Part shown: positions 1 to 64,000 of the stretch, piece after piece
How positions within the stretch are numbered: position 1 is the first letter of the stretch
Layout: every line of letters starts with the position of its first letter
Assembly (NCBI GenBank): GCA_903912525.1
Contig: CAIWHK010000029.1
Span: 1 to 64,000, forward strand
DNA: 64,000 nt
DNA from: an uncultured bacterium
GTDB lineage: Bacteria; Krumholzibacteriota; Krumholzibacteriia; LZORAL124-64-63
Direction: 5' to 3'
The notes under the pieces: generated by a model
Seen by the model: the letters and a program-made list of their open reading frames with translations, nothing else
Told to the model about the DNA's origin: nothing
Database searches by the model: none
Program-made: the position numbers and the translations under genes

Positions 1-87
1 CGGAGAGGCAGGGATTCGAACCCTGGGAACCCGCGAAGGTTCAACGGTTTTCGAGACCGCCCCGTTCAACCGCTCCGGCACCTCTCC
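1..87 (-). tRNA. tRNA-Ser(CGA)
   Basis: The minus strand folds as a class II tRNA: acceptor GGAGAGG pairs with CCTCTCC, and a long variable arm is present. The anticodon stem GCGGT/ACCGT encloses loop CTCGAAA, so the anticodon is CGA and it reads UCG. The discriminator G falls on base 1, so whether CCA is encoded lies outside the window. It is 25 bases downstream of the tRNA-Ser(GGA) gene and is probably co-transcribed with it. Confidence 0.95.
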
Positions 88-109
88 GCGAAAATCGCCC
101 GGCTCCAAC

Positions 110-197
<88 letters not shown>

Positions 198-215
198 ACC
201 TGGGACAGGGCGGGC

Positions 216-244
216 AATATAGCATCGGGTTTTCGGAAAATCAA
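216..244 (-). promoter_or_regulatory. promoter for the tRNA-Ser pair
   Basis: Reading the minus strand, a -35 TTGATT (239-244) and a -10 TATATT (216-221) are separated by exactly 17 bases. Transcription would begin around 209, about 12 bases before tRNA-Ser(GGA). This separates the tRNA transcript from tadA, whose stop is at 296. Confidence 0.7.
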
Positions 245-295
245 CGTGCCGTCTTGGGACCGGTCAGAGGCCGAAACAAGCCCCCGGCAGCGGGT

Positions 296-793
296 TCAGT
301 CGCCTGTCCCGCCCCCGCGCCGGTCGCGGAAGAAGGTCCGCAGCAACTCCCCGCACGGTCCGGCCAGGATTCCCCCCACCACCTCGACCCGGTGGCGGTA
401 CGGATTACCGTCCAGCAGGCGGGCGGTCGAGACGACGGCGCCCGCCCGCGGATCAGCCGCCCCGAAGACCACCCGGCCCACCCGCGCCAGCAGGATGGCC
501 CCACAGCACATGGTGCAGGGCTCGAGCGTCACATACAGGGTGGCATCGTCCAGGCGCCAGTCGCCGCGACCCGACCCGGTCCTCTCCTCATACCCATCCA
601 ATTCTGTCGGGTCGCCACCGGCCCCTCCCGCGGCGCCGATGGCAAGGATCTCCGCATGCGCGGTCGCGTCCCTGAGTGCCTCGACCTGGTTGTGCCCGCG
701 GGCCAGCACGACGCCGTCCCGCACGACCAGGGCGCCGACGGGCACCTCGCCCCGGCCGGCCGCCTCCCGCGCCAGCCGCAACGCCTCGTTCAT
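296..793 (-). CDS. tadA: tRNA-specific adenosine deaminase TadA
   Basis: A 165-residue protein of the cytidine/deoxycytidylate deaminase fold that converts A34 to inosine in tRNA-Arg(ACG), and so allows decoding of CGU/CGC/CGA. The zinc-binding motifs are visible: the HAEILAI helix carries the catalytic His and Glu (about residues 46-52), and the LEPCTMCCGAI helix supplies the two Cys ligands. The start MNEALRLA is chosen because it matches the family N-terminus; the frame remains open further upstream through low-complexity sequence into the preceding gene. It is 53 bases downstream of a secreted propeller protein, with no obvious promoter of its own. Its substrate tRNA-Arg(ACG) is encoded about 4.5 kb upstream on the same strand. 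An unusual feature is a short glycine-rich insertion between the two motifs. Confidence 0.93.
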   Translation of the reverse strand: MNEALRLAREAAGRGEVPVGALVVRDGVVLARGHNQVEALRDATAHAEILAIGAAGGAGGDPTELDGYEERTGSGRGDWRLDDATLYVTLEPCTMCCGAILLARVGRVVFGAADPRAGAVVSTARLLDGNPYRHRVEVVGGILAGPCGELLRTFFRDRRGGGTGD

Positions 794-846
794 CCAGCGC
801 TCGTCGGGAGCGAAGACACCGCCGAGCAGCGATTCACCGGGGGCGC

Positions 847-3129
847 TCAACGCGCGACCGCCTCGACGCCCGCCGGGTTGCCGGCCAGGTCGCGGGCCTC
901 GACGCGCACGCGCCAGGGGCGGGGGCCCTCGGCGCGGCCCGCGCGCGGCCACGGCACCACGATGTCGAACGATTCGGAGGTGCTATCGCAGATGCCGTCC
1001 ACCGGGTCGAGGCGTTCGGCCGCCCCGTCCGGCAGCAGCACCCGTGCACCCGCGACGACGCTCGCCGCGTCCACCACGCGCAGACGTACACGCAGGCCGC
1101 CAGGCACCATGGCCACGGTCACGTCCTGCAGCGCCGGCGGCGCGTTGTCGACCACCAGCGGCCCCAGTTCGCTCACGGCCGTCGCCGCCGCGGCGCCCGG
1201 ATTGTCCGGCGCATCGCTCGCGACCAGGCGCAGTGCATAGCGACCGTCCTCCATCCGCGAGCCGTCCCAGCTGCCGAGCGTCCCGGTCAGCGGTTCGCCG
1301 GGCGAACCGGCGCCCTTGATCGCCGCCGGCCGCCAGCCGGCTTCGCCGTCGCGCCGGCATTCGAGCCGGTACTCCAGGCGATCGTCGTTCGGGTCGGACG
1401 CCCGCCAGGTCAGCACCCGCACGGCGCGGCCGGCGTCGATGCGGTCGGGTCCGACCCACCCATCCTCGGGCACGTCGCGCTGCGTGAATTCCGCGCTCAG
1501 TCCGCCGCCGTATTCGTGGACGATGTTGTCGCCGCCGGCGTCACCCGCCTTCACACCGCGCAGCCGCTCGACCCGGAAGTCCTCGATGACCGGCGGCAGG
1601 TTCGGCTGCCGCGCGCTGACCGACACGCCGGTCACGCGCCACGCGCGCGCGCCCACGCCCGCCGGCGGAAGCTCGACACGCCACTGCAGGTAGCGGCACG
1701 GCGCCAGATCGAGCACTTGGTCCGGCTCGCTCCACGGCGCACTCCATGCGCTCCACCCCTCGTCGGGCTCAGCGCGGCGGCCGCCGCGCACCGACCAGCG
1801 CGGCGCGCCCTCGCCCGCCACTCCTTCCCAGCGCAGTCGTCCCCAGGCCACGCCGGCGCCGCCGTCGAGCGGCGGGCTCGTCACGCTGGCCCACGCATCC
1901 GCCGCCCCGGCCACCACCAACGCCGCGGGATGGGCCTGCGCAACAGCGAATCCGGCGCCGCCCAGCGGCACGATGTCCAACACGTCACCCCCGGGCCACG
2001 ATACCAGCGGCCGCGAACCCCAACCGCCGGTCAGGCGGTAGACGACGGCGCGCGCGTCGTCGCGCGGCGCCGCTTCCTCGCCCCCGGCGCCCGCCGCAGA
2101 CACGACCGTCGCCGACGCCGCCACAAGACTGGATCCGTCCGCGGCATCGCCGAGCGTCCCGGCGCCCAGCCAGCCCCAGCGCGGGCTCCAGCCCGCGGTC
2201 ATCAACGCGCGGTCCCCCGCCCACACCCGCACGGGCTCGCCGCCGGCGCCCAGGCGATAGAGAGCCGCGGCGGGCGCGGTGGCGCCGCCGCCGTCGGCCG
2301 TCACGCCGCCGCCTGCGGCGCCGGCTCCGTCGTCCTCACCGGCCAGCCCGAGCACATGGAAAACGCCGCCCGGGCCGCGCAACAGCCGCCGCGCCTCGTC
2401 CTGGGCGATGTCGCCCAGCGCCCGCGGACCGCCCTTGCCCCCGGTCGGCACGCGATAGACCAGGCCCGGCCCCTGCGTCACGGCCAGGAGGCTTCCGTCA
2501 TCGTCGAGGGCCACATCCATCGTGTTCTGCGCCGGCAGTGAGGCCGCCTTTTCGAGTTTCCCGTCGCGCCAGCTGTAGCGATAGACCGCCGCCGGGGCGC
2601 CCGTCGCGAGCCAGGCCACCGAGGCCTTCGCGTCGATCGCCATCGCCCACACGTAGCCGCCCTCGATGCGCCCGACCTCGGTGACATCGCCGGCCGTCGT
2701 CACCCGTACGAGCCGGCCGTCGGGACCGCAGCCGCCCAGCAGGTCGCCGCCGGGCAGCACCGCCAGGCTGAACACCTCGGTCGATTCCAGGCGCGCCACC
2801 AGGCGCGTCGTTCCATCGGCGGTGACGTGGTGGATCTCGCCGCCGTGGCCCGTGCCCAGGTACCAGCCGCCACGACCGTCGCCGGCCACGCGCCACGCGA
2901 CCTCGGGACCGGCCAGCGCCGTCACCCGCGTCGACGGCCCGGACGTCACGCCGCCGAGCGTGTCGATCCCGGCTGCTTCGAGCGTCACCTCGTCGAAGGA
3001 ACGGGAGGCCGGCCAGTCCCAGTACTTCGGGCCGGCCGCGTTCGCCGGCAACGACCCGCAAGACAGGACACACGCAACCAGGGCCGCCCCAGCGAACCGT
3101 CGTGTCGAGAACCCGGTCATCGCACTCAT
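847..3129 (-). CDS. secreted beta-propeller protein with Ig-like C-terminus
   Basis: A 760-residue exported protein of unknown function. The N-terminus has a signal peptide (charged MTGFSTRR, hydrophobic AGAALVACVL, then cleavage around PANA-AG near residue 32). Residues roughly 60-400 contain repeated blades of the type 'GDGRGGWYLGTG', 'VLPGGDLLGG' and 'AIDAKASVAWLAT', typical of NHL/WD40-like propellers. The C-terminal third contains fibronectin/Ig-like stretches such as 'RVLTWRASDPNDDRLEYRLE' and ends near 'EARDLAGNPAGV'. It follows the S55 protein by 75 bases and precedes tadA by 53 bases, so the three probably form one transcript. The start could also be the in-frame ATG three codons later. 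I recognise the folds but not a specific family, and I assign no activity. Confidence 0.75.
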   Translation of the reverse strand: MSAMTGFSTRRFAGAALVACVLSCGSLPANAAGPKYWDWPASRSFDEVTLEAAGIDTLGGVTSGPSTRVTALAGPEVAWRVAGDGRGGWYLGTGHGGEIHHVTADGTTRLVARLESTEVFSLAVLPGGDLLGGCGPDGRLVRVTTAGDVTEVGRIEGGYVWAMAIDAKASVAWLATGAPAAVYRYSWRDGKLEKAASLPAQNTMDVALDDDGSLLAVTQGPGLVYRVPTGGKGGPRALGDIAQDEARRLLRGPGGVFHVLGLAGEDDGAGAAGGGVTADGGGATAPAAALYRLGAGGEPVRVWAGDRALMTAGWSPRWGWLGAGTLGDAADGSSLVAASATVVSAAGAGGEEAAPRDDARAVVYRLTGGWGSRPLVSWPGGDVLDIVPLGGAGFAVAQAHPAALVVAGAADAWASVTSPPLDGGAGVAWGRLRWEGVAGEGAPRWSVRGGRRAEPDEGWSAWSAPWSEPDQVLDLAPCRYLQWRVELPPAGVGARAWRVTGVSVSARQPNLPPVIEDFRVERLRGVKAGDAGGDNIVHEYGGGLSAEFTQRDVPEDGWVGPDRIDAGRAVRVLTWRASDPNDDRLEYRLECRRDGEAGWRPAAIKGAGSPGEPLTGTLGSWDGSRMEDGRYALRLVASDAPDNPGAAAATAVSELGPLVVDNAPPALQDVTVAMVPGGLRVRLRVVDAASVVAGARVLLPDGAAERLDPVDGICDSTSESFDIVVPWPRAGRAEGPRPWRVRVEARDLAGNPAGVEAVAR

Positions 3130-3204
3130 CGTGAACGCTCCACCTTCCGCCTCGCGGCACGTTTCATTGCGCAGGACGTTTCGAACTCAGCCGGGCCCCG
3201 CGCG

Positions 3205-5124
3205 TCAGGGCCTGCGGCCGGCGCCGGCAGCCGCGGCCGCGGGCACCACTTGCAGTGTGCGTACGGCGTGCCCGCCAAGCGCCCACGTCGTGGGAACCTC
3301 GACGCGCGCCACCGGCCGGGCCAACGCCTGGTCGGCCGGCTGGCGGCCCGTCGCCACAACGCGACTGACGCTGCCGGGCGCCGCGGCAAGCTCGCGGCCG
3401 CCCACCATCACCGGGCGGTCGGCGGCGAAGACGGTCACCACGAGCGTTGCCGTCGATCGCGCCGTGCCCAGCAGGTCCCACAGGTCTTCCAGCCGGGCCG
3501 GTTGCAGGCGTTCGGGCGCGCGCTGCGCCTCGAACGCGAAAAACTCGGCGGCGCTCGCCGCCACCACACGGTACGCGCCGGCCGGCAGCGCGGCAGGCAG
3601 CGGAACGTCCACCGGCACCTGGCGGGGCCTGCCGTCGGCGTCACGCAATTCGATCGTCACCGGCAGGCTCACGGTGCCGGCATCCACTCGCCGCGCCGCG
3701 CCGAGCCCGTTGATCGTGGCCTCGCCGCGCCCAGGTGCGATGTTGGCCGTGATCGCGACCTTCTCCAGGTGCGCCGATCCGAACGGATTGTCCAACAGCA
3801 GCGCCAGCGGCGTCATCAGGTCGGCGCCGAGCGCCGCCGCGCCGCCGGGACCCGACGCCACCCCGGCCTGGGTCAGGCTGCGCTGCGCTCCTTCACCCGC
3901 CAGCCGCCACGACGTCTCCATGCGCCACGTCACGACCTGACGGCTGGCGTCGTCGCCACCGGCCAGCAGTGCATTGTAGAACGCCCAGAACACGAGCATC
4001 GGCGTCAGCTGTGCGTCATCGGCGACATCGAAGTGGTAGCTGCCGGGCGCCGCGCCCTCGACACGCACATCGACCGGCACCAGCGGCGCCTTGTCACCCA
4101 GGCGCCCGGCCACGCCGGCGCGCAGGTCATGGTGGACCGCGCCGACGACCGGCCCTGGTGAGCCGATCTTGAACGAAATGCGGCGGCTGGGCAGGATGGT
4201 GACGATGTCGGCCGTGGCCAGGGGCAGGTCCACGGCGCCGCGCTGCATCAACGGGTGCCCGAAGATGAGCACGCGGTCGCCATCCACCCAGCTGACGGTG
4301 CCGATGGCGCCGAGGTCCGCGTCGCCGGTCACCAGCGACACGGCGCAGGCAGCGCCCGGCACGAGCTTCGCGCCGGCTGTCGCTGTCGCGGCCGCCGCCC
4401 GCCCGCGCGATGCTGCGGCAGCGGCAGAGGCCGGGCGGCACAGCCAGGACGGCGTCCCGCTGTCGCCACCCGCAGCCAGCGGCCCGAGGAGTTCCGCACC
4501 CAGATCCAGGACGTCCGGCCAGCCCGGGATCGCCGCGGGCCGCGCGACCGTCCTGGCCGCAGGCGACGCCAACGCGTCCTCCCCGAACAATCCGGTCGCC
4601 AGGGCGCTCCCATCACCGGCAACCAGGCGCGCCGGGTCCCAGTCGCCGGTGCTCCGCGGCTGCGCACCCTGCTGCGGCGCCGTCGGCAGCGCCAGCAACT
4701 CGCGCGCCGGCGTCACGCCACCGATCGGCGCCAGCGCGCCTTCCCAGCCGAAGGCCAGCGCGCCCGCGAACCGCCCGTCGATGTACACCGGGCTGCCGCT
4801 CATGCCCTGCGCGATGCTCGACTGCTCGAGCCCGTGCCCACCGACCTCGACGACCACCATTGACCCCTGCACGCGCGCATTGTCCTGCACGCCAAGGACG
4901 CGCACGCTGAACGTGTCGATGCGGCTGCCTGCGAAGACGGTCAGGCCGTAGCCCGTCATGCCGGGCTTGATCTGTTCGACGGGAATGATGTCCGGCAGGG
5001 CGCCCTGGACGGCGATCGCCGGCGACCACGAAGCGGCCAGCGACGCGAGGACAACGGCGGCGACAACCATCCACGGTGCGCGTGGGCTGCGCCGGCAAGG
5101 CCCGCGCCTGGGCAAGAACGACAT
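3205..5124 (-). CDS. SpoIVB-type S55 peptidase domain protein, secreted
   Basis: A 639-residue protein with an N-terminal hydrophobic segment (about residues 18-38, ending SPAIA) and the S55 signature 'AQGMSGSPVYIDGRFAGAL' at about 105-121, where the Ser of GMSGSP is the catalytic serine in SpoIVB. The conserved lead-in 'IKPGMTGYGLTVFAG' (about 52-66) is also typical. In Firmicutes SpoIVB triggers sigma-K activation; in non-sporulating diderms this family is widespread but uncharacterised, so a periplasmic or surface protease is only an inference. The remaining 500 residues are beta-rich. The start at 5124 is supported by AAGGAA eight bases upstream; a longer frame to 5256 lacks this. It heads a probable operon with the propeller protein and tadA, just downstream of the tRNA terminator. 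Confidence 0.8.
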   Translation of the reverse strand: MSFLPRRGPCRRSPRAPWMVVAAVVLASLAASWSPAIAVQGALPDIIPVEQIKPGMTGYGLTVFAGSRIDTFSVRVLGVQDNARVQGSMVVVEVGGHGLEQSSIAQGMSGSPVYIDGRFAGALAFGWEGALAPIGGVTPARELLALPTAPQQGAQPRSTGDWDPARLVAGDGSALATGLFGEDALASPAARTVARPAAIPGWPDVLDLGAELLGPLAAGGDSGTPSWLCRPASAAAAASRGRAAAATATAGAKLVPGAACAVSLVTGDADLGAIGTVSWVDGDRVLIFGHPLMQRGAVDLPLATADIVTILPSRRISFKIGSPGPVVGAVHHDLRAGVAGRLGDKAPLVPVDVRVEGAAPGSYHFDVADDAQLTPMLVFWAFYNALLAGGDDASRQVVTWRMETSWRLAGEGAQRSLTQAGVASGPGGAAALGADLMTPLALLLDNPFGSAHLEKVAITANIAPGRGEATINGLGAARRVDAGTVSLPVTIELRDADGRPRQVPVDVPLPAALPAGAYRVVAASAAEFFAFEAQRAPERLQPARLEDLWDLLGTARSTATLVVTVFAADRPVMVGGRELAAAPGSVSRVVATGRQPADQALARPVARVEVPTTWALGGHAVRTLQVVPAAAAAGAGRRP

Positions 5125-5281
5125 CAGGGCGGTTCCTTCCGGTTCAGGGCGGAGTGACCGCCTTGAAGATCCAGCTCGCAGGCAAGTTCCGTCGGCCGGG
5201 ATGTTTCGGCCCGGGATGCGGCGGGCCGAAATGCGCACGCCGCGCCAGCCTAGCACCGGCGCGGCGCCTGATCCTATATGA

Positions 5282-5324
5282 TAAAAAGACAGCGGGCTGT
5301 TTTCGCCAGCCCGCTGCCTCTTTT
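5282..5324 (-). terminator. intrinsic terminator after the tRNA-Arg/Ser cluster
   Basis: The inverted repeat GGCAGCGGGCTG / CAGCCCGCTGTC with a short A-rich loop is followed on the minus strand by TTTTT. The plus strand also has a T-run (CTCTTTT), so it may act in both directions. It lies immediately after tRNA-Arg(ACG) and before the S55 gene. Confidence 0.85.
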
Positions 5325-5332
5325 GATCTAGG

Positions 5333-5409
5333 TGGTACGCCCAGGAGGATTCGAACCCCCAACCTTCTGATCCGTAGTCAGATGCTCTATCCAGTTGAGC
5401 TATGGGCGC
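5333..5409 (-). tRNA. tRNA-Arg(ACG)
   Basis: Canonical cloverleaf on the minus strand. The anticodon stem TCTGA/TCAGA encloses CTACGGA, giving anticodon ACG, the substrate of TadA. The acceptor is GCGCCCA/TGGGCGT with a G-U first pair, the T loop is GTTCGAATC, and CCA is encoded (revcomp of 5333-5335). Confidence 0.97.
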
Positions 5410-5480
5410 ACCAGAAACGATCCAACACGATCCTGAACATCGTCCTCGCGTGCCGTCCGCGATCGTTCAGCATCTTTATG

Positions 5481-5570
<90 letters not shown>

Positions 5571-5576
5571 GAAACC

Positions 5577-5663
5577 TGGCGGAGGGCGAGGGATTCGAAC
5601 CCCCATGGGCTTTCACCCGGCGGTTTTCAAGACCGCTGCCTTACCAATTAGGACTAGCCCTCC
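5577..5663 (-). tRNA. tRNA-Ser(TGA)
   Basis: Class II tRNA on the minus strand with acceptor GGAGGGC/GCCCTCC, discriminator G and an encoded CCA. The anticodon stem GCGGT/ACCGC encloses CTTGAAA, giving TGA (reads UCA and probably UCG/UCU). The D arm (TAGTCCTAATTGGTAAGGCA) is less regular than in its neighbours. It is first in the three-tRNA transcript. Confidence 0.95.
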
Positions 5664-5767
5664 CGCAAACGGGGTCACAGGGCTGGTGCCATTGTGGTAA
5701 GGAGTGGCGCTCCCGCCCCCGCAACCCGCCGGCACGCCGGACTGGGCCGCGTTCGCAACGGGAAGGC

Positions 5768-5796
5768 ACGGTACTCTTTGGCCTTCCGTTTGTCAA
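5768..5796 (-). promoter_or_regulatory. promoter for tRNA-Ser(TGA)-Ser(GCT)-Arg(ACG)
   Basis: On the minus strand, a perfect -35 TTGACA (5791-5796) lies 17 bases from -10 TACCGT (5768-5773). This would give a leader of roughly 95 bases before tRNA-Ser(TGA). Confidence 0.6.
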
Positions 5797-5835
5797 GGAT
5801 CGGGTCCGGCGCATTTGCGCCGCCGCCCAGCCAGC

Positions 5836-7125
5836 TCAGCCGGCGTTGCTGCGCGGCTTCGCCAGGCGCCTGGCCATCGCCACGAAATCCAGCCCCACGA
5901 CCGGGTCGGCCAGCGGGCCCCGCACGGTGATGTCGAGATTGACCCGTCGCTCGGTGTCGCGCAGGGCCAGCGCATACATCGTCATCGAGCCGAGGTTCGG
6001 CACGAAATCGGGCGGCAGGCACAGATGCACCGTCAGGTCGGTGCTGCCGTCGAAGCCCAGCGTCCCGGCCAGGTCCCAGTCCGTGTCCGGGCCCCGCAGG
6101 GCCAGCGTATCGACCGCAAAGGCACCGCCGGAAACACGGAACACGTGCCGCAACTCGGTGAAGCGGACGTCGATCAGGTCCTGGCGATCGCCCAGGTACT
6201 GCTTGGCGTCGGACAGCCACGGGCCGGTGCGCAGCACGCCCTCGTCTGCCCGCAGCCTCCCCTGTCCCGAAAGCGTGGAGCGGACTGTCGCGGCGTCGCC
6301 CAGCGTGCACGCCAGCTTCGCTTCGCCGGACACACGGGCCTCCAATTGCGTCGCCACCTCGGGCGCCCACGGCCGCAGCAATGCCGCAGCTTCGACGCCC
6401 TCGAGTCGAACCGCACCCTCCACCGCGGCCGCGCCCGCCACCGTCGGATCCCAGGTCCCGGTCGCCGAGACCGCGCCACCCGCGGTGCGACACGACAGCG
6501 AGCGCACGATCACGACCCGCTTCCTGAGCGAAGCCTCCAGTTCGAGGTCGTCCACCGCGAACGTCGTCCACGCGCCGTGCCCGAACTTGACCGAGAGCGA
6601 GCCCTCGAGCCCGGGCGGCAACAGAGGCCCGCCGATCGGCGCCGCAACCTGCCCCGGTTTCGGCAATTCGTAGTTGAGACCGCGGGCCTTCAGCGCGAAG
6701 TCGGCCAGCGCGACGGGCTGGCCACGCCAGGTGGCCTGCGCCGCGGCGCCGCTCGCGCGCGCGCCGTCGACGACCAGTCGCTTGCCCACCAGCGGCAACA
6801 CCGCCAGCGACAACTCGGCCCGCTCCAGCGCCACGTCGTACGAACCGCGGCGAACCAGACGCGCGTTGCTCACCTGCAACCCGGGGCCGCCGACCAGCGT
6901 CAGGCGGGCCTGGCCGACGGTGACCTCGGCGCCCGTCGCGGCCGTCAGGGCCTCGGCCACGCGTCCGGCGAGCATCGTGCCCGGCACCAGGCGCGGGCCG
7001 ATGAACACGACCGCTGCCAGTGCCGCCGCCGACACGACCAGTGCTGTTCCTGCCCGACGCCCGCGTCGCGCCCGGTTGTTGTCATCGCGCTTGGCCAACC
7101 CGTCCCCTGTCCGGCGACGCCGCAA
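5836..7125 (-). CDS. AsmA-like protein
   Basis: A 429-residue protein with one N-terminal transmembrane segment (about residues 25-45, 'TALVVSAAALAAVVFIGPRL') followed by a large periplasmic beta-rich domain. The segment after the membrane helix, 'LAGRVAEALTAATGAEVTVG', and the C-terminal 'VRGPLADPVVGLDF' are typical of AsmA/TamB-related proteins, which act in the envelope, probably in bridge-like lipid transfer between membranes. Its function here is by family only. The stop of mnmA (7126-7128) abuts a TTG start at 7125, so translation may be coupled. A second in-frame TTG at 7098 is preceded by AGGGGA and is an alternative start. It is the last gene of the tonB-to-asmA run. Confidence 0.72.
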   Translation of the reverse strand: MRRRRTGDGLAKRDDNNRARRGRRAGTALVVSAAALAAVVFIGPRLVPGTMLAGRVAEALTAATGAEVTVGQARLTLVGGPGLQVSNARLVRRGSYDVALERAELSLAVLPLVGKRLVVDGARASGAAAQATWRGQPVALADFALKARGLNYELPKPGQVAAPIGGPLLPPGLEGSLSVKFGHGAWTTFAVDDLELEASLRKRVVIVRSLSCRTAGGAVSATGTWDPTVAGAAAVEGAVRLEGVEAAALLRPWAPEVATQLEARVSGEAKLACTLGDAATVRSTLSGQGRLRADEGVLRTGPWLSDAKQYLGDRQDLIDVRFTELRHVFRVSGGAFAVDTLALRGPDTDWDLAGTLGFDGSTDLTVHLCLPPDFVPNLGSMTMYALALRDTERRVNLDITVRGPLADPVVGLDFVAMARRLAKPRSNAG

Positions 7126-8337
7126 TCAGCGGCCGCCCGTGCCCTCTACCGGTTCGTCGCACCACGCCGACTCACGCAACCGCGCGCCGCCGACGACGGC
7201 ATCGCCCACATACAGCGCCAGCCCCTGCCCAGGCGCCGCGCCGGCCACCGGCTCGACCAGCGTCACTTCCAGACGATCGCCCTCGCGCCGCCACCCCGCA
7301 ACCGGCGTGCCCGCGTGGCGATGGCGCACCTGCGCCAGCGGCCGGACGCCGCCCCACGCCGCGGGATCGTCCTCGGGCCAGCGATCGGGAAACTCCGGCG
7401 CCTGCGCCGTGAACCGGTCGGCCGTCAGGCGCGTCGCCAGCAAACCTTCGCGCGGCCCCACGACCAGTGCGTTGTCGGCTGCCCGCAGTTCCAGCACGAA
7501 CAGCGGCGCGGCCGCGGAAACGCCCAGGCCCTTGCGCTGCCCGACAGTGTAGCGGAACAGGCCGCGGTGCTCGCCGAGCACCTGTCCCTCCCGGTCGACG
7601 ATGGGACCGGGAGTCGTCGCCGCGGGTGCCCCGGCGAACAGGAAGTCGCGGTTGTCGTCCGGCACGAAGCAGATCTCCTGGCTGTCGCGCCGCTCGGCAA
7701 CCGCCAACCCGAGCGCGCGGGCCGCCTCGCGCACCTGCCCCTTGTCATACCACCCGAGCGGGAAGACCAGGTGCTCAAGCAGCGCCCCGCCGATGCGGTG
7801 CAGGAAGTACGACTGGTCCTTCGCCAGGTCCAGTCCCCGCAACAGCCGCGGCGCCGGGCCGTCGCGGTCGATGCGCGCATAGTGGCCGGTCGCTGCGAAC
7901 GCGCACCCCTGCCGCCCCGCGAGCCGCACCAGTTCGGGGAAGCGCACGCTCTCGTTGCAACCGAGGCACGGGTTGGGCGTCCGTCCGCTCGCGTACTCCT
8001 GGATGAACGGCGTGATCACCCGCTCGCGGAAGGGCTCGACGAGGTCGCCGACCCAGTGCGGCGCCCCGGCACGCACCGCCAGCGAGCGCGCCTGGTCGAT
8101 GGCCTCGAGCGAGCAGCACGACTGCTCGGTCGTGGCGGCGTCACCCTCGGCGTAGCAGAAATTGCGGAAAGTCACGCATTCGACGCGGCAACCGAGGGCC
8201 TGCAGCATCGCCAGCGCGACGGCGCTGTCGACGCCACCGCTCAGACCGAGCAGAACCCCTGTGCCGGGCGGCAAGGCCCGGCGCAGGGGTTCCGGCAGCG
8301 GCAAAGGGAAGGTCGGGCCGGGTGTCATGATTCCCAT
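7126..8337 (-). CDS. mnmA: tRNA-specific 2-thiouridylase MnmA
   Basis: A 403-residue PP-loop enzyme that makes 2-thiouridine at position 34 of tRNA-Lys/Glu/Gln. The ATP-binding loop LSGGVDSAVAL is at about residues 32-42. The catalytic Cys lies in RTPNPCLGCN, and the second in SQEICFVPDDN. The C-terminal domains begin near 'GPIVDREGQVLGEH', and 'YTVGQRKGLG' is conserved. It belongs to the variant with an extra cysteine pair (EQSCCSLEAIDQAR) near the N-terminus, a form common in Bacteroidetes and relatives. The start at 8337 is chosen by position, and an ATG at 8328 is equally possible. It lies 21 bases after the TPR lipoprotein and directly abuts the AsmA-like gene. Confidence 0.96.
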   Translation of the reverse strand: MGIMTPGPTFPLPLPEPLRRALPPGTGVLLGLSGGVDSAVALAMLQALGCRVECVTFRNFCYAEGDAATTEQSCCSLEAIDQARSLAVRAGAPHWVGDLVEPFRERVITPFIQEYASGRTPNPCLGCNESVRFPELVRLAGRQGCAFAATGHYARIDRDGPAPRLLRGLDLAKDQSYFLHRIGGALLEHLVFPLGWYDKGQVREAARALGLAVAERRDSQEICFVPDDNRDFLFAGAPAATTPGPIVDREGQVLGEHRGLFRYTVGQRKGLGVSAAAPLFVLELRAADNALVVGPREGLLATRLTADRFTAQAPEFPDRWPEDDPAAWGGVRPLAQVRHRHAGTPVAGWRREGDRLEVTLVEPVAGAAPGQGLALYVGDAVVGGARLRESAWCDEPVEGTGGR

Positions 8338-8358
8338 CCGGTCACCGGACCGATCCGG

Positions 8359-9144
8359 TCAATGGCCCAGGGTCGGGTCGGGCGCGTTCATCAGGTCGCG
8401 CACGATCTTGATGTTCTCGGCCGACCGCCGGCCGACGTCGCCGTCCGGGTCGCTGGCCACGGCCAGTTCCCACTCGGAAACGGCTTCCTGGTAGATCTTC
8501 GACTCGGCGAACATGATCGCCATGTTGTAGTGGGCCAGCGCGCTCTTCGGGTCGTTGGCCAGCACGGTCTTGAACTCGGCGATGGCCTGCGGATGCTTGC
8601 GCTGGCGCAGGTAGAGCGACCCGAGGTTGCAGCGCGCCTTTTCGTCCTTCGGGTCCACGCGCAAGGCCAGCCGGTAGAACGACTCGGCCTTCGTCATGCA
8701 GTCCTGGCGCTCGATCTGGTTGGCCGTCTGTTCCGCCCGGTCGTCCCACAGCGACCCCAGGTTGACCATCGGCTCGAGCAGCGTGCTGTCGGCCGCGATC
8801 GAGGCCATGAAACGCGCCTCGGCGCTGTCGAGCAGTGCCACGACGGCCGGTTCCTTCCAGCCGCGCGCGAGGGCCGAGTCGCCCGCCGCGGTGTAGAACC
8901 GGTTGCCCAGCAGGTAGGCGGCGTAGGCACGGTCGGGCGGACCACCGGCGGCCATGTGCCGCAGGGAGTCGTCGAGCGCCTGTCCCTGCAGCGAGCCGAT
9001 GCGCTTGACGAAGCGCTCGATCGCCGTCGGGGCCTTGCCCCCACCGCCCGACGCTCCCGCCTTGCCATCCTTGCAGCCGACCATCCCCAGCAGAAGGCCG
9101 ACCATCGCCACGGCCGCAGCCGCCGTCACCGTCAATCGTCGCAT
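8359..9144 (-). CDS. TPR-repeat lipoprotein
   Basis: A 261-residue lipoprotein. The signal peptide ends in the lipobox LGMVGC (about residues 19-24), followed by a Gly-rich linker. The C-terminal half has tandem tetratricopeptide repeats, for example 'AESFYRLALRVDPKDEKA', 'AIAEFKTVLANDPKSALA' and 'AVSEWELAVASDPDGD'. TPR lipoproteins of this type usually scaffold outer-membrane assembly or transport complexes; no specific partner can be named. The ATG at 9144 has GGGAG eight bases upstream. The gene is 97 bases after the outer membrane protein and 21 before mnmA. It ends at a natural stop and shows no truncation. Confidence 0.8.
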   Translation of the reverse strand: MRRLTVTAAAAVAMVGLLLGMVGCKDGKAGASGGGGKAPTAIERFVKRIGSLQGQALDDSLRHMAAGGPPDRAYAAYLLGNRFYTAAGDSALARGWKEPAVVALLDSAEARFMASIAADSTLLEPMVNLGSLWDDRAEQTANQIERQDCMTKAESFYRLALRVDPKDEKARCNLGSLYLRQRKHPQAIAEFKTVLANDPKSALAHYNMAIMFAESKIYQEAVSEWELAVASDPDGDVGRRSAENIKIVRDLMNAPDPTLGH

Positions 9145-9241
9145 CGGTACCGCTCCCGCCGCCATGACCCGCGTCCATGGCCGCCGTCTGTGAAACAACG
9201 TCCGGGCCGCCGGCGTCACGCGCCGGGGTCCGGCTCCCATG

Positions 9242-10504
9242 CTACCACCAGGCTTCCAGCCCTGTCACCGAAACCGCCAGCCGCACGTAGCGGCTGCGCA
9301 GCCCGTTGTCGCCCTCGTCGCCCACCAGCCCGTAGGTGAGGGCAGCGTCCAGGTGGCCGTTGCCGCCCTTCAGGGGGAAGCCCGTGCCGACGCTGAGCGA
9401 GCGCTCGATGATCTCGTTGCCGCCCACACGGTACGGCCAGCGGTGCCAATTCGCCCCTACGCGCAGCGGCAGGTTCGAGGCCCCACCGCGGCGCGCGTTC
9501 CCGCGCTGCCTCTCCAGGCCGAAGCCGAACTGCAGCTCGTCGACCAACTGGTCCTGCCAGCCCGCCTCGGCCTGCCAGTCGGCCGGCGCCTCGAGCTTGC
9601 GCCAGTCCTGGCGGCGCATGTCGCCGCCGAGTTCCCAGCGTCCGCCGAGCGTCGCCGCGAGCCCGACCGACAGCTCGGCCGGACGGGTGACCTCGTAATT
9701 GTTGTAGACGCGCCCGGCGACGCCGCCGGTCTCGGTCTTGCGCCGCCCGTCCACGGTATGGCTGCCGGTCCAGTTGACCCCCAGGCGCAGCCCGGGCAAC
9801 GGCAGGAACAGGCCTGACAGCGTCGTCGACGTGCCGGTGTACTGGTCCTCGGCCACGGCGATGATCGACCGGTAGAGCCCGGCGCCGTTGGTCGAAGCCG
9901 GGTCCAGGAAGTAGTCCGCCAGCGATTCGCGCGTCGAGCCGCGCTCGAGGTTGAGCGCCACGGCACCGGCGAACACCGGCGAAGGCCGCCATGCCAGGCC
10001 CAGCGGAACCTTGAACACCGAACCCTCGCGCTCGAACTGCGCATTGCCGCTCAGGGTATCGGCCCATTCGGTGCCCGGCCAGATGGTCCAGGTCGAATCG
10101 ACCTTCGTCTGCCAGCCGGTGCCGCGCTCGAGCTTGAAGCCCGCACTGAACGCCAGTTCGCCCTTACGGATCGGCAGCGCCACGCGTATGTCCGGAACGT
10201 ACGTGCGATAGGTGCGCCGCGTATCGGTCGGCGAATCGTGGGTGCCCGTCTCGCCGTAGCCGGTCAGGCTCAGCCCCAGTTGCCGCACCCAGGCGGTCGA
10301 CGCCAGGTTCTTGTAGCCGGGGTCCAGGCTGTCGACCACGGCCAGGCCCCAGCCCCCGCGACCAAGCATGCGCGCATCGCCGTCCGCCAGCCGCTGGCCC
10401 ACGCTGCGCAGCGCGAACGGCGTCTGCGCCTGCGCCACCCCCGTCGCCGTCATCGCCAGCGCCGCCAGAAGCGCGGCGGCGATCATCATCGTCGATCGCT
10501 TCAC
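9242..10504 (-). CDS. outer membrane beta-barrel protein
   Basis: A 420-residue protein with a signal peptide (MKRSTMMIAAALLAAL... cleaved after AQAQ near residue 27). The rest shows alternating amphipathic strands, such as 'LPLRVGANWHRWPYRVGG' and 'SRYVRLAVSVTGLEAWW'. The C-terminal aromatic residues fit the beta-signal recognised by BamA. Overall it resembles the FadL/PorV-like long-chain barrel proteins of FCB bacteria, but I cannot name a substrate. Its GTG start overlaps the stop of the preceding lipoprotein gene by four bases (GTGA), implying coupled expression and perhaps a physical pair. It lies in the tonB-exbBD run. Confidence 0.8.
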   Translation of the reverse strand: MKRSTMMIAAALLAALAMTATGVAQAQTPFALRSVGQRLADGDARMLGRGGWGLAVVDSLDPGYKNLASTAWVRQLGLSLTGYGETGTHDSPTDTRRTYRTYVPDIRVALPIRKGELAFSAGFKLERGTGWQTKVDSTWTIWPGTEWADTLSGNAQFEREGSVFKVPLGLAWRPSPVFAGAVALNLERGSTRESLADYFLDPASTNGAGLYRSIIAVAEDQYTGTSTTLSGLFLPLPGLRLGVNWTGSHTVDGRRKTETGGVAGRVYNNYEVTRPAELSVGLAATLGGRWELGGDMRRQDWRKLEAPADWQAEAGWQDQLVDELQFGFGLERQRGNARRGGASNLPLRVGANWHRWPYRVGGNEIIERSLSVGTGFPLKGGNGHLDAALTYGLVGDEGDNGLRSRYVRLAVSVTGLEAWW

Positions 10505-11913
10505 TTCGCGCCTCCCATCCGCTCTTCGTGGCGGCTGTACGTGATCACCAGGGTCGGCCGCACGCTGTCGGCAGCGGCCGGGCCGAAGAAGCGGAACTCG
10601 TCGAAGTAGAAGTCCGGATCGACCGCGACGATGTCGTACGTCGGAAATACGTCCTCGCCCGCCGCCAGCACGATGCCGCGCGGACTCGTGTAGACGTTGT
10701 TCACGAGCCGCTGCACCAGCGCCGTGACGTCGAACGACAGGTGGCGCGCGGACGAAGGGTCGAGGCTCGTCTGCCCCGTGATGACATACGAGGCCGCGCC
10801 GAGCTCTGCCGGCGTCATGGTCAGCGGCGCGTCGGCAATCCTGGTCGAATCGATCTCGGCCAGGACGATGGCTTCGCTGTTGCCGAACCCCGGGCTGGTG
10901 TCGCTGTCGACATCATTGGTCAGTCGCAGCACAGCGCGGTTGATCAGGATATCCTTCGGCAGGTTGGCCGTTGCGAAATCGAAGTCGAACATCGGGTACG
11001 AGCGCAGGCACGTGCGCAGCACCATGCGCGCGGCAGGATCGTCCAGCGCGGCGCGGTCGGCCGGCAGCGCGGCCACCTGCTCAAAGGTCGAGGTGTCGTC
11101 CACCGGCTTGAGCAGGAAATTCAGGATCGTGTTGTCCTCGAACTCGACGATCAGGTTCGGCGCCACCACCGTGCCCACGGCCACGTTGTCCAGTTCGGAG
11201 TAGCGCAGCAGTTCCCGCGCCGCGAAACCGATCAGGCCGTCGTCCGAGTTCGGTCCCAGCGAAATGGCCAGGCCCACCTTCTGGCCCGCGTCCAGCCAGT
11301 CCAGGAAGTCCTGCTCATACAGGCGCAAGACCGGCTCGATGCTCTGGTTGACGTCCAGGAAGTCCGAGTTGATTGCCGGCCCAACCACTGCGGGCGCCGC
11401 GCCCGGGTAGCCCACGTAGGCCGTGCTGTCGAACGGCGCGCTCGCCTGCTGGACGACGTAGTACAGGTCCAGCGGTTGCCCGCTCGCGACGTACGTGGTA
11501 TCGCCGTTGTCGATCACGCGCCGCAGCCCACCGTAGTGCGACAGCTTCGTCAGGCTCAGCTTGACCGCCTTGATTTTGGCCGCGGTAAACTCCGACTCGG
11601 GGTATTCGTCGGTGAAGATGTTCCCGAAGTCGTAGTTCACCAGGAGGCGCGAGGCGACACCGTTCTGGCTGCCCAGGTACAGCACCTGCTGGCGGTGCAC
11701 CGGGACCGCGGCGTCCTGCACCTGGACGGTGCCGTAGTCGCTGATTGCGGTGACGCTCACCGTGTGGAGCACGTCGGTCAGGACCGGGTCCACCAACCCC
11801 GAGCCCACGCTGTTCGCTTCGTCGCTTGAACAGCCGCCCAGCCACAACGCCGCCGGCAACGCCAGCAACGCCGTCAGCACGGCAGCCTTCAGCACGGATC
11901 GATTTGCCGGCAC
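10501..11913 (-). CDS. large lipoprotein of unknown function
   Basis: A 470-residue lipoprotein with lipobox LGGC (about residues 25-28) followed by SSDEANSVGSGL. The body contains beta-rich modules including 'INRAVLRLTNDVDSDTSPG' and 'SARHLSFDVTALVQRLVN'. These resemble the 'DNRLRE/carbohydrate-module' style in which an 'A.L.L' strand is followed by 'fDVT..Vq.w'. It starts with GTG after AGGAGG and overlaps the beta-barrel gene downstream by four bases. Position between exbD and the barrel protein suggests a surface or periplasmic accessory of that envelope system. No enzyme motif is visible. Confidence 0.7.
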   Translation of the reverse strand: MPANRSVLKAAVLTALLALPAALWLGGCSSDEANSVGSGLVDPVLTDVLHTVSVTAISDYGTVQVQDAAVPVHRQQVLYLGSQNGVASRLLVNYDFGNIFTDEYPESEFTAAKIKAVKLSLTKLSHYGGLRRVIDNGDTTYVASGQPLDLYYVVQQASAPFDSTAYVGYPGAAPAVVGPAINSDFLDVNQSIEPVLRLYEQDFLDWLDAGQKVGLAISLGPNSDDGLIGFAARELLRYSELDNVAVGTVVAPNLIVEFEDNTILNFLLKPVDDTSTFEQVAALPADRAALDDPAARMVLRTCLRSYPMFDFDFATANLPKDILINRAVLRLTNDVDSDTSPGFGNSEAIVLAEIDSTRIADAPLTMTPAELGAASYVITGQTSLDPSSARHLSFDVTALVQRLVNNVYTSPRGIVLAAGEDVFPTYDIVAVDPDFYFDEFRFFGPAAADSVRPTLVITYSRHEERMGGAK

Positions 11914-11929
11914 GTGGCCTCCTGGCCCG

Positions 11930-12340
11930 TCATTCGGCGCCCGCTGCGCGGGCCGAAAGACTGATTCGGGTGAATCCGCTCTGCTTGATGATGTCGATCA
12001 GCCGCACGACGTCGCCGTGCTGCGCCCCCGCGTCCGCGCGCAGGACCATGCGGTCCTCGCCCGAATCCGCCCGCAATTGCACGAGCATCGCGGGCAGCTC
12101 AGACTCCACGACGGGCTGCTGGTTCACGAACATGTGCCCATCCACCGTCAGGTAGACGATGGACGGCGTATCAACCGTTTCTTCCGCCGTCGCCGAGCGC
12201 GGCAGCGTCACGGTCACCGCCGGCGAGCGACCGAAGGTCGTCGTCACCAGCAGGAAGATCAGCATCAGGAACAGCACATCCACCAGCGACGTGACGTTCA
12301 GGATCATGCTGCGACCCTTTTTGCGTTCCCGGAAGTTCAC
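11930..12340 (-). CDS. exbD: ExbD/TolR-family proton channel subunit
   Basis: A 136-residue protein with a basic N-terminus (NFRERKKGRS), one transmembrane helix 'SLVDVLFLMLIFLLVTTTF' (about residues 17-36) holding the essential Asp, and a periplasmic domain ending 'TRISLSARAAGAE'. ExbD works with ExbB to harness the proton motive force and energise TonB. The GTG start at 12340 overlaps the exbB stop by four bases, and no better start exists. It lies 16 bases upstream of the lipoprotein gene. TolR is the alternative assignment, but the adjoining tonB gene favours ExbD. Confidence 0.9.
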   Translation of the reverse strand: MNFRERKKGRSMILNVTSLVDVLFLMLIFLLVTTTFGRSPAVTVTLPRSATAEETVDTPSIVYLTVDGHMFVNQQPVVESELPAMLVQLRADSGEDRMVLRADAGAQHGDVVRLIDIIKQSGFTRISLSARAAGAE

Positions 12341-12978
12341 GCCCGCGCCGCCGCGGAGTTCGTTTCCTGCTGCCGCCGGCGCAACGCGTCCAGCAGCTTC
12401 GACGCGTACGTCTCGAGGTCGAAGATGAGCCGGCCCGCGCGCGCATCCAGCGAGTTGTAGGCCACCAGCGCCGGGATGCCGATGAACAGGCCGGCCGCCG
12501 TGGTCACCATCGCCTCGCTGATGCCGCCGGACAACGCCTCCGGATTGCCGACGCCTGCCGAGGACACCGCCGCGAAGATCCGGATCATGCCCAGCACCGT
12601 GCCCAGCAGGCCCATCAGCGGCGAGATCGCCGCGACCGTCTCGAGCACGCCCAACCGGCGCGTCAGCAGCGTCGCCTCGCGCCGCCCCGTCTCCTGCAGC
12701 ACGTCGCGGATGACCGTCCAGTCGCTCTCGGCGTGGTCGAGGCCCGCCTTGACGATGTTGGCGAACGGCCCGGGCCGCCCCTGGCACAGCGTGTAGGCCG
12801 CCGACAGGTCGCGGGTGCCGCCGAGCATGTCGATGGCCGCGGCCAGCTCCGGGACGATGATGCGTGAGCGCCGCAGGACGAACAAGCGCTCGATGATGAC
12901 GGCCAGGCCGATGAACGAGGCCACGGCGATGGGAACCATCATCGTCCGCCCGGCCACGATCCAATGCCACAGATCCAT
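12337..12978 (-). CDS. exbB: ExbB/TolQ/MotA-family proton channel protein
   Basis: A 213-residue inner-membrane protein. It has a first helix at about 8-30 (MMVPIAVASFIGLAVIIERL), then the conserved block 'LGVLETVAAISPLMGLLGTV' (about 108-127) and the third helix 'MVTTAAGLFIGIPALVAYN' (about 155-173). These are the hallmarks of the MotA/TolQ/ExbB channel. It is 20 bases downstream of tonB and overlaps exbD, forming a tonB-exbB-exbD module. It starts with ATG preceded by AAAGG. Confidence 0.92.
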   Translation of the reverse strand: MDLWHWIVAGRTMMVPIAVASFIGLAVIIERLFVLRRSRIIVPELAAAIDMLGGTRDLSAAYTLCQGRPGPFANIVKAGLDHAESDWTVIRDVLQETGRREATLLTRRLGVLETVAAISPLMGLLGTVLGMIRIFAAVSSAGVGNPEALSGGISEAMVTTAAGLFIGIPALVAYNSLDARAGRLIFDLETYASKLLDALRRRQQETNSAAARA

Positions 12979-12998
12979 TTTGACCTTTCCAGCCGTCG

Positions 12999-14168
12999 CT
13001 ACCGCGGCGGCTTAGGATAAACCATCGTCAGGTGTATCTCAAGCTGCGCCAAGGGGAAGTGCGAGGGCAGCGGGATGAGCGGCGACGACGAAACCAGGGC
13101 CGCGCGCGAGGCCGCGTGCAGCGACTCGTGGCCTTCGGTCTCGAGTATCTCGGCCGCGCTGATCGTGCCGTCCTTCTCGATGACGACCTTCAGCACCGTC
13201 TTGCCCCAGATCAACCCCAGGCGCCGCGCCTCGGGCGGCATCCAGTTGGCCATCAACCGGTTCTCGAAGGACTGCATCCACGGCGCGTAGTTCCATTCCC
13301 AGGTGTTGAGGCTGTAGGCCCCCACCCGCGCCACGCCGCTGGTCTCCATGCCCTGCGCGTCGCGATCGAAGTCGAACCCGCGATCACCGGAACCCTGGCC
13401 GCCGCCGGACTTGTAGATCGACGGCGCCTCGCCCGACCACCACTGCGCCAGGGCCGCGGGGCGCGTTGCCGGTCGTTCAGCTTCGTTCTCCGGCGTCACC
13501 TGCTCCGCGGCCCGTGGCACGGGATCGGTGCCGAGTGCCCCGCCGTCGAACTGGCTGAGGCGCTTGCGCTCCTGCTCGATCTGGGCCCTCTCCTTCGCTG
13601 CGACCTGCTCCTGCGCGGCGGCCTGGGCCTCCGGCGTCGCCTGGGACGCCTCCGCCGGGGCGGTGACGGCCGGCCGCGCCTGGACGCTGACGCCCGGGGC
13701 GCCCTCGAGCTGTTCTCGCCGCACTTCGACCGAGGCGAACTCGCCGGCGTTGGGCGCCGAAGGCTGGACGGCGTCCCCTCCCATCACCGGGTTCGCCGCC
13801 AGCGAGTGGTACATCGCCAGGTACTGCGGCTGGGTCGGGTCATCCGGGGGCGGCGTGTCGCTGGCCAGCCGCTCGGGAATCGAGGTGAAGATCCGCTCGC
13901 GCTGGTCTTCCTGCAGCTTCTCCTGCCGCTCGGCCTCGGCCACAGCGCGCGCGGCGGCCGGGTCGTCGTCGGCCATCGCGATTTCCACGGTTTGCTCGCG
14001 CGGCGCCACGGTCCGACTGGCCACATCCACGGGAACCCGTTGCATGACGAACATGCCCACGACGTGCAGCACGAGCGAGACGAGGAACGCCGCCAGCAGC
14101 ACGCGGTTCTCGCCGGCCGGTCCCCGGACCGGTCGGACGAGGCTTTGCGACGCCGTCACGGGTGTCAA
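12999..14168 (-). CDS. tonB: TonB-family energy transducer
   Basis: A 389-residue protein with one N-terminal transmembrane helix (VLLAAFLVSLVLHVVGMFVM, about residues 22-41). It is followed by a long, low-complexity, charged and Ala/Glu-rich periplasmic linker with a coiled-coil-like 'ERAQIEQERKRLSQ'. The C-terminal TonB fold contains 'GLIWGKTVLKVVIEKDGTIS' and ends 'LEIHLTMVYPKPPR'. TonB transmits energy from ExbBD to outer membrane receptors. The TTG at 14168, preceded by GGGAG seven bases upstream, is the likeliest start; a GTG three codons later is an alternative. The gene is divergent from murB, with promoters for both in the 160-base gap. Its partners exbB and exbD follow directly. Confidence 0.85.
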   Translation of the reverse strand: MTPVTASQSLVRPVRGPAGENRVLLAAFLVSLVLHVVGMFVMQRVPVDVASRTVAPREQTVEIAMADDDPAAARAVAEAERQEKLQEDQRERIFTSIPERLASDTPPPDDPTQPQYLAMYHSLAANPVMGGDAVQPSAPNAGEFASVEVRREQLEGAPGVSVQARPAVTAPAEASQATPEAQAAAQEQVAAKERAQIEQERKRLSQFDGGALGTDPVPRAAEQVTPENEAERPATRPAALAQWWSGEAPSIYKSGGGQGSGDRGFDFDRDAQGMETSGVARVGAYSLNTWEWNYAPWMQSFENRLMANWMPPEARRLGLIWGKTVLKVVIEKDGTISAAEILETEGHESLHAASRAALVSSSPLIPLPSHFPLAQLEIHLTMVYPKPPR

Positions 14169-14220
14169 GAATGCGCTCCCTGGGCCTGCCCGGACGGCCT
14201 GCCCGCCTCGGCGCTGCGGA

Positions 14221-14250
14221 ATGGTACGGTAAGCGGCCGGGCAATGCCAA
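14221..14250 (-). promoter_or_regulatory. promoter for tonB-exbBD
   Basis: On the minus strand, -35 TTGGCA (14245-14250) and -10 TACCAT (14221-14226) are 18 bases apart, about 50 bases upstream of the tonB TTG start. Confidence 0.5.
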
Positions 14251-14256
14251 CACGGG

Positions 14257-14285
14257 TTGACGCACCGCGGCCGCGGCCTGATCGT
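14257..14285 (+). promoter_or_regulatory. possible promoter for murB
   Basis: TTGACG (14257-14262) is followed after 17 bases by GATCGT (14280-14285), a poor -10. It is placed about 40 bases before the murB start and lies back-to-back with the tonB promoter. Confidence 0.35.
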
Positions 14286-14327
14286 GGTCGGGTCGCCGGC
14301 AACCGGGCCGGTGCGGAAGGATTGTCC

Positions 14328-15269
14328 ATGTCCATCGAGGATCGCTTCCTGGATCGCCTGCCGACCGCCCTGCGCGACCGGGTCCGCCGCGATGTGCCCC
14401 TGCGCGACCTGACGACGCTGCGGGTGGGGGGACCGGCCGCACTGGTCTGCCCGGCTGATAACCCGGAGCAGGCGCATCGGTTCCACGAGGCTGCCGGCGC
14501 TGCCGGCCTGCCGTTGTTCGCCCTCGGCGGGGGCAGCAACGTCCTGGCCGACGACCGCGGCTATGGGGGCGTCCTGCTGCACCTGACCGGCCGCACCTGC
14601 GACATGCGCGGCGACGCGGTGACCGTGTCGGCGGGGCTGGGCCTGGACGACCTGGTGGCGCAGACCCTGGGTGCAGGCCTGACCGGGCTGGAGTTCGCCT
14701 CCGGCATCCCCGGCACCGTCGGCGGCGCCCTGGTCGGGAACGCGGGCTGCTACGGCCACGAGATCGGCGAATACGTGCGCGAAGCGGTGATCCTGACGCC
14801 GGGCGGCGCCCTGCGCCGTGTCGGCCCCGAGGCCTTCGGGTTCCGCTACCGGGGCACGGCGCTGCGCGACGAAGGCGGGATCCTGCTGGAAGCGGTGCTG
14901 CAGCTGAAGCGCGGCGACCTGGCGCCGGCGGTGTCCGAAAGGGCGGCGCACCTGGCCGACCGGCTGGCCAAGCACCCGGTCACCGAGCCGAGCGCGGGCA
15001 GCTGGTTCCGCAACCTCGAGCCACTGGAGCCGGGCGGTCGACGCCGCGCGGCCGGCGAACTGCTCGACCAGGTCGGCGCGAAGGCGATGCGCGAGGGCGA
15101 CGCTGCCGTGTTCCCGAAACACGCCAACATCATCATCAACCTCGGCCGCGCAGGCAGCGGGGACATCAGCCGCCTCGCCTCACGCATGCAGGCCGCCGTT
15201 CGCGAACGCTTCGGCGTGGAGTTGCAGCCGGAAGTCCGCACCCTCGGGCCCGGCGCCGGCGCTACTTGA
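14328..15269 (+). CDS. murB: UDP-N-acetylenolpyruvoylglucosamine reductase MurB
   Basis: A 313-residue FAD-dependent enzyme that reduces UDP-GlcNAc-enolpyruvate to UDP-MurNAc in peptidoglycan precursor synthesis. FAD-binding motifs are present: 'TTLRVGGPAALVCPA' (about 28-42), 'LGGGSNVLADD' (about 65-75) and 'IPGTVGGALVGNAGCYG' (about 127-143). The active-site Ser lies in 'SAGSWFRN' (about 223-230), and the C-terminal 'FGVELQPEVRTLG' supplies the catalytic Glu. The ATG at 14328 has GGAAGG eight bases upstream and matches the family N-terminus. It stands alone on the plus strand, divergent from tonB, and its stop overlaps the end of the convergent FG-GAP gene by eight bases. Confidence 0.96.
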   Translation: MSIEDRFLDRLPTALRDRVRRDVPLRDLTTLRVGGPAALVCPADNPEQAHRFHEAAGAAGLPLFALGGGSNVLADDRGYGGVLLHLTGRTCDMRGDAVTVSAGLGLDDLVAQTLGAGLTGLEFASGIPGTVGGALVGNAGCYGHEIGEYVREAVILTPGGALRRVGPEAFGFRYRGTALRDEGGILLEAVLQLKRGDLAPAVSERAAHLADRLAKHPVTEPSAGSWFRNLEPLEPGGRRRAAGELLDQVGAKAMREGDAAVFPKHANIIINLGRAGSGDISRLASRMQAAVRERFGVELQPEVRTLGPGAGAT

Positions 15270-18045
15270 GAAGCAAGAGCTTGCGGGCCAGCCTGCCGCC
15301 CGGTGCATCCACCACCAGGACATAGGCCCCGGCCGCAGCGCGGCCCCCGGCCCCCTGGCCGTCCCAGCGCACCTCGTGTTCGCCCGCGGCCAGCGGCCCG
15401 TCCTGGAGCACCGCGACGCGATGGCCAGCCAGGTCGCAGATCGTCACGCGCACCGGCCCTTCCCGCGGCACGATAAAGCGGGCGCTGATCACGGGGTTGC
15501 CCGGGTTTGGCCAGGGGGCCGCGCGCCAGGCCGGGCGATCGGTGCCCACGGCGCCGCCACAGGCAGCGGGCACCGTCGCCAGGTGCGTCGCAGTCCCTCC
15601 GGCCGGATCCTCGCAGCGCAGCCGCAGCGCCCGGATCGGTCCCCACGCCGCGAGTTCCCCCGCCCCCAGCTCCAGGTTCCAGCCGCCGTCCCCGGCGCGC
15701 AGTGTCCCTGCGACCGCGCGACCGTCCGCCGCCAGCGATCGCCAGCCGTCGTCGCCGCGCGCGTCCAGGTTCCAGGGGCCAACTGTGGCGGTCTCGATAC
15801 GCACGACGAGTTCGCCCTGCGGCCCGCACTCGGAAGCCAGCCCGCCGGGCTCGACCGCGACGTTGGTCGGGTCGATGTTGCGGTGCACCACGCCCAGTTG
15901 CAGGGACGCATCGAGCGCGACGAGGTCCTGCACGCCGTCGCGGTCGACATCCACCACGTCCAACGCCTGGACATCAGGCGTGCCGGCCAGGGCCAGGTTG
16001 TACAGCTGGTTCCATGGGGTGATGCTGAGGTAGATGTCGAGCCGGTCCTGGTCGCGCAGGTTGACCACGACGTCCCCGCGTCCGTCCCGGTCGAGGTCGG
16101 CGATCGTCACGCCGAACGGTTCGCTCGCGAGCATCGTCGAGCCGGTGCGCCGCGTCAGGATGCCGGTCCCGGGGTTCTCGAACGCGACCAGCGAACGATC
16201 GACACGGCAGCCGACAACCACGTCGCTGTCCCCGTCGCCGTCGAGGTCGCCGGTCGCCAGCAGCACGGCCCCGGTGCCGGCGTTGAGCAACTGGCCCGGG
16301 CCGAAACTGCGGCCCTCCTGGTTGAGACGCCACCACACGCGACTGGCCCCGTCGACGCCCACGATGTCGAGCAGCCCGTCGCCGTTCAGGTCGACGAGCG
16401 CCGCGCGTACGGTCGCGATGTCGTAGGTCAGTGTCACGGGGTCGCTGAAAGACAGCCCCCCGCTGCCGAAGAACAACTGGACGCGCGAAAGATCCGCATG
16501 CAGCGCCAGCAGGTCCGTGAGCCCGTCGCCGTCAATATCCCCGGCGCCGAGGAAGGACGGGAAGTCACCGACCGGCAGGCGACCGGCCTCGCCGAGGACA
16601 TCCCCGGGACCGCGGTCCAGGATGACGATCTCGCCCGCGACGATGTCGACGACGGCCAGTTCCGCCGGCGTGTCGGCATCGAGGTCCAGGGTGACCATCC
16701 TGCCGGGCGCAAACGCGAGCGGCTGCGGGATCGCCACCGGCGCCAGGCCGCCGTCGCGGGACGCGAACAGGCTCAGTTCCCGGCCCAGCGCCGGCGCCAC
16801 GAGCACGTCGACGCGGCCGTCACCGTCGAAATCGCCGTGCACGAGATCGCCCGGCGATGCGTCGAGGGCCAGTGACGGAAGTCCCCAGAACCCGCCCGTC
16901 GAGCGGGCAAACATCAGGGTCAGGGCCCCGCCGCCGACAGTGACCAGGTCCGGCAACCCGTCGCCGTCGAGTTCCGCCGGCGCCGTCCCGGCGGGCAGGC
17001 AACCCGGAAAGTACGTCTCCTGGCGCGCCCAGCCCCCGGCCGACCGGCTGGCGAATTCGACCGAACCGCGTGCCGCATTGGCCGCCATGAGCGCCGGCAC
17101 GCCGTCGGCCCGGGGCCACACGCGCAGCGATTCCACGGGCAGCGTGAGCGCCAGTTCCTGGCGGACCTCCAGACTCGCCCCGGCATCGCCGACCACGACC
17201 AGGCGCGGCTGGTCCCGGTCCGCCACCAGGAGCTCATCGATGCCGTCCCCATCCTCGTCGACCGCCGCCACCAGGCCGGCGGCCAGGCCGGGGATCGTGC
17301 CGAACCGGAGCGTGCCGGCGCCGCCGGCGCCCGGGTCGTAGACGGCGAGGTCACCCGACAGGTAGCCGCGCTGGGCCGCCACCAGTTCGCGGATGCCGTC
17401 GCCGTCGAGGTCCGCACCGGCCAGGCTGAACGGCTGATCCCCCACCGCGAGCGTCGTCGCAACGCGCCAGGCAGGTTCCTGCGCCAGCACGGCGATCGCA
17501 TCCAGGCCCGGGAGCGACACCGCCAGCTTTGCGTGCCCCCCGTTCACGTCGCCGAACCAGGCCAGCGTCCCGGGGTCCTCGTCGAGGTCGACACTGGCGG
17601 CCAGTTGCAGGTAGGGGAAGGTGGCGTTGATGCGCACGAAATAGGCGCGATCGGGGTCGGCGCCCGCGACCACGACCCCGCGGTCTGTCAGCGGCAGGCC
17701 GACCCAGGCCGCCACCGCCGTGAGCCGCCCCTCCAGAATCAGTTCCTGCCGGAAAGCGAGGCTGTTGCTGGTGCCGTTGTACCGGTAGATGACCAGACGG
17801 CCGGTGGACAGTCCGACCACAAGGTCGTCCGTAGCCTGGCCCGGTTGCCGGACCGCCAGAGTCGAAAGTCCCGGATTCGGGAGGCTGAAGCTGCGGGGGC
17901 CGGGGAACTCGATCGCTGCCGCGCGAACCGCGGGAAGGGCCAGGCAGACCCCCAGAACCCACGCCAGAGCCCGCTGCGAACGGCCGGGCGGGCGCCGCAG
18001 GGAGCCGTAACGCCCTTGGCCACAGGGGATCAGCTCAGCGGACAT
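15262..18045 (-). CDS. secreted FG-GAP/VCBS repeat protein with FlgD-like Ig C-terminus
   Basis: A 927-residue exported protein. The signal peptide runs to about residue 44 (ALAWVLGVCLALPAVRA-AAI). Residues roughly 60-700 contain about a dozen FG-GAP/VCBS units with Ca-binding 'DxDGDGxxD' cores, e.g. 'DLDGDGIRELVAAQ', 'DEDGDGIDELLVAD' and 'DIDGDGLTDLLAL', predicting a calcium-stabilised beta-propeller. The last ~85 residues ('PWPNPGNPVISARFIVPREG' to 'AYVLVVDAPGGRLARKLLLL') form a FlgD-like Ig domain, used as a C-terminal sorting/anchoring domain in several FCB-type phyla. It was not recognised as an enzyme. The start at 18045 was chosen for its fit to a signal peptide; an upstream frame to 18150 overlaps the promoter. 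Confidence 0.85.
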   Translation of the reverse strand: MSAELIPCGQGRYGSLRRPPGRSQRALAWVLGVCLALPAVRAAAIEFPGPRSFSLPNPGLSTLAVRQPGQATDDLVVGLSTGRLVIYRYNGTSNSLAFRQELILEGRLTAVAAWVGLPLTDRGVVVAGADPDRAYFVRINATFPYLQLAASVDLDEDPGTLAWFGDVNGGHAKLAVSLPGLDAIAVLAQEPAWRVATTLAVGDQPFSLAGADLDGDGIRELVAAQRGYLSGDLAVYDPGAGGAGTLRFGTIPGLAAGLVAAVDEDGDGIDELLVADRDQPRLVVVGDAGASLEVRQELALTLPVESLRVWPRADGVPALMAANAARGSVEFASRSAGGWARQETYFPGCLPAGTAPAELDGDGLPDLVTVGGGALTLMFARSTGGFWGLPSLALDASPGDLVHGDFDGDGRVDVLVAPALGRELSLFASRDGGLAPVAIPQPLAFAPGRMVTLDLDADTPAELAVVDIVAGEIVILDRGPGDVLGEAGRLPVGDFPSFLGAGDIDGDGLTDLLALHADLSRVQLFFGSGGLSFSDPVTLTYDIATVRAALVDLNGDGLLDIVGVDGASRVWWRLNQEGRSFGPGQLLNAGTGAVLLATGDLDGDGDSDVVVGCRVDRSLVAFENPGTGILTRRTGSTMLASEPFGVTIADLDRDGRGDVVVNLRDQDRLDIYLSITPWNQLYNLALAGTPDVQALDVVDVDRDGVQDLVALDASLQLGVVHRNIDPTNVAVEPGGLASECGPQGELVVRIETATVGPWNLDARGDDGWRSLAADGRAVAGTLRAGDGGWNLELGAGELAAWGPIRALRLRCEDPAGGTATHLATVPAACGGAVGTDRPAWRAAPWPNPGNPVISARFIVPREGPVRVTICDLAGHRVAVLQDGPLAAGEHEVRWDGQGAGGRAAAGAYVLVVDAPGGRLARKLLLLK

Positions 18046-18082
18046 CGGCGCCGTCTCTTTCCTCGGGGGGGGTAACGCTAGC

Positions 18083-18111
18083 ATAATACGGACAACACGT
18101 GGCAGCGACAA
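18083..18111 (-). promoter_or_regulatory. promoter for the FG-GAP protein gene
   Basis: On the minus strand, -35 TTGTCG (18106-18111) and -10 TATTAT (18083-18088) are separated by 17 bases, about 38 bases before the chosen start at 18045. Confidence 0.6.
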
Positions 18112-18220
18112 ACAGGTTGCCGTTAGGGGTTGACACCTCCGGTTCAGCACCTGAAATTAATCACACGTTGTAACTGCCTGCCCCGCCGGTCCCCGGGCCA
18201 TGGCCCGCACAGGAGCCTGC

Positions 18221-19174
18221 ATGTCGGTGAAGCATTTCCTTGTGGTGATCAGCCTTGTGGCTGTCGGCGCCGGCCTCGTGGCCGCGCCTGCAGCGCTCGC
18301 GCAGACGCCTGCGGCGGCGGACACCCCGCCAGCCACCCCGGTCAAGACCTACAAGCTGCTGCACGAATCGCCCAACGCGGCCCGCAACCTGGATGTCGAG
18401 GATGTCGAGGGACAGAAGTGGGTGCCCGGCATCCGCAAGGGCACGAAGGAACTGAGCATGTCGCTGGGCTTCATGGGCCTGGCAAGCACGCTCCTGCAGC
18501 ACGAGCAGATGATCTACAAGTACAACACCGAGGCGACGTACTGGGGCGACATCACGGTCACCGGGCAGCGCGCGTTCAATCCGGTGCTCCGCCTCGGCTA
18601 CAACGTCGCGCCGTGGCTGACGGTCGAGGGCTTCGGTGGCCTGTCGATCTCCGAGTACTCGTCGACCATCGAGAACGCCCACTGGCGCAAGAACGAACCC
18701 CGCGCCGAGCGGCGCGACAATCCCGTGATCGGTGAGTTCGACGCCGAAGCGCGCTCGTTGATCACGCTGCAGACGGGCATCGACGCGCTGTTCTACCCGT
18801 TCAACCTCAAGGGCGACGGCACCGGTCGCGTCCATCCGTACGTGGTCGGACAGATCGGCCGCATCTGGTACGACATGAACTCGGACTACACGGCGGGCTC
18901 GACCGCCTCCAACGACGTGGCGCTCGGCGGCGGGCTGCGCCTGCTGGCCGAGAAGAACGTGAGCCTGCGGATCGAGGCCGCCTACCACCTGAACACGGTG
19001 GAGTTCGCGCCTGCCGAATACTTCATGGAAACGAACGAGGGCACGACCCGCGTGCCGCTGCTGGAATTCCCGGACCTGCCGGACGGCGGATTCACCGAGA
19101 AACAGGTGACGTCGTTCGCTGCGCAGGACCTCAACTACCTCGTGTGGTCGATCGGATTCCAGGGCACGTTCTGA
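18221..19174 (+). CDS. outer membrane beta-barrel protein
   Basis: A 317-residue protein with a signal peptide (KHFLVVISLVAVGAGLVAAP, cleaved near ALAQ-TP, residue ~28). The mature part has amphipathic strands with turn-rich loops, e.g. 'RAFNPVLRLGYNVAPWLTVE' and 'LRLLAEKNVSLRIEAAYHLN', and ends 'VWSIGFQGTF' with a terminal Phe, as expected for an OmpA/OmpW-sized barrel. No family name can be given. The ATG at 18221 is chosen over that at 18200 because AGGAG lies five bases before it. A TTGACA at 18130-18135 lies upstream, but a clear -10 is not visible. The gene is divergent from the FG-GAP gene and convergent with comM. Confidence 0.75.
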   Translation: MSVKHFLVVISLVAVGAGLVAAPAALAQTPAAADTPPATPVKTYKLLHESPNAARNLDVEDVEGQKWVPGIRKGTKELSMSLGFMGLASTLLQHEQMIYKYNTEATYWGDITVTGQRAFNPVLRLGYNVAPWLTVEGFGGLSISEYSSTIENAHWRKNEPRAERRDNPVIGEFDAEARSLITLQTGIDALFYPFNLKGDGTGRVHPYVVGQIGRIWYDMNSDYTAGSTASNDVALGGGLRLLAEKNVSLRIEAAYHLNTVEFAPAEYFMETNEGTTRVPLLEFPDLPDGGFTEKQVTSFAAQDLNYLVWSIGFQGTF

Positions 19175-19204
19175 CCCAGCGGCGAAAGCGCCGGCAAATC
19201 GTGG

Positions 19205-19233
19205 AAGCGGGCGACCCCTCGGGTCGCCCGCTT
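19205..19233. terminator. hairpin between convergent genes, possible terminator
   Basis: A 12-base perfect inverted repeat (AAGCGGGCGACC / GGTCGCCCGCTT) with a five-base loop sits between the outer membrane protein gene and comM. There is no T-run on either strand, so it is either a weak intrinsic terminator or an RNA-stabilising hairpin. Confidence 0.5.
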
Positions 19234-19244
19234 CGTCATGTGCC

Positions 19245-20771
19245 CTAAGGGTCCGGTTGCGCCACCGCGAGCCCGTGCCGGAACTCGAGCGCCTCGCGCA
19301 GATGGACCTCGTCCACCGCGCGGCTGCCGTCGAGCGCCGCCACGGTCGCCGCCACGTCCCGACAGCGGTGGACCGCCCGCAGGGACAGGTCGAACATCGC
19401 GCGCGCCCGATCCAGGAATCCGTCATGTCCGGCGGAGTGCGGCGGCCCGCCGCCGACGCGCCACTCCTCGAGGCGTCCGCGTGCGGCCTCCAGGTCCGCC
19501 GGCGTCGGCGCCACCCGCCACCCGCCCTGCGTCGGCGCCACAGGCGCGTCGGCGAAAGCGCCGCGCCAGGACGCCATCTCCACGAACAGGTCGAAGCGAT
19601 CGAGCAGGGGACCGGACAGCCGCCCGAGATAGCGCGCCCTCTCCTGCGGTTGGCAGCGGCACGAACGCGTGCTGCTGCCGTGGTAACCGCAGCGGCAGGG
19701 GTTGGTGGCCGCCACGAGCTGGAACCGGGCGGGAAAGGTCCTTTGCCCGGCGCCGCGCGCCACGGTCACGTGGCCGTCCTGCAGGGGCTGGCGCAGGACG
19801 TCGAGCACCGAAGGGTGGAACTCCGCGAGTTCGTCCAGGAACAGCAGGCCGCCGTGCGCCAGGGTCACTTCGCCCGGGCGCAACGCGGCGCCGCCCCCGA
19901 CCAGCCCGGCGCGCGTGACGGTGTGGTGCGGGGCGCGGAACGGCCGGCGGTCGATGAGTCCGTCGCCGACCGGAACACCGGCAGCGCTGTGGATGCGCGT
20001 GATGGTCAGTGCGTCCCGCCGGTCGGGCGGCGACTGCAGGTCGGCCAGCAGGCGCGCCAGGCGCGTCTTGCCCGTCCCCGGTGGACCGACCAGCAGCAGG
20101 TTGTGGCGCCCTGTGGCGGCGACCACGGCCGCCTTGCGCGCCAGTTCGTGCCCGGTCAGGGCCGCCAGGGCGGCGCAGGCCTCGGTCGTTGCCGGCGGGC
20201 CTCCCGCGGAGCGCCGACGCGGCGGTGCCGGGGAGACGACCGGCTCCACGCCCGTGCGGCACCAGTCGAGCACCTGCCGCAGGTCCGCAGCGGCGACGAC
20301 CTGCAGGCCCGGCGCCAGGCGTGCCTCTTCCGCCTGCGTGCAAGGCACCACCGCCAGGCGCGAACCGCGTGCCGCAGCATCCAGCAATACCGGCAGGACC
20401 CCCCGGACCGGGCGCAGTTCACCGAACAGCGAGAGCTCGCCGACGAACAACGCGCGTAGCCGCGCAGCGGCGCCCGGCTCGACGGCCAATCCCTCGGCGG
20501 CGGCGACGATTCCCAGCGCGATCGCCAGGTCGAACGAGGCGCCGCTCTTGCGCACGCCCGCCGGAGCGAGGTTCACCGTGATGCGCCCCGGCGGCACACG
20601 CACACCGCTGTGCCGCAGGGCGGCCAGCACGCGCTCCCGACTCTCACGCACTTCGGCCCCGGGCAACCCGACGAGATGGAATCCCGGCAACCCGCGATTG
20701 ATGACGACCTCGACGCTGACCGACTGCCCCGCGATTCCCGCGACAGCCCCCGTGCTGATCCTGACCGGCAT
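19245..20771 (-). CDS. comM: ComM/YifB-family Mg-chelatase-like AAA+ ATPase
   Basis: A 508-residue protein. The N-terminal ChlI-like domain begins 'MPVRISTGAVAGIAGQSVSV'. A Walker A GPPGTGKTRLAR lies at about 220-231, and a Walker B 'GGLLFLDELAEF' at about 300-311. A zinc-like Cys cluster follows ('NPCRCGYHGSSTRSCRC'), then the C-terminal Mg-chelatase domain. ComM homologues are hexameric helicases that promote branch migration during natural transformation and recombination. The start at 20771 follows GGAGG and matches the family N-terminus. It is convergent with the outer membrane protein and 280 bases downstream of the histone gene, from which it is separated by a strong terminator. Confidence 0.95.
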   Translation of the reverse strand: MPVRISTGAVAGIAGQSVSVEVVINRGLPGFHLVGLPGAEVRESRERVLAALRHSGVRVPPGRITVNLAPAGVRKSGASFDLAIALGIVAAAEGLAVEPGAAARLRALFVGELSLFGELRPVRGVLPVLLDAAARGSRLAVVPCTQAEEARLAPGLQVVAAADLRQVLDWCRTGVEPVVSPAPPRRRSAGGPPATTEACAALAALTGHELARKAAVVAATGRHNLLLVGPPGTGKTRLARLLADLQSPPDRRDALTITRIHSAAGVPVGDGLIDRRPFRAPHHTVTRAGLVGGGAALRPGEVTLAHGGLLFLDELAEFHPSVLDVLRQPLQDGHVTVARGAGQRTFPARFQLVAATNPCRCGYHGSSTRSCRCQPQERARYLGRLSGPLLDRFDLFVEMASWRGAFADAPVAPTQGGWRVAPTPADLEAARGRLEEWRVGGGPPHSAGHDGFLDRARAMFDLSLRAVHRCRDVAATVAALDGSRAVDEVHLREALEFRHGLAVAQPDP

Positions 20772-20967
20772 GGCGCCTCCCCGTGTCCGCTTCACGGATG
20801 AGGCAAGCGCCGGGCCGCGCGGGCCGTCGGGCGACCATGTCCCGCCGCGGCCGGTGGACGTCGGTGTTGCTGCGCATCCGGCACCGCGGACACTTGCGAG
20901 AGCGACGCCGTGCGCTGACACATCCGGGGTGGGATGTCGGCCCTCGGCTGCAACGTGGCGGGAACCC

Positions 20968-21004
20968 GCAAAAACGAAACGGGGATCCGCTGGGATCCCC
21001 GTTC
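20968..21004 (-). terminator. intrinsic terminator of the histone gene
   Basis: On the minus strand, AACGGGGATCC / GGATCCCCGTT forms an 11-base stem with a CAGC loop, followed by TCGTTTTTG. It lies 46 bases past the histone stop codon, making that gene monocistronic and insulating comM. Confidence 0.88.
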
Positions 21005-21049
21005 AGTTCTGGCGGCCGGTGCACTGCCGGCCTTCGGAGTCTTCGACGA

Positions 21050-21220
21050 CTACAGGTCGCAGGGACGAACGGTCTTGCGACCGTTGTCGAGGGCACGCTT
21101 CTCAGCGGCCAGGATCAGCTCGCGCACCTTGGCGTCGAGGGCGTCGTAGAACTCGCCGGAAACGTTGCACTCCTTGACGGCTTCCTTCGTCTTGGTCTTG
21201 CTGATAATCATGTCAGCCAT
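21050..21220 (-). CDS. bacterial histone (single histone-fold protein)
   Basis: A 56-residue gene with ATG at 21220 (GGGAGG seven bases upstream) and TAG at 21050. The translation starts MADMIISKTKTKEAVKE and ends RALDNGRKTVRPCDL. The pattern is a short helix (residues 4-17), loop CNVSG, a long helix (about 23-46, EFYDALDAKVRELILAAEKR) and the loop NGRKTV with the archaeal-histone signature RxTxxxxD (R48, T50, D55). Length and truncated third helix match bacterial histones such as the Bdellovibrio Bd0055 type, which bind DNA as dimers. It is basic in the C-terminal loop. Codons such as GTT, GCT, CGT and GGT are enriched compared with its GC-rich neighbours, suggesting strong expression. It has its own promoter and terminator. 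The alternative is another small helical protein, but the loop motif makes that unlikely. Confidence 0.88.
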   Translation of the reverse strand: MADMIISKTKTKEAVKECNVSGEFYDALDAKVRELILAAEKRALDNGRKTVRPCDL

Positions 21221-21396
21221 GGGGTTCCTCCCTCGGACTGTGGGACGTGGATCGTGCCGTCACGCCGCGGGGCACCCGGCTCGCGACGTCCCAAAGGACA
21301 TCTGACCCAGGGGACGTTTTCCCTCGGGCGTACCGGAAACGGCGGGCGGCTTGGAATTCTGGCGCCGGCTACGGGACCTTGGCCGGCCGACCCGGT

Positions 21397-21425
21397 CACA
21401 ATCGCCTCGACACTCCAGCCTGTCA
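21397..21425 (-). promoter_or_regulatory. promoter for the histone gene
   Basis: On the minus strand, a perfect -35 TTGACA (21420-21425) is 17 bases from -10 GATTGT (21397-21402). This implies a leader of roughly 170 bases before the ATG at 21220, long enough to hold RNA structure. Confidence 0.55.
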
Positions 21426-21507
21426 AGGGTAGTTTGGCGGCCTGTAGACACTGGAAGAAGCGCGCCAGACCCCGCCCTGCGCGCCGGCCCGAACCCCGGA
21501 GATTGTC

Positions 21508-22878
21508 ATGGCGCTCGACGACGTTCTCGCGTACCTCCATGCCCACAGGCAGACGCACGTGGACCAATTGTGCGACCTGCTCCGCATCCCGAGCATCAGT
21601 TCGCAGTCCGACCACGCGCCCGACGTCCGGCGCGCCGCGGAGTTCTGCGCGAACGAACTGCGCGAACTGGGCCTGGCCGTCGAGATCATCGAGGGTGACG
21701 GCCTCCCCCTTGTCTTCGCGCAGACGGCGCCGCGCCCCGACCGTCCGACGTTGCTGATGTACGGCCACTACGACGTGCAGCCGGTCGACCCGCTCGACCT
21801 GTGGACGACGGCGCCGTTCGAGCCGCGCATCGAGAACGACATCCTCTATGCGCGCGGTTCCACCGACGACAAGGGCCAGTTCTACGCGCACTTCAAGGCG
21901 CTCGAGGCGTACGTGCGCACCGGCACCGACCTGCCGGTGAACCTCAAGTTCATCCTCGAGGGCGAGGAGGAATGCGGCGGCCACCACGTCTACCGGTTCA
22001 CCGAGCAGAACGCGGAGAAGCTCGCCTGCGACGCGATCGTCGTCTCGGACACGGCGCTGTACAACGAAACCACGCCGGGCATCTGCTACAGCCTCAAGGG
22101 CCTCGCCTACATGGAGATCAGGGTGAGCGGCCCCGCGCAGGACCTGCACTCGGGCAGCTACGGCGGCACCGTGCAGAACCCGGCCAACGCGCTGGCGGAG
22201 ATCATCGCGCAATTGAAGGATGCGAACGGGCGTTGCACCGTGCCGGGCTTCTACGATGACGTGCTGGACCTGGACGCGGACGAGCGCGCGGGCTTCGCCA
22301 AGCTCGGCTACACCGACGACATCCTGCGCAGCGAGACGGGCGCGCCGGCGGCGTACGGCGAGGCCGGCTACACGACGCTCGAGCGCATGTGGGCGCGGCC
22401 GACCTGCGACGTCAACGGCATCACCAGCGGTTACGGCGGCCAGGGCGCCAAGACGATCATCCCCGCCCGCGCGATGGCCAAGGTGTCGATGCGACTGGTC
22501 CCGAACCAGGACCCCGACGGCATCGCGGCCGCGTTCTGCGACCATGTGCGCAAGCTGGCGCCGGCCGGCGTGACGGTCGAGGTGGAGAACCTGCACAACG
22601 CGAACCCGGTGCTCGTGCCGCGCCACTCGCCGATGATGCAGGCCGGCATCCGCGCGCTGCGGGCTGGTTTCGGCGCCGAACCGGTGTTCATCCGCGAGGG
22701 CGGCAGCATCCCCATCGTGGGTACCTTCCAGGCGTGCCTGAAGGCGCCGGTGCTGCTGCTGGGGTACGGGCTGTCGACCGACAATGCCCACTCCCCCAAC
22801 GAGAAGTTCCACCTGGCCAATTACTGGAACGGGGCCCGCACCAGCGCCCTGCTGTTCCACGAGGCGGCCGGCGGCTGA
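21508..22878 (+). CDS. M20-family metallo-dipeptidase
   Basis: A 456-residue cytosolic zinc peptidase of the M20 (carnosinase/DapE-like) family. Metal and catalytic motifs are clear: 'LMYGHYDVQPVDP' (about 88-100), 'ARGSTDDKGQ' (about 117-126) and 'ILEGEEECGG' (about 153-162). The 'RHSPMM' and 'REGGSIPIV' segments close to the C-terminus complete the site, with the last His in 'NAHSPNEKFH'. It probably releases amino acids from dipeptides. It starts with ATG after CGGAG. It is monocistronic, divergent from the histone gene across a 287-base gap and followed by its own terminator. Confidence 0.93.
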   Translation: MALDDVLAYLHAHRQTHVDQLCDLLRIPSISSQSDHAPDVRRAAEFCANELRELGLAVEIIEGDGLPLVFAQTAPRPDRPTLLMYGHYDVQPVDPLDLWTTAPFEPRIENDILYARGSTDDKGQFYAHFKALEAYVRTGTDLPVNLKFILEGEEECGGHHVYRFTEQNAEKLACDAIVVSDTALYNETTPGICYSLKGLAYMEIRVSGPAQDLHSGSYGGTVQNPANALAEIIAQLKDANGRCTVPGFYDDVLDLDADERAGFAKLGYTDDILRSETGAPAAYGEAGYTTLERMWARPTCDVNGITSGYGGQGAKTIIPARAMAKVSMRLVPNQDPDGIAAAFCDHVRKLAPAGVTVEVENLHNANPVLVPRHSPMMQAGIRALRAGFGAEPVFIREGGSIPIVGTFQACLKAPVLLLGYGLSTDNAHSPNEKFHLANYWNGARTSALLFHEAAGG

Positions 22879-22884
22879 AAACGA

Positions 22885-22914
22885 AGGCCCCCGCGCCGCT
22901 GCGGGGGCCTGTTT
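22885..22914 (+). terminator. terminator after the M20 dipeptidase
   Basis: AGGCCCCCGC / GCGGGGGCCT is a ten-base stem followed by GTTTG, placed seven bases after the stop codon. The downstream T's overlap the -35 of the next (tRNA-Glu) promoter. Confidence 0.8.
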
Positions 22915-22941
22915 GACTTCGCGAGGGCGATAGGGTAGTTT
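22913..22941 (+). promoter_or_regulatory. promoter for tRNA-Glu
   Basis: TTGACT (22913-22918) and TAGTTT (22936-22941) are separated by 17 bases, and transcription would start about 12-14 bases before tRNA-Glu. The -35 element abuts the previous gene's terminator hairpin. Confidence 0.7.
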
Positions 22942-22961
22942 TCGCGGTTCAACGAAAAGGC

Positions 22962-23036
22962 GTCCCCGTCGTCTAGTGGTTAGGACACCGCCCTTTCACG
23001 GCGGCAACACGGGTTCGAGCCCCGTCGGGGATGCCA
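22962..23036 (+). tRNA. tRNA-Glu(TTC)
   Basis: Standard 75-base cloverleaf with acceptor GTCCCCG/CGGGGAT (G-U first pair). The anticodon stem CCGCC/GGCGG encloses CTTTCAC, giving TTC, and the T loop is GTTCGAGCC. CCA is encoded. MnmA, encoded in this window, would thiolate its U34. Confidence 0.97.
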
Positions 23037-23089
23037 ACCTCTTCCAGAAGCCGCCACGCGCCCGCGGCGACCGCCTTCACGCGCCGATC

Positions 23090-24001
23090 CTACTCGACGG
23101 CCGTTTCCCACAGGTTGGGTTCCGTCGCCCCCCAGTTACAGTAAACGAGATGGCGCCCGTCGGGGCTCCAGCGCGGCCAGAAGCCGCCGGTGGCGGTGAC
23201 CTGACGCGGGTTGGCGCCGTCGGCGTCGAGGCGCCACACCTCCATGTCGCCGGACAGTGTGCTCTCGTAGGCGATATGCGCGCCGTCGGGCGACCACGAC
23301 GGGTGTCCCTCATAGCCGAACAGCGGCGTCAGGCGCACCGGGGCGCCGCCCTTGGCCGGCACCGTGAAGAGCGCGGACGCACCCTGCTCGCGGTTGGATT
23401 CGAAGACGATGGTGCGACCATCGGGCGACCAGTCGGGCGTGCGGTCGTAGGACCCGTCCACGCTCGTCGTCAGGCGGACCGCCGGACCGCCAGCCAGCGG
23501 CGACATCCACAGGTCCAGGCCCACGACGCCGCCGCGGTTGGACTCGTAGACGACCAGAAGGCCGTCGGGCGACACCGCCGGACTGCCGTCCTGGCCGGCA
23601 TCATCGGTAATCTGCACCGGCGCGCTGCCTGGGACCGACAGGTCCTGCCGCCAGATCGACTTGGTGCCGCTGCGGTCGGATTCGAAGACGAAGCCGCTGC
23701 CGTCGGGCAGCCAGTACGGCGAGCTGTCGAAGCCGGCGTTGTGCGTCATCTGCTCGGCCGGGCCGCCCCCAAGCGGCAGGCGCCAGATCTCGAGGTTCCC
23801 GGTCGCATCCGATTCATAGAGGATCGACGACGCGTCCGGGGCGTACATCGGGTTGGCCTCGAACACCGTCTCGGTGGCCGTCAACTGCTTGGCGGTGATG
23901 ACGGGCGCCGGGTCGGTCGGCGCCGTGGTCCCGCCGCCGCAGCCCGCCAGCGCGGCCAGGGCAACCAGGGTCATCAGCAATCCCGCATTCCGGTTCGACA
24001 T
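23090..24001 (-). CDS. TolB-like WD40 propeller lipoprotein
   Basis: A 303-residue lipoprotein with lipobox LAGC (about residues 18-21) followed by GGGTTAPTDPAP. The mature part is six repeated TolB/PD40 blades of about 45 residues, each with a 'SPDG..ivYeSnr.g..dlw' pattern, e.g. 'VSPDGLLVVYESNRGGVVG', 'WSPDGRTIVFESNREQG' and 'WSPDGAHIAYESTLSGD'. Such propellers bind partner proteins in the periplasm or at the surface. It is not TolB proper, since the N-terminal domain is missing. It lies on the minus strand 101 bases downstream of the metallopeptidase gene; co-transcription is possible. Confidence 0.85.
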   Translation of the reverse strand: MSNRNAGLLMTLVALAALAGCGGGTTAPTDPAPVITAKQLTATETVFEANPMYAPDASSILYESDATGNLEIWRLPLGGGPAEQMTHNAGFDSSPYWLPDGSGFVFESDRSGTKSIWRQDLSVPGSAPVQITDDAGQDGSPAVSPDGLLVVYESNRGGVVGLDLWMSPLAGGPAVRLTTSVDGSYDRTPDWSPDGRTIVFESNREQGASALFTVPAKGGAPVRLTPLFGYEGHPSWSPDGAHIAYESTLSGDMEVWRLDADGANPRQVTATGGFWPRWSPDGRHLVYCNWGATEPNLWETAVE

Positions 24002-24102
24002 GGATGGTCATTCCCTTCGCTGCATGTTGGGCCCGGGCAGCGGCGTCGCCGCGTTCCGGCATCATCGATCTGGAGTCCACGGATGGTCCGCGTGCATGCC
24101 GC

Positions 24103-25104
24103 TCAGCGCACGAGCGTGATGCTCCCGCGCGCGCCGGTGCCGGCGATGCGCGCGACGTACAGGTAGCGACCCGACGGCACCAGCCGACCCAGGTCGTCGG
24201 AGCCGTCCCAGGTCGCCGTGACGCGACCGTTCGCGACGTCGCCGGTTTGCAGCTTCCGGACCAGCTGGCCGCGGATGTCGTAGAGGTCGATCTCGGCGCC
24301 GGCCGTCGCGTCCATGTCCGACGGCAGCAGCAGTTCGATCGTCGTGCGGGGGTTGCAGGGGTTCGGGAAGGCGCGGCTGGTGACCGACACCACCACGGGC
24401 GTCGTGTCGGCGAGGTAACCCACGAGCATCTCACGCAGGCCGCCCACGCGGTCCGGCGTCGCCAGCGTGTGGTTCTCCAGGCCGATGTTCGCCGTCGCCA
24501 GGATGCCGCCGAACAGGTAGCGGAAATCCTCGGCCAGGATCTCGCGCGCCCGCAGCGCGTGCGGCGCGTCGGCGCCCGCGGCGGCCAGGTCCAGGCCGCG
24601 CAGCGCGGCGTAGGCTTCCCAGCGGCCCTGGTGTCCGTCCATGGCGGCCCACGTCAGCACGTGACCCATCTCGTGGGTCGTGATGTAGGCCGTGATGGCG
24701 TCGCCCAGCGGCGCGTACGAGGGCGACAGGAAGATGGCGCCGCGGCGGGCGAAGCTGCTGCCGATGTCGGCCGGGATGGCGTCGAGGATGAAGACCTCGA
24801 CCTCGACGTCGCAGGTGAACCCGCGCATGTCGCCCAGGGCGGCCATGACGACGTCGGCGTCGAACGGATAGAGGGTGCGGGTCGCGGGCGCCAGCGTCAC
24901 GCTGCCGGCCAGCGGCGAGCTGAGGACGCGGCTGCCGTCGGCCGACACGGTGCAGGCGGCGGCGATCTCGGAAGCGTCGTGGAGGGTGACGCGCAGGCCG
25001 TTGTCGAACGACGCCGAACTGGCCGCCACCGCGCTGCCGGCCGCGAGCAGGACGACCGCCGCCATCGCCAGGGCACCGTTGAGCTTTCCGTTCTGCGCCA
25101 TCAT
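24103..25104 (-). CDS. secreted zinc metallopeptidase-like protein with FlgD-Ig tail
   Basis: A 333-residue exported protein with a signal peptide (NGALAMAAVVLLAAGSAVA, cleavage near residue 28). A HExxH zinc motif lies in 'ITTHEMGHVLTWAAMDGHQG' (about 141-160), and a second acidic helix 'ILAEDFRYLFGG' (about 190-201) might supply the third ligand. The final ~95 residues ('RAFPNPCNPRTTIELLLPSD' to 'LYVARIAGTGARGSITLVR') form a FlgD-like Ig sorting domain. The family is not recognised and catalytic activity is inferred from the motif alone. The ATG at 25104 has AAAGGA upstream. The tail matches that of the 927-residue FG-GAP protein in this window, implying a shared export or anchoring route. 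Confidence 0.75.
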   Translation of the reverse strand: MMAQNGKLNGALAMAAVVLLAAGSAVAASSASFDNGLRVTLHDASEIAAACTVSADGSRVLSSPLAGSVTLAPATRTLYPFDADVVMAALGDMRGFTCDVEVEVFILDAIPADIGSSFARRGAIFLSPSYAPLGDAITAYITTHEMGHVLTWAAMDGHQGRWEAYAALRGLDLAAAGADAPHALRAREILAEDFRYLFGGILATANIGLENHTLATPDRVGGLREMLVGYLADTTPVVVSVTSRAFPNPCNPRTTIELLLPSDMDATAGAEIDLYDIRGQLVRKLQTGDVANGRVTATWDGSDDLGRLVPSGRYLYVARIAGTGARGSITLVR

Positions 25105-25444
25105 GGGATCCTTTGCGCCGCGATCGTCCGTGTCCGGGCCGGCTGGGGAATCCGCCGCCGCCGCTGCTGGTCCTGCTCGAAATACCGCAGCTTTCGTACC
25201 TTGGACGCACCCGTCGCGAAGTGATGGTCAAAAATTGATTCCATAAATCATGTTACCGGATAATCGATGCTGGTTCAACAAAATACGGGAGCGCCGCCTA
25301 GGCCCGACAGTGGCCGGCGACCGCGTGGACCCGGGCCCGGGCCACCCACGGAAGGCTCAACTGGGGAAAATTGCGCAGATTATAGGGGAAAATAACCCGA
25401 TCAAGGGTTCGAAAATCGCCGGGCCAACCGGGAGTGCCGGAGAA
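25105..25444. other. 340-base intergenic region, relatively AT-rich
   Basis: No gene is seen in this gap between two minus-strand genes. It is visibly richer in A+T than its surroundings, with the repeated octamer TTTTCCCC flanking a TATAAT (minus strand, near 25379-25384) and a TTGACC at 25226-25231 that lacks a matching -10. It probably holds the promoter of the metallopeptidase gene and a weak terminator (AACCC/GGGTT near 25397-25412) for the upstream membrane protein. Confidence 0.5.
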
Positions 25445-26908
25445 TCAACCGGCGGCGGGGCGGGTGCCCAGGCGCGTCAGGACGAGCGCCCCGAGGCCGA
25501 AGGCGAATGCGACGGCCTTGACCGACACGGCCAGCACGAAGACCGCGATGACCGCCGGCAGCGGGGCGCCCAGCAGGTTGAGCAGCGAAGCCAGGAAGGC
25601 GACGGAGTGCAGCACGCACAAGCCCAGGGTGACCGCCAGGGCGTCGGACCGGCCCGCGGCGCCGGTTGTCGCCTGACCGAACAGGCGCCGGCCGACCAGG
25701 ATGCCGGTCACGGCCACCGCCAGCACCGTCACGGCGGAAACCGCGAGGGCCAGCAGCAGGGCCACCGGAACGCCGATCACCGTGATCACCAGCAGGGCCG
25801 TCAGGACGAGCAGCGCGGCCGGGGCGGTCAACCCCAGCAGGGCGCCGGCGCCGAACACGCGTGCGGGATCGGCCTGCAGGCGCGCCAGCACCGCTTCGCG
25901 CCGGGCCACAGGAACGACGGCCACCGCCAGCAGCGACGCCAGCAGGGTCACCAGGAACATCCCCTGCGCCAGTGCGAACGTCAGCCCGCGGTGCCCCAGC
26001 AGCCCGCTGACGCCGTGGCCGCGGCTGAGGCCTCCGTCCAGCCAGTCCAGGGCGACGGTGTTGCCGGTCTTGGCCCCGGGCGCGGCGTCCATCCTGCCGC
26101 CGATGGCGACGGCACTGCCGCGGACGTCGGCATCGTCGAGCAGGCTCAGCGCGCCGCCGACAGTCACGACATTGCCGTCGACGCGGCCGGCCACTTCACA
26201 GTCGCCGAAAATGACCACGACATTGCCGCGCACATCCTCGTTGGGAGCGACGGCCACCGCATGGCCGATGCGCACGACGTTGCCGTCAACCACGTGGCGC
26301 GGCGGCTTGGGCGGCCGCGCCATGGGGATGAAGTCGGCCAGCGTATGGTGGCGGCCCGGCGTCGACAACGAGTCGGGCAGTTCCTTGAGGATCGCCTCGG
26401 TCAGGGCCTCGATGCCCTGGCTGACGCGTTCATCGAGGTTTTCCGGGATCGAGATGATGATGCCGTCGCCGGCGTCGTCGACCAGCGAGATCCGGTTGTC
26501 CTTGACGGCGAACTCGAGCTTGCCGAGCTGCGCGCCGATGCCCTCGACCATGCGCGTGACGTCGCCGATATTGCGCTCGATCATGATCCGCTGCTCGGCC
26601 GTGAGTTCGCCGTCGCCCTCGCCGGCCAGGCTGTCGCTCAGGACGCGGATCATCGTCCGGTACTTGCGGATCTCCATGAGCAGGGAATCACGGCCCGCGG
26701 CCGCGGCCGCGGACTGCGCCAGGTGGGCATCGGCGACGGCGTGGGCCTGGCGGGGGTCGCGAGCCGAGGTGGCGGCGGTCGCCAGGGCGGGAACGAGCTG
26801 GGCCAGGGCCAGCGCGGCCAGGAGCAGCAGGACGGCGGGAACGCCAGCCAGCGGCAGGCCGTCGCCGGCGCTGCCGGCAGCCACGGTCCTGGTCCGCCGC
26901 GCGTCCAT
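25445..26908 (-). CDS. membrane protein with bactofilin-like repeats
   Basis: A 487-residue protein. It has one N-terminal hydrophobic segment (about 19-46), a helical region about 75-190 with a possible coiled coil, then a beta-helix-like region (about 200-290). The latter has repeated 'GNVV.igg...v.g.v.G' units ('VDGNVVRIG', 'VRGNVVVIFGDCEVAGRVDG', 'GNVVTVGGALSLLDDADVRG') typical of the polymer-forming bactofilin family. The C-terminus has four to five transmembrane helices (about 305-480). Its start lies two bases after the anti-sigma stop, so it belongs with that sigma/anti-sigma set and could sense envelope state; this is inference. Confidence 0.7.
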   Translation of the reverse strand: MDARRTRTVAAGSAGDGLPLAGVPAVLLLLAALALAQLVPALATAATSARDPRQAHAVADAHLAQSAAAAAGRDSLLMEIRKYRTMIRVLSDSLAGEGDGELTAEQRIMIERNIGDVTRMVEGIGAQLGKLEFAVKDNRISLVDDAGDGIIISIPENLDERVSQGIEALTEAILKELPDSLSTPGRHHTLADFIPMARPPKPPRHVVDGNVVRIGHAVAVAPNEDVRGNVVVIFGDCEVAGRVDGNVVTVGGALSLLDDADVRGSAVAIGGRMDAAPGAKTGNTVALDWLDGGLSRGHGVSGLLGHRGLTFALAQGMFLVTLLASLLAVAVVPVARREAVLARLQADPARVFGAGALLGLTAPAALLVLTALLVITVIGVPVALLLALAVSAVTVLAVAVTGILVGRRLFGQATTGAAGRSDALAVTLGLCVLHSVAFLASLLNLLGAPLPAVIAVFVLAVSVKAVAFAFGLGALVLTRLGTRPAAG

Positions 26909-26910
26909 GG

Positions 26911-27432
26911 TCAGCCCTCGGCCCGGCTAAGGCCCACCAGGCGGCGCCCGGCGCTCTGCAGGCGGCACAGGAGTTCGGGGGCCAGGCCGGCCGCACCGGG
27001 GGCCAGAAGCCAGCCGCTGCCGGCGCCGGCGATGAACACGGCCGCGACGGCTGCCGTGACGAGCAGGCCGCCGAGCCGCGTCGCGCGGGCGCGCAGCCAT
27101 GCAGGCAGGAACTGCTCTTCGAGGAAGACAGGGACGCGCTCGCGGCGCAACGACGCCATCGCCTGGTAGGCCGCGTAAGGCACCGAGGCGAGGACCTTGT
27201 CATCGAAATCGGCGGGCGCTTCCAGCGCCGGCAGCGCCTCGAGGCCGGCGAATACGGCGCGCAGCGCGTCGTGGTCGACCCGGCACGACTCGCACTCGCG
27301 CAGATGCAGGAACACCGAAAGGGACCGCTTCTTCTCGAGGGTCCCGTCCAGGTAATCCTGCAACTCAAGGCAGCAGTCCGGGCAGCTCAGCCCGTCGCCC
27401 GCCTGATGATTCCGCTGGTCATGGCCGTCCAT
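26911..27432 (-). CDS. zinc-finger anti-sigma factor
   Basis: A 173-residue protein. The N-terminal anti-sigma zinc finger has the ligands in 'GLSCPDCCLELQDYL' and 'FLHLRECESCRVD' (H-x3-C-x2-C, about residues 44-51). A helical linker and one transmembrane segment (about 117-137, 'GLLVTAAVAAVFIAGAGSGW') follow. The protein would hold an ECF sigma factor at the membrane. The start at 27432 is supported by AAGGAG five bases upstream; five extra codons upstream are open. The cognate sigma gene is 259 bases upstream on the same strand, and the bactofilin-like gene follows within two bases. Confidence 0.88.
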   Translation of the reverse strand: MDGHDQRNHQAGDGLSCPDCCLELQDYLDGTLEKKRSLSVFLHLRECESCRVDHDALRAVFAGLEALPALEAPADFDDKVLASVPYAAYQAMASLRRERVPVFLEEQFLPAWLRARATRLGGLLVTAAVAAVFIAGAGSGWLLAPGAAGLAPELLCRLQSAGRRLVGLSRAEG

Positions 27433-27691
27433 AGCGGCTCCTTCCATCCCCTGCGGCGCTTCCGGCGGGCATCCTAACCGGGAGCCGCCGGGCTGCGCAA
27501 TCTGTGATGGGGGGGAACGGTCGGGCCGAAGCCCCTCCGTTCCCTCCCCTGGCAGGTGTCGAATCCCCCGACATTGACTTGATCACCCGCCGCGGGGATC
27601 TACGGCGCGACCGGGGACCGGGTTTCACGGGTTTCGTGATTATTTCCCGCCGACCGCCCCGGGGGTGCCCGCCAAGCCCCCCCCCGGCGGG

Positions 27692-28273
27692 TCAGATATC
27701 GTAGGACCGGTCGGCCAGCATCTGCTGGATCTGGGCCCGGGCGCGGTGGATCCGGGCCTTGACCGTCCCGAGGGGCAATTGGAGGACCTCGGCAATCTCC
27801 TCGTAGGACAGCTGCTGCTGGTGGCGCAGGAGGGTGATCGCCTTGTAATGCGGCGGGAGATCGGCGATGACCTCCTCCAGCCTTGAGACGGCCTCCCTGC
27901 GCTCGAGCACGGTGTCGGGGCCGGGCCCCTCGTCCGGGATCTGCAGTTCGAACTCCTCGCCGTCCGGGCCGGCCACCCCATCCAGTGACAGGAACCGCAT
28001 GCGGTTGCGGCGCAGGTGGTCGATGCAGTGGTTCGAGGCGATGCGGAAAAGCCAGCTGCTGAACGCGTATTCCTCGTCAAAGCGGTCCAGCAGGCGGAAG
28101 ACCTTGATGAAGACTTCCTGCGCCAGGTCGCGCGCATCCTCGGGGTTCCGCGACATGCGATAGCACAGGTTGTAGATGGGGCCCCGGTAGCGCGCGAGGA
28201 TCTCCGCAAAGGCGGCTTCCTCACCGCGCTTGCAGCGGCGGATCGTCTTGAGGTCCTGGTGGCGATCGAACAT
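27692..28273 (-). CDS. ECF RNA polymerase sigma factor (RpoE-like)
   Basis: A 193-residue sigma-70 family protein with only regions 2 and 4. Region 2 spans about 27-95 ('YNLCYRMSRNPEDARDLAQE', 'FSSWLFRIASNHCIDHLRRN'). Region 4 spans about 130-185 with the helix-turn-helix 'LSYEEIAEVLQLPLGTVKAR'. This is the RpoE/SigW type responding to envelope or stress signals. It begins with ATG. A good promoter lies about 35 bases upstream. The 258 bases between its stop and the anti-sigma start hold no gene I can see but contain long G/C runs, and co-transcription with the anti-sigma gene is likely but not proven. Confidence 0.95.
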   Translation of the reverse strand: MFDRHQDLKTIRRCKRGEEAAFAEILARYRGPIYNLCYRMSRNPEDARDLAQEVFIKVFRLLDRFDEEYAFSSWLFRIASNHCIDHLRRNRMRFLSLDGVAGPDGEEFELQIPDEGPGPDTVLERREAVSRLEEVIADLPPHYKAITLLRHQQQLSYEEIAEVLQLPLGTVKARIHRARAQIQQMLADRSYDI

Positions 28274-28305
28274 CCGTCACCTTCCGCCGTTGGGCACGAA
28301 CCGGG

Positions 28306-28335
28306 AACATAGGCGGAGCGCGCGCCGGGGGTCAA
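28306..28335 (-). promoter_or_regulatory. promoter for the ECF sigma factor operon
   Basis: On the minus strand, TTGACC (28330-28335) and TATGTT (28306-28311) are 18 bases apart, placing the start about 25-30 bases before the sigma ATG. It looks like a housekeeping promoter; an ECF-type AAC/CGT element was not seen. Confidence 0.6.
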
Positions 28336-28383
28336 CCCCGGGCGCGTTCACGCCGCCGCCGGTCCGTTGCCGCGGACCCGCGG

Positions 28384-29770
<1,387 letters not shown>

Positions 29771-29788
29771 ACCGAAGGAGCGGAACCC

Positions 29789-30163
29789 GTGGCAAGGATG
29801 CCCCGTCCGTTGAAGTATGCCGCGCGTGCCGGAGCCCCGCGCTCCGGCCCGCGCGGCCAAGTCTGGGTCCCCCGGGCCGCCCTCTGGCTGGCCATCGGCG
29901 CCCTTGTGGCCGGCGTGGTACTCGTCCAGCTGGGCGACAGCGGTGTCCCGTCCTGGCGCCGGCTGCAGGTCCAGGACGCGCAGCTTGCGCGCGAGGTCGA
30001 CGACCTGACGACGCGCAACGAGGAACTGCAACGCGACCTCAAGCAGATCAAGACCGATCCCGAACTCCTCGAGCGCCTGGCCCGCGAGAAGGCGGGCATG
30101 CAGCGACCGGGCGAGGCCGTGCTGAAGCTGCTGCCGGCGGGCGACGGCGGCGACGGCAAGTAG
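29789..30163 (+). CDS. FtsB/DivIC-family septum protein
   Basis: A 124-residue protein with a basic N-terminus, one transmembrane helix (about 33-50, 'LWLAIGALVAGVVLVQLG') and a periplasmic coiled coil (about 55-95, 'LQVQDAQLAREVDDLTTRNE', 'ELQRDLKQIKTDPELLERLA'). It ends with the FtsB/DivIC-type 'REKAGMQRPGEAVLKLLP'. Family members form the FtsQLB division complex with FtsL and FtsQ. It starts at GTG, eight bases after AAGGAG. The position directly after eno is the usual neighbourhood for ftsB and strengthens the call. Confidence 0.85.
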   Translation: MARMPRPLKYAARAGAPRSGPRGQVWVPRAALWLAIGALVAGVVLVQLGDSGVPSWRRLQVQDAQLAREVDDLTTRNEELQRDLKQIKTDPELLERLAREKAGMQRPGEAVLKLLPAGDGGDGK

Positions 30164-30218
30164 GCCGCCGGATCCGGGGCGGCTGGGGAGCGGGCAATCT
30201 GCCTTGGCGGGCCCCGCC

Positions 30219-30247
30219 TTGACAGCCCCCCGACCGCTGCCTATATT
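30219..30247 (+). promoter_or_regulatory. promoter for initiator tRNA
   Basis: A perfect TTGACA (30219-30224) and a TATATT -10 (30242-30247), 17 bases apart, place the start about 18 bases before the initiator tRNA. Confidence 0.8.
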
Positions 30248-30271
30248 CGCCGCGCAGAACAAAGACTTGGA

Positions 30272-30348
<77 letters not shown>

Positions 30349-30352
30349 CATA

Positions 30353-30384
30353 AAAAGGCCCGGCTTCGGCCGGGCCTTTTGCTT
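30353..30384 (+). terminator. terminator after the initiator tRNA
   Basis: AAAAGGCCCGGC / GCCGGGCCTTTT with a TTCG loop followed by GCTT; it starts five bases after the tRNA CCA. A tetraloop-capped GC stem with an A/T base is a textbook intrinsic terminator. Confidence 0.92.
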
Positions 30385-30410
30385 ATCATCCACCGGACCA
30401 CACGATCGGC

Positions 30411-30438
30411 TTGACCATCTCAACCGCTTGGGCATCAT
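30411..30438 (+). promoter_or_regulatory. possible promoter for the two-component system
   Basis: TTGACC (30411-30416), a 16-base spacer and CATCAT (30433-30438) lie about 45 bases before the kinase start. The -10 is weak. Confidence 0.4.
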
Positions 30439-30492
30439 CCACGGCACGAGCCGGGGACGGGTGACGGGAACAGGCGACGGACGGAGGCCGCT

Positions 30493-31575
30493 TTGCGCAG
30501 CAGGATGGGTTTCTTCTACGCCGTGCTCGTGGCGATGCTCTGCGCACTCGGCGTCTGGTGGATCTACTACCTGACCGACGAGGGACGCCTCTACGTCGAA
30601 TACAGCCTGCAGAAGATGGCGAACGACCGCCTGCACGCCGCCTTCCTGATCCGCACCGACCCCGAGGTGCGCGCCGACCCCGAGCGCTGGCTGGGCCCTT
30701 CCTTCCCCAACCTCGTGTTCCGCCGCACGCCGCACGGCATCGAGACGGAGATCGACCCCAAGGTCGTGGCGCAGGTCGCCGCCGAGGGCCGCCGCCGCCG
30801 CAACATGTTCCTCTACGAAGGCGCCTTCTTCCTGGTGCTGCTGTTCGCCGGCTCCACCATCCTGGTGCTGTCATGGCGGCACGCCGAGCGCTTCAAGCAG
30901 GCGCGCGAACTGTTCCTGGCCGGCGCCACGCACGAGTTCAAGACACCGCTGGCGAGCCTGCGCCTGTACACCGAGACGCTCGCGCGCGAGGGCGTGCCGG
31001 ACGAAACGCGCACGCGCATCCAGTCGCGCATGGTGCAGGACGTCGTGCGCCTCGAGAACCTCGTCGACGACATGCTGGCCATGAGCGCGGACGACACGTT
31101 CGCGATGGGGCCGCGCATCCGCATGGACCTCTGCCGGGAATCGCAACGGGTGCTGGACGATGTCCGCCCCCTGGTGGTGGACCACGGGGCGCGGTTCGAA
31201 CTTCACGGCGACGACGGCGCCATGGTCTCCGGACAGCGGTTGTTCTTCGCGCTGGCGCTGCGCAACCTGCTGGTCAACGCCGTCAAGCACAGCCCGAACC
31301 CGGTGACCGTCGAGGTCCGCATCGAGCACGGCGACCGGCACCACCGTGTCGTGGTGGCCGACAACGGGCCCGGCATCCCGAAGAGGATCCAGCGGAAAGT
31401 CTTCGAGTGCTTCTACAGCACGACGGGTCACCAGCGCCAGGGCGGGACCGGGCTCGGCCTGTATCTCGTCCGGCGCAACATCGAGAGCATCGGCGGCAAG
31501 GTCGAGCTGCAGAGCGAGGAAGGCCAGGGCTGCACATTCACGTTGACCCTGCCGGCCGCGCCGGACGAAGCCTGA
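30493..31575 (+). CDS. sensor histidine kinase
   Basis: A 360-residue inner-membrane kinase. Transmembrane helices lie at about 6-26 and 108-128, with an ~80-residue periplasmic region between. The phosphorylated His is in 'AGATHEFKTPLASLRLYTET' (about 149-168). ATP-binding boxes follow: N box 'NLLVNAVKHSP', G1 'VVVADNGPGIPKRI', F box 'FECFYST' and G2 'GGTGLGLYLVRRNIES'. No HAMP or PAS domain is visible. It starts with TTG, GGAGG being five bases upstream; an ATG at 30505 is an alternative. The response regulator follows ten bases downstream. The signal sensed is not evident from the sequence. Confidence 0.93.
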   Translation: MRSRMGFFYAVLVAMLCALGVWWIYYLTDEGRLYVEYSLQKMANDRLHAAFLIRTDPEVRADPERWLGPSFPNLVFRRTPHGIETEIDPKVVAQVAAEGRRRRNMFLYEGAFFLVLLFAGSTILVLSWRHAERFKQARELFLAGATHEFKTPLASLRLYTETLAREGVPDETRTRIQSRMVQDVVRLENLVDDMLAMSADDTFAMGPRIRMDLCRESQRVLDDVRPLVVDHGARFELHGDDGAMVSGQRLFFALALRNLLVNAVKHSPNPVTVEVRIEHGDRHHRVVVADNGPGIPKRIQRKVFECFYSTTGHQRQGGTGLGLYLVRRNIESIGGKVELQSEEGQGCTFTLTLPAAPDEA

Positions 31576-31585
31576 AAGGAACGCG

Positions 31586-32302
31586 ATGAAACGGCGGATC
31601 CTGGTCGTCGAAGATGACGCGCACCTGGCCGATGGACTGGCCATCAACCTCGAACTCGAAGGTTACGAACCGCTGCTCGCGGCGAGCGCCGAAGACGGGT
31701 TGGCGGCGTGGCGGCGCGGCGGCGTGGACCTGATCCTGCTGGACGTGATGCTGCCGGGCATGGACGGGTTCGCGTTCTGTGGCATCGTGCGGCAGGCGGC
31801 CGACCGCGTGCCCATCCTGTTCCTGACCGCGCGCGGCGGCGGCCAGGACCGCATCCGCGGGCTGGACGAGGGCGGCGACGACTACATCACCAAGCCGTTC
31901 GACCTGCAGGAACTGCTGGCGCGCATCAAGTCGATCTTCCGGCGGCAGGACTGGATGCGCGGCCAGGAGGTGCCGGCCACGGTGCGCGTCGGGCGCGCCG
32001 ACGTGAACCTGCGCACATTCCAGGCCACCACTCCCGAGGGAACCGTCGAACTGAAGGAGAAGGAGGCGATGATCCTGCGGTTGCTGTACGAGCAGCAGGG
32101 TCAGCCGGTCGATCGCCAGACCATCCTGGACCGCGTGTGGGGCTTCGACGCCTACCCCACGATGCGCACCGTCGACAACTTCATCCTGTCCCTGCGGAAG
32201 ATCGTCGAGGAGGACCCGGGCCGGCCCCGGCACATCCTGACGGTACACGGCGTGGGTTACCGGCTGGACTGCGAGGCCCCGGGCGAAGGACCGGTGGCCT
32301 AG
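31586..32302 (+). CDS. OmpR/PhoB-family response regulator
   Basis: A 238-residue protein. The receiver domain (about 1-120) has the acidic pair EDD near residue 9, the phospho-acceptor Asp in 'VDLILLDVMLPGMDGFAF' and Lys in 'DYITKPFDL'. The winged-helix DNA-binding domain (about 140-230) includes 'LKEKEAMILRLLYEQQGQPV' and 'DNFILSLRKIVEEDP'. It is the partner of the kinase ten bases upstream. Its stop is 20 bases from the end of the convergent PrsW-like gene. Confidence 0.95.
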   Translation: MKRRILVVEDDAHLADGLAINLELEGYEPLLAASAEDGLAAWRRGGVDLILLDVMLPGMDGFAFCGIVRQAADRVPILFLTARGGGQDRIRGLDEGGDDYITKPFDLQELLARIKSIFRRQDWMRGQEVPATVRVGRADVNLRTFQATTPEGTVELKEKEAMILRLLYEQQGQPVDRQTILDRVWGFDAYPTMRTVDNFILSLRKIVEEDPGRPRHILTVHGVGYRLDCEAPGEGPVA

Positions 32303-32322
32303 GACGCCCACGGGCGCGCAGG

Positions 32323-33360
32323 TCAGGCCTGTTCCTCGAGCAGGTGCCGCTGCCAGGCATCGCGGCCGCGCCAGCGCGCCAACGGCCGCATCGCCAGCAG
32401 CCCCGCGCGGCCGACGGACTTCTCAAGCCAGCGCACCTCGGCCAGCTTCGCCGCCAGTTCGGGATCGCGCGGCGGCGCAAAACCCTGCTCGCGCAGCAGC
32501 AGCGTGCCCTTGGCGCGCAGGCTCAGTTCGCACTGCAATCTCAACAGGCACAGCATATCGGCCACGATGTCGGCGCGAAACCCGTCGCGCAGCGACTGCA
32601 GGTAACGGCCGACGGGCGTGGCCGCGACCTGCCCCTCGCGGATCAATGCCAGCAGTTCGCTGTCCAGGTCGAATCCGTGGCCCAGCCAGCGGCGCAACCG
32701 GCGCTCCCCCAGCTTCCAGGCCGCGGTCATCGCCAGCGGCATGACCACCAGCACCATGCCCGTCGACAGGAAGGGCCGCACCATGAAGCGGTTGAACAGC
32801 GCGTGCACGGCAATGGCGCCGACCAGCGCCCCGAGCCACGGACGGCCGGAATCGGCGCCGCGGCGCTCGCCCAGGCCCTGGACGAGCAGGCCGAACATCG
32901 CTGTCGCCCCGCCGTGCATGACGGCGGTGCCGAGCCCGCGGATGACCCACACCAGCAGCGGTGCGTCGGGCAACTGCGACAGGTAGTAGCCGTTCTCGAC
33001 GACCGCGAAGCCGGCGCCGACGGCAAAGCCGAGGATGGCTGTGTCGATGAGGAAGGCGGCGCGGCGCGTCGCGACCAGCCAGGCGACGAACGCGCCCTTG
33101 GCCGCCTCTTCAACGACCGGCGCGACGAGGACCGCGAAGCGCCAGGTCGGCATGTGGGTCAGGCTGAGCAGGCTGGTGTTCACGAAATACGTGGCCAGCG
33201 CCACGAGCGCGCCGACCAGCAGGGCACCGGCGACGCGACGACGGCGCACCAGGCGGAAGGTGTCGACCAGGACGAGGACCAGGAGGAAGGCCAGCACCGG
33301 AAGGCAGGCCAGCGCCGCGCGACCGGCGAGGTCCAACGGGCCCGTGCCCGCGTCCATCAT
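32323..33360 (-). CDS. PrsW-family intramembrane metalloprotease-like protein
   Basis: A 345-residue membrane protein with about eight to nine hydrophobic helices in residues 10-220. The conserved motifs of the PrsW family are present: 'APVVEEAAKGAFVAWL' (EExxK), 'GFAVVENGYYL', 'MHGGATAMFG' and 'AVHALFNRFM' (His in the membrane). PrsW in Bacillus makes the first cut in the anti-sigma factor RsiW. A ~130-residue cytosolic tail, rich in Leu and Arg, follows the membrane part. It starts three bases after the STAS gene ends and closes the birA-rrf2-STAS run. Confidence 0.85.
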   Translation of the reverse strand: MMDAGTGPLDLAGRAALACLPVLAFLLVLVLVDTFRLVRRRRVAGALLVGALVALATYFVNTSLLSLTHMPTWRFAVLVAPVVEEAAKGAFVAWLVATRRAAFLIDTAILGFAVGAGFAVVENGYYLSQLPDAPLLVWVIRGLGTAVMHGGATAMFGLLVQGLGERRGADSGRPWLGALVGAIAVHALFNRFMVRPFLSTGMVLVVMPLAMTAAWKLGERRLRRWLGHGFDLDSELLALIREGQVAATPVGRYLQSLRDGFRADIVADMLCLLRLQCELSLRAKGTLLLREQGFAPPRDPELAAKLAEVRWLEKSVGRAGLLAMRPLARWRGRDAWQRHLLEEQA

Positions 33361-33363
33361 GTC

Positions 33364-33651
33364 CTACTCGAAGGCAAAGATGCCTTCAAAGCCGGCCAGG
33401 GACAGCACTTCGCGCAGGTGGGGACTGAGACCGGCCAGGACCAGGCCGCCACCGCCCTCGTCGCGAAGGCGACGCTGCGCCGCGATGAGGATGCCCAGCC
33501 CGGCGCTGGCGATGTAATCGAGGCGCGTGAAGTCGAGGCGGCAGGTGCCCTGAACCGCGCCGAGGAATTCGCGGGCCGCCGGCGCACTCGCGGCGTCAAG
33601 GCGGCCTTCAAGCCGGACAGAGCCGTCATCCTGCCAATCGATGGCAAACAT
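33364..33651 (-). CDS. STAS-domain anti-sigma factor antagonist
   Basis: A 95-residue single-domain protein. 'MFAIDWQDDGSVRLEGRLDA' and 'CRLDFTRLDYIASAGLGILI' are typical of SpoIIAA/RsbV-type STAS domains, with the regulatory Ser in the ASAG loop (about residue 57). Such proteins bind anti-sigma kinases and are switched by phosphorylation. No RsbW-like kinase is found in the window. It lies three bases after the Rrf2 gene and three before the PrsW gene, so all are probably translated from one transcript. Confidence 0.88.
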   Translation of the reverse strand: MFAIDWQDDGSVRLEGRLDAASAPAAREFLGAVQGTCRLDFTRLDYIASAGLGILIAAQRRLRDEGGGGLVLAGLSPHLREVLSLAGFEGIFAFE

Positions 33652-33654
33652 TGG

Positions 33655-34119
33655 TCAGCCCTGCTCCCCGGTCAGCGGCCACAGCCGGTGCAGGTCACGC
33701 GAGGCGACATCTTCCTTCTTCAGCAGGTCAGCCACGGTGGTCTGGCGCAGCACTTCGGTCAGGCGCCCCTCGAGGTGCTGCCAGACCGGGCGCAGGCCGC
33801 AGTTGTTGTTGCGGGGGCAGTCCGGGGAGTCGGCGCTCTCACCGCAGGGGAAACCGGCCACGGGATCGCCACTGACCGAGTAGATGATCTGGGCGGCCGA
33901 GATCGTTTCGGCCGTACCCGCCAGCACATAGCCGCCGTAACGGCCGCGCAGCGCATCGACCACGCCGCCACGCCGCAGCATGCCAAGCAGTTTGGCCACT
34001 GTGGGCTCGGGCAGGTTCTCGGCCTCGGCCAGGTCGCCGAGCGTCACCTGTCCCCCCACATGGGCCATGCGCATGACGAGCCGGACGGCCTGCTCCTCTG
34101 CGCGGGTTACGCGGAACAT
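33655..34119 (-). CDS. Rrf2-family transcriptional regulator with three cysteines
   Basis: A 154-residue winged-helix protein. Residues 1-60 match the Rrf2 DNA-binding domain ('VTRAEEQAVRLVMRMAHVGG', 'LAEAENLPEPTVAKLLGMLR', 'GRYGGYVLAG'). Three Cys in 'FPCGESADSPDCPRNNNCG' (about 90-108) are spaced C-x8-C-x5-C, suiting an iron-sulfur cluster as in IscR or NsrR but with different spacing. The start at 34119 matches the family N-terminus; the frame continues to a TTG at 34182. It follows birA by 112 bases. A CCTCAA/TTGAGG inverted repeat (34177-34198) upstream could be an operator. Confidence 0.87.
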   Translation of the reverse strand: MFRVTRAEEQAVRLVMRMAHVGGQVTLGDLAEAENLPEPTVAKLLGMLRRGGVVDALRGRYGGYVLAGTAETISAAQIIYSVSGDPVAGFPCGESADSPDCPRNNNCGLRPVWQHLEGRLTEVLRQTTVADLLKKEDVASRDLHRLWPLTGEQG

Positions 34120-34139
34120 GGTGGCACGCGGAACATGGT
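34109..34139. repeat. duplicated 14-base segment across the Rrf2 start
   Basis: The 14-mer ACGCGGAACATGGT occurs at 34109-34122 and again at 34126-34139, a 17-base period. Each copy contains a minus-strand ATG, so the start codon at 34119 is duplicated at 34136 in another frame, which opens a nine-codon reading frame ending at TAA near 34109. Confidence 0.75.
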
Positions 34140-34176
34140 TGGCTACTTCCCGTTGGCGGGTCCCCAGCGACCCGAA

Positions 34177-34198
34177 CCTCAATGTTGCTCTCTTGAGG
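34177..34198. promoter_or_regulatory. inverted repeat upstream of the Rrf2 gene, possible operator
   Basis: CCTCAA (34177-34182) and TTGAGG (34193-34198) are perfect inverted copies separated by ten bases, lying about 60-80 bases upstream of the Rrf2 ATG. Autoregulation is common in this family, so it is a candidate operator. This is inferred; there is no matching known consensus. Confidence 0.35.
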
Positions 34199-34231
34199 TC
34201 AGATTAAAGCAGGGCTACGTGGAATGCGCAA

Positions 34232-35254
34232 CTACCGGTTGGCGGGGTCCCCGATCAACCGCAGGCAGCCTTCGCGGACCGGCTCGTCCTGGCCCTCGAG
34301 GACCAGGCCGAGGTCGGGCCGGATCCCGGCGACGACGCCGCGGCGCCGTGGCGGGGCCCCTGTGGCCGCCCCCGGCTCCCGCGCGTCGGGGTCCCAGACG
34401 GCCACCTCGCGCCCCACGACGACCGAGCGTGCGCGGTAGGCCTCCACAAGGCCTTCCGGCCCACGGGCGGCGAGCGCGGCGAGCTGTTCACGCAGGTGCG
34501 CCAGGACCGCCGCCGCGGCAGCGGCCAGGAGCGGACTCGGCAAGCCGTCCGCAGGCGCGAGATCAGCCAGCGAGCCCGCAGGCAGCGCGAACGGGTCACC
34601 TGTGAGCGTCGGCGACACCTTGAGGTTCAGCGCGAGCCCGCAAAAGACGGTGGTCACACGCGCGCCGTTGGTGCGCATGGCCGTCAGCACGCCACCCAGC
34701 TTGCGCCAGCCGCCGGCGCCGTCGCCAGCAACGAGGTCGTTGACCCACTTGAGCCCCAGCCCGGCCCGGGCCGCGGCCTGGGCGCCGACCAGATCCGTGG
34801 CGGCCCCGGCCAGAGCGACGCCTGGCAGCATCGGCAGCGACGGTCCGCACAGCGCGGCGTCCAGATCGCAGGGCATCGCAACGCTCAGGTGCAGGTTCCC
34901 CGGCGCGGCCTGCCACCTGCGGCCGTGCTGGCCCTGCAGGCCGGCGCCCCCGAGGGCCAGGCACGCGACCGGCCCCGGCAGTGCCGGACCGGCCGACGTC
35001 AGGTCGCGCAGCGCGACGAACTGCGACCGTCCGACATTCCCACTGACGAAGCATTCACTCCAGCCGGGCCCCGGCAACCCGCCGACAGTTTGCGATGCCA
35101 CACGCAGGGGCAGCCCGTCGTGGCCGCAGGCCCGCCACAGGGCGAGGGCGAACTGATCCGCCGCCGTGACGGGGTCATCCGGCAAGGATGACAGGCTTCC
35201 CGCCGGCGCCACCCCGGTCAAGGCGGCGAGCGAATCGGCGCAATCGACGATCAT
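34232..35254 (-). CDS. birA: biotin-protein ligase BirA (no HTH domain)
   Basis: A 340-residue protein that attaches biotin to acetyl-CoA carboxylase and other carboxylases. The ligase core shows the biotinyl-AMP-binding motif 'GLQGQHGRRWQAAPGNLHLS' (about 105-124), 'GLKWVNDLVAGDG' (about 166-178) and 'LGGVLTAM'. A C-terminal SH3-like domain follows (about 285-340, 'VVGREVAVWDPDA', 'GRRGVVAGIRPDLG'-like). The usual N-terminal repressor helix-turn-helix is missing, and the first ~90 residues are instead a divergent region. It starts with ATG preceded by AAAGG. It heads the birA-rrf2-STAS-prsW run and is divergent from the FadL porin. Confidence 0.88.
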   Translation of the reverse strand: MIVDCADSLAALTGVAPAGSLSSLPDDPVTAADQFALALWRACGHDGLPLRVASQTVGGLPGPGWSECFVSGNVGRSQFVALRDLTSAGPALPGPVACLALGGAGLQGQHGRRWQAAPGNLHLSVAMPCDLDAALCGPSLPMLPGVALAGAATDLVGAQAAARAGLGLKWVNDLVAGDGAGGWRKLGGVLTAMRTNGARVTTVFCGLALNLKVSPTLTGDPFALPAGSLADLAPADGLPSPLLAAAAAAVLAHLREQLAALAARGPEGLVEAYRARSVVVGREVAVWDPDAREPGAATGAPPRRRGVVAGIRPDLGLVLEGQDEPVREGCLRLIGDPANR

Positions 35255-35309
35255 GCAAGCCTTTCGGACAGTTGGTGCCGCAACGCCGGAGCCCTAATCG
35301 AAAACCCCT

Positions 35310-35338
35310 TTGCGGTATCCCGACCACTATGGTAGGGT
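35310..35338 (+). promoter_or_regulatory. promoter for the FadL porin gene
   Basis: TTGCGG (35310-35315), a 17-base spacer and TAGGGT (35333-35338) lie about 120 bases before the porin start, in the divergent gap with birA. Confidence 0.5.
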
Positions 35339-35456
35339 CCGCCGCGTTCACGTAAGCGCGGCCCGGCAAGCACTGCCGACCCTTCGTCGTCTTGCATAGA
35401 CGCCGTCCACCCAAGGGCCCGGGTCGTTCCCCCCGCACTCTGCACGAGGAGACGAC

Positions 35457-36755
35457 ATGCGCAAGAGGTTCCTCCTGCTGGCGCCCGCCCTGGGGCTGCT
35501 GCTCCTGGGAGCCAGCCTGGCCCACGCGTCCGGCTTCAGTATCTACGAAGCCGGTTCGCGGGCGACGGCGCTCGGCTGCGCCTTCACAGCGACCGCCGAC
35601 GATGGTTCCGCGTTGTTCTACAACGCCGCCGGATTGTCCTTCCAGACCGGTCGCAACGTGGACGTGAACATCGTGGGCGTGGCGCCCCAGTTCAAGTTCG
35701 CCGGCCACCTGACGCAGGGCGACGACCTCCAGACCGGCCAGGCCGCGAGTAAGCTCTACCTGGTGCCGGGCGCCTACTACTCGGCGCATCCGACCGACAA
35801 GGTGGCCTATGGCGTGGGTATGTACGCGCCGTTCGGGCTGGGTGTCGTGTGGAAGGACCCCGAGGAGTGGGTCGGCCGGCGCATCAGCCACGACGTCCAG
35901 ATCCAGACGGTCTACGTGACCCCTGCCGTCAGCTACATGCTCGGCGAGGGCTTCGCCCTGGCCCTGGGCGCCGACATCGCCAGCCAGCACCTGAGCCTGA
36001 CGAAGTTCACGCCCGAGCCGCAGTTCGGCACCAACGCCATCGAGACCGAAATCTCCGGGCGCAGCGAGCCGAACATCACGCCGACCCTCGGCCTGATGCT
36101 GCGCCCGACGTCGCGCGTGTCGGTCGGCGCGATGTACCACTGGGGCAAGACGATGAAGTTCGAGAACCGCGCGGCCACCCTGACCAACGTGCAGGCCGAG
36201 GGTGAGACCTGGGCCGCGGCGCTGCTGGACGGCCTCGGCGGCAGCGACCAGACCGTATCCTCGGAGCTGAACCTGCCGTCGATGATGTCGCTGGGCGTCG
36301 CCGTGACGAGCAAGGACGGCAAGCTGCGCGTCGAGGGCGACTACGTGTACTTCGGCTGGCGCACGTTCCGCGAACTGGACCTGGACTTCGGGAACAACGC
36401 CCTCGACCAGACGATCCACTTCGGCTACCAGGACTCGTGGCAGATGCGTTTCGGCGGCGAGTACACCGTGAACGACAAGGTCCGCCTGCAGGCCGGTTAC
36501 GTCTACGACACGACGCCGCAGCCGCTGAAGGCCGTCTCGCCGCTGCTGCCGGACAGCAACCGCAACGACTACTCGGTGGGCGTCAGCTACAAGAAGGGCA
36601 GCTGGGACCTCAACGCCAGCTACATGGTCGTCGTCGGCACGCCGCGGACGAACATCGCCGCCGGCGAGCCCCTGCGGAGCTCGAACGACTACCCGTTCGG
36701 TACCTACAAATCCCTGGCCAACCTGTTCGGGGTCGGCGTCAGGCACAACTTCTAG
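35457..36755 (+). CDS. FadL/OmpP1-family outer membrane transporter
   Basis: A 432-residue beta-barrel. The signal peptide (KRFLLLAPALGLLLLGASLA, cut near AHA-SGF, residue ~24) is followed by the family signature 'SGFSIYEAGSRATALGCAFT' and 'DDGSALFYNAAGLSFQ' (about 25-62). This N-terminal plug is typical of long-chain fatty acid or hydrophobic-compound transporters. The final strand ends 'LFGVGVRHNF' with a C-terminal Phe. It starts with ATG after GAGGAG. The SGNH hydrolase lipoprotein begins 15 bases downstream, suggesting a pair that cleaves and imports a lipid or ester substrate. Confidence 0.93.
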   Translation: MRKRFLLLAPALGLLLLGASLAHASGFSIYEAGSRATALGCAFTATADDGSALFYNAAGLSFQTGRNVDVNIVGVAPQFKFAGHLTQGDDLQTGQAASKLYLVPGAYYSAHPTDKVAYGVGMYAPFGLGVVWKDPEEWVGRRISHDVQIQTVYVTPAVSYMLGEGFALALGADIASQHLSLTKFTPEPQFGTNAIETEISGRSEPNITPTLGLMLRPTSRVSVGAMYHWGKTMKFENRAATLTNVQAEGETWAAALLDGLGGSDQTVSSELNLPSMMSLGVAVTSKDGKLRVEGDYVYFGWRTFRELDLDFGNNALDQTIHFGYQDSWQMRFGGEYTVNDKVRLQAGYVYDTTPQPLKAVSPLLPDSNRNDYSVGVSYKKGSWDLNASYMVVVGTPRTNIAAGEPLRSSNDYPFGTYKSLANLFGVGVRHNF

Positions 36756-36770
36756 AAGGAGGTGCGGACC

Positions 36771-38294
36771 ATGACGAAATCCACATTCACCAAGTCCCTG
36801 CTGTCGCTGCCCGTCCTCCTGATGATGGGAGCGCTGCTGGTGCTGGCCGGCTGTTCCCTCGAGGACCCGAGGGACCCGACGGCCCAGATTGACGACCCCA
36901 CGATCGAGGACGCCGGCGCGCGCTACGTCGCCGTCGGCAACAGCCTGACCGCGGGCTACATGGACGGCGGCCTGATGATGGCCGGCCAGCAGTTCAGCTA
37001 CCCGAAGCTGATCGCCGGGCAGCTGGGCCTGAACAGCTCGACCTTCACGCAGCCCTGGATCGCGGCGCCGGGCATCGGCAGCTCGACTCCCAGCGACCCG
37101 GCAAACGTGGCGGGCGTTCTGTATTTCAACGGCTCGAGCATCGCCATCCTGGGCGAGACGCCGCGGGCTGACATCCGCAGCGACCTGCTGCTGGCGGCCG
37201 CGCAGCCGACGCAGTACCACAACCTGGGCGTGCCGGGCGCGCGCATCCACGACGCCCAGCACTCGTTCGATTCGAGCGGCGGCAACCCGTTCTTCGACTT
37301 CATCAACCGCGCGGCGCTGTTCGGCAACACGTCCATCGAGTCGGGCTACCCGGCCGGCGGCTCGCTGGTGCCGGTGACCTACGAATCCGCGTCGCAGTTC
37401 TACCAGGCCGTCGCCAAGGGCGGCGCCCTGACGACGCTCTGGCTGGGCAACAACGACATCCTGGGCCCGGCCACCAGCGGCGAGCCCGCGGCCGGCTTCG
37501 GCAACCCGGGTTCGGCCGGCGCGCTGGCCTTCCAGGCCGACTACACGTCGACGCTGGTCATGCTGGCCGGCGGCCTGGCGCAGCGCAACCACGGGCTGAA
37601 GCCGACGATCGTCGTCGCCAACATCCCGAGCGTGTCGAGTGCGCCCTACTTCATCCCGAAAGCCACGTTCGACGCGGTCGTTACTTCCCAGATCGGTGTG
37701 CCCTGGCCGGCCGGCTACACGGAGAGCAACGTGCAGTACGTTCTGTTCCCGGCGCTTTCGTGGATCACATCCGCGGCCGGCGGCGGCGGCGCGAACCCGA
37801 TCCCGGCGTCCCTGACGCTGGACGCGGCCGAGACGACGGACGTCGGCACGGCCACGGTGGTCTACAACACGATCATCGCCAACGTCGCGGCCGCGGTTGA
37901 CGCCAGCGGCACGGCCAATGTCGGCGTGGTCAACATGAACGGCGTGCTGGCCGGCCGTTCGGCGAACGAGAAGACGCATTTCCTGTTCCTGTTGCCCGCC
38001 AACTTCTCGAGTCTGGATTTGGAGGACAGGAATGCCGCCGTGGCGGCTGCCGCGGCCACGACGCTGTTCTCGCTGGACGGCATCCACCCGAACAGCCACG
38101 GCCAGGGCGTCATGGCCAACGCGTTCATCGACGTGATCAACGCCGTGGACGCCTCGAGCATCCCGCACGTGAACCCGGCGGCGCTGCCTTGGAACCCGAC
38201 GTACGGCGTGCCTCTGGACACGCCCACGAAGGCTGTCGGCCAGCTGGGCCTGGACGCGAAGGCGGCCGAGGTCATGGCGGGAATCTGGCAGTAG
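36771..38294 (+). CDS. SGNH/GDSL-hydrolase lipoprotein
   Basis: A 507-residue lipoprotein with lipobox LAGC (about residues 24-27). The SGNH blocks are present: 'YVAVGNSLTAGYMDGG' (GNSL in place of GDSL, about 51-66), 'TLWLGNNDILGP' (Asn of block III) and 'LDGIHPNSHGQGVMANAF' (Asp and His of block V, about 435-452). It is probably an esterase or lipase on the cell surface, cutting acyl or acetyl esters. The ATG at 36771 lies eight bases after AAGGAGG; a GTG at 36762 is too close to it. It follows the FadL porin by 15 bases and has its own terminator. Confidence 0.85.
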   Translation: MTKSTFTKSLLSLPVLLMMGALLVLAGCSLEDPRDPTAQIDDPTIEDAGARYVAVGNSLTAGYMDGGLMMAGQQFSYPKLIAGQLGLNSSTFTQPWIAAPGIGSSTPSDPANVAGVLYFNGSSIAILGETPRADIRSDLLLAAAQPTQYHNLGVPGARIHDAQHSFDSSGGNPFFDFINRAALFGNTSIESGYPAGGSLVPVTYESASQFYQAVAKGGALTTLWLGNNDILGPATSGEPAAGFGNPGSAGALAFQADYTSTLVMLAGGLAQRNHGLKPTIVVANIPSVSSAPYFIPKATFDAVVTSQIGVPWPAGYTESNVQYVLFPALSWITSAAGGGGANPIPASLTLDAAETTDVGTATVVYNTIIANVAAAVDASGTANVGVVNMNGVLAGRSANEKTHFLFLLPANFSSLDLEDRNAAVAAAAATTLFSLDGIHPNSHGQGVMANAFIDVINAVDASSIPHVNPAALPWNPTYGVPLDTPTKAVGQLGLDAKAAEVMAGIWQ

Positions 38295-38331
38295 GGACTC
38301 GAGAGCGGCCTTGGGGCCGGATCTGCGGGAA

Positions 38332-38356
38332 GGGGGAGCCACCGGCTCCCCCTTTT
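38332..38356 (+). terminator. terminator after the FadL-SGNH operon
   Basis: GGGGGAGCC / GGCTCCCCC with a three-base loop, followed by TTTT, 38 bases past the SGNH hydrolase stop. Confidence 0.88.
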
Positions 38357-38549
38357 CGTATCCCGGCCCGGGCTACAGGTTTGGCGGCGCGGGCCGATCC
38401 TCAGGGAACGATTTTGGCCGACGGGATTTGCGGTGCCGAACCCCGTCCGCTGGTGTATCTTGGCGCGCGTGCAACGTGGCGCGCCCATGTGGCCTGCCGC
38501 GCGGACCGGACGGCGCCGGTCCCAAGAACCGCCGGGAAGGAAATCCGCG

Positions 38550-39449
38550 ATGCGCTCCTACCGCTCAACCGAAGCGGGCCCGTTCGGGATCATGGGCATG
38601 ACCCCGGGCGTGAAGGTCCTGCTGATCGCCAACGTCGCCATCTTCATCGTGCAGTCCCTGATGCACGACATCGGCGACGGCATCGGTCCGATCACCAACC
38701 TGTTCGGGTTCATCCCCACCGAGGCCTTCTTCCACGGCCAGGTGTGGCGCTTCGTCACCTACATGTTCCTGCACGGCGGGATCACGCACATCCTGTTCAA
38801 CATGATCGGCCTGTGGATGTTCGGCACGCAGATCGAGTCCCACTGGGGTCGCGGGCCGTTCCTGCTCTACTACCTGATCTGCGGCCTGGGCGGCGCCTTC
38901 ACTTACGGCATCTTCAAGCTCTTCGGCATGGAGGCCGCCATCCCCATGGTGGGCGCCTCAGGCGCGATCTACGGCATCCTGCTGGCCTACGGCATGATGT
39001 TCCCCGAGGCCGTGATCCTGGTGGCGATGATCCTGCCCATGAAGGCCAAGTATGCCGTGGCGCTGTTCGGCCTGATCGAACTGCTGAGTTCCATCTCCGG
39101 CACCAGCAGCGGGGTGGCGCACGTGGCGCACCTTGGCGGCATGGCCGCCGGTTTCGTTTTCCTGAAGATGACGATCCCGTCGCTGCGCGCGGGAACGGGA
39201 CTGGGCAATCCCTGGCGGCGGTGGCGCGGCAAGCGGCGCCTGAAGGTCGTGCGACCCGAACCGCGCGCCGGCGGCCCTGTCGGCGGCAACGGCGGCGGCA
39301 ACAGCGCCGCAGGCCGGCCCGCGGGTGGACCGCCGCCCTCGTTCGACCGGTCCCAGGTCGATGCCATCCTGGACAAGATCTCACGCGAGGGCCTGCAGAG
39401 CCTGACTCCCCAGGAGCAGGAGATCCTGCGCCGCGCCGGTCGGCGCTGA
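38550..39449 (+). CDS. rhomboid-family intramembrane serine protease
   Basis: A 299-residue membrane protein with six hydrophobic helices in residues 15-195. The active Ser lies in 'PMVGASGAIYGILLAYG' (GASG, about 131-147) and the catalytic His in 'AHVAHLGGMAAGFVFL' (about 191-206). 'HGGITHILFNMIGLWMFG' is the conserved second-helix motif. The Gly-rich cytoplasmic tail ends in a helical 'VDAILDKISREGLQSLTPQE', a C-terminal segment common to many rhomboids. The start at 38550 follows GAAGGAAA. The methyltransferase gene begins 17 bases downstream. Confidence 0.92.
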   Translation: MRSYRSTEAGPFGIMGMTPGVKVLLIANVAIFIVQSLMHDIGDGIGPITNLFGFIPTEAFFHGQVWRFVTYMFLHGGITHILFNMIGLWMFGTQIESHWGRGPFLLYYLICGLGGAFTYGIFKLFGMEAAIPMVGASGAIYGILLAYGMMFPEAVILVAMILPMKAKYAVALFGLIELLSSISGTSSGVAHVAHLGGMAAGFVFLKMTIPSLRAGTGLGNPWRRWRGKRRLKVVRPEPRAGGPVGGNGGGNSAAGRPAGGPPPSFDRSQVDAILDKISREGLQSLTPQEQEILRRAGRR

Positions 39450-39466
39450 CCGCGAGAAGGAGCGAT

Positions 39467-40213
39467 GTGAAGCACCGCCTGCTCAGGGCCCTGATGCCGT
39501 TCGGCGTGTACCCGCACATAAACTTCACGTACAGCCCGTTCAAGATCCTCGAATACGAGGCCATGCTGCCGTGGCTGCCACCGGCCGGCCGCGGCACCGC
39601 ACTGGACATCGGCTGCGGCGACGGGATCCACACGATGCTGCTCGGCCGGCGCTTCGAAAAGATGTGCGGCGTCGACGTGAACGAGCATTTCATCGCCATC
39701 GCGCGCGACCACGCGAAGGCCTTCGGCAAGCGAGCCAACCTGGAGTTCTTCTCGCAGCCGGTCGAACGGATCGGATTTCCGGCCGACACCTTCGACGTGG
39801 TGCTGAGCGTGTGCGTGATGGAGCACATCCCCAACCACGAGGAAGTGCTTGGCGAATGCCTGCGCATCCTCAAGCCGGGCGGGCGCATCCTGTTCTCGGT
39901 CGACACGCTCGAGACCATCGCCGACCCGGCGCTGGTCGAGAGTCACCGGCAGCAGCACCACGTCGTGCGCTATTTCCGGCAGGACACGCTCGGCGAGTTG
40001 CTCACCCGCAAGGGCTACACCAACCTCGAGTTCCGGACCCTGTTCCGCAGTAGCCTGGCCCGTGATCTCTTCGTCGAGGGCATCCGGAACGGCTTCAATT
40101 TCGGGCGCCTACGCGCGCCGCGGCTGGCCGACCAGCTGCGCCGGGCCGAGGCCTCCGTGCCGCCCGATGCGCCGGGCATCTTCCTGCTGGCGCGCGGCGA
40201 GCGGCCCCGGTGA
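39467..40213 (+). CDS. SAM-dependent class I methyltransferase
   Basis: A 248-residue protein. Motif I 'GTALDIGCGDGIHTMLL' (about 44-60), the acidic residue in 'CGVDVNEHFIAIARDH', motif 'FDVVLSVCVMEHIPNHEEVL' (about 108-127) and 'LKPGGRILFSVDT' mark a Rossmann-fold methyltransferase (UbiE/Methyltransf_11 type). The substrate is unknown. It starts with GTG, four bases after GAAGGAG. It is followed with a four-base overlap by a glycosyltransferase, which suggests modification of a glycan or lipid-linked sugar. Confidence 0.87.
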   Translation: MKHRLLRALMPFGVYPHINFTYSPFKILEYEAMLPWLPPAGRGTALDIGCGDGIHTMLLGRRFEKMCGVDVNEHFIAIARDHAKAFGKRANLEFFSQPVERIGFPADTFDVVLSVCVMEHIPNHEEVLGECLRILKPGGRILFSVDTLETIADPALVESHRQQHHVVRYFRQDTLGELLTRKGYTNLEFRTLFRSSLARDLFVEGIRNGFNFGRLRAPRLADQLRRAEASVPPDAPGIFLLARGERPR

Positions 40214-41187
40214 CCGACATGGAGCGGACCGGCGCCATCGACCTGAGCGTCGTCATCGTCAACTGGAATACGGCGGAATTGCTGGCTGACTGTCTGGCGT
40301 CGCTGCCGACCGCCTGCGGGACGTTGTCCTGCGAGGTGTTGGTCGTCGACAACGCCTCGCGCGACGGCTCGGCCGACCTGGTGCGCAGCCGCTTCCCGGG
40401 TGTCACCCTGCTCGAGGGTGGCGGCAACCTGGGTTTTAGCCGCGGCAACAACCTGGCGTTGCCTCGCTGCCGCGGCGCGTTCGTGTTGCTGCTGAACCCG
40501 GACACCGTGTGCCCGGCCGGCTCGCTGGCGAAGCTGGTGGCGTTCGCGCGCGCGAAGGACCGCCTGGGCGCCGCGGGCCCCCTGCTGACCGACGCCGCCG
40601 GCCGCCCCACCATCACCTGGGGCTGGTTTCCCCACCCGCGCCACCACTGGCTCGGCTTCCTGGACCCGGCGCGCAAGCTGGGCGGCGCCTTCTGGGGCGC
40701 ACGGGTCGTGCACGTGCCGCGGCGCGACGAGCCGTCGCGTCCCGTCGACTACGTGGCCGGCGCCTGCCTGTTGATGCCCCGCGAAGCCCTGGCGCAAGTG
40801 GGCCCACTGGACGAACGCTTCTTCATGTACTTCGAGGAGACCGACTGGTGCCGCCGCGCGCGGGCCGCCGGACTCGAGGTGTGGTACTGCGCCGAGTCGG
40901 AGATCGTGCACCTGGAGGGACAGGCAGCCGCCACCGTCAGCGATTTCAGCCTCCGCCAGTTCCAGCTCAGCTACCGGTTGTTCCTGCGCAAGCACCACGG
41001 GCCCGTGTGCGAATTCGAGACCCGCCTGGCCCAGTTCTGCGAGTATGGCCTGAAGGGCCTGCTGCGCGGGCTGGCGGCGCTGGCCGGCGGCCCTTCCGCA
41101 AAGACGAACCGGGCGCTGTCCCGCCAATACGGTGACCGCGCCCGGTTGCAGTTGTCATCGAGGCTGGACGTCCGTCCGCCGGGCTGA
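40210..41187 (+). CDS. family 2 glycosyltransferase
   Basis: A 325-residue GT-A enzyme. 'LSVVIVNWNTAELLADCLAS' (about 13-32) begins the nucleotide-sugar-binding domain. 'VVDNASRDGSADLV' follows, the DxD-like 'LLNPDTVCPAGS' (about 97-108) comes next, and 'FMYFEETDWCRRARAAGLEV' contains the catalytic EET/ED-like motif (about 206-225). It resembles rhamnosyl- or other dTDP-sugar transferases for cell-surface polysaccharide. The GTG start overlaps the previous stop by four bases (GTGA); an ATG at 40219 is the alternative. It ends 14 bases from the convergent RNase G gene. Confidence 0.88.
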   Translation: MTDMERTGAIDLSVVIVNWNTAELLADCLASLPTACGTLSCEVLVVDNASRDGSADLVRSRFPGVTLLEGGGNLGFSRGNNLALPRCRGAFVLLLNPDTVCPAGSLAKLVAFARAKDRLGAAGPLLTDAAGRPTITWGWFPHPRHHWLGFLDPARKLGGAFWGARVVHVPRRDEPSRPVDYVAGACLLMPREALAQVGPLDERFFMYFEETDWCRRARAAGLEVWYCAESEIVHLEGQAAATVSDFSLRQFQLSYRLFLRKHHGPVCEFETRLAQFCEYGLKGLLRGLAALAGGPSAKTNRALSRQYGDRARLQLSSRLDVRPPG

Positions 41188-41200
41188 GCCCTTCCGGCCC

Positions 41201-42772
41201 CTAGCGCCCGCCCCGCGCCTTCTTCTCGAACTCCGCGATCAGGTCCTTGCCCGACGTCAGGCTGACGATGCGGAACTCCTCGACGTGCAGCGTGGCGTCG
41301 TCCAGCACGTTCAATTCCAGGTCGAACGAACGCGACAGCTCGCGGAACTGCTCGGGCCGCTCCTCGAGCAGGTACAGGGCCAGCACCGGGTTGGCCTGGA
41401 TCTGCAGGCGCGACTCGTGCGTGACCACCGCGATGCGCTGGATGAGCCGCTCGATGCGGTTGCTCATCGTCTCCATCGACAGCACCTTGCCGGTGCCGGT
41501 GCAGTACGGGCAGTCGTCCGACAGCTGCGACAGCAGCGACGGCCGCACGCGCTGCCGGCTCATCTCGACCAGGCCCAGGCCGCTGACCTGGAAGACCTTG
41601 TGGCGGGCGCGGTCGCGGTGCAGGTGCAGGCGAAGCTCGTTGAAGACGCGCTTCTTGTTGCTCTCGCTCTCCATGTCGATGAAGTCGATGACGATGATGC
41701 CGCCCACGTCGCGCAGGCGCAACTGCCGCGCCACCTCGCGCGCGGCCAGCATGTTCGTCTGCAGGATCGTGTCTTCCTGGTTCCGCTTGCCGACGAAGCG
41801 GCCCGTGTTCACGTCGATCGAGACCAGGGCCTCGGTCTGCTCGATGATCAGGTAGCCGCCCTTCTTCATCCACACGCGCTTGTCGAGCGTGTTCTTGATC
41901 TCGGCCTCGATCTCGAACTGGTCGAAGATGGGCAGGTCGCCCTTGTACTCCTCGATGCGGCCGCGCAGCTCGGGCGCGAACATCTTCACGTAGTTGACCA
42001 GGCGCAGGAAGTCCTCGTGGTCGTCGATGACCAGGCGCGCCGTGTCTTCCTTGAAGATGTCGCGGATCAGCGCGACGACCATGCCCACGTCCTCGTGGAC
42101 CACGACCGGCGCCTGCACGTCCTGGCCGGACCGGTAGAGCTTGTCGAACAGGCCGCTGAGGTAGTCGACGTCCTGCTTGATGCCCTCTTCGGTGACGGCG
42201 GTGGCTGCGGTGCGGATGATGAAGGCGCCCTCGGCAGGGCGGTAGGCCTGCAGCATCTGCTTGAGGCGGACGCGCTCGCGGCGATCCTCGATCTTGCGCG
42301 AGACGCCGATATGGCGGCCCTTCGGCATCATCACCAGGTAGCGGCCGGGCAGGCTGATGTCCGCCGTCAGGCGCGGGCCCTTGGTGCTGATGGGTTCCTT
42401 GGTGACCTGGACGAGGATCTGGTCGCCGACCTTGAGCACGTTGCCGATGTCCGGCACGTGGCGCTGCCGGCGCCGGCCCGGCGGGCCGCCCCTCCGATCA
42501 CCCTGGGACGGGGTCGCCGGCTCGGGTCCCTCCTCCTCGCTGTCGTCGTGCTCGAGGTCGGACGCATGCAGGAAGCCCGCACGCTCGAGCCCGATGTCGA
42601 CGAACGCGGCCTGGAGGCCGGGTTTGACCGAGGTGACCTTGCCCTTGTAGACATTACCCACGATGCGCTTGGCATCGGCGCTCTCGACCAGCACTTCCAC
42701 GAGTTCGCCATCTTCGAGCATGGCGATGCGGATCTCGTGGGGGGACGAGTTGATGATGATTTCTTTGCGCAT
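41201..42772 (-). CDS. rng: ribonuclease G (RNase E/G family)
   Basis: A 523-residue endonuclease. 'MRKEIIINSSPHEIRIAMLE' starts the protein. The S1 domain has 'GNVYKGKVTSVKPGLQAAFV' and 'AGFLHASDLEHDD', then a disordered insertion (about 80-105). The catalytic core contains 'YLIIEQTEALVSIDVNTGRF' and 'GGIIVIDFIDMES', with the Mg-binding Asp residues. The Zn-link is 'DDCPYCTGTGKV', placed near the C-terminus. It processes 16S rRNA and degrades mRNA. It is 29 bases downstream of the radical SAM fusion gene. The long C-terminal domain of RNase E is missing, so it is RNase G. Confidence 0.95.
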   Translation of the reverse strand: MRKEIIINSSPHEIRIAMLEDGELVEVLVESADAKRIVGNVYKGKVTSVKPGLQAAFVDIGLERAGFLHASDLEHDDSEEEGPEPATPSQGDRRGGPPGRRRQRHVPDIGNVLKVGDQILVQVTKEPISTKGPRLTADISLPGRYLVMMPKGRHIGVSRKIEDRRERVRLKQMLQAYRPAEGAFIIRTAATAVTEEGIKQDVDYLSGLFDKLYRSGQDVQAPVVVHEDVGMVVALIRDIFKEDTARLVIDDHEDFLRLVNYVKMFAPELRGRIEEYKGDLPIFDQFEIEAEIKNTLDKRVWMKKGGYLIIEQTEALVSIDVNTGRFVGKRNQEDTILQTNMLAAREVARQLRLRDVGGIIVIDFIDMESESNKKRVFNELRLHLHRDRARHKVFQVSGLGLVEMSRQRVRPSLLSQLSDDCPYCTGTGKVLSMETMSNRIERLIQRIAVVTHESRLQIQANPVLALYLLEERPEQFRELSRSFDLELNVLDDATLHVEEFRIVSLTSGKDLIAEFEKKARGGR

Positions 42773-42801
42773 AGAACCCGCCCGCGTCGGGACGGGGCGG
42801 C

Positions 42802-45618
42802 TCACGTATTAAAGTGGCGCCCCATCCAGAACCGAAGGCCGGTCTCACCTACTTCCTCGAGGGGCGACAACCAGCGCCCGTCACGGTGAAGGCCCGAGTA
42901 CCCTGTCCGGGTCACGACGCACAGCCCGGGCTCGGGCAGCGCCTGACCGAACAGGCAGGCCAGGAAATCATGCACGGGCAGGCCTGCGCCGGACTCGCTG
43001 CGCACGAGGCTGAGGCGCAGCTCCGGTCCCTGGTCCTGTCCGCCAGCCCACGCCAATCCCAGGCCACCTTCGGGCACCAGGGCGCGGGCGTCGATCTGAA
43101 TGTCACCCTTGGGACGCTTGCGCACGACCAGCCGGTTCGGGCAGGCCAGGAACGCGTCCACGGTGGCGGCGGCCTCTGCGGCCGACGGCCCACCTTCCTG
43201 GGCGCCGGGCAACCTCACCCGGTAGTCGAACCTTGATACCGCCTGGTCGATGGACGGCGGCGTCTGGGCCCCGACCGCCACGGCGCGCTCGAAGCAGAGC
43301 CCCGGCGGCAACTCGTGGTTCAGGCGCTCAGTCCAACCGGGCACCTGGTGGTCGAAGGCGATGTCAAGGCACTCGCGCTCACCGGCGACCCCAACTGGCA
43401 GCGGGGGGCCGAACTTGAGCATCGGATGGGGATGATAGCCCCTGCTGTGGGCCACTGGCAAGCGCGACCTTCGCAGGGCCAAGTGCAACTGCCGCTGGAC
43501 GTCCAGGTGCCCCAGGAAGACCACATCGCCGGTCTTGGCGTACTGGACGCGGTACCAGCACTTGGCGGCCGCCTGCTGGCGCCAGCCCACCCAGCGGGCC
43601 TCTTCCTGCCCAGGCCGGGCCGGATCCGCGTTGCGGGGGTCGAAATCGACCTCCGGCGCTCCCGTTTGCGCTGTCGGAACCGGCGGAGTGTGCTTCGGGA
43701 TCGGGTCGTCCGCCAGCCGGGTCGTCCCCCGCCCGTGGGACGGGATGGCCGGCCCGCGGCGCGGCGGGGCGCCTTGCAGGGCCTCGAGCTTGGCGAAGAT
43801 GTGCTGGATGTCCCCGTCGCAGGACGTGCAGTCGTAGCAAGGCCCCTCCAGCCGGCAGTCCGCCAGCACCCGGGCCTGCAACGCGCGTCGCCAGTCCCGC
43901 CTGAGGAAATCCTTGTCGATCCCGACGTCGACCGAGTCCCAGGGCAGCGGCGCGTCGGGGTCGCGCGGCGCCAGGTACGCGTCCGGGTCCACGCCGCAGT
44001 CGACCAGGGCCTGTTCCCAGGCCCGGATCCGCATCTGCTCGGTCCAGCCCTCAAACCGGGCCCCCAGCCGCCAGGCCCGCTCCAGCACGTCGGCCAGCCG
44101 GTGGTCGCCCAGGCCGAGCAGCCCCTCCAGGAACGAGATCTCGGCGTCGCGCAGGCTCAGCTTCAGCTTGTAGCGCCGCAGCTGCTGCGAGACCCGGTGG
44201 TTGCGCCGCTCGATCTCGTCCCGCGAGATCTGCCCGGCCCACTGGAAGCTGGTGTGGGCCTTCGGCGAGAACGGCGACAGCGACACGTGCACCTGCGAGC
44301 CCCCGCGCGGCGCCCGGGCCACCACGCGGCCGACCAGCTCGCACAGCGCGTCGAGGTCCTCGTCCGTCTCGGTGGGCAGACCGATCATGAAGTACAGTTT
44401 CACGTTCTTGACGCCCGCGTGCAGCGCCTGCGCGGTGGCCTGGATGATGTCGTCGTCGGTGATGTTCTTGTTCACGACGTCGCGCAGACGCGCGCTGCCG
44501 GCCTCGGGCGCGAACGTGAAGCTGCCGGGGCGCTCGTTGCTGATGCGCTCGTACAGGCCGTCGTCGACCGAGTCGACGCGCAGGCTGGGCAGGACCAGGT
44601 TGGCGTGCCCGCCGACCAGCGAGTCCTGGATGCCGGCCACCGTCTCTCCCAGGCCGGAAAAATCGCCGGTCGACAGGCTGAGCAGCGACACCTCGGCATA
44701 ACCCGACGCCGCCAGCCCCCGCTGCGCCTCGGCGACCAGCTTGTCGACGTCGCGCTCGCGCACCGGCCGCGTGATCATGCCCGCCTGGCAGAAGCGGCAG
44801 CCGCGCACGCAGCCGCGCATGACCTCCAGCGACACGCGGTCATGCACCGGCTCGATCACCGGCACGATCTGCCGCGGCGGCGGGAACGCGTTGAGATCCT
44901 GCAGGACCCGCGACCGGACCGGGCCGGTGACGCCCTCCCACCACACGCCCGGCAGGGCGCGCAGGCGCTCGAGCTTGCGCGCGCGCGTCTCGCCGCGCGC
45001 CTTCGCATCGGCCAGCACGGCCGCCATCTCCATGATGACGTCCTCGCCGTCGCCCAGCACGAGCAGGTCCAGGAACGGCCCCACCACGGCGGGATTCAGC
45101 ACGCACGAACCACCGGCGATATAGATGGGATCATCCTCGCCGCGGTCGCGCGCGCGCAGCGGCGACCCCGCCAGGTCGATCATCGTCAGCATGTTCGTGT
45201 AGCCCAGTTCGTAGCCCAGCGAGAAGCCCACCAGGTCGAACTTCCCGGCCGGCTGGCGCGACTCGAGCCCGTGCAGCGGCAGGCCGATGGCGCGCATGGC
45301 CGCTTCCATGTCGGTCCACGGCGCGAACGCAAGGTCGCAGAAGGCCGCCGTGCGCTCCATCAGCAGGGTGTACAGGATGCGCAGGCCCTGGTGGGACATC
45401 CCCACCTCGTACACGTCCGGGAAGGCCAGCAGCACGGAGACGCGCCCGGGCGCGAAGCCCTCGCGCGTGGTGCCGAGCTCGCCGCCGACATAGCGACCGG
45501 GCGAGATCACGTTCGGCAGCAGGCGCCGACGCAGCGCGTCGGTGATCGCCTCGGGGTTGTCGAAAGCGGGCGCCGGCTTCCAGGGGTCCCCCGGCGCCGG
45601 CGCACTGGTGCGGCTCAT
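42802..45618 (-). CDS. radical SAM protein (TIGR03960-type) fused to DUF2344
   Basis: A 938-residue fusion. The N-terminal part (about 1-640) is a B12-binding-like and radical SAM domain with 'ALLAFPDVYEVGMSHQGLRI'-type text and the cluster motif 'MRGCVRGCRFCQAGMITRPV' (CxxxCxxC, about 255-275). The linker is Pro-rich. The C-terminal ~230 residues ('WYRVQYAKTGDVVFLGHLDV', 'HSRGYHPHPMLKFGPPLPVG') form a DUF2344/TIGR03936 domain. In many bacteria these are adjacent genes upstream of rng; here they are one protein. The substrate is unknown. The ATG at 45618 is 19 bases after the purF stop; an ATG at 45648 would overlap purF. Confidence 0.9.
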   Translation of the reverse strand: MSRTSAPAPGDPWKPAPAFDNPEAITDALRRRLLPNVISPGRYVGGELGTTREGFAPGRVSVLLAFPDVYEVGMSHQGLRILYTLLMERTAAFCDLAFAPWTDMEAAMRAIGLPLHGLESRQPAGKFDLVGFSLGYELGYTNMLTMIDLAGSPLRARDRGEDDPIYIAGGSCVLNPAVVGPFLDLLVLGDGEDVIMEMAAVLADAKARGETRARKLERLRALPGVWWEGVTGPVRSRVLQDLNAFPPPRQIVPVIEPVHDRVSLEVMRGCVRGCRFCQAGMITRPVRERDVDKLVAEAQRGLAASGYAEVSLLSLSTGDFSGLGETVAGIQDSLVGGHANLVLPSLRVDSVDDGLYERISNERPGSFTFAPEAGSARLRDVVNKNITDDDIIQATAQALHAGVKNVKLYFMIGLPTETDEDLDALCELVGRVVARAPRGGSQVHVSLSPFSPKAHTSFQWAGQISRDEIERRNHRVSQQLRRYKLKLSLRDAEISFLEGLLGLGDHRLADVLERAWRLGARFEGWTEQMRIRAWEQALVDCGVDPDAYLAPRDPDAPLPWDSVDVGIDKDFLRRDWRRALQARVLADCRLEGPCYDCTSCDGDIQHIFAKLEALQGAPPRRGPAIPSHGRGTTRLADDPIPKHTPPVPTAQTGAPEVDFDPRNADPARPGQEEARWVGWRQQAAAKCWYRVQYAKTGDVVFLGHLDVQRQLHLALRRSRLPVAHSRGYHPHPMLKFGPPLPVGVAGERECLDIAFDHQVPGWTERLNHELPPGLCFERAVAVGAQTPPSIDQAVSRFDYRVRLPGAQEGGPSAAEAAATVDAFLACPNRLVVRKRPKGDIQIDARALVPEGGLGLAWAGGQDQGPELRLSLVRSESGAGLPVHDFLACLFGQALPEPGLCVVTRTGYSGLHRDGRWLSPLEEVGETGLRFWMGRHFNT

Positions 45619-45637
45619 CTTGTCTCGATCCTCCAGG

Positions 45638-47110
45638 TCAGGCTCCATCCGAAGGCAGCAGGGGTTTGACGGGGATGCGAACCCCCGCGGCGCGCTCGAT
45701 GGCGTCGCGCCCGGTCTCCTCGGCGAACGACACCGGGTAGTCGCCGGTGAAGCACGCGTGGCAATGGTTGTCCTTGTCGTCGACGGCCTCGCGCAGCCCG
45801 GCCAGCGACAGGTAGGCCAGCGAGTCGACGCGCAGGTACGTGGCAATCTCGTCGACCGTGTGGCTCGAGGCGATCAGCTCGTTGCGCACAGGCGTGTCGA
45901 TCCCGTAGTAGCAGGGGTTGGTCACGGGCGGCGAGGCGATGCGCAGGTGCACTTCCTTCGCGCCGGCGCCCCGCATCAGCTTGACCAGTTTGCGCATGGT
46001 CGTGCCGCGCACGATCGAATCGTCGATCATCACGACGCGCCGGCCCGCCACGACCTCGGCCACCGGGTTGAACTTGATGCGCACGGACATGTCGCGGACC
46101 TTCTGCGCCGGCGAGATGAACGTGCGCCCGACGTAGTGGTTCCGGATCAGCGCCAGCTCGAACGGCACGCCCGTCGCGCGCGAGTAGCCCAGCGCCGCGG
46201 TGTTGCTGCTGTCGGGCACGGCGCAGACGAGGTCCGCCTCGACCGGCGACTCGCGCCCGAGGATCTCGCCGCACCGCCGGCGCGCCGACTCGACGTGCTG
46301 CCCGAAGACGATGCTGTCCGGCCGCGAGAAATAGACGTGCTCGAACACGCAGCGCCGCTCGGGCGCCCGCACCGAAAGCCGGCGGCTCGACAGCTCGCCC
46401 TCGCCCAGCACGACCATCTCGCCCGGGGCGATGTCCCGCAGGTAGCGCGCGCCGATGATGTCGAAGGCGCAGCTCTCGCTGGCCACCACGTAGCTGTCAC
46501 GATAGCGGCCCAGGCACAGCGGCCGGAACCCGTGGGGATCGCGCACGGCGATCAGCTTGTCGCGCACCAGCGCCACCAGGCTATAGGCGCCCAGGACGCG
46601 CGGCAGCACGTCCATCAGTGCGTCCTCGACGTTCTCGCCCGGATGCCGCGCCAGCAGGTGCAGGAAGACCTCGGTGTCGCTGGTGGTCGAGAAGATGGAG
46701 CCCTGCAGTTCCATCTCGCGCCGCAGTTCGTGCGCGTTGACCAGATTGCCGTTGTGGGCCAGGCTGACCGTTCCGCGGTGCGACGCCGCCTGCAGCGGCT
46801 GCGCATTCAACAGGTGGCTCGAGCCCGTCGTGCTGTAGCGCACGTGCCCGATCGCCCAGGACCCCGTCATCGCCTTCGTGGTCGACTCGTCGAAGACGTC
46901 GGCGACCAGGCCCATGCGCTTGTGCGTGAGCAGGCGGTGGCCGTCGGCCACGGTGATGCCCGCGCTCTCCTGGCCGCGATGCTGCAGGGCGTGCAGGGCC
47001 AGCGAGGCCAGTTCGGCCGCGGCTTCCACGCCGGCGATGCCGACGACGCCGCACTCCTCGTGCCAGTGCCGGCCGCCGCCGCCGTCGAACCTGTGGGTGC
47101 CCGTATCCAT
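45638..47110 (-). CDS. purF: amidophosphoribosyltransferase PurF
   Basis: A 490-residue enzyme catalysing the first step of purine synthesis (PRPP + Gln to phosphoribosylamine). The glutaminase domain starts at Cys20 (HEECGVVGIAG) after a 19-residue propeptide, as in the B. subtilis-type enzyme. The PRPP motif is 'VVMIDDSIVRGTTMRKLV' (about 352-369). Cysteines of a 4Fe-4S cluster are seen in 'RRCVFEHVYFSRPDS', 'TNPCYYGIDTP' and 'NHCHACFTGD'. The ATG at 47110 has AGGAGG upstream. It follows the unknown gene by 56 bases in the purL-unknown-purF-radical SAM-rng run. Confidence 0.97.
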   Translation of the reverse strand: MDTGTHRFDGGGGRHWHEECGVVGIAGVEAAAELASLALHALQHRGQESAGITVADGHRLLTHKRMGLVADVFDESTTKAMTGSWAIGHVRYSTTGSSHLLNAQPLQAASHRGTVSLAHNGNLVNAHELRREMELQGSIFSTTSDTEVFLHLLARHPGENVEDALMDVLPRVLGAYSLVALVRDKLIAVRDPHGFRPLCLGRYRDSYVVASESCAFDIIGARYLRDIAPGEMVVLGEGELSSRRLSVRAPERRCVFEHVYFSRPDSIVFGQHVESARRRCGEILGRESPVEADLVCAVPDSSNTAALGYSRATGVPFELALIRNHYVGRTFISPAQKVRDMSVRIKFNPVAEVVAGRRVVMIDDSIVRGTTMRKLVKLMRGAGAKEVHLRIASPPVTNPCYYGIDTPVRNELIASSHTVDEIATYLRVDSLAYLSLAGLREAVDDKDNHCHACFTGDYPVSFAEETGRDAIERAAGVRIPVKPLLPSDGA

Positions 47111-47166
47111 CGCGCCTCCTGCCCAGGTACTTCCGCTCCGTCCCGTACTCATGCGCCGGCCTGTAT

Positions 47167-47751
47167 TCACGCGCCGGTCCCGCCGGCCGAGACCAGCCAG
47201 CATTCCATGTGCGGGTTGACGAGCAACCCGTCGCGCCCGCCGCGCGCCACCGCCAGCGCCGCGCCCGTGGCCGCGGCCGACGCCGCCTCGCCCCGCACGA
47301 CCAGCCGCCAGACGGTCCCACTGACGACCGCCCCCGCCTGCCCGCGCGCCCAGGCCGCCACGTCGACCGATGTGCAGCCGGCCGGCGCGGCGCCGCCCAG
47401 CAGGTCGTCCCACAGCGAGGCCGCGGCCGCGCCGCGGTCGCTGGCCGTCGCCCCGCCCGGCCAGCCCGCCGGCAGCGGCTGTCCGTCGCCCTGTTCCCAC
47501 GTGAAGTCCACCGGCGACGCGAAGCACCCGTAGTGGTGCTTGTTCGGGTTGAAGTAGCGGCCGGTCGCCAGCACATCCTCGACGGCGGGCACCGCGAGGC
47601 CGGGCCGCGCCAGCGCGCCGCCGAACACATGGAACGCGCAACGGCGCAGGTCGGCCAGCCGATCGCCGCCCTGCAGGCGATCCTGCATCACGCGACGCGC
47701 CGTGGCGGCGTGCAGGTCCACGCCCTTGTGACCGGTCACCAGCGTCAGCAT
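47167..47751 (-). CDS. conserved-looking protein of unknown function in the pur operon
   Basis: A 194-residue protein with no recognised domain. It begins MLTLVTGHKGVDLHAATARR, has a His/aromatic-rich segment 'YFNPNKHHYGCFASPVDF' (about 68-86) and ends 'NPHMECWLVSAGGTGA'. No signal peptide or membrane helix is seen. The ATG at 47751 follows GGGAGG, and more upstream starts overlap the purL stop. It lies between purL-purQ and purF with gaps of 26 and 56 bases, so it is almost certainly co-transcribed. A role in purine synthesis, or in reading its products, is inference from position only. Confidence 0.7.
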   Translation of the reverse strand: MLTLVTGHKGVDLHAATARRVMQDRLQGGDRLADLRRCAFHVFGGALARPGLAVPAVEDVLATGRYFNPNKHHYGCFASPVDFTWEQGDGQPLPAGWPGGATASDRGAAAASLWDDLLGGAAPAGCTSVDVAAWARGQAGAVVSGTVWRLVVRGEAASAAATGAALAVARGGRDGLLVNPHMECWLVSAGGTGA

Positions 47752-47777
47752 CGGTCCTCCCTGCATCATGTCCCCCG

Positions 47778-50700
47778 TCAGCACAATTCCACCAGCCGGT
47801 GCAGCAGGAACGCGCCCGGCCCGGCGCCTTCCAGCAGGATCGCGTCACCGGCCGCGCGCAGGCGCCGGCGACCCCAGGCGTGCGGCAGGTCCTCGGGCAC
47901 GGTGCGCAGCTGCGCCGCGCGCTCGGGGTGTGGCATCATCGCCAGCACGTTGCCGCGGCTGTTGGTCAGCGCGGCGACGTCCAGCAGCGACCCGTTGGGG
48001 TTGCCGTCGCTGCGACCGCCCAGCGGCGCGTATCGCAGCGCCACGTAGCCGCCGGCCGCGAGCTTCGCAAACATCGCCGGGTCCTCGTGCGTGAAGCGGC
48101 CCTCGGCGTGCGCCATCGGCAGGGGCAGCGTGCCGACCATGCCTTCGACGAACGGCGTGCGCGCCTGCGGGTGCGCCTCGAGCGCCACCCAGCGCGACAG
48201 GTAGCCGCGGCGCCCGGGATTGCGATTGGCCGCCAGCGCGACCTCGATGCGCCCGGGCTGCAGGCCCGGCACCAGGCCGGCCTCGACCAGCACCTGGCAG
48301 CCGTTGCAGATGCCGAGCACGGGCTTGCCGTGGCCGCTCTCCTCGAGCAGGACGTCCAGCAGCGGATCCTTCGCCGCGACGGCGCCCGCGCGCACGCGGT
48401 CCTGGTACGAGAACCCGCCGGGCACCAGGAAGCCGTCGAATGCCGCCAGCTCGGCGGCCGGGCGCGTCCAGCGGAACACTTCGGCGTCGGCGCCGGCGAC
48501 CCGCAGCAGGCGCGCCGATTCATCCTCGCAGTTGACGCCCGGCAATTGCACGACCGCCACGCGCGGGCGGCGCGCCAGGCTGATCAGGGGCGCCGAAGGC
48601 GGCAGGTCCGCAGCTTCGGGCGCGGCGGGTTCCGGCACGGCGCCGGCGGCCTCGTCGCCGCCCAGCAGGCGCGGCAGCGCCTCCTGCCACACGCGCGCCA
48701 GGCGCCGGACGCCCAGGTCGGCCAGCGCCCCGCCACGGCCGTCGGTGACGACCAGGCGCGGCTCGGCCGTGACGGCGCCGAGCGTCCACCAGGCGACGCC
48801 CGCGGCCGCCAGCAGCGACGACGCCTCGGCGAGCTTCACGGCCGGCACCGTCAGGACGAAGCCGCCCGCCTCGCCGAACAGGAACTCGCGCGCGGTGAGC
48901 GCGGTGTCGGCCGGCAATGATACCGCCGCACCGAGCAGCCCGCCCGCCTCCAGCCCGATCGCCATCTCGGCCAGGCAGCCGGCCAGGCCGCCGTCGCTGA
49001 TGTCGTGCGCCGCCGAGACCAGGCCCGCGGCGACGAGGTCGCAGACGACGTTGATCGCGGCGCGCGCCGCCGCGAAATCCAGCGGCGGCACCGCCGGCCG
49101 CCCCGCGCTGAATCCCGCCTCGAGGTAGGCGCTGCCCGCCAGTTCGGGACCGCGTTCGCCGACCAGCAGCACGACATCGCCGGCCGCCTTGAAGCGCTGG
49201 CTGCGGCAGTGCGCGTGGTCGTCGACCAGGCCGATGCAGGCGACGATCGGCGACGGGGCGATCGCACGCCCGGTGGCGCTCTGGTTGTAGAGGCTGACGT
49301 TGCCCGAGACCACCGGCAGCGGCACGTCCTGGCGCGCGTACAGCCCGATCCCGCGGCAGGCATCGCCGACGCCGCGCACCGCCTCGCTGAACTGCCAGAA
49401 GGCGTGCGGGTTCTCGGGATTGCCGAAGTTCAGGCAGTCGGTGATCGCCGCGGGCCGCCCGCCCACGCAGGCCACGTTGCGGCACGCCTCAAGTACGGCG
49501 GCGGCGCCGCCCGTCCACGGGTCGGCCAGGCCGAGCAGCGGGTTGCCGTCGGCGCTCAGCGCAACGGCGCGGCGGCACCCGGCCAGCGGCGCCACGACGC
49601 CGGCATCCCCTTCGCCGGGCCGGATGATCGTGTTGGCCTGCACCTCGGCGTCGTAATGCCGGTAGATGTACTCGCGGCTGGCCAGGTTCGGGTGCGCCAT
49701 GAGGGCCAGCCACTCGTCGGCAAGCTGCGCGAGCGGCGCCTCGGGCAGGCGCTCGTCGAGCGGCACCTCGCGGCGCTCCGGCGCCTCGGCGACGCGGTCG
49801 TAGCGGATGCCCTCGGTGATCGTCTCGACCGGCGCGTCGCAGACGATGCGGTCGCCCGAGCGCAGCACGTAGCGCCGCTCCTGCGTCACCGTGCCGATGC
49901 GCCTTGCGCAGGCACCGTCGTACAGCGTCGGCAGCGCGAAGGCCTCGTTGTAGATCGCCAGCACGCGCGCGGTCAGCCGCGCCGGCACCGCCAGACCGTA
50001 GCGCTCCTGCGTCTCGCTGCAGGCACAGACGCGCGCCGGCAGCCCCGTGATCTGGTGCACCAATTCGAGGTCGACGTCGCAGCCGAAGCCGCCGGCATCG
50101 ACCAGTTCGCTGGTCACGCAGGCCACGCCGCCGGCGCCGAGGTCCTTGAAGCCGATCTCCACGCCCTCGTCGCGCGCCAGCTGCAGCGCCGCGCGGTTGG
50201 CCACGGTCAGGATGCGCTTGAGGAACGGGTCGGGCGTCTGCACGCTGCCCTTGTTCTCGGTCGCGGCGGCGGCATCGAGGTCGGCCGACGCGAACGCCGC
50301 GCCGCCCATGCCCGACCAGTCGGTGGGCTTGCCGACCAGGATGAGGTCGTACGGCTCGAGCGCGGCCTGCTTCGGCACGCGGCTGTGCGTGATGTGGGCC
50401 TGGTCGACCAGGCCCACGGCCACGACGTTGACCAGGCAGTTGTCGTTGTACGACTCGTGGAAGTAGACGTCGCCGCCCAGGTTGGGCACGCCGATGGCGT
50501 TGCCGTATTCCCAGATGCCGGTCACCACGTCGCGCGCGATGTCGATGCGGTGCGCGGCGCCCCTGGCATCGCCCTCGCCGGCGACAGGCCAGCCGAAGCG
50601 CAACGGGTCGAGCGTGGCGATGACCTCGCCGCCCATGCAGTACACGTCGCGCACGATGCCGCCGATGCCGGTGGCGGCGCCCTCGACGGGCATCACCTGG

Positions 50701-51053
50701 CTGGGATGGTTGTGCGACTCGTGGGCGAAGATGATGCCCCACTTGCGACCGTCATGCTCGCCGAAGTCGATGATGCCCGCGTCCTCGACCGGACCCACCA
50801 CGACGTTGGGCCCGTCGGTCGGCAGGTTCTTCTTCAGGTGCGGGCGGCTGCTCTTGTACGAGCAGTGTTCGCTCCACATCGTGTCGAAGAGGGTCAGCTC
50901 GGTCAGCGTCGGCGGGCGGCCGAGAAGCTCGGCGACGCGGCGCGCTTCGCTGTTGGACAGGGTCAGGCTGTGTGAGCGGAGGGTGTCGCGCAGCGCCGCG
51001 TCGTCCAGGCGGTCGACCGGCACCGGCGAAAAGCTTTCGTCGTGCGCTGCCAT
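47778..51053 (-). CDS. purL: PurL-PurQ fusion (phosphoribosylformylglycinamidine synthase)
   Basis: A 1,091-residue fusion of the small-type PurL and glutaminase PurQ. PurL (about 1-820) has 'TMWSEHCSYKSSRPHLKK' and 'FAHESHNHPSQVMPVEGAAT' near the N-terminus and the repeated AIRS-like domains. PurQ (about 830-1091) begins 'RPRVAVVQLPGVNCEDESAR', with the catalytic Cys in 'VLGICNGCQVLVEAGL' and His/Glu in 'MMPHPERAAQ'. It converts FGAR to FGAM with Gln and ATP. Most bacteria with short PurL use separate purQ and purS; here purQ is fused, and no purS is in the window. It heads the purL-unknown-purF run, downstream of the cytochrome and its terminator. Confidence 0.95.
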   Translation of the reverse strand: MAAHDESFSPVPVDRLDDAALRDTLRSHSLTLSNSEARRVAELLGRPPTLTELTLFDTMWSEHCSYKSSRPHLKKNLPTDGPNVVVGPVEDAGIIDFGEHDGRKWGIIFAHESHNHPSQVMPVEGAATGIGGIVRDVYCMGGEVIATLDPLRFGWPVAGEGDARGAAHRIDIARDVVTGIWEYGNAIGVPNLGGDVYFHESYNDNCLVNVVAVGLVDQAHITHSRVPKQAALEPYDLILVGKPTDWSGMGGAAFASADLDAAAATENKGSVQTPDPFLKRILTVANRAALQLARDEGVEIGFKDLGAGGVACVTSELVDAGGFGCDVDLELVHQITGLPARVCACSETQERYGLAVPARLTARVLAIYNEAFALPTLYDGACARRIGTVTQERRYVLRSGDRIVCDAPVETITEGIRYDRVAEAPERREVPLDERLPEAPLAQLADEWLALMAHPNLASREYIYRHYDAEVQANTIIRPGEGDAGVVAPLAGCRRAVALSADGNPLLGLADPWTGGAAAVLEACRNVACVGGRPAAITDCLNFGNPENPHAFWQFSEAVRGVGDACRGIGLYARQDVPLPVVSGNVSLYNQSATGRAIAPSPIVACIGLVDDHAHCRSQRFKAAGDVVLLVGERGPELAGSAYLEAGFSAGRPAVPPLDFAAARAAINVVCDLVAAGLVSAAHDISDGGLAGCLAEMAIGLEAGGLLGAAVSLPADTALTAREFLFGEAGGFVLTVPAVKLAEASSLLAAAGVAWWTLGAVTAEPRLVVTDGRGGALADLGVRRLARVWQEALPRLLGGDEAAGAVPEPAAPEAADLPPSAPLISLARRPRVAVVQLPGVNCEDESARLLRVAGADAEVFRWTRPAAELAAFDGFLVPGGFSYQDRVRAGAVAAKDPLLDVLLEESGHGKPVLGICNGCQVLVEAGLVPGLQPGRIEVALAANRNPGRRGYLSRWVALEAHPQARTPFVEGMVGTLPLPMAHAEGRFTHEDPAMFAKLAAGGYVALRYAPLGGRSDGNPNGSLLDVAALTNSRGNVLAMMPHPERAAQLRTVPEDLPHAWGRRRLRAAGDAILLEGAGPGAFLLHRLVELC

Positions 51054-51183
51054 GCTGCTCCGTCGTGCGAGGTCGGGGGGCGGCCGAGCCGCGGATGCGG
51101 GCGTTGCGGACCCAATCTAACACCCTCCCCACGGCCGGGGAAGCGGGGAATCCGGTGCGGGACGGCGCTGCCGGCGGAATGGG

Positions 51184-51221
51184 AAAAAAGATGCGGGCCC
51201 CTCCCGGTGGAAGGGGCCCGC
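51184..51221 (-). terminator. terminator after the cytochrome gene
   Basis: On the minus strand, GCGGGCCCCT / AGGGGCCCGC forms a GC-rich stem followed by ATCTTTTTTCC. It lies 29 bases after the cytochrome stop codon and isolates it from purL. Confidence 0.88.
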
Positions 51222-51249
51222 GATCGGCGATTTTCGCCGGAAACCGGGA

Positions 51250-51657
51250 CTAGGCGCCGGTCTTGGCGTGGCAGCCCGTGCACATCGTCGGGGCCTTGGA
51301 GTCGGCCTTCGCGGCCTTGGCTTCCTTGTGGCAGGGAATGCAGCCCAGATGGTAGGCGTTGTCCTTCGGCGTCTTGCCGCCGCAGGTCGGGGTGGTGGCC
51401 TTCTCGGGCTTGATATGGCACTTGCCGCACGACTCGACAGCCATGGTGCCGACGTTCTCGGCCGTCAGGTCCTTCATCGTGTGATGGCAGTCGACGCAGG
51501 CCTTGGCGCGCGCGACGTGGAGCTTGTGATCGAACTCGACGGCGCCCTTGGTGGTGGCGCATTCCTTGATGGTGACCTTCGCGGGCATCTCGGCGGCCAT
51601 GGCGGCGACCGCCACGACCATGGCGGCGATCAGGCCGACCAGAATGACTTTGCGCAT
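51250..51657 (-). CDS. periplasmic tetraheme c-type cytochrome
   Basis: A 135-residue protein with a signal peptide (RKVILVGLIAAMVVAVAAMA, cut near AEM). Four CxxCH haem sites follow: 'CVDCHH', 'CGKCHI', 'CIPCHK' and 'CTGCHA'. Additional His residues (FDHKLH, AYHLG) suit bis-His ligation, as in the cytochrome c3/c7 class. It would carry electrons in the periplasm; no partner reductase or oxidase is present in the window. The ATG at 51657 is seven bases from GGAGG. It has its own promoter and terminator, and it interrupts the purB-purL block. Confidence 0.92.
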   Translation of the reverse strand: MRKVILVGLIAAMVVAVAAMAAEMPAKVTIKECATTKGAVEFDHKLHVARAKACVDCHHTMKDLTAENVGTMAVESCGKCHIKPEKATTPTCGGKTPKDNAYHLGCIPCHKEAKAAKADSKAPTMCTGCHAKTGA

Positions 51658-51724
51658 CGTCAATCCTCCTCCAGGAGTGTTGCGGTGCCTGGAATCACTA
51701 AGGCCAGGTCACCTGTTGCGGGAT

Positions 51725-51753
51725 AAACTACTCACCCCGCGCGGAGCCGTCAA
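51725..51753 (-). promoter_or_regulatory. promoter for the cytochrome gene
   Basis: On the minus strand, TTGACG (51748-51753) and TAGTTT (51725-51730) are 17 bases apart, giving a ~55-base leader to the ATG at 51657. Confidence 0.7.
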
Positions 51754-51850
51754 CTTGATTTAACTTGCCGTCCCATCGTCAGTTATTGAAATTGAAAACA
51801 GGACGACAACCGTATCTGAACACCGCTTCTCAGCCCTGAGTTCCCGGTTT

Positions 51851-53155
51851 TCACCAGTCCCTGCGGGTCAGGGTCCGGTTGAAGATGCGGGGCACATTGC
51901 GCAGCTGGGCCCGGACGTCGAAGCAGGCGTCCAGGGCGGCCGGGGCCAGCCGGCCGGCGATCCGCGGGTCGCCCTCCACGGCCAGGCGCAGCGTGGTGTC
52001 GGTGTCCCAGACACGCATCGCGCACTCCTGGACCCAGGCGTAGGCCTCCTCGCGGCTGACGCCCGCCTCGGTCAGGGCCAGCAGGACCGGCTGCGAGAAG
52101 TACATCCCGCGCACCTTGTCCATGTTGGCCTGCATCTGCGCGGGGTAGACGACGAGCCCGGCGACGAGCCAGCGCATCCTGGTCAGCATGTGGTGAGCCA
52201 GGTGGCAGGCGTCCGGGAAGATGATGCGCTCGACGCTGCTGTGGCTGATGTCGCGCTCGTGCCAGAGGGCGACGTTCTCCAGCGCCGTGTGGGAAAACCC
52301 GCGCAACAGGCGCGCCATGCCGGTCAGCTTCTCGCTGACGATCGGGTTCTTCTTGTGGGGCATGGCCGAGCTGCCCTTCTGGCCGCGCCCGAAGGGTTCC
52401 TCGACCTCGTGCACATCGGTGCGCTGCAGGTTGCGGATCTCGACGGCCATCTGCTCGATGGTGGCGCCCAGGAGCGCCAGCGCGCCCATCCATGCCGCAT
52501 GGCGATCACGCTGGATCACCTGCGTGGAAGCCGGGTCCACCGCCAGGCCAAGCCGGGCCATCGTGCGCGCCTCCACCTCCGGGTCCAGGTGCGCAAGCGT
52601 GCCGACGGCGCCCGACAACTGGCCGCAGGCGATGTCCTGCTGCACGGCGTCCAGGCGGCGCAGGCCGCGCTCGAGCGCCGCCCAGTAGACCATCAGCTTC
52701 AGGCCGAACGTCGTGGGCTCGGCGTGGATGCCGTGCGAGCGCCCCATCATCACGGTGTCCTGGTGCTCGCGCGCCTTCGCCTCGACGGCGTCGAGCAGCG
52801 CCACCAGCGCCGCGCGCAGGACGACACCGGCTTCGCGCACCTGCAGCGCGAACGCGGTGTCCAGCAGGTCGCTCGAGGTCATGCCCTGGTGGATCCAGCG
52901 CGATTCCTCGCCGACATGCTCGGCCACGTTGGTCAGGAAGGCGATCACGTCGTGCTGGACGGTCGCCTCGATCTCCAGCACGCGGGCGGTGTCGAAGGCG
53001 CCGCGTTCGCGGACGGCGCGGGCCGCCTCGGCCGGAATCTGGCCGAGCTCGGCGCGCACCTCGCACACCGTCGTCTCGACCTCCAGCCACAGGCGGAAGC
53101 GGTTCTCGTCGGACCAGATACGGGTCATCTCGGGGCTGGCGTAGCGGTCGATCAT
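51851..53155 (-). CDS. purB: adenylosuccinate lyase PurB
   Basis: A 434-residue enzyme of the fumarase/aspartase superfamily that acts twice in purine synthesis (SAICAR to AICAR, adenylosuccinate to AMP). '[20 protein letters not shown]' is a typical N-terminus. Conserved motifs include '[20 protein letters not shown]' (about 85-104), '[16 protein letters not shown]' and the signature '[20 protein letters not shown]' with the catalytic Ser loop (about 260-279). The ATG at 53155 follows AGGAG. It has its own promoter and is divergent from the MATE gene. Confidence 0.97.
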
Positions 53156-53201
53156 GGGCTCCTGCCTCGTTGTGGGGCCACGCGGGGACCGGACCGCCCG
53201 A

Positions 53202-53229
53202 ACTATACCGCGACACGGCCGGTGGTCAA
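53202..53229 (-). promoter_or_regulatory. promoter for purB
   Basis: On the minus strand, TTGACC (53224-53229) and TATAGT (53202-53207) are 16 bases apart, about 45 bases before the purB ATG. Confidence 0.7.
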
Positions 53230-53303
53230 GGCGCACGCCCCTGTCGCCGGGGCGGGTTCGGACGTACATTGCGCCGAACCCATGGCCACCGCAGGAGATC
53301 CCC

Positions 53304-54731
53304 GTGCCCGAGAAGCGCCCCCCGTCAGACCTGACCACGGCCCCCGTCCCCGGACTGGTGCGCCGCCTGGCCGTGCCCGCGGCCGTCGGGTTCTTCTTCA
53401 ACACGATGTTCAACGTGGTGGACACCTACTTCGCCGGCCGGCTGTCGACCGAGGCGCTGGCCGCGCTGTCGTTCTCGTTCCCGATCTTCTTCATGCTCGT
53501 GGCCGTCGGCAGCGGCTTCGCCACCGGGACCACCGCGCTGGTCGGCAACGCCCTCGGCGCGGGTGACCGGCGCCGCGCCTCGCTGGTCGGCGCGCAGGGC
53601 ATCGTGCTGGCCGTGGTGATGGGCGTCGCCATGTCGTTCGTCGGCTATGCCGCGATGCCGTCGCTGTTCCGGCTGCTGGGCGCGCGCGGGGCCGACCTCG
53701 ACCTCTGCCTGCAGTACATGCGCGTGATCCTGCCGGGCAGCGTGCTCATCTTCGGCATCCACATGCTCAGTTCGCTGCTGAACGCGCAGGGCGACACGCG
53801 GACGTTCCGCGACGCCCTGATGCTGGCCTTCCTGCTGAACATCGGCCTGGACCCGTGGTTCATGTTCGGCGGGTTCGGCGTGCCGGCGATGGGGATCGGC
53901 GGGCTGGCCCTGGCCACGATCGTCGCGCAGGCGTTCAGCGTCGCGCTGATGGCGCACCGCCTGCGGCGGACGGGGCTGGTGCGACGCAGCGAAGGGGCGC
54001 GCTGGCGACCCGATCGCGCCGTGCTCACGGCCATCGCGAAGCAGGGCCTGCCGGCCGGCGGCGGCATGATGACGATGGCCATCGGCGTGTTCGTCATCAC
54101 CTGGTTCCTGGGCCGGTTCTCGCACGAAGCCGTGGCCGCGTACGGGGTTGCCACGCGCATCGAGCAGATCCTGCTGCTGCCGGCCATCGGCCTGAACGTG
54201 GCGACGCTGACGCTGGCCGCCCAGAACGGCGGCGCGCGCCGCTTCGACCGCGTGCGCGAGGCCGTGCGCACGGCGCTGCTGGCCGGCGCCGCGCTGTCGG
54301 CGCTCGGTTGCGTGCTCCTTCTGGCGGGCGCGCGCCTGCTGATGAGCCGGTTCACCGGCGACCAAGCGGTCATCGACATCGGCACGCGCTACCTGCACAT
54401 CGCGGCCTTCATCGGGTTCGCCTACGTCACGCTGTTCATCAACCTCTCGGCGCTGCAGGGACTGAAGCGACCGGTGCTGGCGCTGTGGCTGGGGCTCGGG
54501 CGCCAGATCGTGGCGCCGCTGGTCGTCTTCACGCTGGCGACACGCGTCTGGCACACGGGCCTGGACGGGATCTGGTGGGGCATCTTCGGCATCACCTGGA
54601 CGGCGGCGCTGGCGGCCATCGTCCTGGCGCGCCGCGAGGTGGCGCACGCCGAACGGCTCGCCCACACCGAACACCGCGCCGGCGCCATGCCGGCTGAAGG
54701 GGATCTTCGTGGCGAATCCGCGCCCGCTTGA
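53304..54731 (+). CDS. MATE-family efflux transporter
   Basis: A 475-residue inner-membrane protein with about twelve hydrophobic helices. MATE signatures are visible, e.g. 'RLAVPAAVGFFFNTMFNVVD', 'YFAGRLSTEALAALSFSFPI' and 'GFATGTTALVGNALGAGDRR' in the first half, mirrored in the second half by 'MMTMAIGVFVITWFLGRFSH' and 'ATRIEQILLLPAIGLNVATL'. It probably extrudes drugs or cationic compounds with Na+ or H+. It starts with GTG, seven bases after AGGAG. The EamA gene begins 23 bases before its stop, so the two are coupled. Confidence 0.93.
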   Translation: MPEKRPPSDLTTAPVPGLVRRLAVPAAVGFFFNTMFNVVDTYFAGRLSTEALAALSFSFPIFFMLVAVGSGFATGTTALVGNALGAGDRRRASLVGAQGIVLAVVMGVAMSFVGYAAMPSLFRLLGARGADLDLCLQYMRVILPGSVLIFGIHMLSSLLNAQGDTRTFRDALMLAFLLNIGLDPWFMFGGFGVPAMGIGGLALATIVAQAFSVALMAHRLRRTGLVRRSEGARWRPDRAVLTAIAKQGLPAGGGMMTMAIGVFVITWFLGRFSHEAVAAYGVATRIEQILLLPAIGLNVATLTLAAQNGGARRFDRVREAVRTALLAGAALSALGCVLLLAGARLLMSRFTGDQAVIDIGTRYLHIAAFIGFAYVTLFINLSALQGLKRPVLALWLGLGRQIVAPLVVFTLATRVWHTGLDGIWWGIFGITWTAALAAIVLARREVAHAERLAHTEHRAGAMPAEGDLRGESAPA

Positions 54732-55602
54732 CCGCGGCGGCCTGCTGAACCTGCTGGTTGTCTACGTTGCATGGGGCAGCACCTACCTGGGGATCCGCCT
54801 GGCGGTCTCGGGCGACGGCAGCTTCCCGCCGTTCACGATGGCGATGATGCGGGTGTTCGCCGCCTCCGCCGTGCTGCTGCTGTGGGCGCGTTTGCGCGGC
54901 GAGCGCGTGCTCCCGCGTGGCCGCGAATGGGTGCTGCTGGGCGGCAGCGGCCTGTTGCTGTGGGTGGGCGGCAACGGACTGGTGACGTGGGCCGAGATGC
55001 GCGCATCGTCGGGCCTGGCCGCGCTGCTGGTGGCGGCGATGCCGCTGTGGGGCGAGTCGATCACGCTCATCCTCGACCGCAAGGCGCCGACGCTGTCGCT
55101 GGTCGCCTCCATCCTGCTGGGCTTCGCGGGCGTGGGCGTGCTGTCGTGGCCGGTGCTGCGCCAGGGCAACCACGCGGACATCGCGGCAGTGATCGGCCTG
55201 TTGCTGGCGCCGTTGTTCTGGGGCATCGGCTCGATCTGGTTCCAGCGGCGGCGGACCGACATGTCGGTGCGCTCGGTGTCGGGCTGGCAGCACCTGCTCG
55301 GCGGCTTCGGCCTGGCCGCGGTGGCGCTCGGCCGGCACGAACCGCTGCCGCAGCCGGATGGCGGCGCCTGGCTGGCGTGGGGCTACCTGGTCGTGGTCGG
55401 CTCGGTGATCGCGTTCACCAGCTACGTGACGACGCTGCAGAAGCTGCCCTACCGCGTGGTGATGACCTATGCGTACGTCAACCCGGTGATCGCCGTGTTC
55501 CTGGGCTGGCTCGTGCTGCGCGAGGCGGTGACCGCGTGGACGCTGGCCGGCGCGGTGCTCGTCGTGGCGGGTGTGGTCGGCGTCTTCCGCAACCGGGGTT
55601 GA
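54709..55602 (+). CDS. EamA/DMT-family transporter
   Basis: A 297-residue protein with ten hydrophobic helices in two EamA repeats. Typical text is 'LLVVYVAWGSTYLGIRLAVS' in helix 1, 'WVGGNGLVTWAEMRASSGLA', 'LGFAGVGVLSWPVL' and, in the second repeat, 'MTYAYVNPVIAVFLGWLVLR' with 'GAVLVVAGVVGVFRNRG' at the end. It is probably a metabolite exporter of the drug/metabolite class. The GTG start at 54709 overlaps the MATE gene by 23 bases, and its stop lies seven bases from the end of the convergent rsm22 gene. Confidence 0.93.
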   Translation: MANPRPLDRGGLLNLLVVYVAWGSTYLGIRLAVSGDGSFPPFTMAMMRVFAASAVLLLWARLRGERVLPRGREWVLLGGSGLLLWVGGNGLVTWAEMRASSGLAALLVAAMPLWGESITLILDRKAPTLSLVASILLGFAGVGVLSWPVLRQGNHADIAAVIGLLLAPLFWGIGSIWFQRRRTDMSVRSVSGWQHLLGGFGLAAVALGRHEPLPQPDGGAWLAWGYLVVVGSVIAFTSYVTTLQKLPYRVVMTYAYVNPVIAVFLGWLVLREAVTAWTLAGAVLVVAGVVGVFRNRG

Positions 55603-55609
55603 GGCAGTC

Positions 55610-56863
55610 TCAGCGCCCGCTGCCGCGGGACATCTTGCGCGGCGCCGGCTTGCGGGGCGGGTTCCCCTTCGGCGCGGGGCCGGATCCGGCGGCGGCCGGG
55701 CCGTGCGGTCCGCCGCGCACCGGCAGCGGCGCCACGAGCGCGCCCGAACGGCCATCGCGCCGCGGCACATCGGGCCAGGCCACGGTGACCGAGTCGCCCG
55801 GCAGCGGGCCGGCGTTCGTCGACGGATTCTTCTCCTCGAGCAGGACCAGCCCGCGCGCGGCGCAGCCGTAGCGCCCGCGCGCCTGCTCCGGCAGCGGGAA
55901 CGCGCCCGAGACCACCAGCACCTCGTTGTCGCGGCCGGCAGTCGCCGCGGCCTTTCCCGCCCCACCCGGCTGCAGCAGCAGGAATGACAGGCTGGCCCGG
56001 TCCTTCGTCAGGCCGGCGCGCCGGCTGAGGTCTTCCAGCCACGATGGCGACCCTGCGGCGTCGAAGGCGAAGTGGCACCACGGGTGGCGGCCCGTGCCCG
56101 GCTGCGGGCAGCGCTCGCCGTGGGGACACGGGGCCAGCAGGCGCCAGCCGGAGTCCAGGGCGTGGGAGCGCAGCATCACCAGGGCGCGCGCGGCCGGACG
56201 CGTGCCCGGCTCGATCACCAGCACGCGTCCGCCCGGAGCCAGCGAGCCGGCCCAGCGCTCGAGCAGGCGGTCGGTCGGGTCGTCGTCCGATTCGCTGTCG
56301 TTGCCCCCGGGCCGGTGCACTTCGTTCAGCACGTTGGCCAGCACCATCAGGTCGGCCTCGGGCAGACCGCGCGAGCCGGCGGGCCGGGCCAGCAGTTCGA
56401 CCCGCCACGGGGAGTCCGGCGCCACGGCATCCCATACGCGGCGCCCGGCCTGCAGGGCGGCGGCGCTGCGGTCGATCGCCAGGATTTCCAGCGGCAGTTC
56501 GCGCAGGTCGGGTCGGGTCAGCCACAACGCCAGGGCAAACGTGAGCGGGCCGGCGCCGACGTCGACGATGCGCTGCCCGGCCGTGAACTGCAGGTCCAGC
56601 CCGGCCACCAGGCGCCCCTGGCGGAACAGGTTCCAGGGCAGGAAGTAGTGCAGGTAGGCCGAAAGCACGGCCGGGCGGCTGAGGTAGTCGCGGGGAAGCT
56701 CGTCGCGATCGGTGGTCAGCCACTCGCTCAACTGCGCCACCTGCGACGGCAACTGCGCCCGGTGGCGCGGCCGCAGCGGCTGCGCGCGGTCGAGCGCGCC
56801 CGGCAGGTCGGCCAGCCCGCGGACCAGCGACGCCGGCGCCGGCGGCAGCAGGCGGACAGCCAT
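55610..56863 (-). CDS. Rsm22/METTL17-family rRNA methyltransferase-like protein
   Basis: A 417-residue protein of the mitochondrial Rsm22 family (SAM-dependent, associated with the small ribosomal subunit). The SAM-binding region is 'GQRIVDVGAGPLTFALALWL' (about 94-113) and 'LVLANVLNEVH'-like text follows. The family Cys motif 'CPHGERCPQPGTGRHPWCHF' (about 243-262) is present; in METTL17 the equivalent Cys residues bind a 4Fe-4S cluster. The C-terminus is a basic, Gly/Pro/Arg-rich tail (from about 375). It starts at 56863, its ATG overlapping the hldD stop (TGATG). It is the last gene of the asd-to-rsm22 run. Confidence 0.85.
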   Translation of the reverse strand: MAVRLLPPAPASLVRGLADLPGALDRAQPLRPRHRAQLPSQVAQLSEWLTTDRDELPRDYLSRPAVLSAYLHYFLPWNLFRQGRLVAGLDLQFTAGQRIVDVGAGPLTFALALWLTRPDLRELPLEILAIDRSAAALQAGRRVWDAVAPDSPWRVELLARPAGSRGLPEADLMVLANVLNEVHRPGGNDSESDDDPTDRLLERWAGSLAPGGRVLVIEPGTRPAARALVMLRSHALDSGWRLLAPCPHGERCPQPGTGRHPWCHFAFDAAGSPSWLEDLSRRAGLTKDRASLSFLLLQPGGAGKAAATAGRDNEVLVVSGAFPLPEQARGRYGCAARGLVLLEEKNPSTNAGPLPGDSVTVAWPDVPRRDGRSGALVAPLPVRGGPHGPAAAGSGPAPKGNPPRKPAPRKMSRGSGR

Positions 56864-57837
56864 CAGTCGCCCCGATGGCGACGGTCGACCAGGTGGCCGC
56901 GCACGTACTGCGCGACGGCGTCCTCGAGGCGGGTCAGCGGCACGTCGCAACCGGCGGCGCGCAGCTTCTTCATGCACGCCTCGGTGTGGTACTGGTAGCG
57001 GCCCTTCAGTTCGTCGGGCATCGCCACGTAGTCGATGGCCGGCTCGCGGCCGAGGGCCGCGAAAATGGCGCCGATCAGGCGGTTCCAGGTGGCGGCCTCG
57101 CCGGTGCCGACGTTGAACACGCCGCCCGCCTCGCGATGCTCGCCGCACCACAGGGTCATCGCGACCGCGTCGTCCACCCAGATGAAGTCGCGCTGCTGGC
57201 CACCGTCGGGATACTCGGGCCGGTCCGACGCGAAGAGGCTCACGCGCCCGGTGTCCCGGACCTGCTCGTAGCCCTTGCAGACCATCGAGCGCATCTCGCC
57301 CTTGTGCCACTCGTTGGGGCCGTAGACGTTGAAGTACTTCAGGCTGGCGATGTCGCCCAGCACGCCACGGTCCAGCGCCCAAAGGTCGAACTCGTGCTTG
57401 GAACGGCCGTAGAGGTTGAGCGGCTCGAGCGTCTCCAGCAGCGCATGGTCGTCGTCGTAGCCGTGCCGCCCGTCGCCGTAGGTGGCGGCGCTGCTGGCGC
57501 AGACGAAGCGCACATCCGCGTCCAGGCACAGCCGGCACAGGTCGCGCGTGTTGCCGAGGTTGTTCTCGGCCAGGTAGTGCCAGCGCGTCTCGGTCGTGCT
57601 GCTGCAGGCGCCCAGGTGGTAGACGGTCTCCAGCGTGCGCGCGTTGGCGGGCACCGACAGCCATTCCAGGAAGGCGTCGCGGGTGTGGTATGCCGCGAAG
57701 CGCAGCGGCGCCAGGTTGGGTGAGATGTCGGCGGCCGGGTCGAGGTCGACCACGACGATGTCGTCGCGCCCCTGCTGGTTCAGTCGCCAGACCAGGTTGC
57801 TGCCGATGAAGCCTGCCGCGCCGGTGACCGCGATCAC
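56863..57837 (-). CDS. hldD: ADP-L-glycero-D-manno-heptose 6-epimerase HldD
   Basis: A 324-residue extended SDR enzyme making ADP-L-glycero-beta-D-manno-heptose for the LPS inner core. NAD(P) motif 'MIAVTGAAGFIGSNLVWRLN' is at 1-20, 'YHLGACSSTTE' at about 69-79, the catalytic 'LYGRSKHEFDLWALD' (YxxxK) at about 139-153, and 'GQQRDFIWVDDAV' is conserved in HldD. Its presence indicates heptose-containing LPS, hence an outer membrane. It is 33 bases after the epimerase gene, and its stop overlaps the rsm22 ATG. Confidence 0.94.
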   Translation of the reverse strand: MIAVTGAAGFIGSNLVWRLNQQGRDDIVVVDLDPAADISPNLAPLRFAAYHTRDAFLEWLSVPANARTLETVYHLGACSSTTETRWHYLAENNLGNTRDLCRLCLDADVRFVCASSAATYGDGRHGYDDDHALLETLEPLNLYGRSKHEFDLWALDRGVLGDIASLKYFNVYGPNEWHKGEMRSMVCKGYEQVRDTGRVSLFASDRPEYPDGGQQRDFIWVDDAVAMTLWCGEHREAGGVFNVGTGEAATWNRLIGAIFAALGREPAIDYVAMPDELKGRYQYHTEACMKKLRAAGCDVPLTRLEDAVAQYVRGHLVDRRHRGD

Positions 57838-57870
57838 GCGCTACCCCCTGTGCCGCCGGTCGCCCCGGGG

Positions 57871-58944
57871 CTAGAAGAACTTCTTCGCCACCCCGAGGAT
57901 GCCCTGTTTCCAGGGCACGCGGTGCGAGACGCCCGACGCGTTGCGGAACTCGTCGACGTGCGCCAGGTACCACTCGAAATTGCGCACCAGCGCCTGCTGG
58001 TTCGAATACTGCGGCGCATAGCCAAGCACGCGCCGCGCCTTGTCGATCGACACGAACGAGTCCTTGCTGGCCGTCTCGTAGACCCATTTGTACAGCGGCG
58101 AGATCCCCAGCTTCTCGAGGATGCGCAGCGTCCAGATGAGCGGCGCGGCCGGCATCCCGACGACCTTCTTACCGTGCCCGGCGTGGTCGAGGACGGCCTG
58201 CCAGTCCTGCTTCATCGTCGTGAACTCGCCGGCGCCGATGTTGAACACGTCGTTGACGATCTTCTCGTCCAGCGTGCTGCACAGCCAGATGGCCTGGCAG
58301 AGGTCGCCGATGTCCAGCAGCTGGTAGCGGTTGTTGCCGTTGCCGATCATCGGGAAGCCGCGACCGTCCTTCGCCCAGTCGTAGAGCAGGGCGAAGACGC
58401 CCAGGCGCTCGGGGCCGATGAAGCTCTTCGGCCGGATCACCGGCACGACCATGCCCTGCGCGCGGAACTCGGCGCAGACGGTCTCGGCCTCGACCTTGGC
58501 GATGCCGTAGGGGCCGACGCCGTCCAGCTTGTCCGTCTCGAGCAGTGGGTGGTGGTCGGGGATGCCGTAGACCGCGGTCGACGAGATGTGGACGAACCGG
58601 GCCACCTTCTCGCGCTGGGCGGCCGCCAGCAGCACGCGCGTGCCGTCGATGCCCGTCGTCAGGATGTCCTTCTCCGCGTACAGCGGCAGGGCCATCGCGC
58701 AGTGGATGACCAGGTCGACGTCCTTCATCGCACGGGCGACGGTGGCCTCGTCGCGGATGTCGCCGTCGATGACCTCGATGCGGCCGAGGCAGTCGGCGTA
58801 CGTGAACGGCGCCAGGTCCAGCGAGCGCACGGTGACGCCGCGGTCCAGCAGGTAGCGGATCAGGTTGATGCCCGTGAAGCCGGCGCCGCCGGTCACCAGG
58901 ACGCGGCGCCAGTTCCCGCCGCCCGAAGCGGATGTGTGGTCCAC
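57871..58944 (-). CDS. NAD-dependent epimerase/dehydratase (SDR family)
   Basis: A 357-residue extended SDR protein. The nucleotide motif is 'RRVLVTGGAGFTGINLIRYL' (about 13-32), followed by 'VIHCAMALPLY', Ser in 'FVHISSTAVYGIPDHH' (about 112-127) and the catalytic 'GPYGIAKVEAETVC' (YxxxK, about 141-154). It likely works on a nucleotide sugar or sterol-like substrate; the exact reaction is not evident. It starts with GTG, seven bases after AAGGGGAG, within a tandem 20-base duplication. It lies between htrA and hldD. Confidence 0.87.
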   Translation of the reverse strand: MDHTSASGGGNWRRVLVTGGAGFTGINLIRYLLDRGVTVRSLDLAPFTYADCLGRIEVIDGDIRDEATVARAMKDVDLVIHCAMALPLYAEKDILTTGIDGTRVLLAAAQREKVARFVHISSTAVYGIPDHHPLLETDKLDGVGPYGIAKVEAETVCAEFRAQGMVVPVIRPKSFIGPERLGVFALLYDWAKDGRGFPMIGNGNNRYQLLDIGDLCQAIWLCSTLDEKIVNDVFNIGAGEFTTMKQDWQAVLDHAGHGKKVVGMPAAPLIWTLRILEKLGISPLYKWVYETASKDSFVSIDKARRVLGYAPQYSNQQALVRNFEWYLAHVDEFRNASGVSHRVPWKQGILGVAKKFF

Positions 58945-58950
58945 GATGGT

Positions 58951-58990
58951 CTCCCCTTGCCCCGTCGTCGCTCCCCTTGCCCCGTCGTCA
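58951..58990. repeat. 20-base tandem duplication between htrA and the epimerase gene
   Basis: The unit CTCCCCTTGCCCCGTCGTC(G/A) occurs twice in direct succession (58951-58970 and 58971-58990; 19 of 20 bases identical). On the minus strand each copy carries GCAAGGGGAG, so the ribosome-binding site of the epimerase is doubled. The second unit reaches the stop codon of htrA. Confidence 0.9.
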
Positions 58991-60220
58991 GGGCGTCTCC
59001 TCCAGGATGATCTCCCCCGCGAAGATCCGGTGGTCGCGCTCGGCCTGGAAGCTCAGGCGATCACCCACGCTGGAGTTGTACATCAGGCGATAGATCGTAT
59101 CCAGCTTGTCCAGGCGCAAGCCGCCCAGTTCCCGCAGGATATCGTTCGGCCGCAGGCCAGCCTTCCAGGCCGCCGACCCCGGCGTCACGGCGTAGACGAA
59201 GGCGCCCTTGGGGTCGGTGACGCCCTGGGAACGCATGATGCTCGGGGACAGCCGGTACAGCGTGAAGCCGGCGTTGGTCTCCCGGTAGTGGCCGAATTTC
59301 CGCACCTCGTCCACGACGGCCATGACCCGCGACGACGGCACGGCGAACCCGATGCCGACGCTGCCGCCCGAACCCGAGAAGATGAACGTGTTGATGCCAA
59401 CGACCTCGCCCCGCGTGTTGACCAGGGGGCCGCCGCTGTTGCCGGGGTTGATGGCGGCGTCCGTCTGGATCATGCCGAGGTAGGCACGCTCGCTCTCGGA
59501 GATCTTGATGTCGCGGTTCAGCGCGCTGATCACGCCGACGGTCACCGTCGGTTGCGTGTCGGCCAGCAGGTAGCCGAACGGCGAACCGATGGCGATGGCC
59601 CACTCGCCGATCTCGAGATCCTCGCTGCTGGCCATGTGCGCCACGGGCAGGCCCTTCCCCTCGACGCGCAGCACGGCCAGGTCGTACAACGGGACCGCGT
59701 CCAGCAGCGACGCGGGAAGCTGCCGCCCGTCCGACAGGTTGACGATGATCTGGATGGCGCCGTCGATGACGTGGTAGTTGGTGACGATCGTGCCGTCGGC
59801 GCCAACGATCACGCCCGAGCCCAGGCTCTGGACGTCCCGGTAGTACTCGCGGTGCGGGATCATCCCCATGCGTTCCCAGTAGTCCATCGAGGGATCGCGC
59901 ACCGACTGCCGCTGCACCACGTTGATGCTGACCACGGCGGGCGCCACCTCGCGGGTGGCGCGCACGATGGCGCTGCCGCGCCCGACGCCCGGATCCTCTT
60001 CGGCCTTCCTGTCGTCCTTGTGGTCCCGGGCGTCATGCTTGCCCGACCCGGCCGGCGCCGTCGCCGCCGAGTCCGGGTTTGCTCCCGCGGCCGCCTGCTG
60101 CCCGTCCGGTTGCGGCCAGCGCCAGGGCGCGCCGTAGCGCACGCCCAGCAACCCGGCCCCGACGAGGATGCCCAGCAGCAGGCCGGCGATCACCGGCCAC
60201 CAGCGCGATCCGCCCTTCAT
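58988..60220 (-). CDS. HtrA/DegP-family periplasmic serine protease
   Basis: A 410-residue protein with one N-terminal membrane helix (about 8-28, 'WPVIAGLLLGILVGAGLLGV') acting as anchor or signal. The trypsin-like domain holds His in 'TIVTNYHVIDG' (about 146-156), Asp in 'YDLAVLRVEGKG' and Ser in 'NPGNSGGPLVNTRG' (about 253-266). A single PDZ domain (about 320-410, 'GVTDPKGAFVYAVTPGSAAW') follows. It is a quality-control protease of the periplasm. It starts with ATG, one base after the fsa stop, and is separated from the epimerase by 43 bases including the tandem repeat. Confidence 0.95.
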   Translation of the reverse strand: MKGGSRWWPVIAGLLLGILVGAGLLGVRYGAPWRWPQPDGQQAAAGANPDSAATAPAGSGKHDARDHKDDRKAEEDPGVGRGSAIVRATREVAPAVVSINVVQRQSVRDPSMDYWERMGMIPHREYYRDVQSLGSGVIVGADGTIVTNYHVIDGAIQIIVNLSDGRQLPASLLDAVPLYDLAVLRVEGKGLPVAHMASSEDLEIGEWAIAIGSPFGYLLADTQPTVTVGVISALNRDIKISESERAYLGMIQTDAAINPGNSGGPLVNTRGEVVGINTFIFSGSGGSVGIGFAVPSSRVMAVVDEVRKFGHYRETNAGFTLYRLSPSIMRSQGVTDPKGAFVYAVTPGSAAWKAGLRPNDILRELGGLRLDKLDTIYRLMYNSSVGDRLSFQAERDHRIFAGEIILEETP

Positions 60221-60221
60221 C

Positions 60222-60875
60222 TCAGCGACCTTCCTGCAGCTTCCGCCAGTCGGACAGGAAGGCCGCCAGGCCCTTGTCGGTCAACGGGTGCGCCACCAGC
60301 TTGCGCACCACTTCGGGCGGGATCGTGGCGATGTGCGCGCCCAGCCGCGCCGACTCGACGACGTGCAGCGGATGCCGCACCGAGGCGACGATGATCTCGG
60401 TCTCGAAGTCGTAGTTGTCGTAGATGTCGCAGATGTCCTCGATCAGCTGCATGCCGTCCTCGCTGACGTCGTCGAGGCGCCCGACGAACGGCGAGACGTA
60501 GGCGGCGCCGGCTTTTGCCATCAACAGCGCCTGGCTGGCCGAGAACACGAGCGTGGCGTTGACGGCGATGCCCTCGGCCGCCAGCGCGGCCGTGGCCTTC
60601 AGGCCGTCGTAGGTGGTCGGCACCTTGACCACCAGGTGCTCGTCGATCTTTGCCAGGCGGCGGCCCTCGGTGATCATGCCTTCGGCGTCGGTCGCGATGA
60701 CCTCGCCGCTGACAGGACCCTGCACCAGCCGGCAGATCTCCTTCAGCAGGGCGTCGGTGTCGGTGCGACCCGCCTTGGCCATCAGGCTGGGATTGGTCGT
60801 CACGCCGTCGCACATGCCCATGGCCTTGATCTCGCGGATCGCCTCGAGGTCGGCCGTGTCGATGAAGAACTTCAT
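60222..60875 (-). CDS. transaldolase / fructose-6-phosphate aldolase
   Basis: A 217-residue small-type (MipB/TalC, Fsa) transaldolase. '[20 protein letters not shown]', '[13 protein letters not shown]' and the Schiff-base Lys in '[14 protein letters not shown]' (about 83-96) are typical, as is '[16 protein letters not shown]'. It moves dihydroxyacetone units between sugar phosphates in the non-oxidative pentose phosphate pathway. The ATG at 60875, eight bases after AAGGAG, overlaps the truA stop by four bases. It is one base upstream of htrA. Confidence 0.94.
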
Positions 60876-61693
60876 GCTTGGTCTCCTTGCGCGTCGGAAG
60901 GCGGTTGGTAACCGGGATCGAGAAGGTGTTCCGGGTAGGTCACTTCCTCGAGGAAGAGCCCCTGCGGCGGCGCCATGCCGCCGGCCGCGGCGCGGCTGCG
61001 CGCGGCAAGGATGCGCGGGATGTCGTCCGCCTCGCGACGGCCGTATCCGATCTCGACAAGCTGGCCGACCAGGTTGCGGACCATGTGATGCAGGAAGCGG
61101 TTGGCCTTCACGTGGAAGATAGCCGCGTCCGGCCCCCATTCAAAGGCGCTCAGCGACACGTCGCAGACGTTGCCGTCCTCCTTGAGCGACGAGGCCTTGC
61201 AGAAACTGGTGCAGTCGTGGGCGCCCAGGAGCCAGCCCGCAGCACGGTCGCAGGCGGCGCGGTCGAGGTCGCGGCCCAGTTGCCAGCAGTACGGGCGAAA
61301 GATGTCGCGGCCCAGCAGCAGGTGGTAGCTGTAGCGGCGCGAGGTCGCGGTCAGGCGCGCGTTGAAGGCGGGGCTGACGCGCCGGATCGACGTGATGGCG
61401 ATGTCGCCGGGCACCATCCCCGGCAGCGCGCGGATGAGACGGTCGCATTCGGCCTCGGACCGCAGTGAAATGTGGGCGACCTGCCCGCGGGCGTTGACCC
61501 CGGTGTCGGTGCGGCCGGCGCCCACGGGCGTGACCTCGCGATTGAGCACCCGGCTGACCAGCTGCCGCAGCTCGCCCTGCACGGTCCGCGCGACCGCCTG
61601 CATCTGCCAGCCCTGGAAATCGCGCCCGACGTAGGCGAGGTCCACGCGCAGGCGGAATTCTTCGCGGGGCGCCGGCGTCTCGGGCACGGCCAT
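60872..61693 (-). CDS. truA: tRNA pseudouridine(38-40) synthase TruA
   Basis: A 273-residue pseudouridine synthase. '[19 protein letters not shown]' (about 15-33) and the catalytic Asp in '[20 protein letters not shown]' (about 55-74) are diagnostic. '[13 protein letters not shown]' and '[20 protein letters not shown]' (about 203-222) complete the core. It isomerises U38-40 of tRNA. The start (ATG) is one base from the end of ecfT. It is the third gene of the asd operon. Confidence 0.96.
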
Positions 61694-61694
61694 C

Positions 61695-62486
61695 TCAATG
61701 CCCCCCGCGCAGCAGGATGAGCGCCGTCACGGCGACGAGCCCGGTGCCCAGCTGCGCCCACTCGCGCGCGCCGGGGCGGCCGACGGCCAGGCCGGCGGGC
61801 CGGCGCCCGCGCAGGGCGATCTCCATCGTCTCGGCGCGCCGCGCCAACGTCTCGAGGAGCGGAACCACCAGCCGCGCCCGGTCCAGCGCGCCGTCCCACG
61901 GGGCGCGACGCCGGCGACGCCGGCCGCCGCCCTGGGCATGCGCCGTGCGGCGCAACCGCGTCACGGCCTGCAGGCGCCGGCCCTCGCCCATCACCTGCGG
62001 GACGGTGCCGCAGGCCACGGCCACGGCCAGCCCGAGGTCGTCGACCGCGAGTCCCGCCCGTCCGAGCGGGCGCAGCCACCAACCGATGCCGGCGACCAGG
62101 TCGTCCAGGGAACCGGAGCGCTGGTACGTGGCCAGCGCGGCCAGGCCCGCCGCCAGGCGCAGCAGGGCGCGCGACCCGGCCAGCACGCCGGCCCACGACG
62201 GGTGCCCCAGCGGGGCCGCCGCCGTCGTGGTCAGTGTGTGCACCAGCAGCGCCAGCAGCGCCATCGGCAGCCACGGCCGCAACAAGCGCGCCTGCGCGCC
62301 CAGCCCGAGGCCTGAGCGCCGCAGCGCGACGGCCAGCGCCGGGACGGCCGCGGCCGCCACCGGCCACGGACCGGCCAGCGTCGCCACGACGACCAGCACG
62401 AGCCAGCCCAGGCGCACCGCGGGGTGCAGCGCCGACAGGAACGTGGGCCGCGCGGGCGCCGTGCCGAATGCCGCGGCGTTGATCAA
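61695..62486 (-). CDS. EcfT/CbiQ-family energy-coupling transmembrane protein
   Basis: A 263-residue inner-membrane protein with five to six hydrophobic helices. 'FLSALHPAVRLGWLVLVVVA' near the N-terminus, 'TYQRSGSLDDLVAGIGWWLR' and the cytoplasmic 'VPLLETLARRAETMEIALRG' (the conserved 'A..m..A...RG' coupling motif, about 208-227) identify EcfT. ECF transporters also need A/A' ATPases and an S component, none of which is in this window. It starts with TTG, overlapping the asd stop by four bases (TTGA). An alternative is a later ATG, but coupling favours this one. Confidence 0.82.
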   Translation of the reverse strand: MINAAAFGTAPARPTFLSALHPAVRLGWLVLVVVATLAGPWPVAAAAVPALAVALRRSGLGLGAQARLLRPWLPMALLALLVHTLTTTAAAPLGHPSWAGVLAGSRALLRLAAGLAALATYQRSGSLDDLVAGIGWWLRPLGRAGLAVDDLGLAVAVACGTVPQVMGEGRRLQAVTRLRRTAHAQGGGRRRRRRAPWDGALDRARLVVPLLETLARRAETMEIALRGRRPAGLAVGRPGAREWAQLGTGLVAVTALILLRGGH

Positions 62487-63475
62487 CGGGACCGCCCCTC
62501 GACGATGCGGGCGGCGATCTGGACGGCGTTCCAGGCCGCGCCCTTCAGGAGGTTGTCGGCGACGACCCAGCACAGCAGGGCGCGCGGGTCGTTTGGGTCC
62601 TGCCGCAGGCGCCCGACGTGCACGGTCCGGCGGCCGTCGATCTCGCGCGGCGTGGCATAGTCGTGGGGCGCGGCGGCGACCTCGAGCCCGGGCCACGCGG
62701 CCATGGCCGCAGCCGCCTCGCCCGGCGTGACCGGCTGCCGGCAGACCACGCGCACCGCGGCCGCATGGGCATTGACCACCGGCACGCGCACGGCCGTGCA
62801 CGTCACCTTCAGGCCCTCGTCGCGGCCGAGGATCTTGCGCAGTTCGCGCAGCACCTTGGCCTCCTCCTCGAACGACCCGTCGTCCAGCGCGGCGCCGATC
62901 GACGGGATGACGTTGCGCGCGATGGCGCGCGGGAACACCGGCGCCCCCATCACCTCGCCGGCGTTCTGGCGCGCCAGTTCGGCCACGGCCTTCTGCCCCG
63001 CGCCGGAGACGGCCTGGAAGGTGGTCACGTGGACCTCTTCGAGGCCCCACGCGCGCTCTAGCGGCGCCACGGCCTGCGCGACCTGGATCGTCGAGCAGTT
63101 CGGGTTGGCGATGATGCCCGAGCGCATGCCGTCGACCAGCGCGCCGTTGATCTCGGGCACGACCAGCGGGATCGCCGGGTCCTGGCGCCAGGCCGACGAG
63201 TTGTCGATGACCACGGCGCCCGCCTTCGCGGCCACCGGGGCCCATTCGCGGCTCGGGCCACCGCCCGCGCTGAAGAGCGCGACGTCGACGCCGTTGAAAG
63301 ATGCGGCATCGACGGCGCGGCAGGTCACGACGCCGCCCCGCCACGGCAGTTCGAAGCCCGCGCTGCGGGCCGAAGCCAGGGCGACCGGCTCGCCGTCGGC
63401 CCAGGCACACTCCTCCAGCAGTCCGAGCATGGTCCGGCCGACCAGTCCGGTGGCGCCGAGCACAGCGATGCGCAT
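62483..63475 (-). CDS. asd: aspartate-semialdehyde dehydrogenase
   Basis: A 330-residue enzyme of the diaminopimelate/Thr/Met pathway. 'MRIAVLGATGLVGRTMLGLL' forms the NADP-binding start. The catalytic Cys lies in 'GIIANPNCSTIQVAQAVAPL' (about 122-141), and substrate-binding residues in 'FQAVSGAGQKAVAELARQ'. 'TCTAVRVPVVNAHAAAVRV' (His of the active site, about 242-260) is also present. The ATG at 63475 matches the family N-terminus. It heads an eight-gene run from 63475 to 55610 and is preceded by a good promoter. Confidence 0.96.
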   Translation of the reverse strand: MRIAVLGATGLVGRTMLGLLEECAWADGEPVALASARSAGFELPWRGGVVTCRAVDAASFNGVDVALFSAGGGPSREWAPVAAKAGAVVIDNSSAWRQDPAIPLVVPEINGALVDGMRSGIIANPNCSTIQVAQAVAPLERAWGLEEVHVTTFQAVSGAGQKAVAELARQNAGEVMGAPVFPRAIARNVIPSIGAALDDGSFEEEAKVLRELRKILGRDEGLKVTCTAVRVPVVNAHAAAVRVVCRQPVTPGEAAAAMAAWPGLEVAAAPHDYATPREIDGRRTVHVGRLRQDPNDPRALLCWVVADNLLKGAAWNAVQIAARIVEGRSR

Positions 63476-63527
63476 CGTGAACAACCTCTGTCGTGGGAGG
63501 GAAACCGGCCGGGGCGCCGGCGGCGGC

Positions 63528-63556
63528 AGTCTAACACCGCGGCCGGCGGCGGTCAA
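63528..63556 (-). promoter_or_regulatory. promoter for the asd-to-rsm22 operon
   Basis: On the minus strand, TTGACC (63551-63556) and TAGACT (63528-63533) are 17 bases apart, giving a ~45-base leader to the asd ATG. Confidence 0.68.
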
Positions 63557-63624
63557 AACCGCTGCTGGCCCGGGGGTTCCGCCGGGCGACGCCATCCGGG
63601 GGCCGGGTAGCGGGAATCCGGCCG

Positions 63625-63653
63625 TCGACCCCGCCGCGCGCCGGTGCTATGCT
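63625..63653 (+). promoter_or_regulatory. possible promoter for the last gene
   Basis: TCGACC (63625-63630), a 17-base spacer and TATGCT (63648-63653) precede the final gene by about 40 bases. The -35 has one mismatch to the local consensus. Confidence 0.45.
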
Positions 63654-63692
63654 GGCCCCCCGCAGGGACCTCCAGAACCGCAAGGACGTGAG

Positions 63693-64000
63693 ATGACGCT
63701 CAGCCGACGGACCCTCCGCCAAGGCCTGACCGCGCTGGGGCTGGCCGCATCGCTGGCAGCCGCCGGCTGCCGCGGCGACGACCCCCACCGCCAGGAACGC
63801 CTGCAGGACATCGCCCGCTGGCAGGATCGCCGCCTGGCCCCCGCCGACTCGCTGGCCCAGGCCCTGTCCAGCCGCGACGGTTTCGTGCGACTGGGCGCGG
63901 CGCGGGCCGCCGGACTGATCGGACGCGACGATGTCGTGCCCGCCCTCGAGAACCTGCTGCGCGACCGTTCTTTCGCCGTGCGGGCCGAGGCCGCCTGGAG
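63693..64000 (+). CDS. HEAT-repeat lipoprotein, partial at window end
   Basis: The first 102 residues of a lipoprotein, cut by the window edge. A signal peptide 'LTALGLAASLAAAGC' ends in a lipobox (LAAAGC, Cys about residue 26), then 'RGDDPHRQERLQDI'. The visible repeat 'SSRDGFVRLGAARAAGLIGR' and 'LRDRSFAVRAEAAW' have the helix-turn-helix pattern of HEAT-like units ('vR..Aa.ALG.ig'). Similar lipoproteins in related bacteria continue into a peptidyl-prolyl isomerase domain, but that cannot be seen here. It starts with ATG seven bases after AAGGA. Confidence 0.8.
   Translation, partial: MTLSRRTLRQGLTALGLAASLAAAGCRGDDPHRQERLQDIARWQDRRLAPADSLAQALSSRDGFVRLGAARAAGLIGRDDVVPALENLLRDRSFAVRAEAAW

Follow-up and report, generated by a model that had tools for sequence, protein, structure and literature searches.

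In bacteria, histones of the face-to-face (FtF) kind often have an N-terminal tail with positive charge. The α3 histones are marked by a very short α3 helix, and HTkC of Thermococcus kodakarensis (9F2C) was identified as an FtF histone (PMC11390915). In the FtF profile, R48 and N52 join two dimers, and bacterial dimers lack both residues (PMC11390915). HLp of Leptospira perolatii (9QT0–9QT2) is also an FtF histone, in which the tetramer residues are R49, N53, and R55, and it wraps approximately 60 bp of DNA (9QT0; PMC12701072). HBb, or Bd0055, of Bdellovibrio bacteriovorus (8FVX, 8CMP, 9EZZ, and 9F0E) works as a dimer (PMC10627809; PMC11317129), and Bd0055, which coexists with HU, and the histone of Leptospira are both found in large amounts in the nucleoid (PMC10627809). 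As to divergent transcription, bacterial bidirectional promoters have been described in which one pseudo-symmetric region gives two divergent transcripts from a single shared, symmetric -10 box (PMC12825309 and work cited there), and the basal firing of those of E. coli was reported too low for competition between the two sides (PMC12825309).

The window analyzed in this study, a stretch of 64,000 nucleotides from an uncultured Krumholzibacteriota bacterium, carries a 56-codon open reading frame with the product MADMIISKTKTKEAVKECNVSGEFYDALDAKVRELILAAEKRALDNGRKTVRPCDL (Table 1). It is a true gene, because the protein is letter-identical in the three genomes of the genus where it was found (the window, L003, and L004) despite 13 silent codon differences from L003 and 5 from L004, with no amino-acid difference from either. 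Homologues, the fold model described below, and these silent-only differences bear out the original prediction of a histone gene with a single histone fold, and its loop, GRKTVRPCD, fits the RxTxxxxD signature as had been claimed. The strong Shine-Dalgarno sequence and the terminator of that prediction were likewise found; given the GGAGG ribosome site and a 12-bp terminator stem just downstream, the histone is therefore most likely a single-gene transcript. A shift to T-ending codons had also been taken as a sign of high expression. Such codons make up 14.5% of the window histone gene vs. a median of 4.9% in the 39 window genes, a level reached by 2.8% of 56-codon chunks, but only 3.6% of the histone gene of L003 in the same genus. 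Thus, the shift is real in the window genome but not conserved, and is weak evidence of expression.

Table 1. Coordinates of the histone gene, its neighbors, and the putative signals around them in the window.
Feature	Position	Strand	Basis or conservation
ComM/YifB-like Mg-chelatase AAA gene, downstream of histone	19245..20921	-	Synteny in most of the family; true start perhaps downstream of that given by the ORF tool
Intrinsic terminator (stem of 12 bp, loop of 4 bases, T-rich tail)	20977..21004	-	Terminator scan
α3 (FtF-type) histone gene, 56 aa, tail-less	21050..21220	-	ORF, homologues, fold model
Shine-Dalgarno GGAGG, 6 bases before histone ATG	21227..21231	-	Sequence; relatives keep it
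Whole putative interleaved divergent promoter element	21397..21435		Single copy in genome
Putative histone -10 hexamer GATTGT, 17-bp spacer	21398..21403	-	A2 and T6 kept in 32/32 genomes
Putative M20 peptidase -35 hexamer TCGACA	21407..21412	+	TTGGCA in one genus (g13), still 5/6
Putative histone -35 hexamer TTGACA	21421..21426	-	TTGACA or TTGACG in 32/32 family genomes
Putative M20 peptidase -10 hexamer TAGTTT, 17-bp spacer (18 in two genomes)	21430..21435	+	A2/T6 in 30/32
M20 peptidase gene, divergent, shares promoter region	21508..22878	+	Synteny kept across the family

The AlphaFold model of a single chain (mean pLDDT 86) contains helices at residues 8–14 and 22–45 and a three-residue α3 (HHH) at residues 53–55, within the 3–4 residues to which α3 is cut down in α3 histones. 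The helix-loop-helix-loop-helix fold is thus present, and the histone reading, which called for this fold and for a shared conserved core, stands. The model superposed on solved α3 histones with an rmsd of 0.8–1.4 Å. In the Foldseek comparison with the PDB, HTkC (TM 0.90, rmsd 0.9 Å) and HLp (TM 0.91, rmsd 0.8–1.0 Å) ranked ahead of HBb (TM 0.83–0.88, rmsd 1.3–1.4 Å), and all others among the matches listed had a TM of 0.70 or lower. As a single sequence, the protein matched HTkC (9F2C, E 8e-8), HLp (9QT0, 2e-3), and HBb (4e-3); the 60-sequence family profile scored HLp at 71 bits, HTkC at 64, and HBb at 56, and the four top PDB sequences were all α3 histones. A nucleosomal archaeal histone of the HMfB type was ruled out by the lack of any match to PF00808 (nucleosomal archaeal histones, HMfB) in the genome of the window, by the three-residue α3 (vs. 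approximately 10), and by a Foldseek TM of only 0.46–0.49 to HMfA. As for other family models, DUF1931 (PF09123) was rejected at 18.8 bits against a curated cut-off of 21.8, with a match over 34 residues only, a Pfam Neuropep_like match fell below its cut-off and is unrelated, and the NCBIfam search returned no match to the histone.

The residues that distinguish FtF tetramers from dimers were then compared. The FtF-profile residues R48 and N52 correspond to R42 and N46 of the window histone, and the RxTxxxxD residues R54, T56, and D61 to R48, T50, and D55. All five, together with K49, are invariant in 60 homologues, although many of these were retrieved with peptide seeds covering some of the conserved loop, which makes the invariance of the loop partly an effect of how they were chosen; a whole-protein search within the phylum, free of this seed bias, found the same residues kept. 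In the alignment with HLp, R42, N46, R48, K49, T50, and D55 stand opposite R49, N53, R55, T56, T57, and D62. The conserved α1 lysine 16 of FtF histones is represented by K12 or K10 (aligned with HLp K17 and K15); of the 60 homologues, 57 have K or R at the first of these positions and 56 at the second. The HLp DNA contacts K15, K17, K21, G29, and T57 align with K10, K12, K16, G22, and T50, and the contact T27 with V20.

Compared with the individual relatives, the window histone shares with HTkC a single tail-less α3 fold, the RKT loop, and R at the first tetramer position, and HTkC is both its best single-sequence and its best fold match (46% identity). However, HTkC is archaeal, is three residues longer, and has E, not N, as its second tetramer residue, showing that the FtF signature is not absolute. 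HLp, the best profile match, is bacterial, and all of its three tetramer residues and the contacts K15, K17, and K21 are kept; in contrast to the window histone, it has an N-terminal tail and T56 in place of K49, is only 39% identical, and falls in a separate clade of the 58-column tree. HBb has in common with the window histone the α3 fold, the RD clamp, and the α1 lysines, at approximately 33% identity.

The original prediction had placed the protein with the dimeric Bd0055 type, bending or coating DNA as a dimer. HBb is indeed a clear homologue with the same monomer fold within 1.4 Å, and the RKTxxxxD loop and the α1 lysines are common to both proteins; but R42 and N46, said to be missing in bacterial dimers (PMC11390915), are kept here, whereas the alignment places S and D at these two positions of HBb, and FtF histones rank first both by sequence and by structure. 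A dimer of the HBb type is therefore considered unlikely, and the protein was filed as FtF-type, a subfamily formally defined by a ring-shaped tetramer and assigned here from sequence and a single-chain model. The charged tail, common in but not defining bacterial FtF histones, is absent from the 56 residues, and the net charge is only +1, which is low for an abundant DNA compactor and counts against a wrapping tetramer. On the whole, we hold with reasonable confidence that the protein is an FtF-type α3 histone, probably forming a DNA-wrapping tetramer and working beside HU.

By this FtF reading, two dimers would most likely join through the C-terminal part of α2, loop 2, and the very short α3 into a ring-like tetramer, with R42, N46, and R48 of one subunit placed against the other dimer. 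A lysine band on α1 (K10, K12, and K16) together with the loop residues G22 and T50 would hold the DNA backbone without sequence preference and, by analogy with HLp, approximately 60 bp would wrap around the ring. The histone, predicted to be abundant, would act beside HU as an architectural protein.

HU is not missing: four HU-family genes were found in the genome of the window, and HU is present in 37 of the 38 family genomes, mostly in three copies. The histone would thus add to HU, and the earlier suggestion of a main nucleoid protein draws only on conservation and expression-like signals. A main role is a possible and reasonable idea, given the large amounts of Bd0055 and of the Leptospira histone in the nucleoid (PMC10627809). 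The several HU copies kept, the very low net charge, and the fixed neighborhood with a dedicated shared promoter would also suit a protein of the histone fold whose task is local or regulatory, for example as a subunit of another complex, instead of general packaging. This is judged quite improbable, as the DNA-contact residues are retained, close relatives within the class carry lysine-rich tails, and both bacterial α3 histones that have been studied in vivo are abundant in the nucleoid (PMC10627809).

The main unexpected feature of the locus is the putative interleaved divergent promoter. The original prediction gave the gene a promoter of its own with a perfect TTGACA. The hexamer is indeed perfect and lies 206 bases upstream of the histone ATG, but the promoter appears to be interlocked with a putative promoter of the neighboring M20 peptidase gene. 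GATTGT matches the -10 consensus at only 3/6 positions, and a consensus promoter scan did not call TTGACA-N17-GATTGT; the histone promoter is credible because it is conserved across the family, not because of its consensus match. In the alignment of the family upstream regions, little of the leader is kept except AAACTA-nn-CTTGACA-N8-TGTCGAG-GC-GATTGT-G, which is present in 32/32 family genomes inspected. A pattern search of 80 genomes found this element once per histone-bearing family genome, at the histone, and next to nothing with reversed-pattern controls. Read on the plus strand, the element gives TCGACA-N17-TAGTTT facing the M20 peptidase gene, so that two promoters with 17-bp spacers would interleave, each -35 box lying inside the spacer of the other. 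A promoter serving the histone only was dropped, as the divergent reading explained all four conserved blocks.

The histone would then be transcribed alone from one side of the element, and the other side would drive the M20 peptidase gene. The two exceptions to A2/T6 in the peptidase -10 box are the two of 32 genomes with an 18-bp spacer, and the histone -10 box GATTGT is kept more strictly than that of the peptidase. The latter strictness, greater than a free -10 box needs, would also fit an operator, in which CTTGACA-N8-TGTCGAG is a dyad bound by a regulator and not a pair of interleaved -35 boxes; its halves are near-inverted repeats (6/7) at a fixed distance. Against this, conserved blocks outside the dyad lie 17 bp from each half on opposite strands, with A2 and T6 kept (32/32 and 30/32), the change of TCGACA to TTGGCA in one genus moves the dyad mismatch while the -35 match stays at 5/6, and in families without the peptidase as a neighbor the corresponding half and the other blocks are gone while TTGACA is kept approximately 80 bases upstream of the histone. 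We regard the operator as a doubtful explanation, although it and the two promoters can both be true.

Similar to the described bidirectional promoters, the element would produce two divergent transcripts from one region of pseudo-symmetry; unlike them, it has separate -10 boxes, and each -35 box falls within the spacer of the opposite promoter. Polymerase might occupy only one side of the element at a time. That such either-or promoters couple the levels of histone and peptidase should not be assumed, considering the low basal firing reported in E. coli (PMC12825309). The broader proposal, that a tail-less, near-neutral FtF histone serves as a core chromosomal protein whose level is coupled to that of the M20 peptidase by interleaved promoters held by selection across 13 genera, is put forward tentatively, as rather unlikely to hold in full. 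The conserved element offers a testable handle on the control of a bacterial histone gene. No genome-wide regulon was found for it, since beyond its single copy in each genome there were only a few strays with three mismatches, and Rfam detected no RNA element in the histone leader, where two matches scored far below the gathering score. Three genomes (L030, L036, and L037) have, besides the conserved element, a second TTGACA-N17 promoter-like site closer to the histone.

The histone was found in the same place in 33 of the 38 genomes of the family and, by profile match, in 48 of 80 genomes of the phylum. The five family genomes without a histone match are all fragmented (410–790 contigs), two are only 75% complete, and they do not have the promoter element either; missing contigs are therefore a likely reason in at least some of them. 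Nearly all members of families f2, f4, and f8 carry the histone, and it is mostly absent from f3, f5, f6, and f7. The Krumholzibacteriota would join those bacteria that have retained a histone among their core genes, not as a stray acquisition. In the open-access literature searched, no paper was found that names both Krumholzibacter (with any ending) and histone; the phylum is not mentioned in the body of the main histone survey, whose supplementary tables may list the family.

Outside the phylum, the nearest proteins come from Planctomycetota, Myxococcota-like, and Elusimicrobia MAGs (63–69%), followed by a haloarchaeon (57%) and Diapherotrites. The window histone sits among FtF histones that are close in sequence to archaeal ones, a position relevant to the timing and route by which bacteria acquired histones. 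The tree has few well-supported forks, its long branches meet, and 58 columns are too short to settle an archaeal origin; no transfer is therefore claimed. FtF signature residues also occur in the histones of several Patescibacteria-type genomes (Peribacteria/Peregrinibacteria; L108, L110, L114, L115, and similar), many of whose starts are without a recognizable Shine-Dalgarno sequence.

Within the phylum, the histones of families f8 and f2 (L042–L049) have short lysine-rich N-terminal tails and, where computed, net charges of +10 to +12 vs. +1 for the tail-less window histone, so that tails were gained or lost inside a single phylum. All four f4 genomes encode a second, divergent histone besides the main one (37–45% identical for L050, L054, and L055). 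That of L050 carries a 28-residue lysine/alanine-rich N-terminal tail; in L054 and L055, a similar stretch lies just upstream of the chosen start, and the true starts may lie further up. In addition, one genome of the window's family has a second protein resembling a histone (MNENKKPEEKLIIGAAAKRLAKN...; L056, G039:C68), which is highly divergent and placed on a long branch of the tree.
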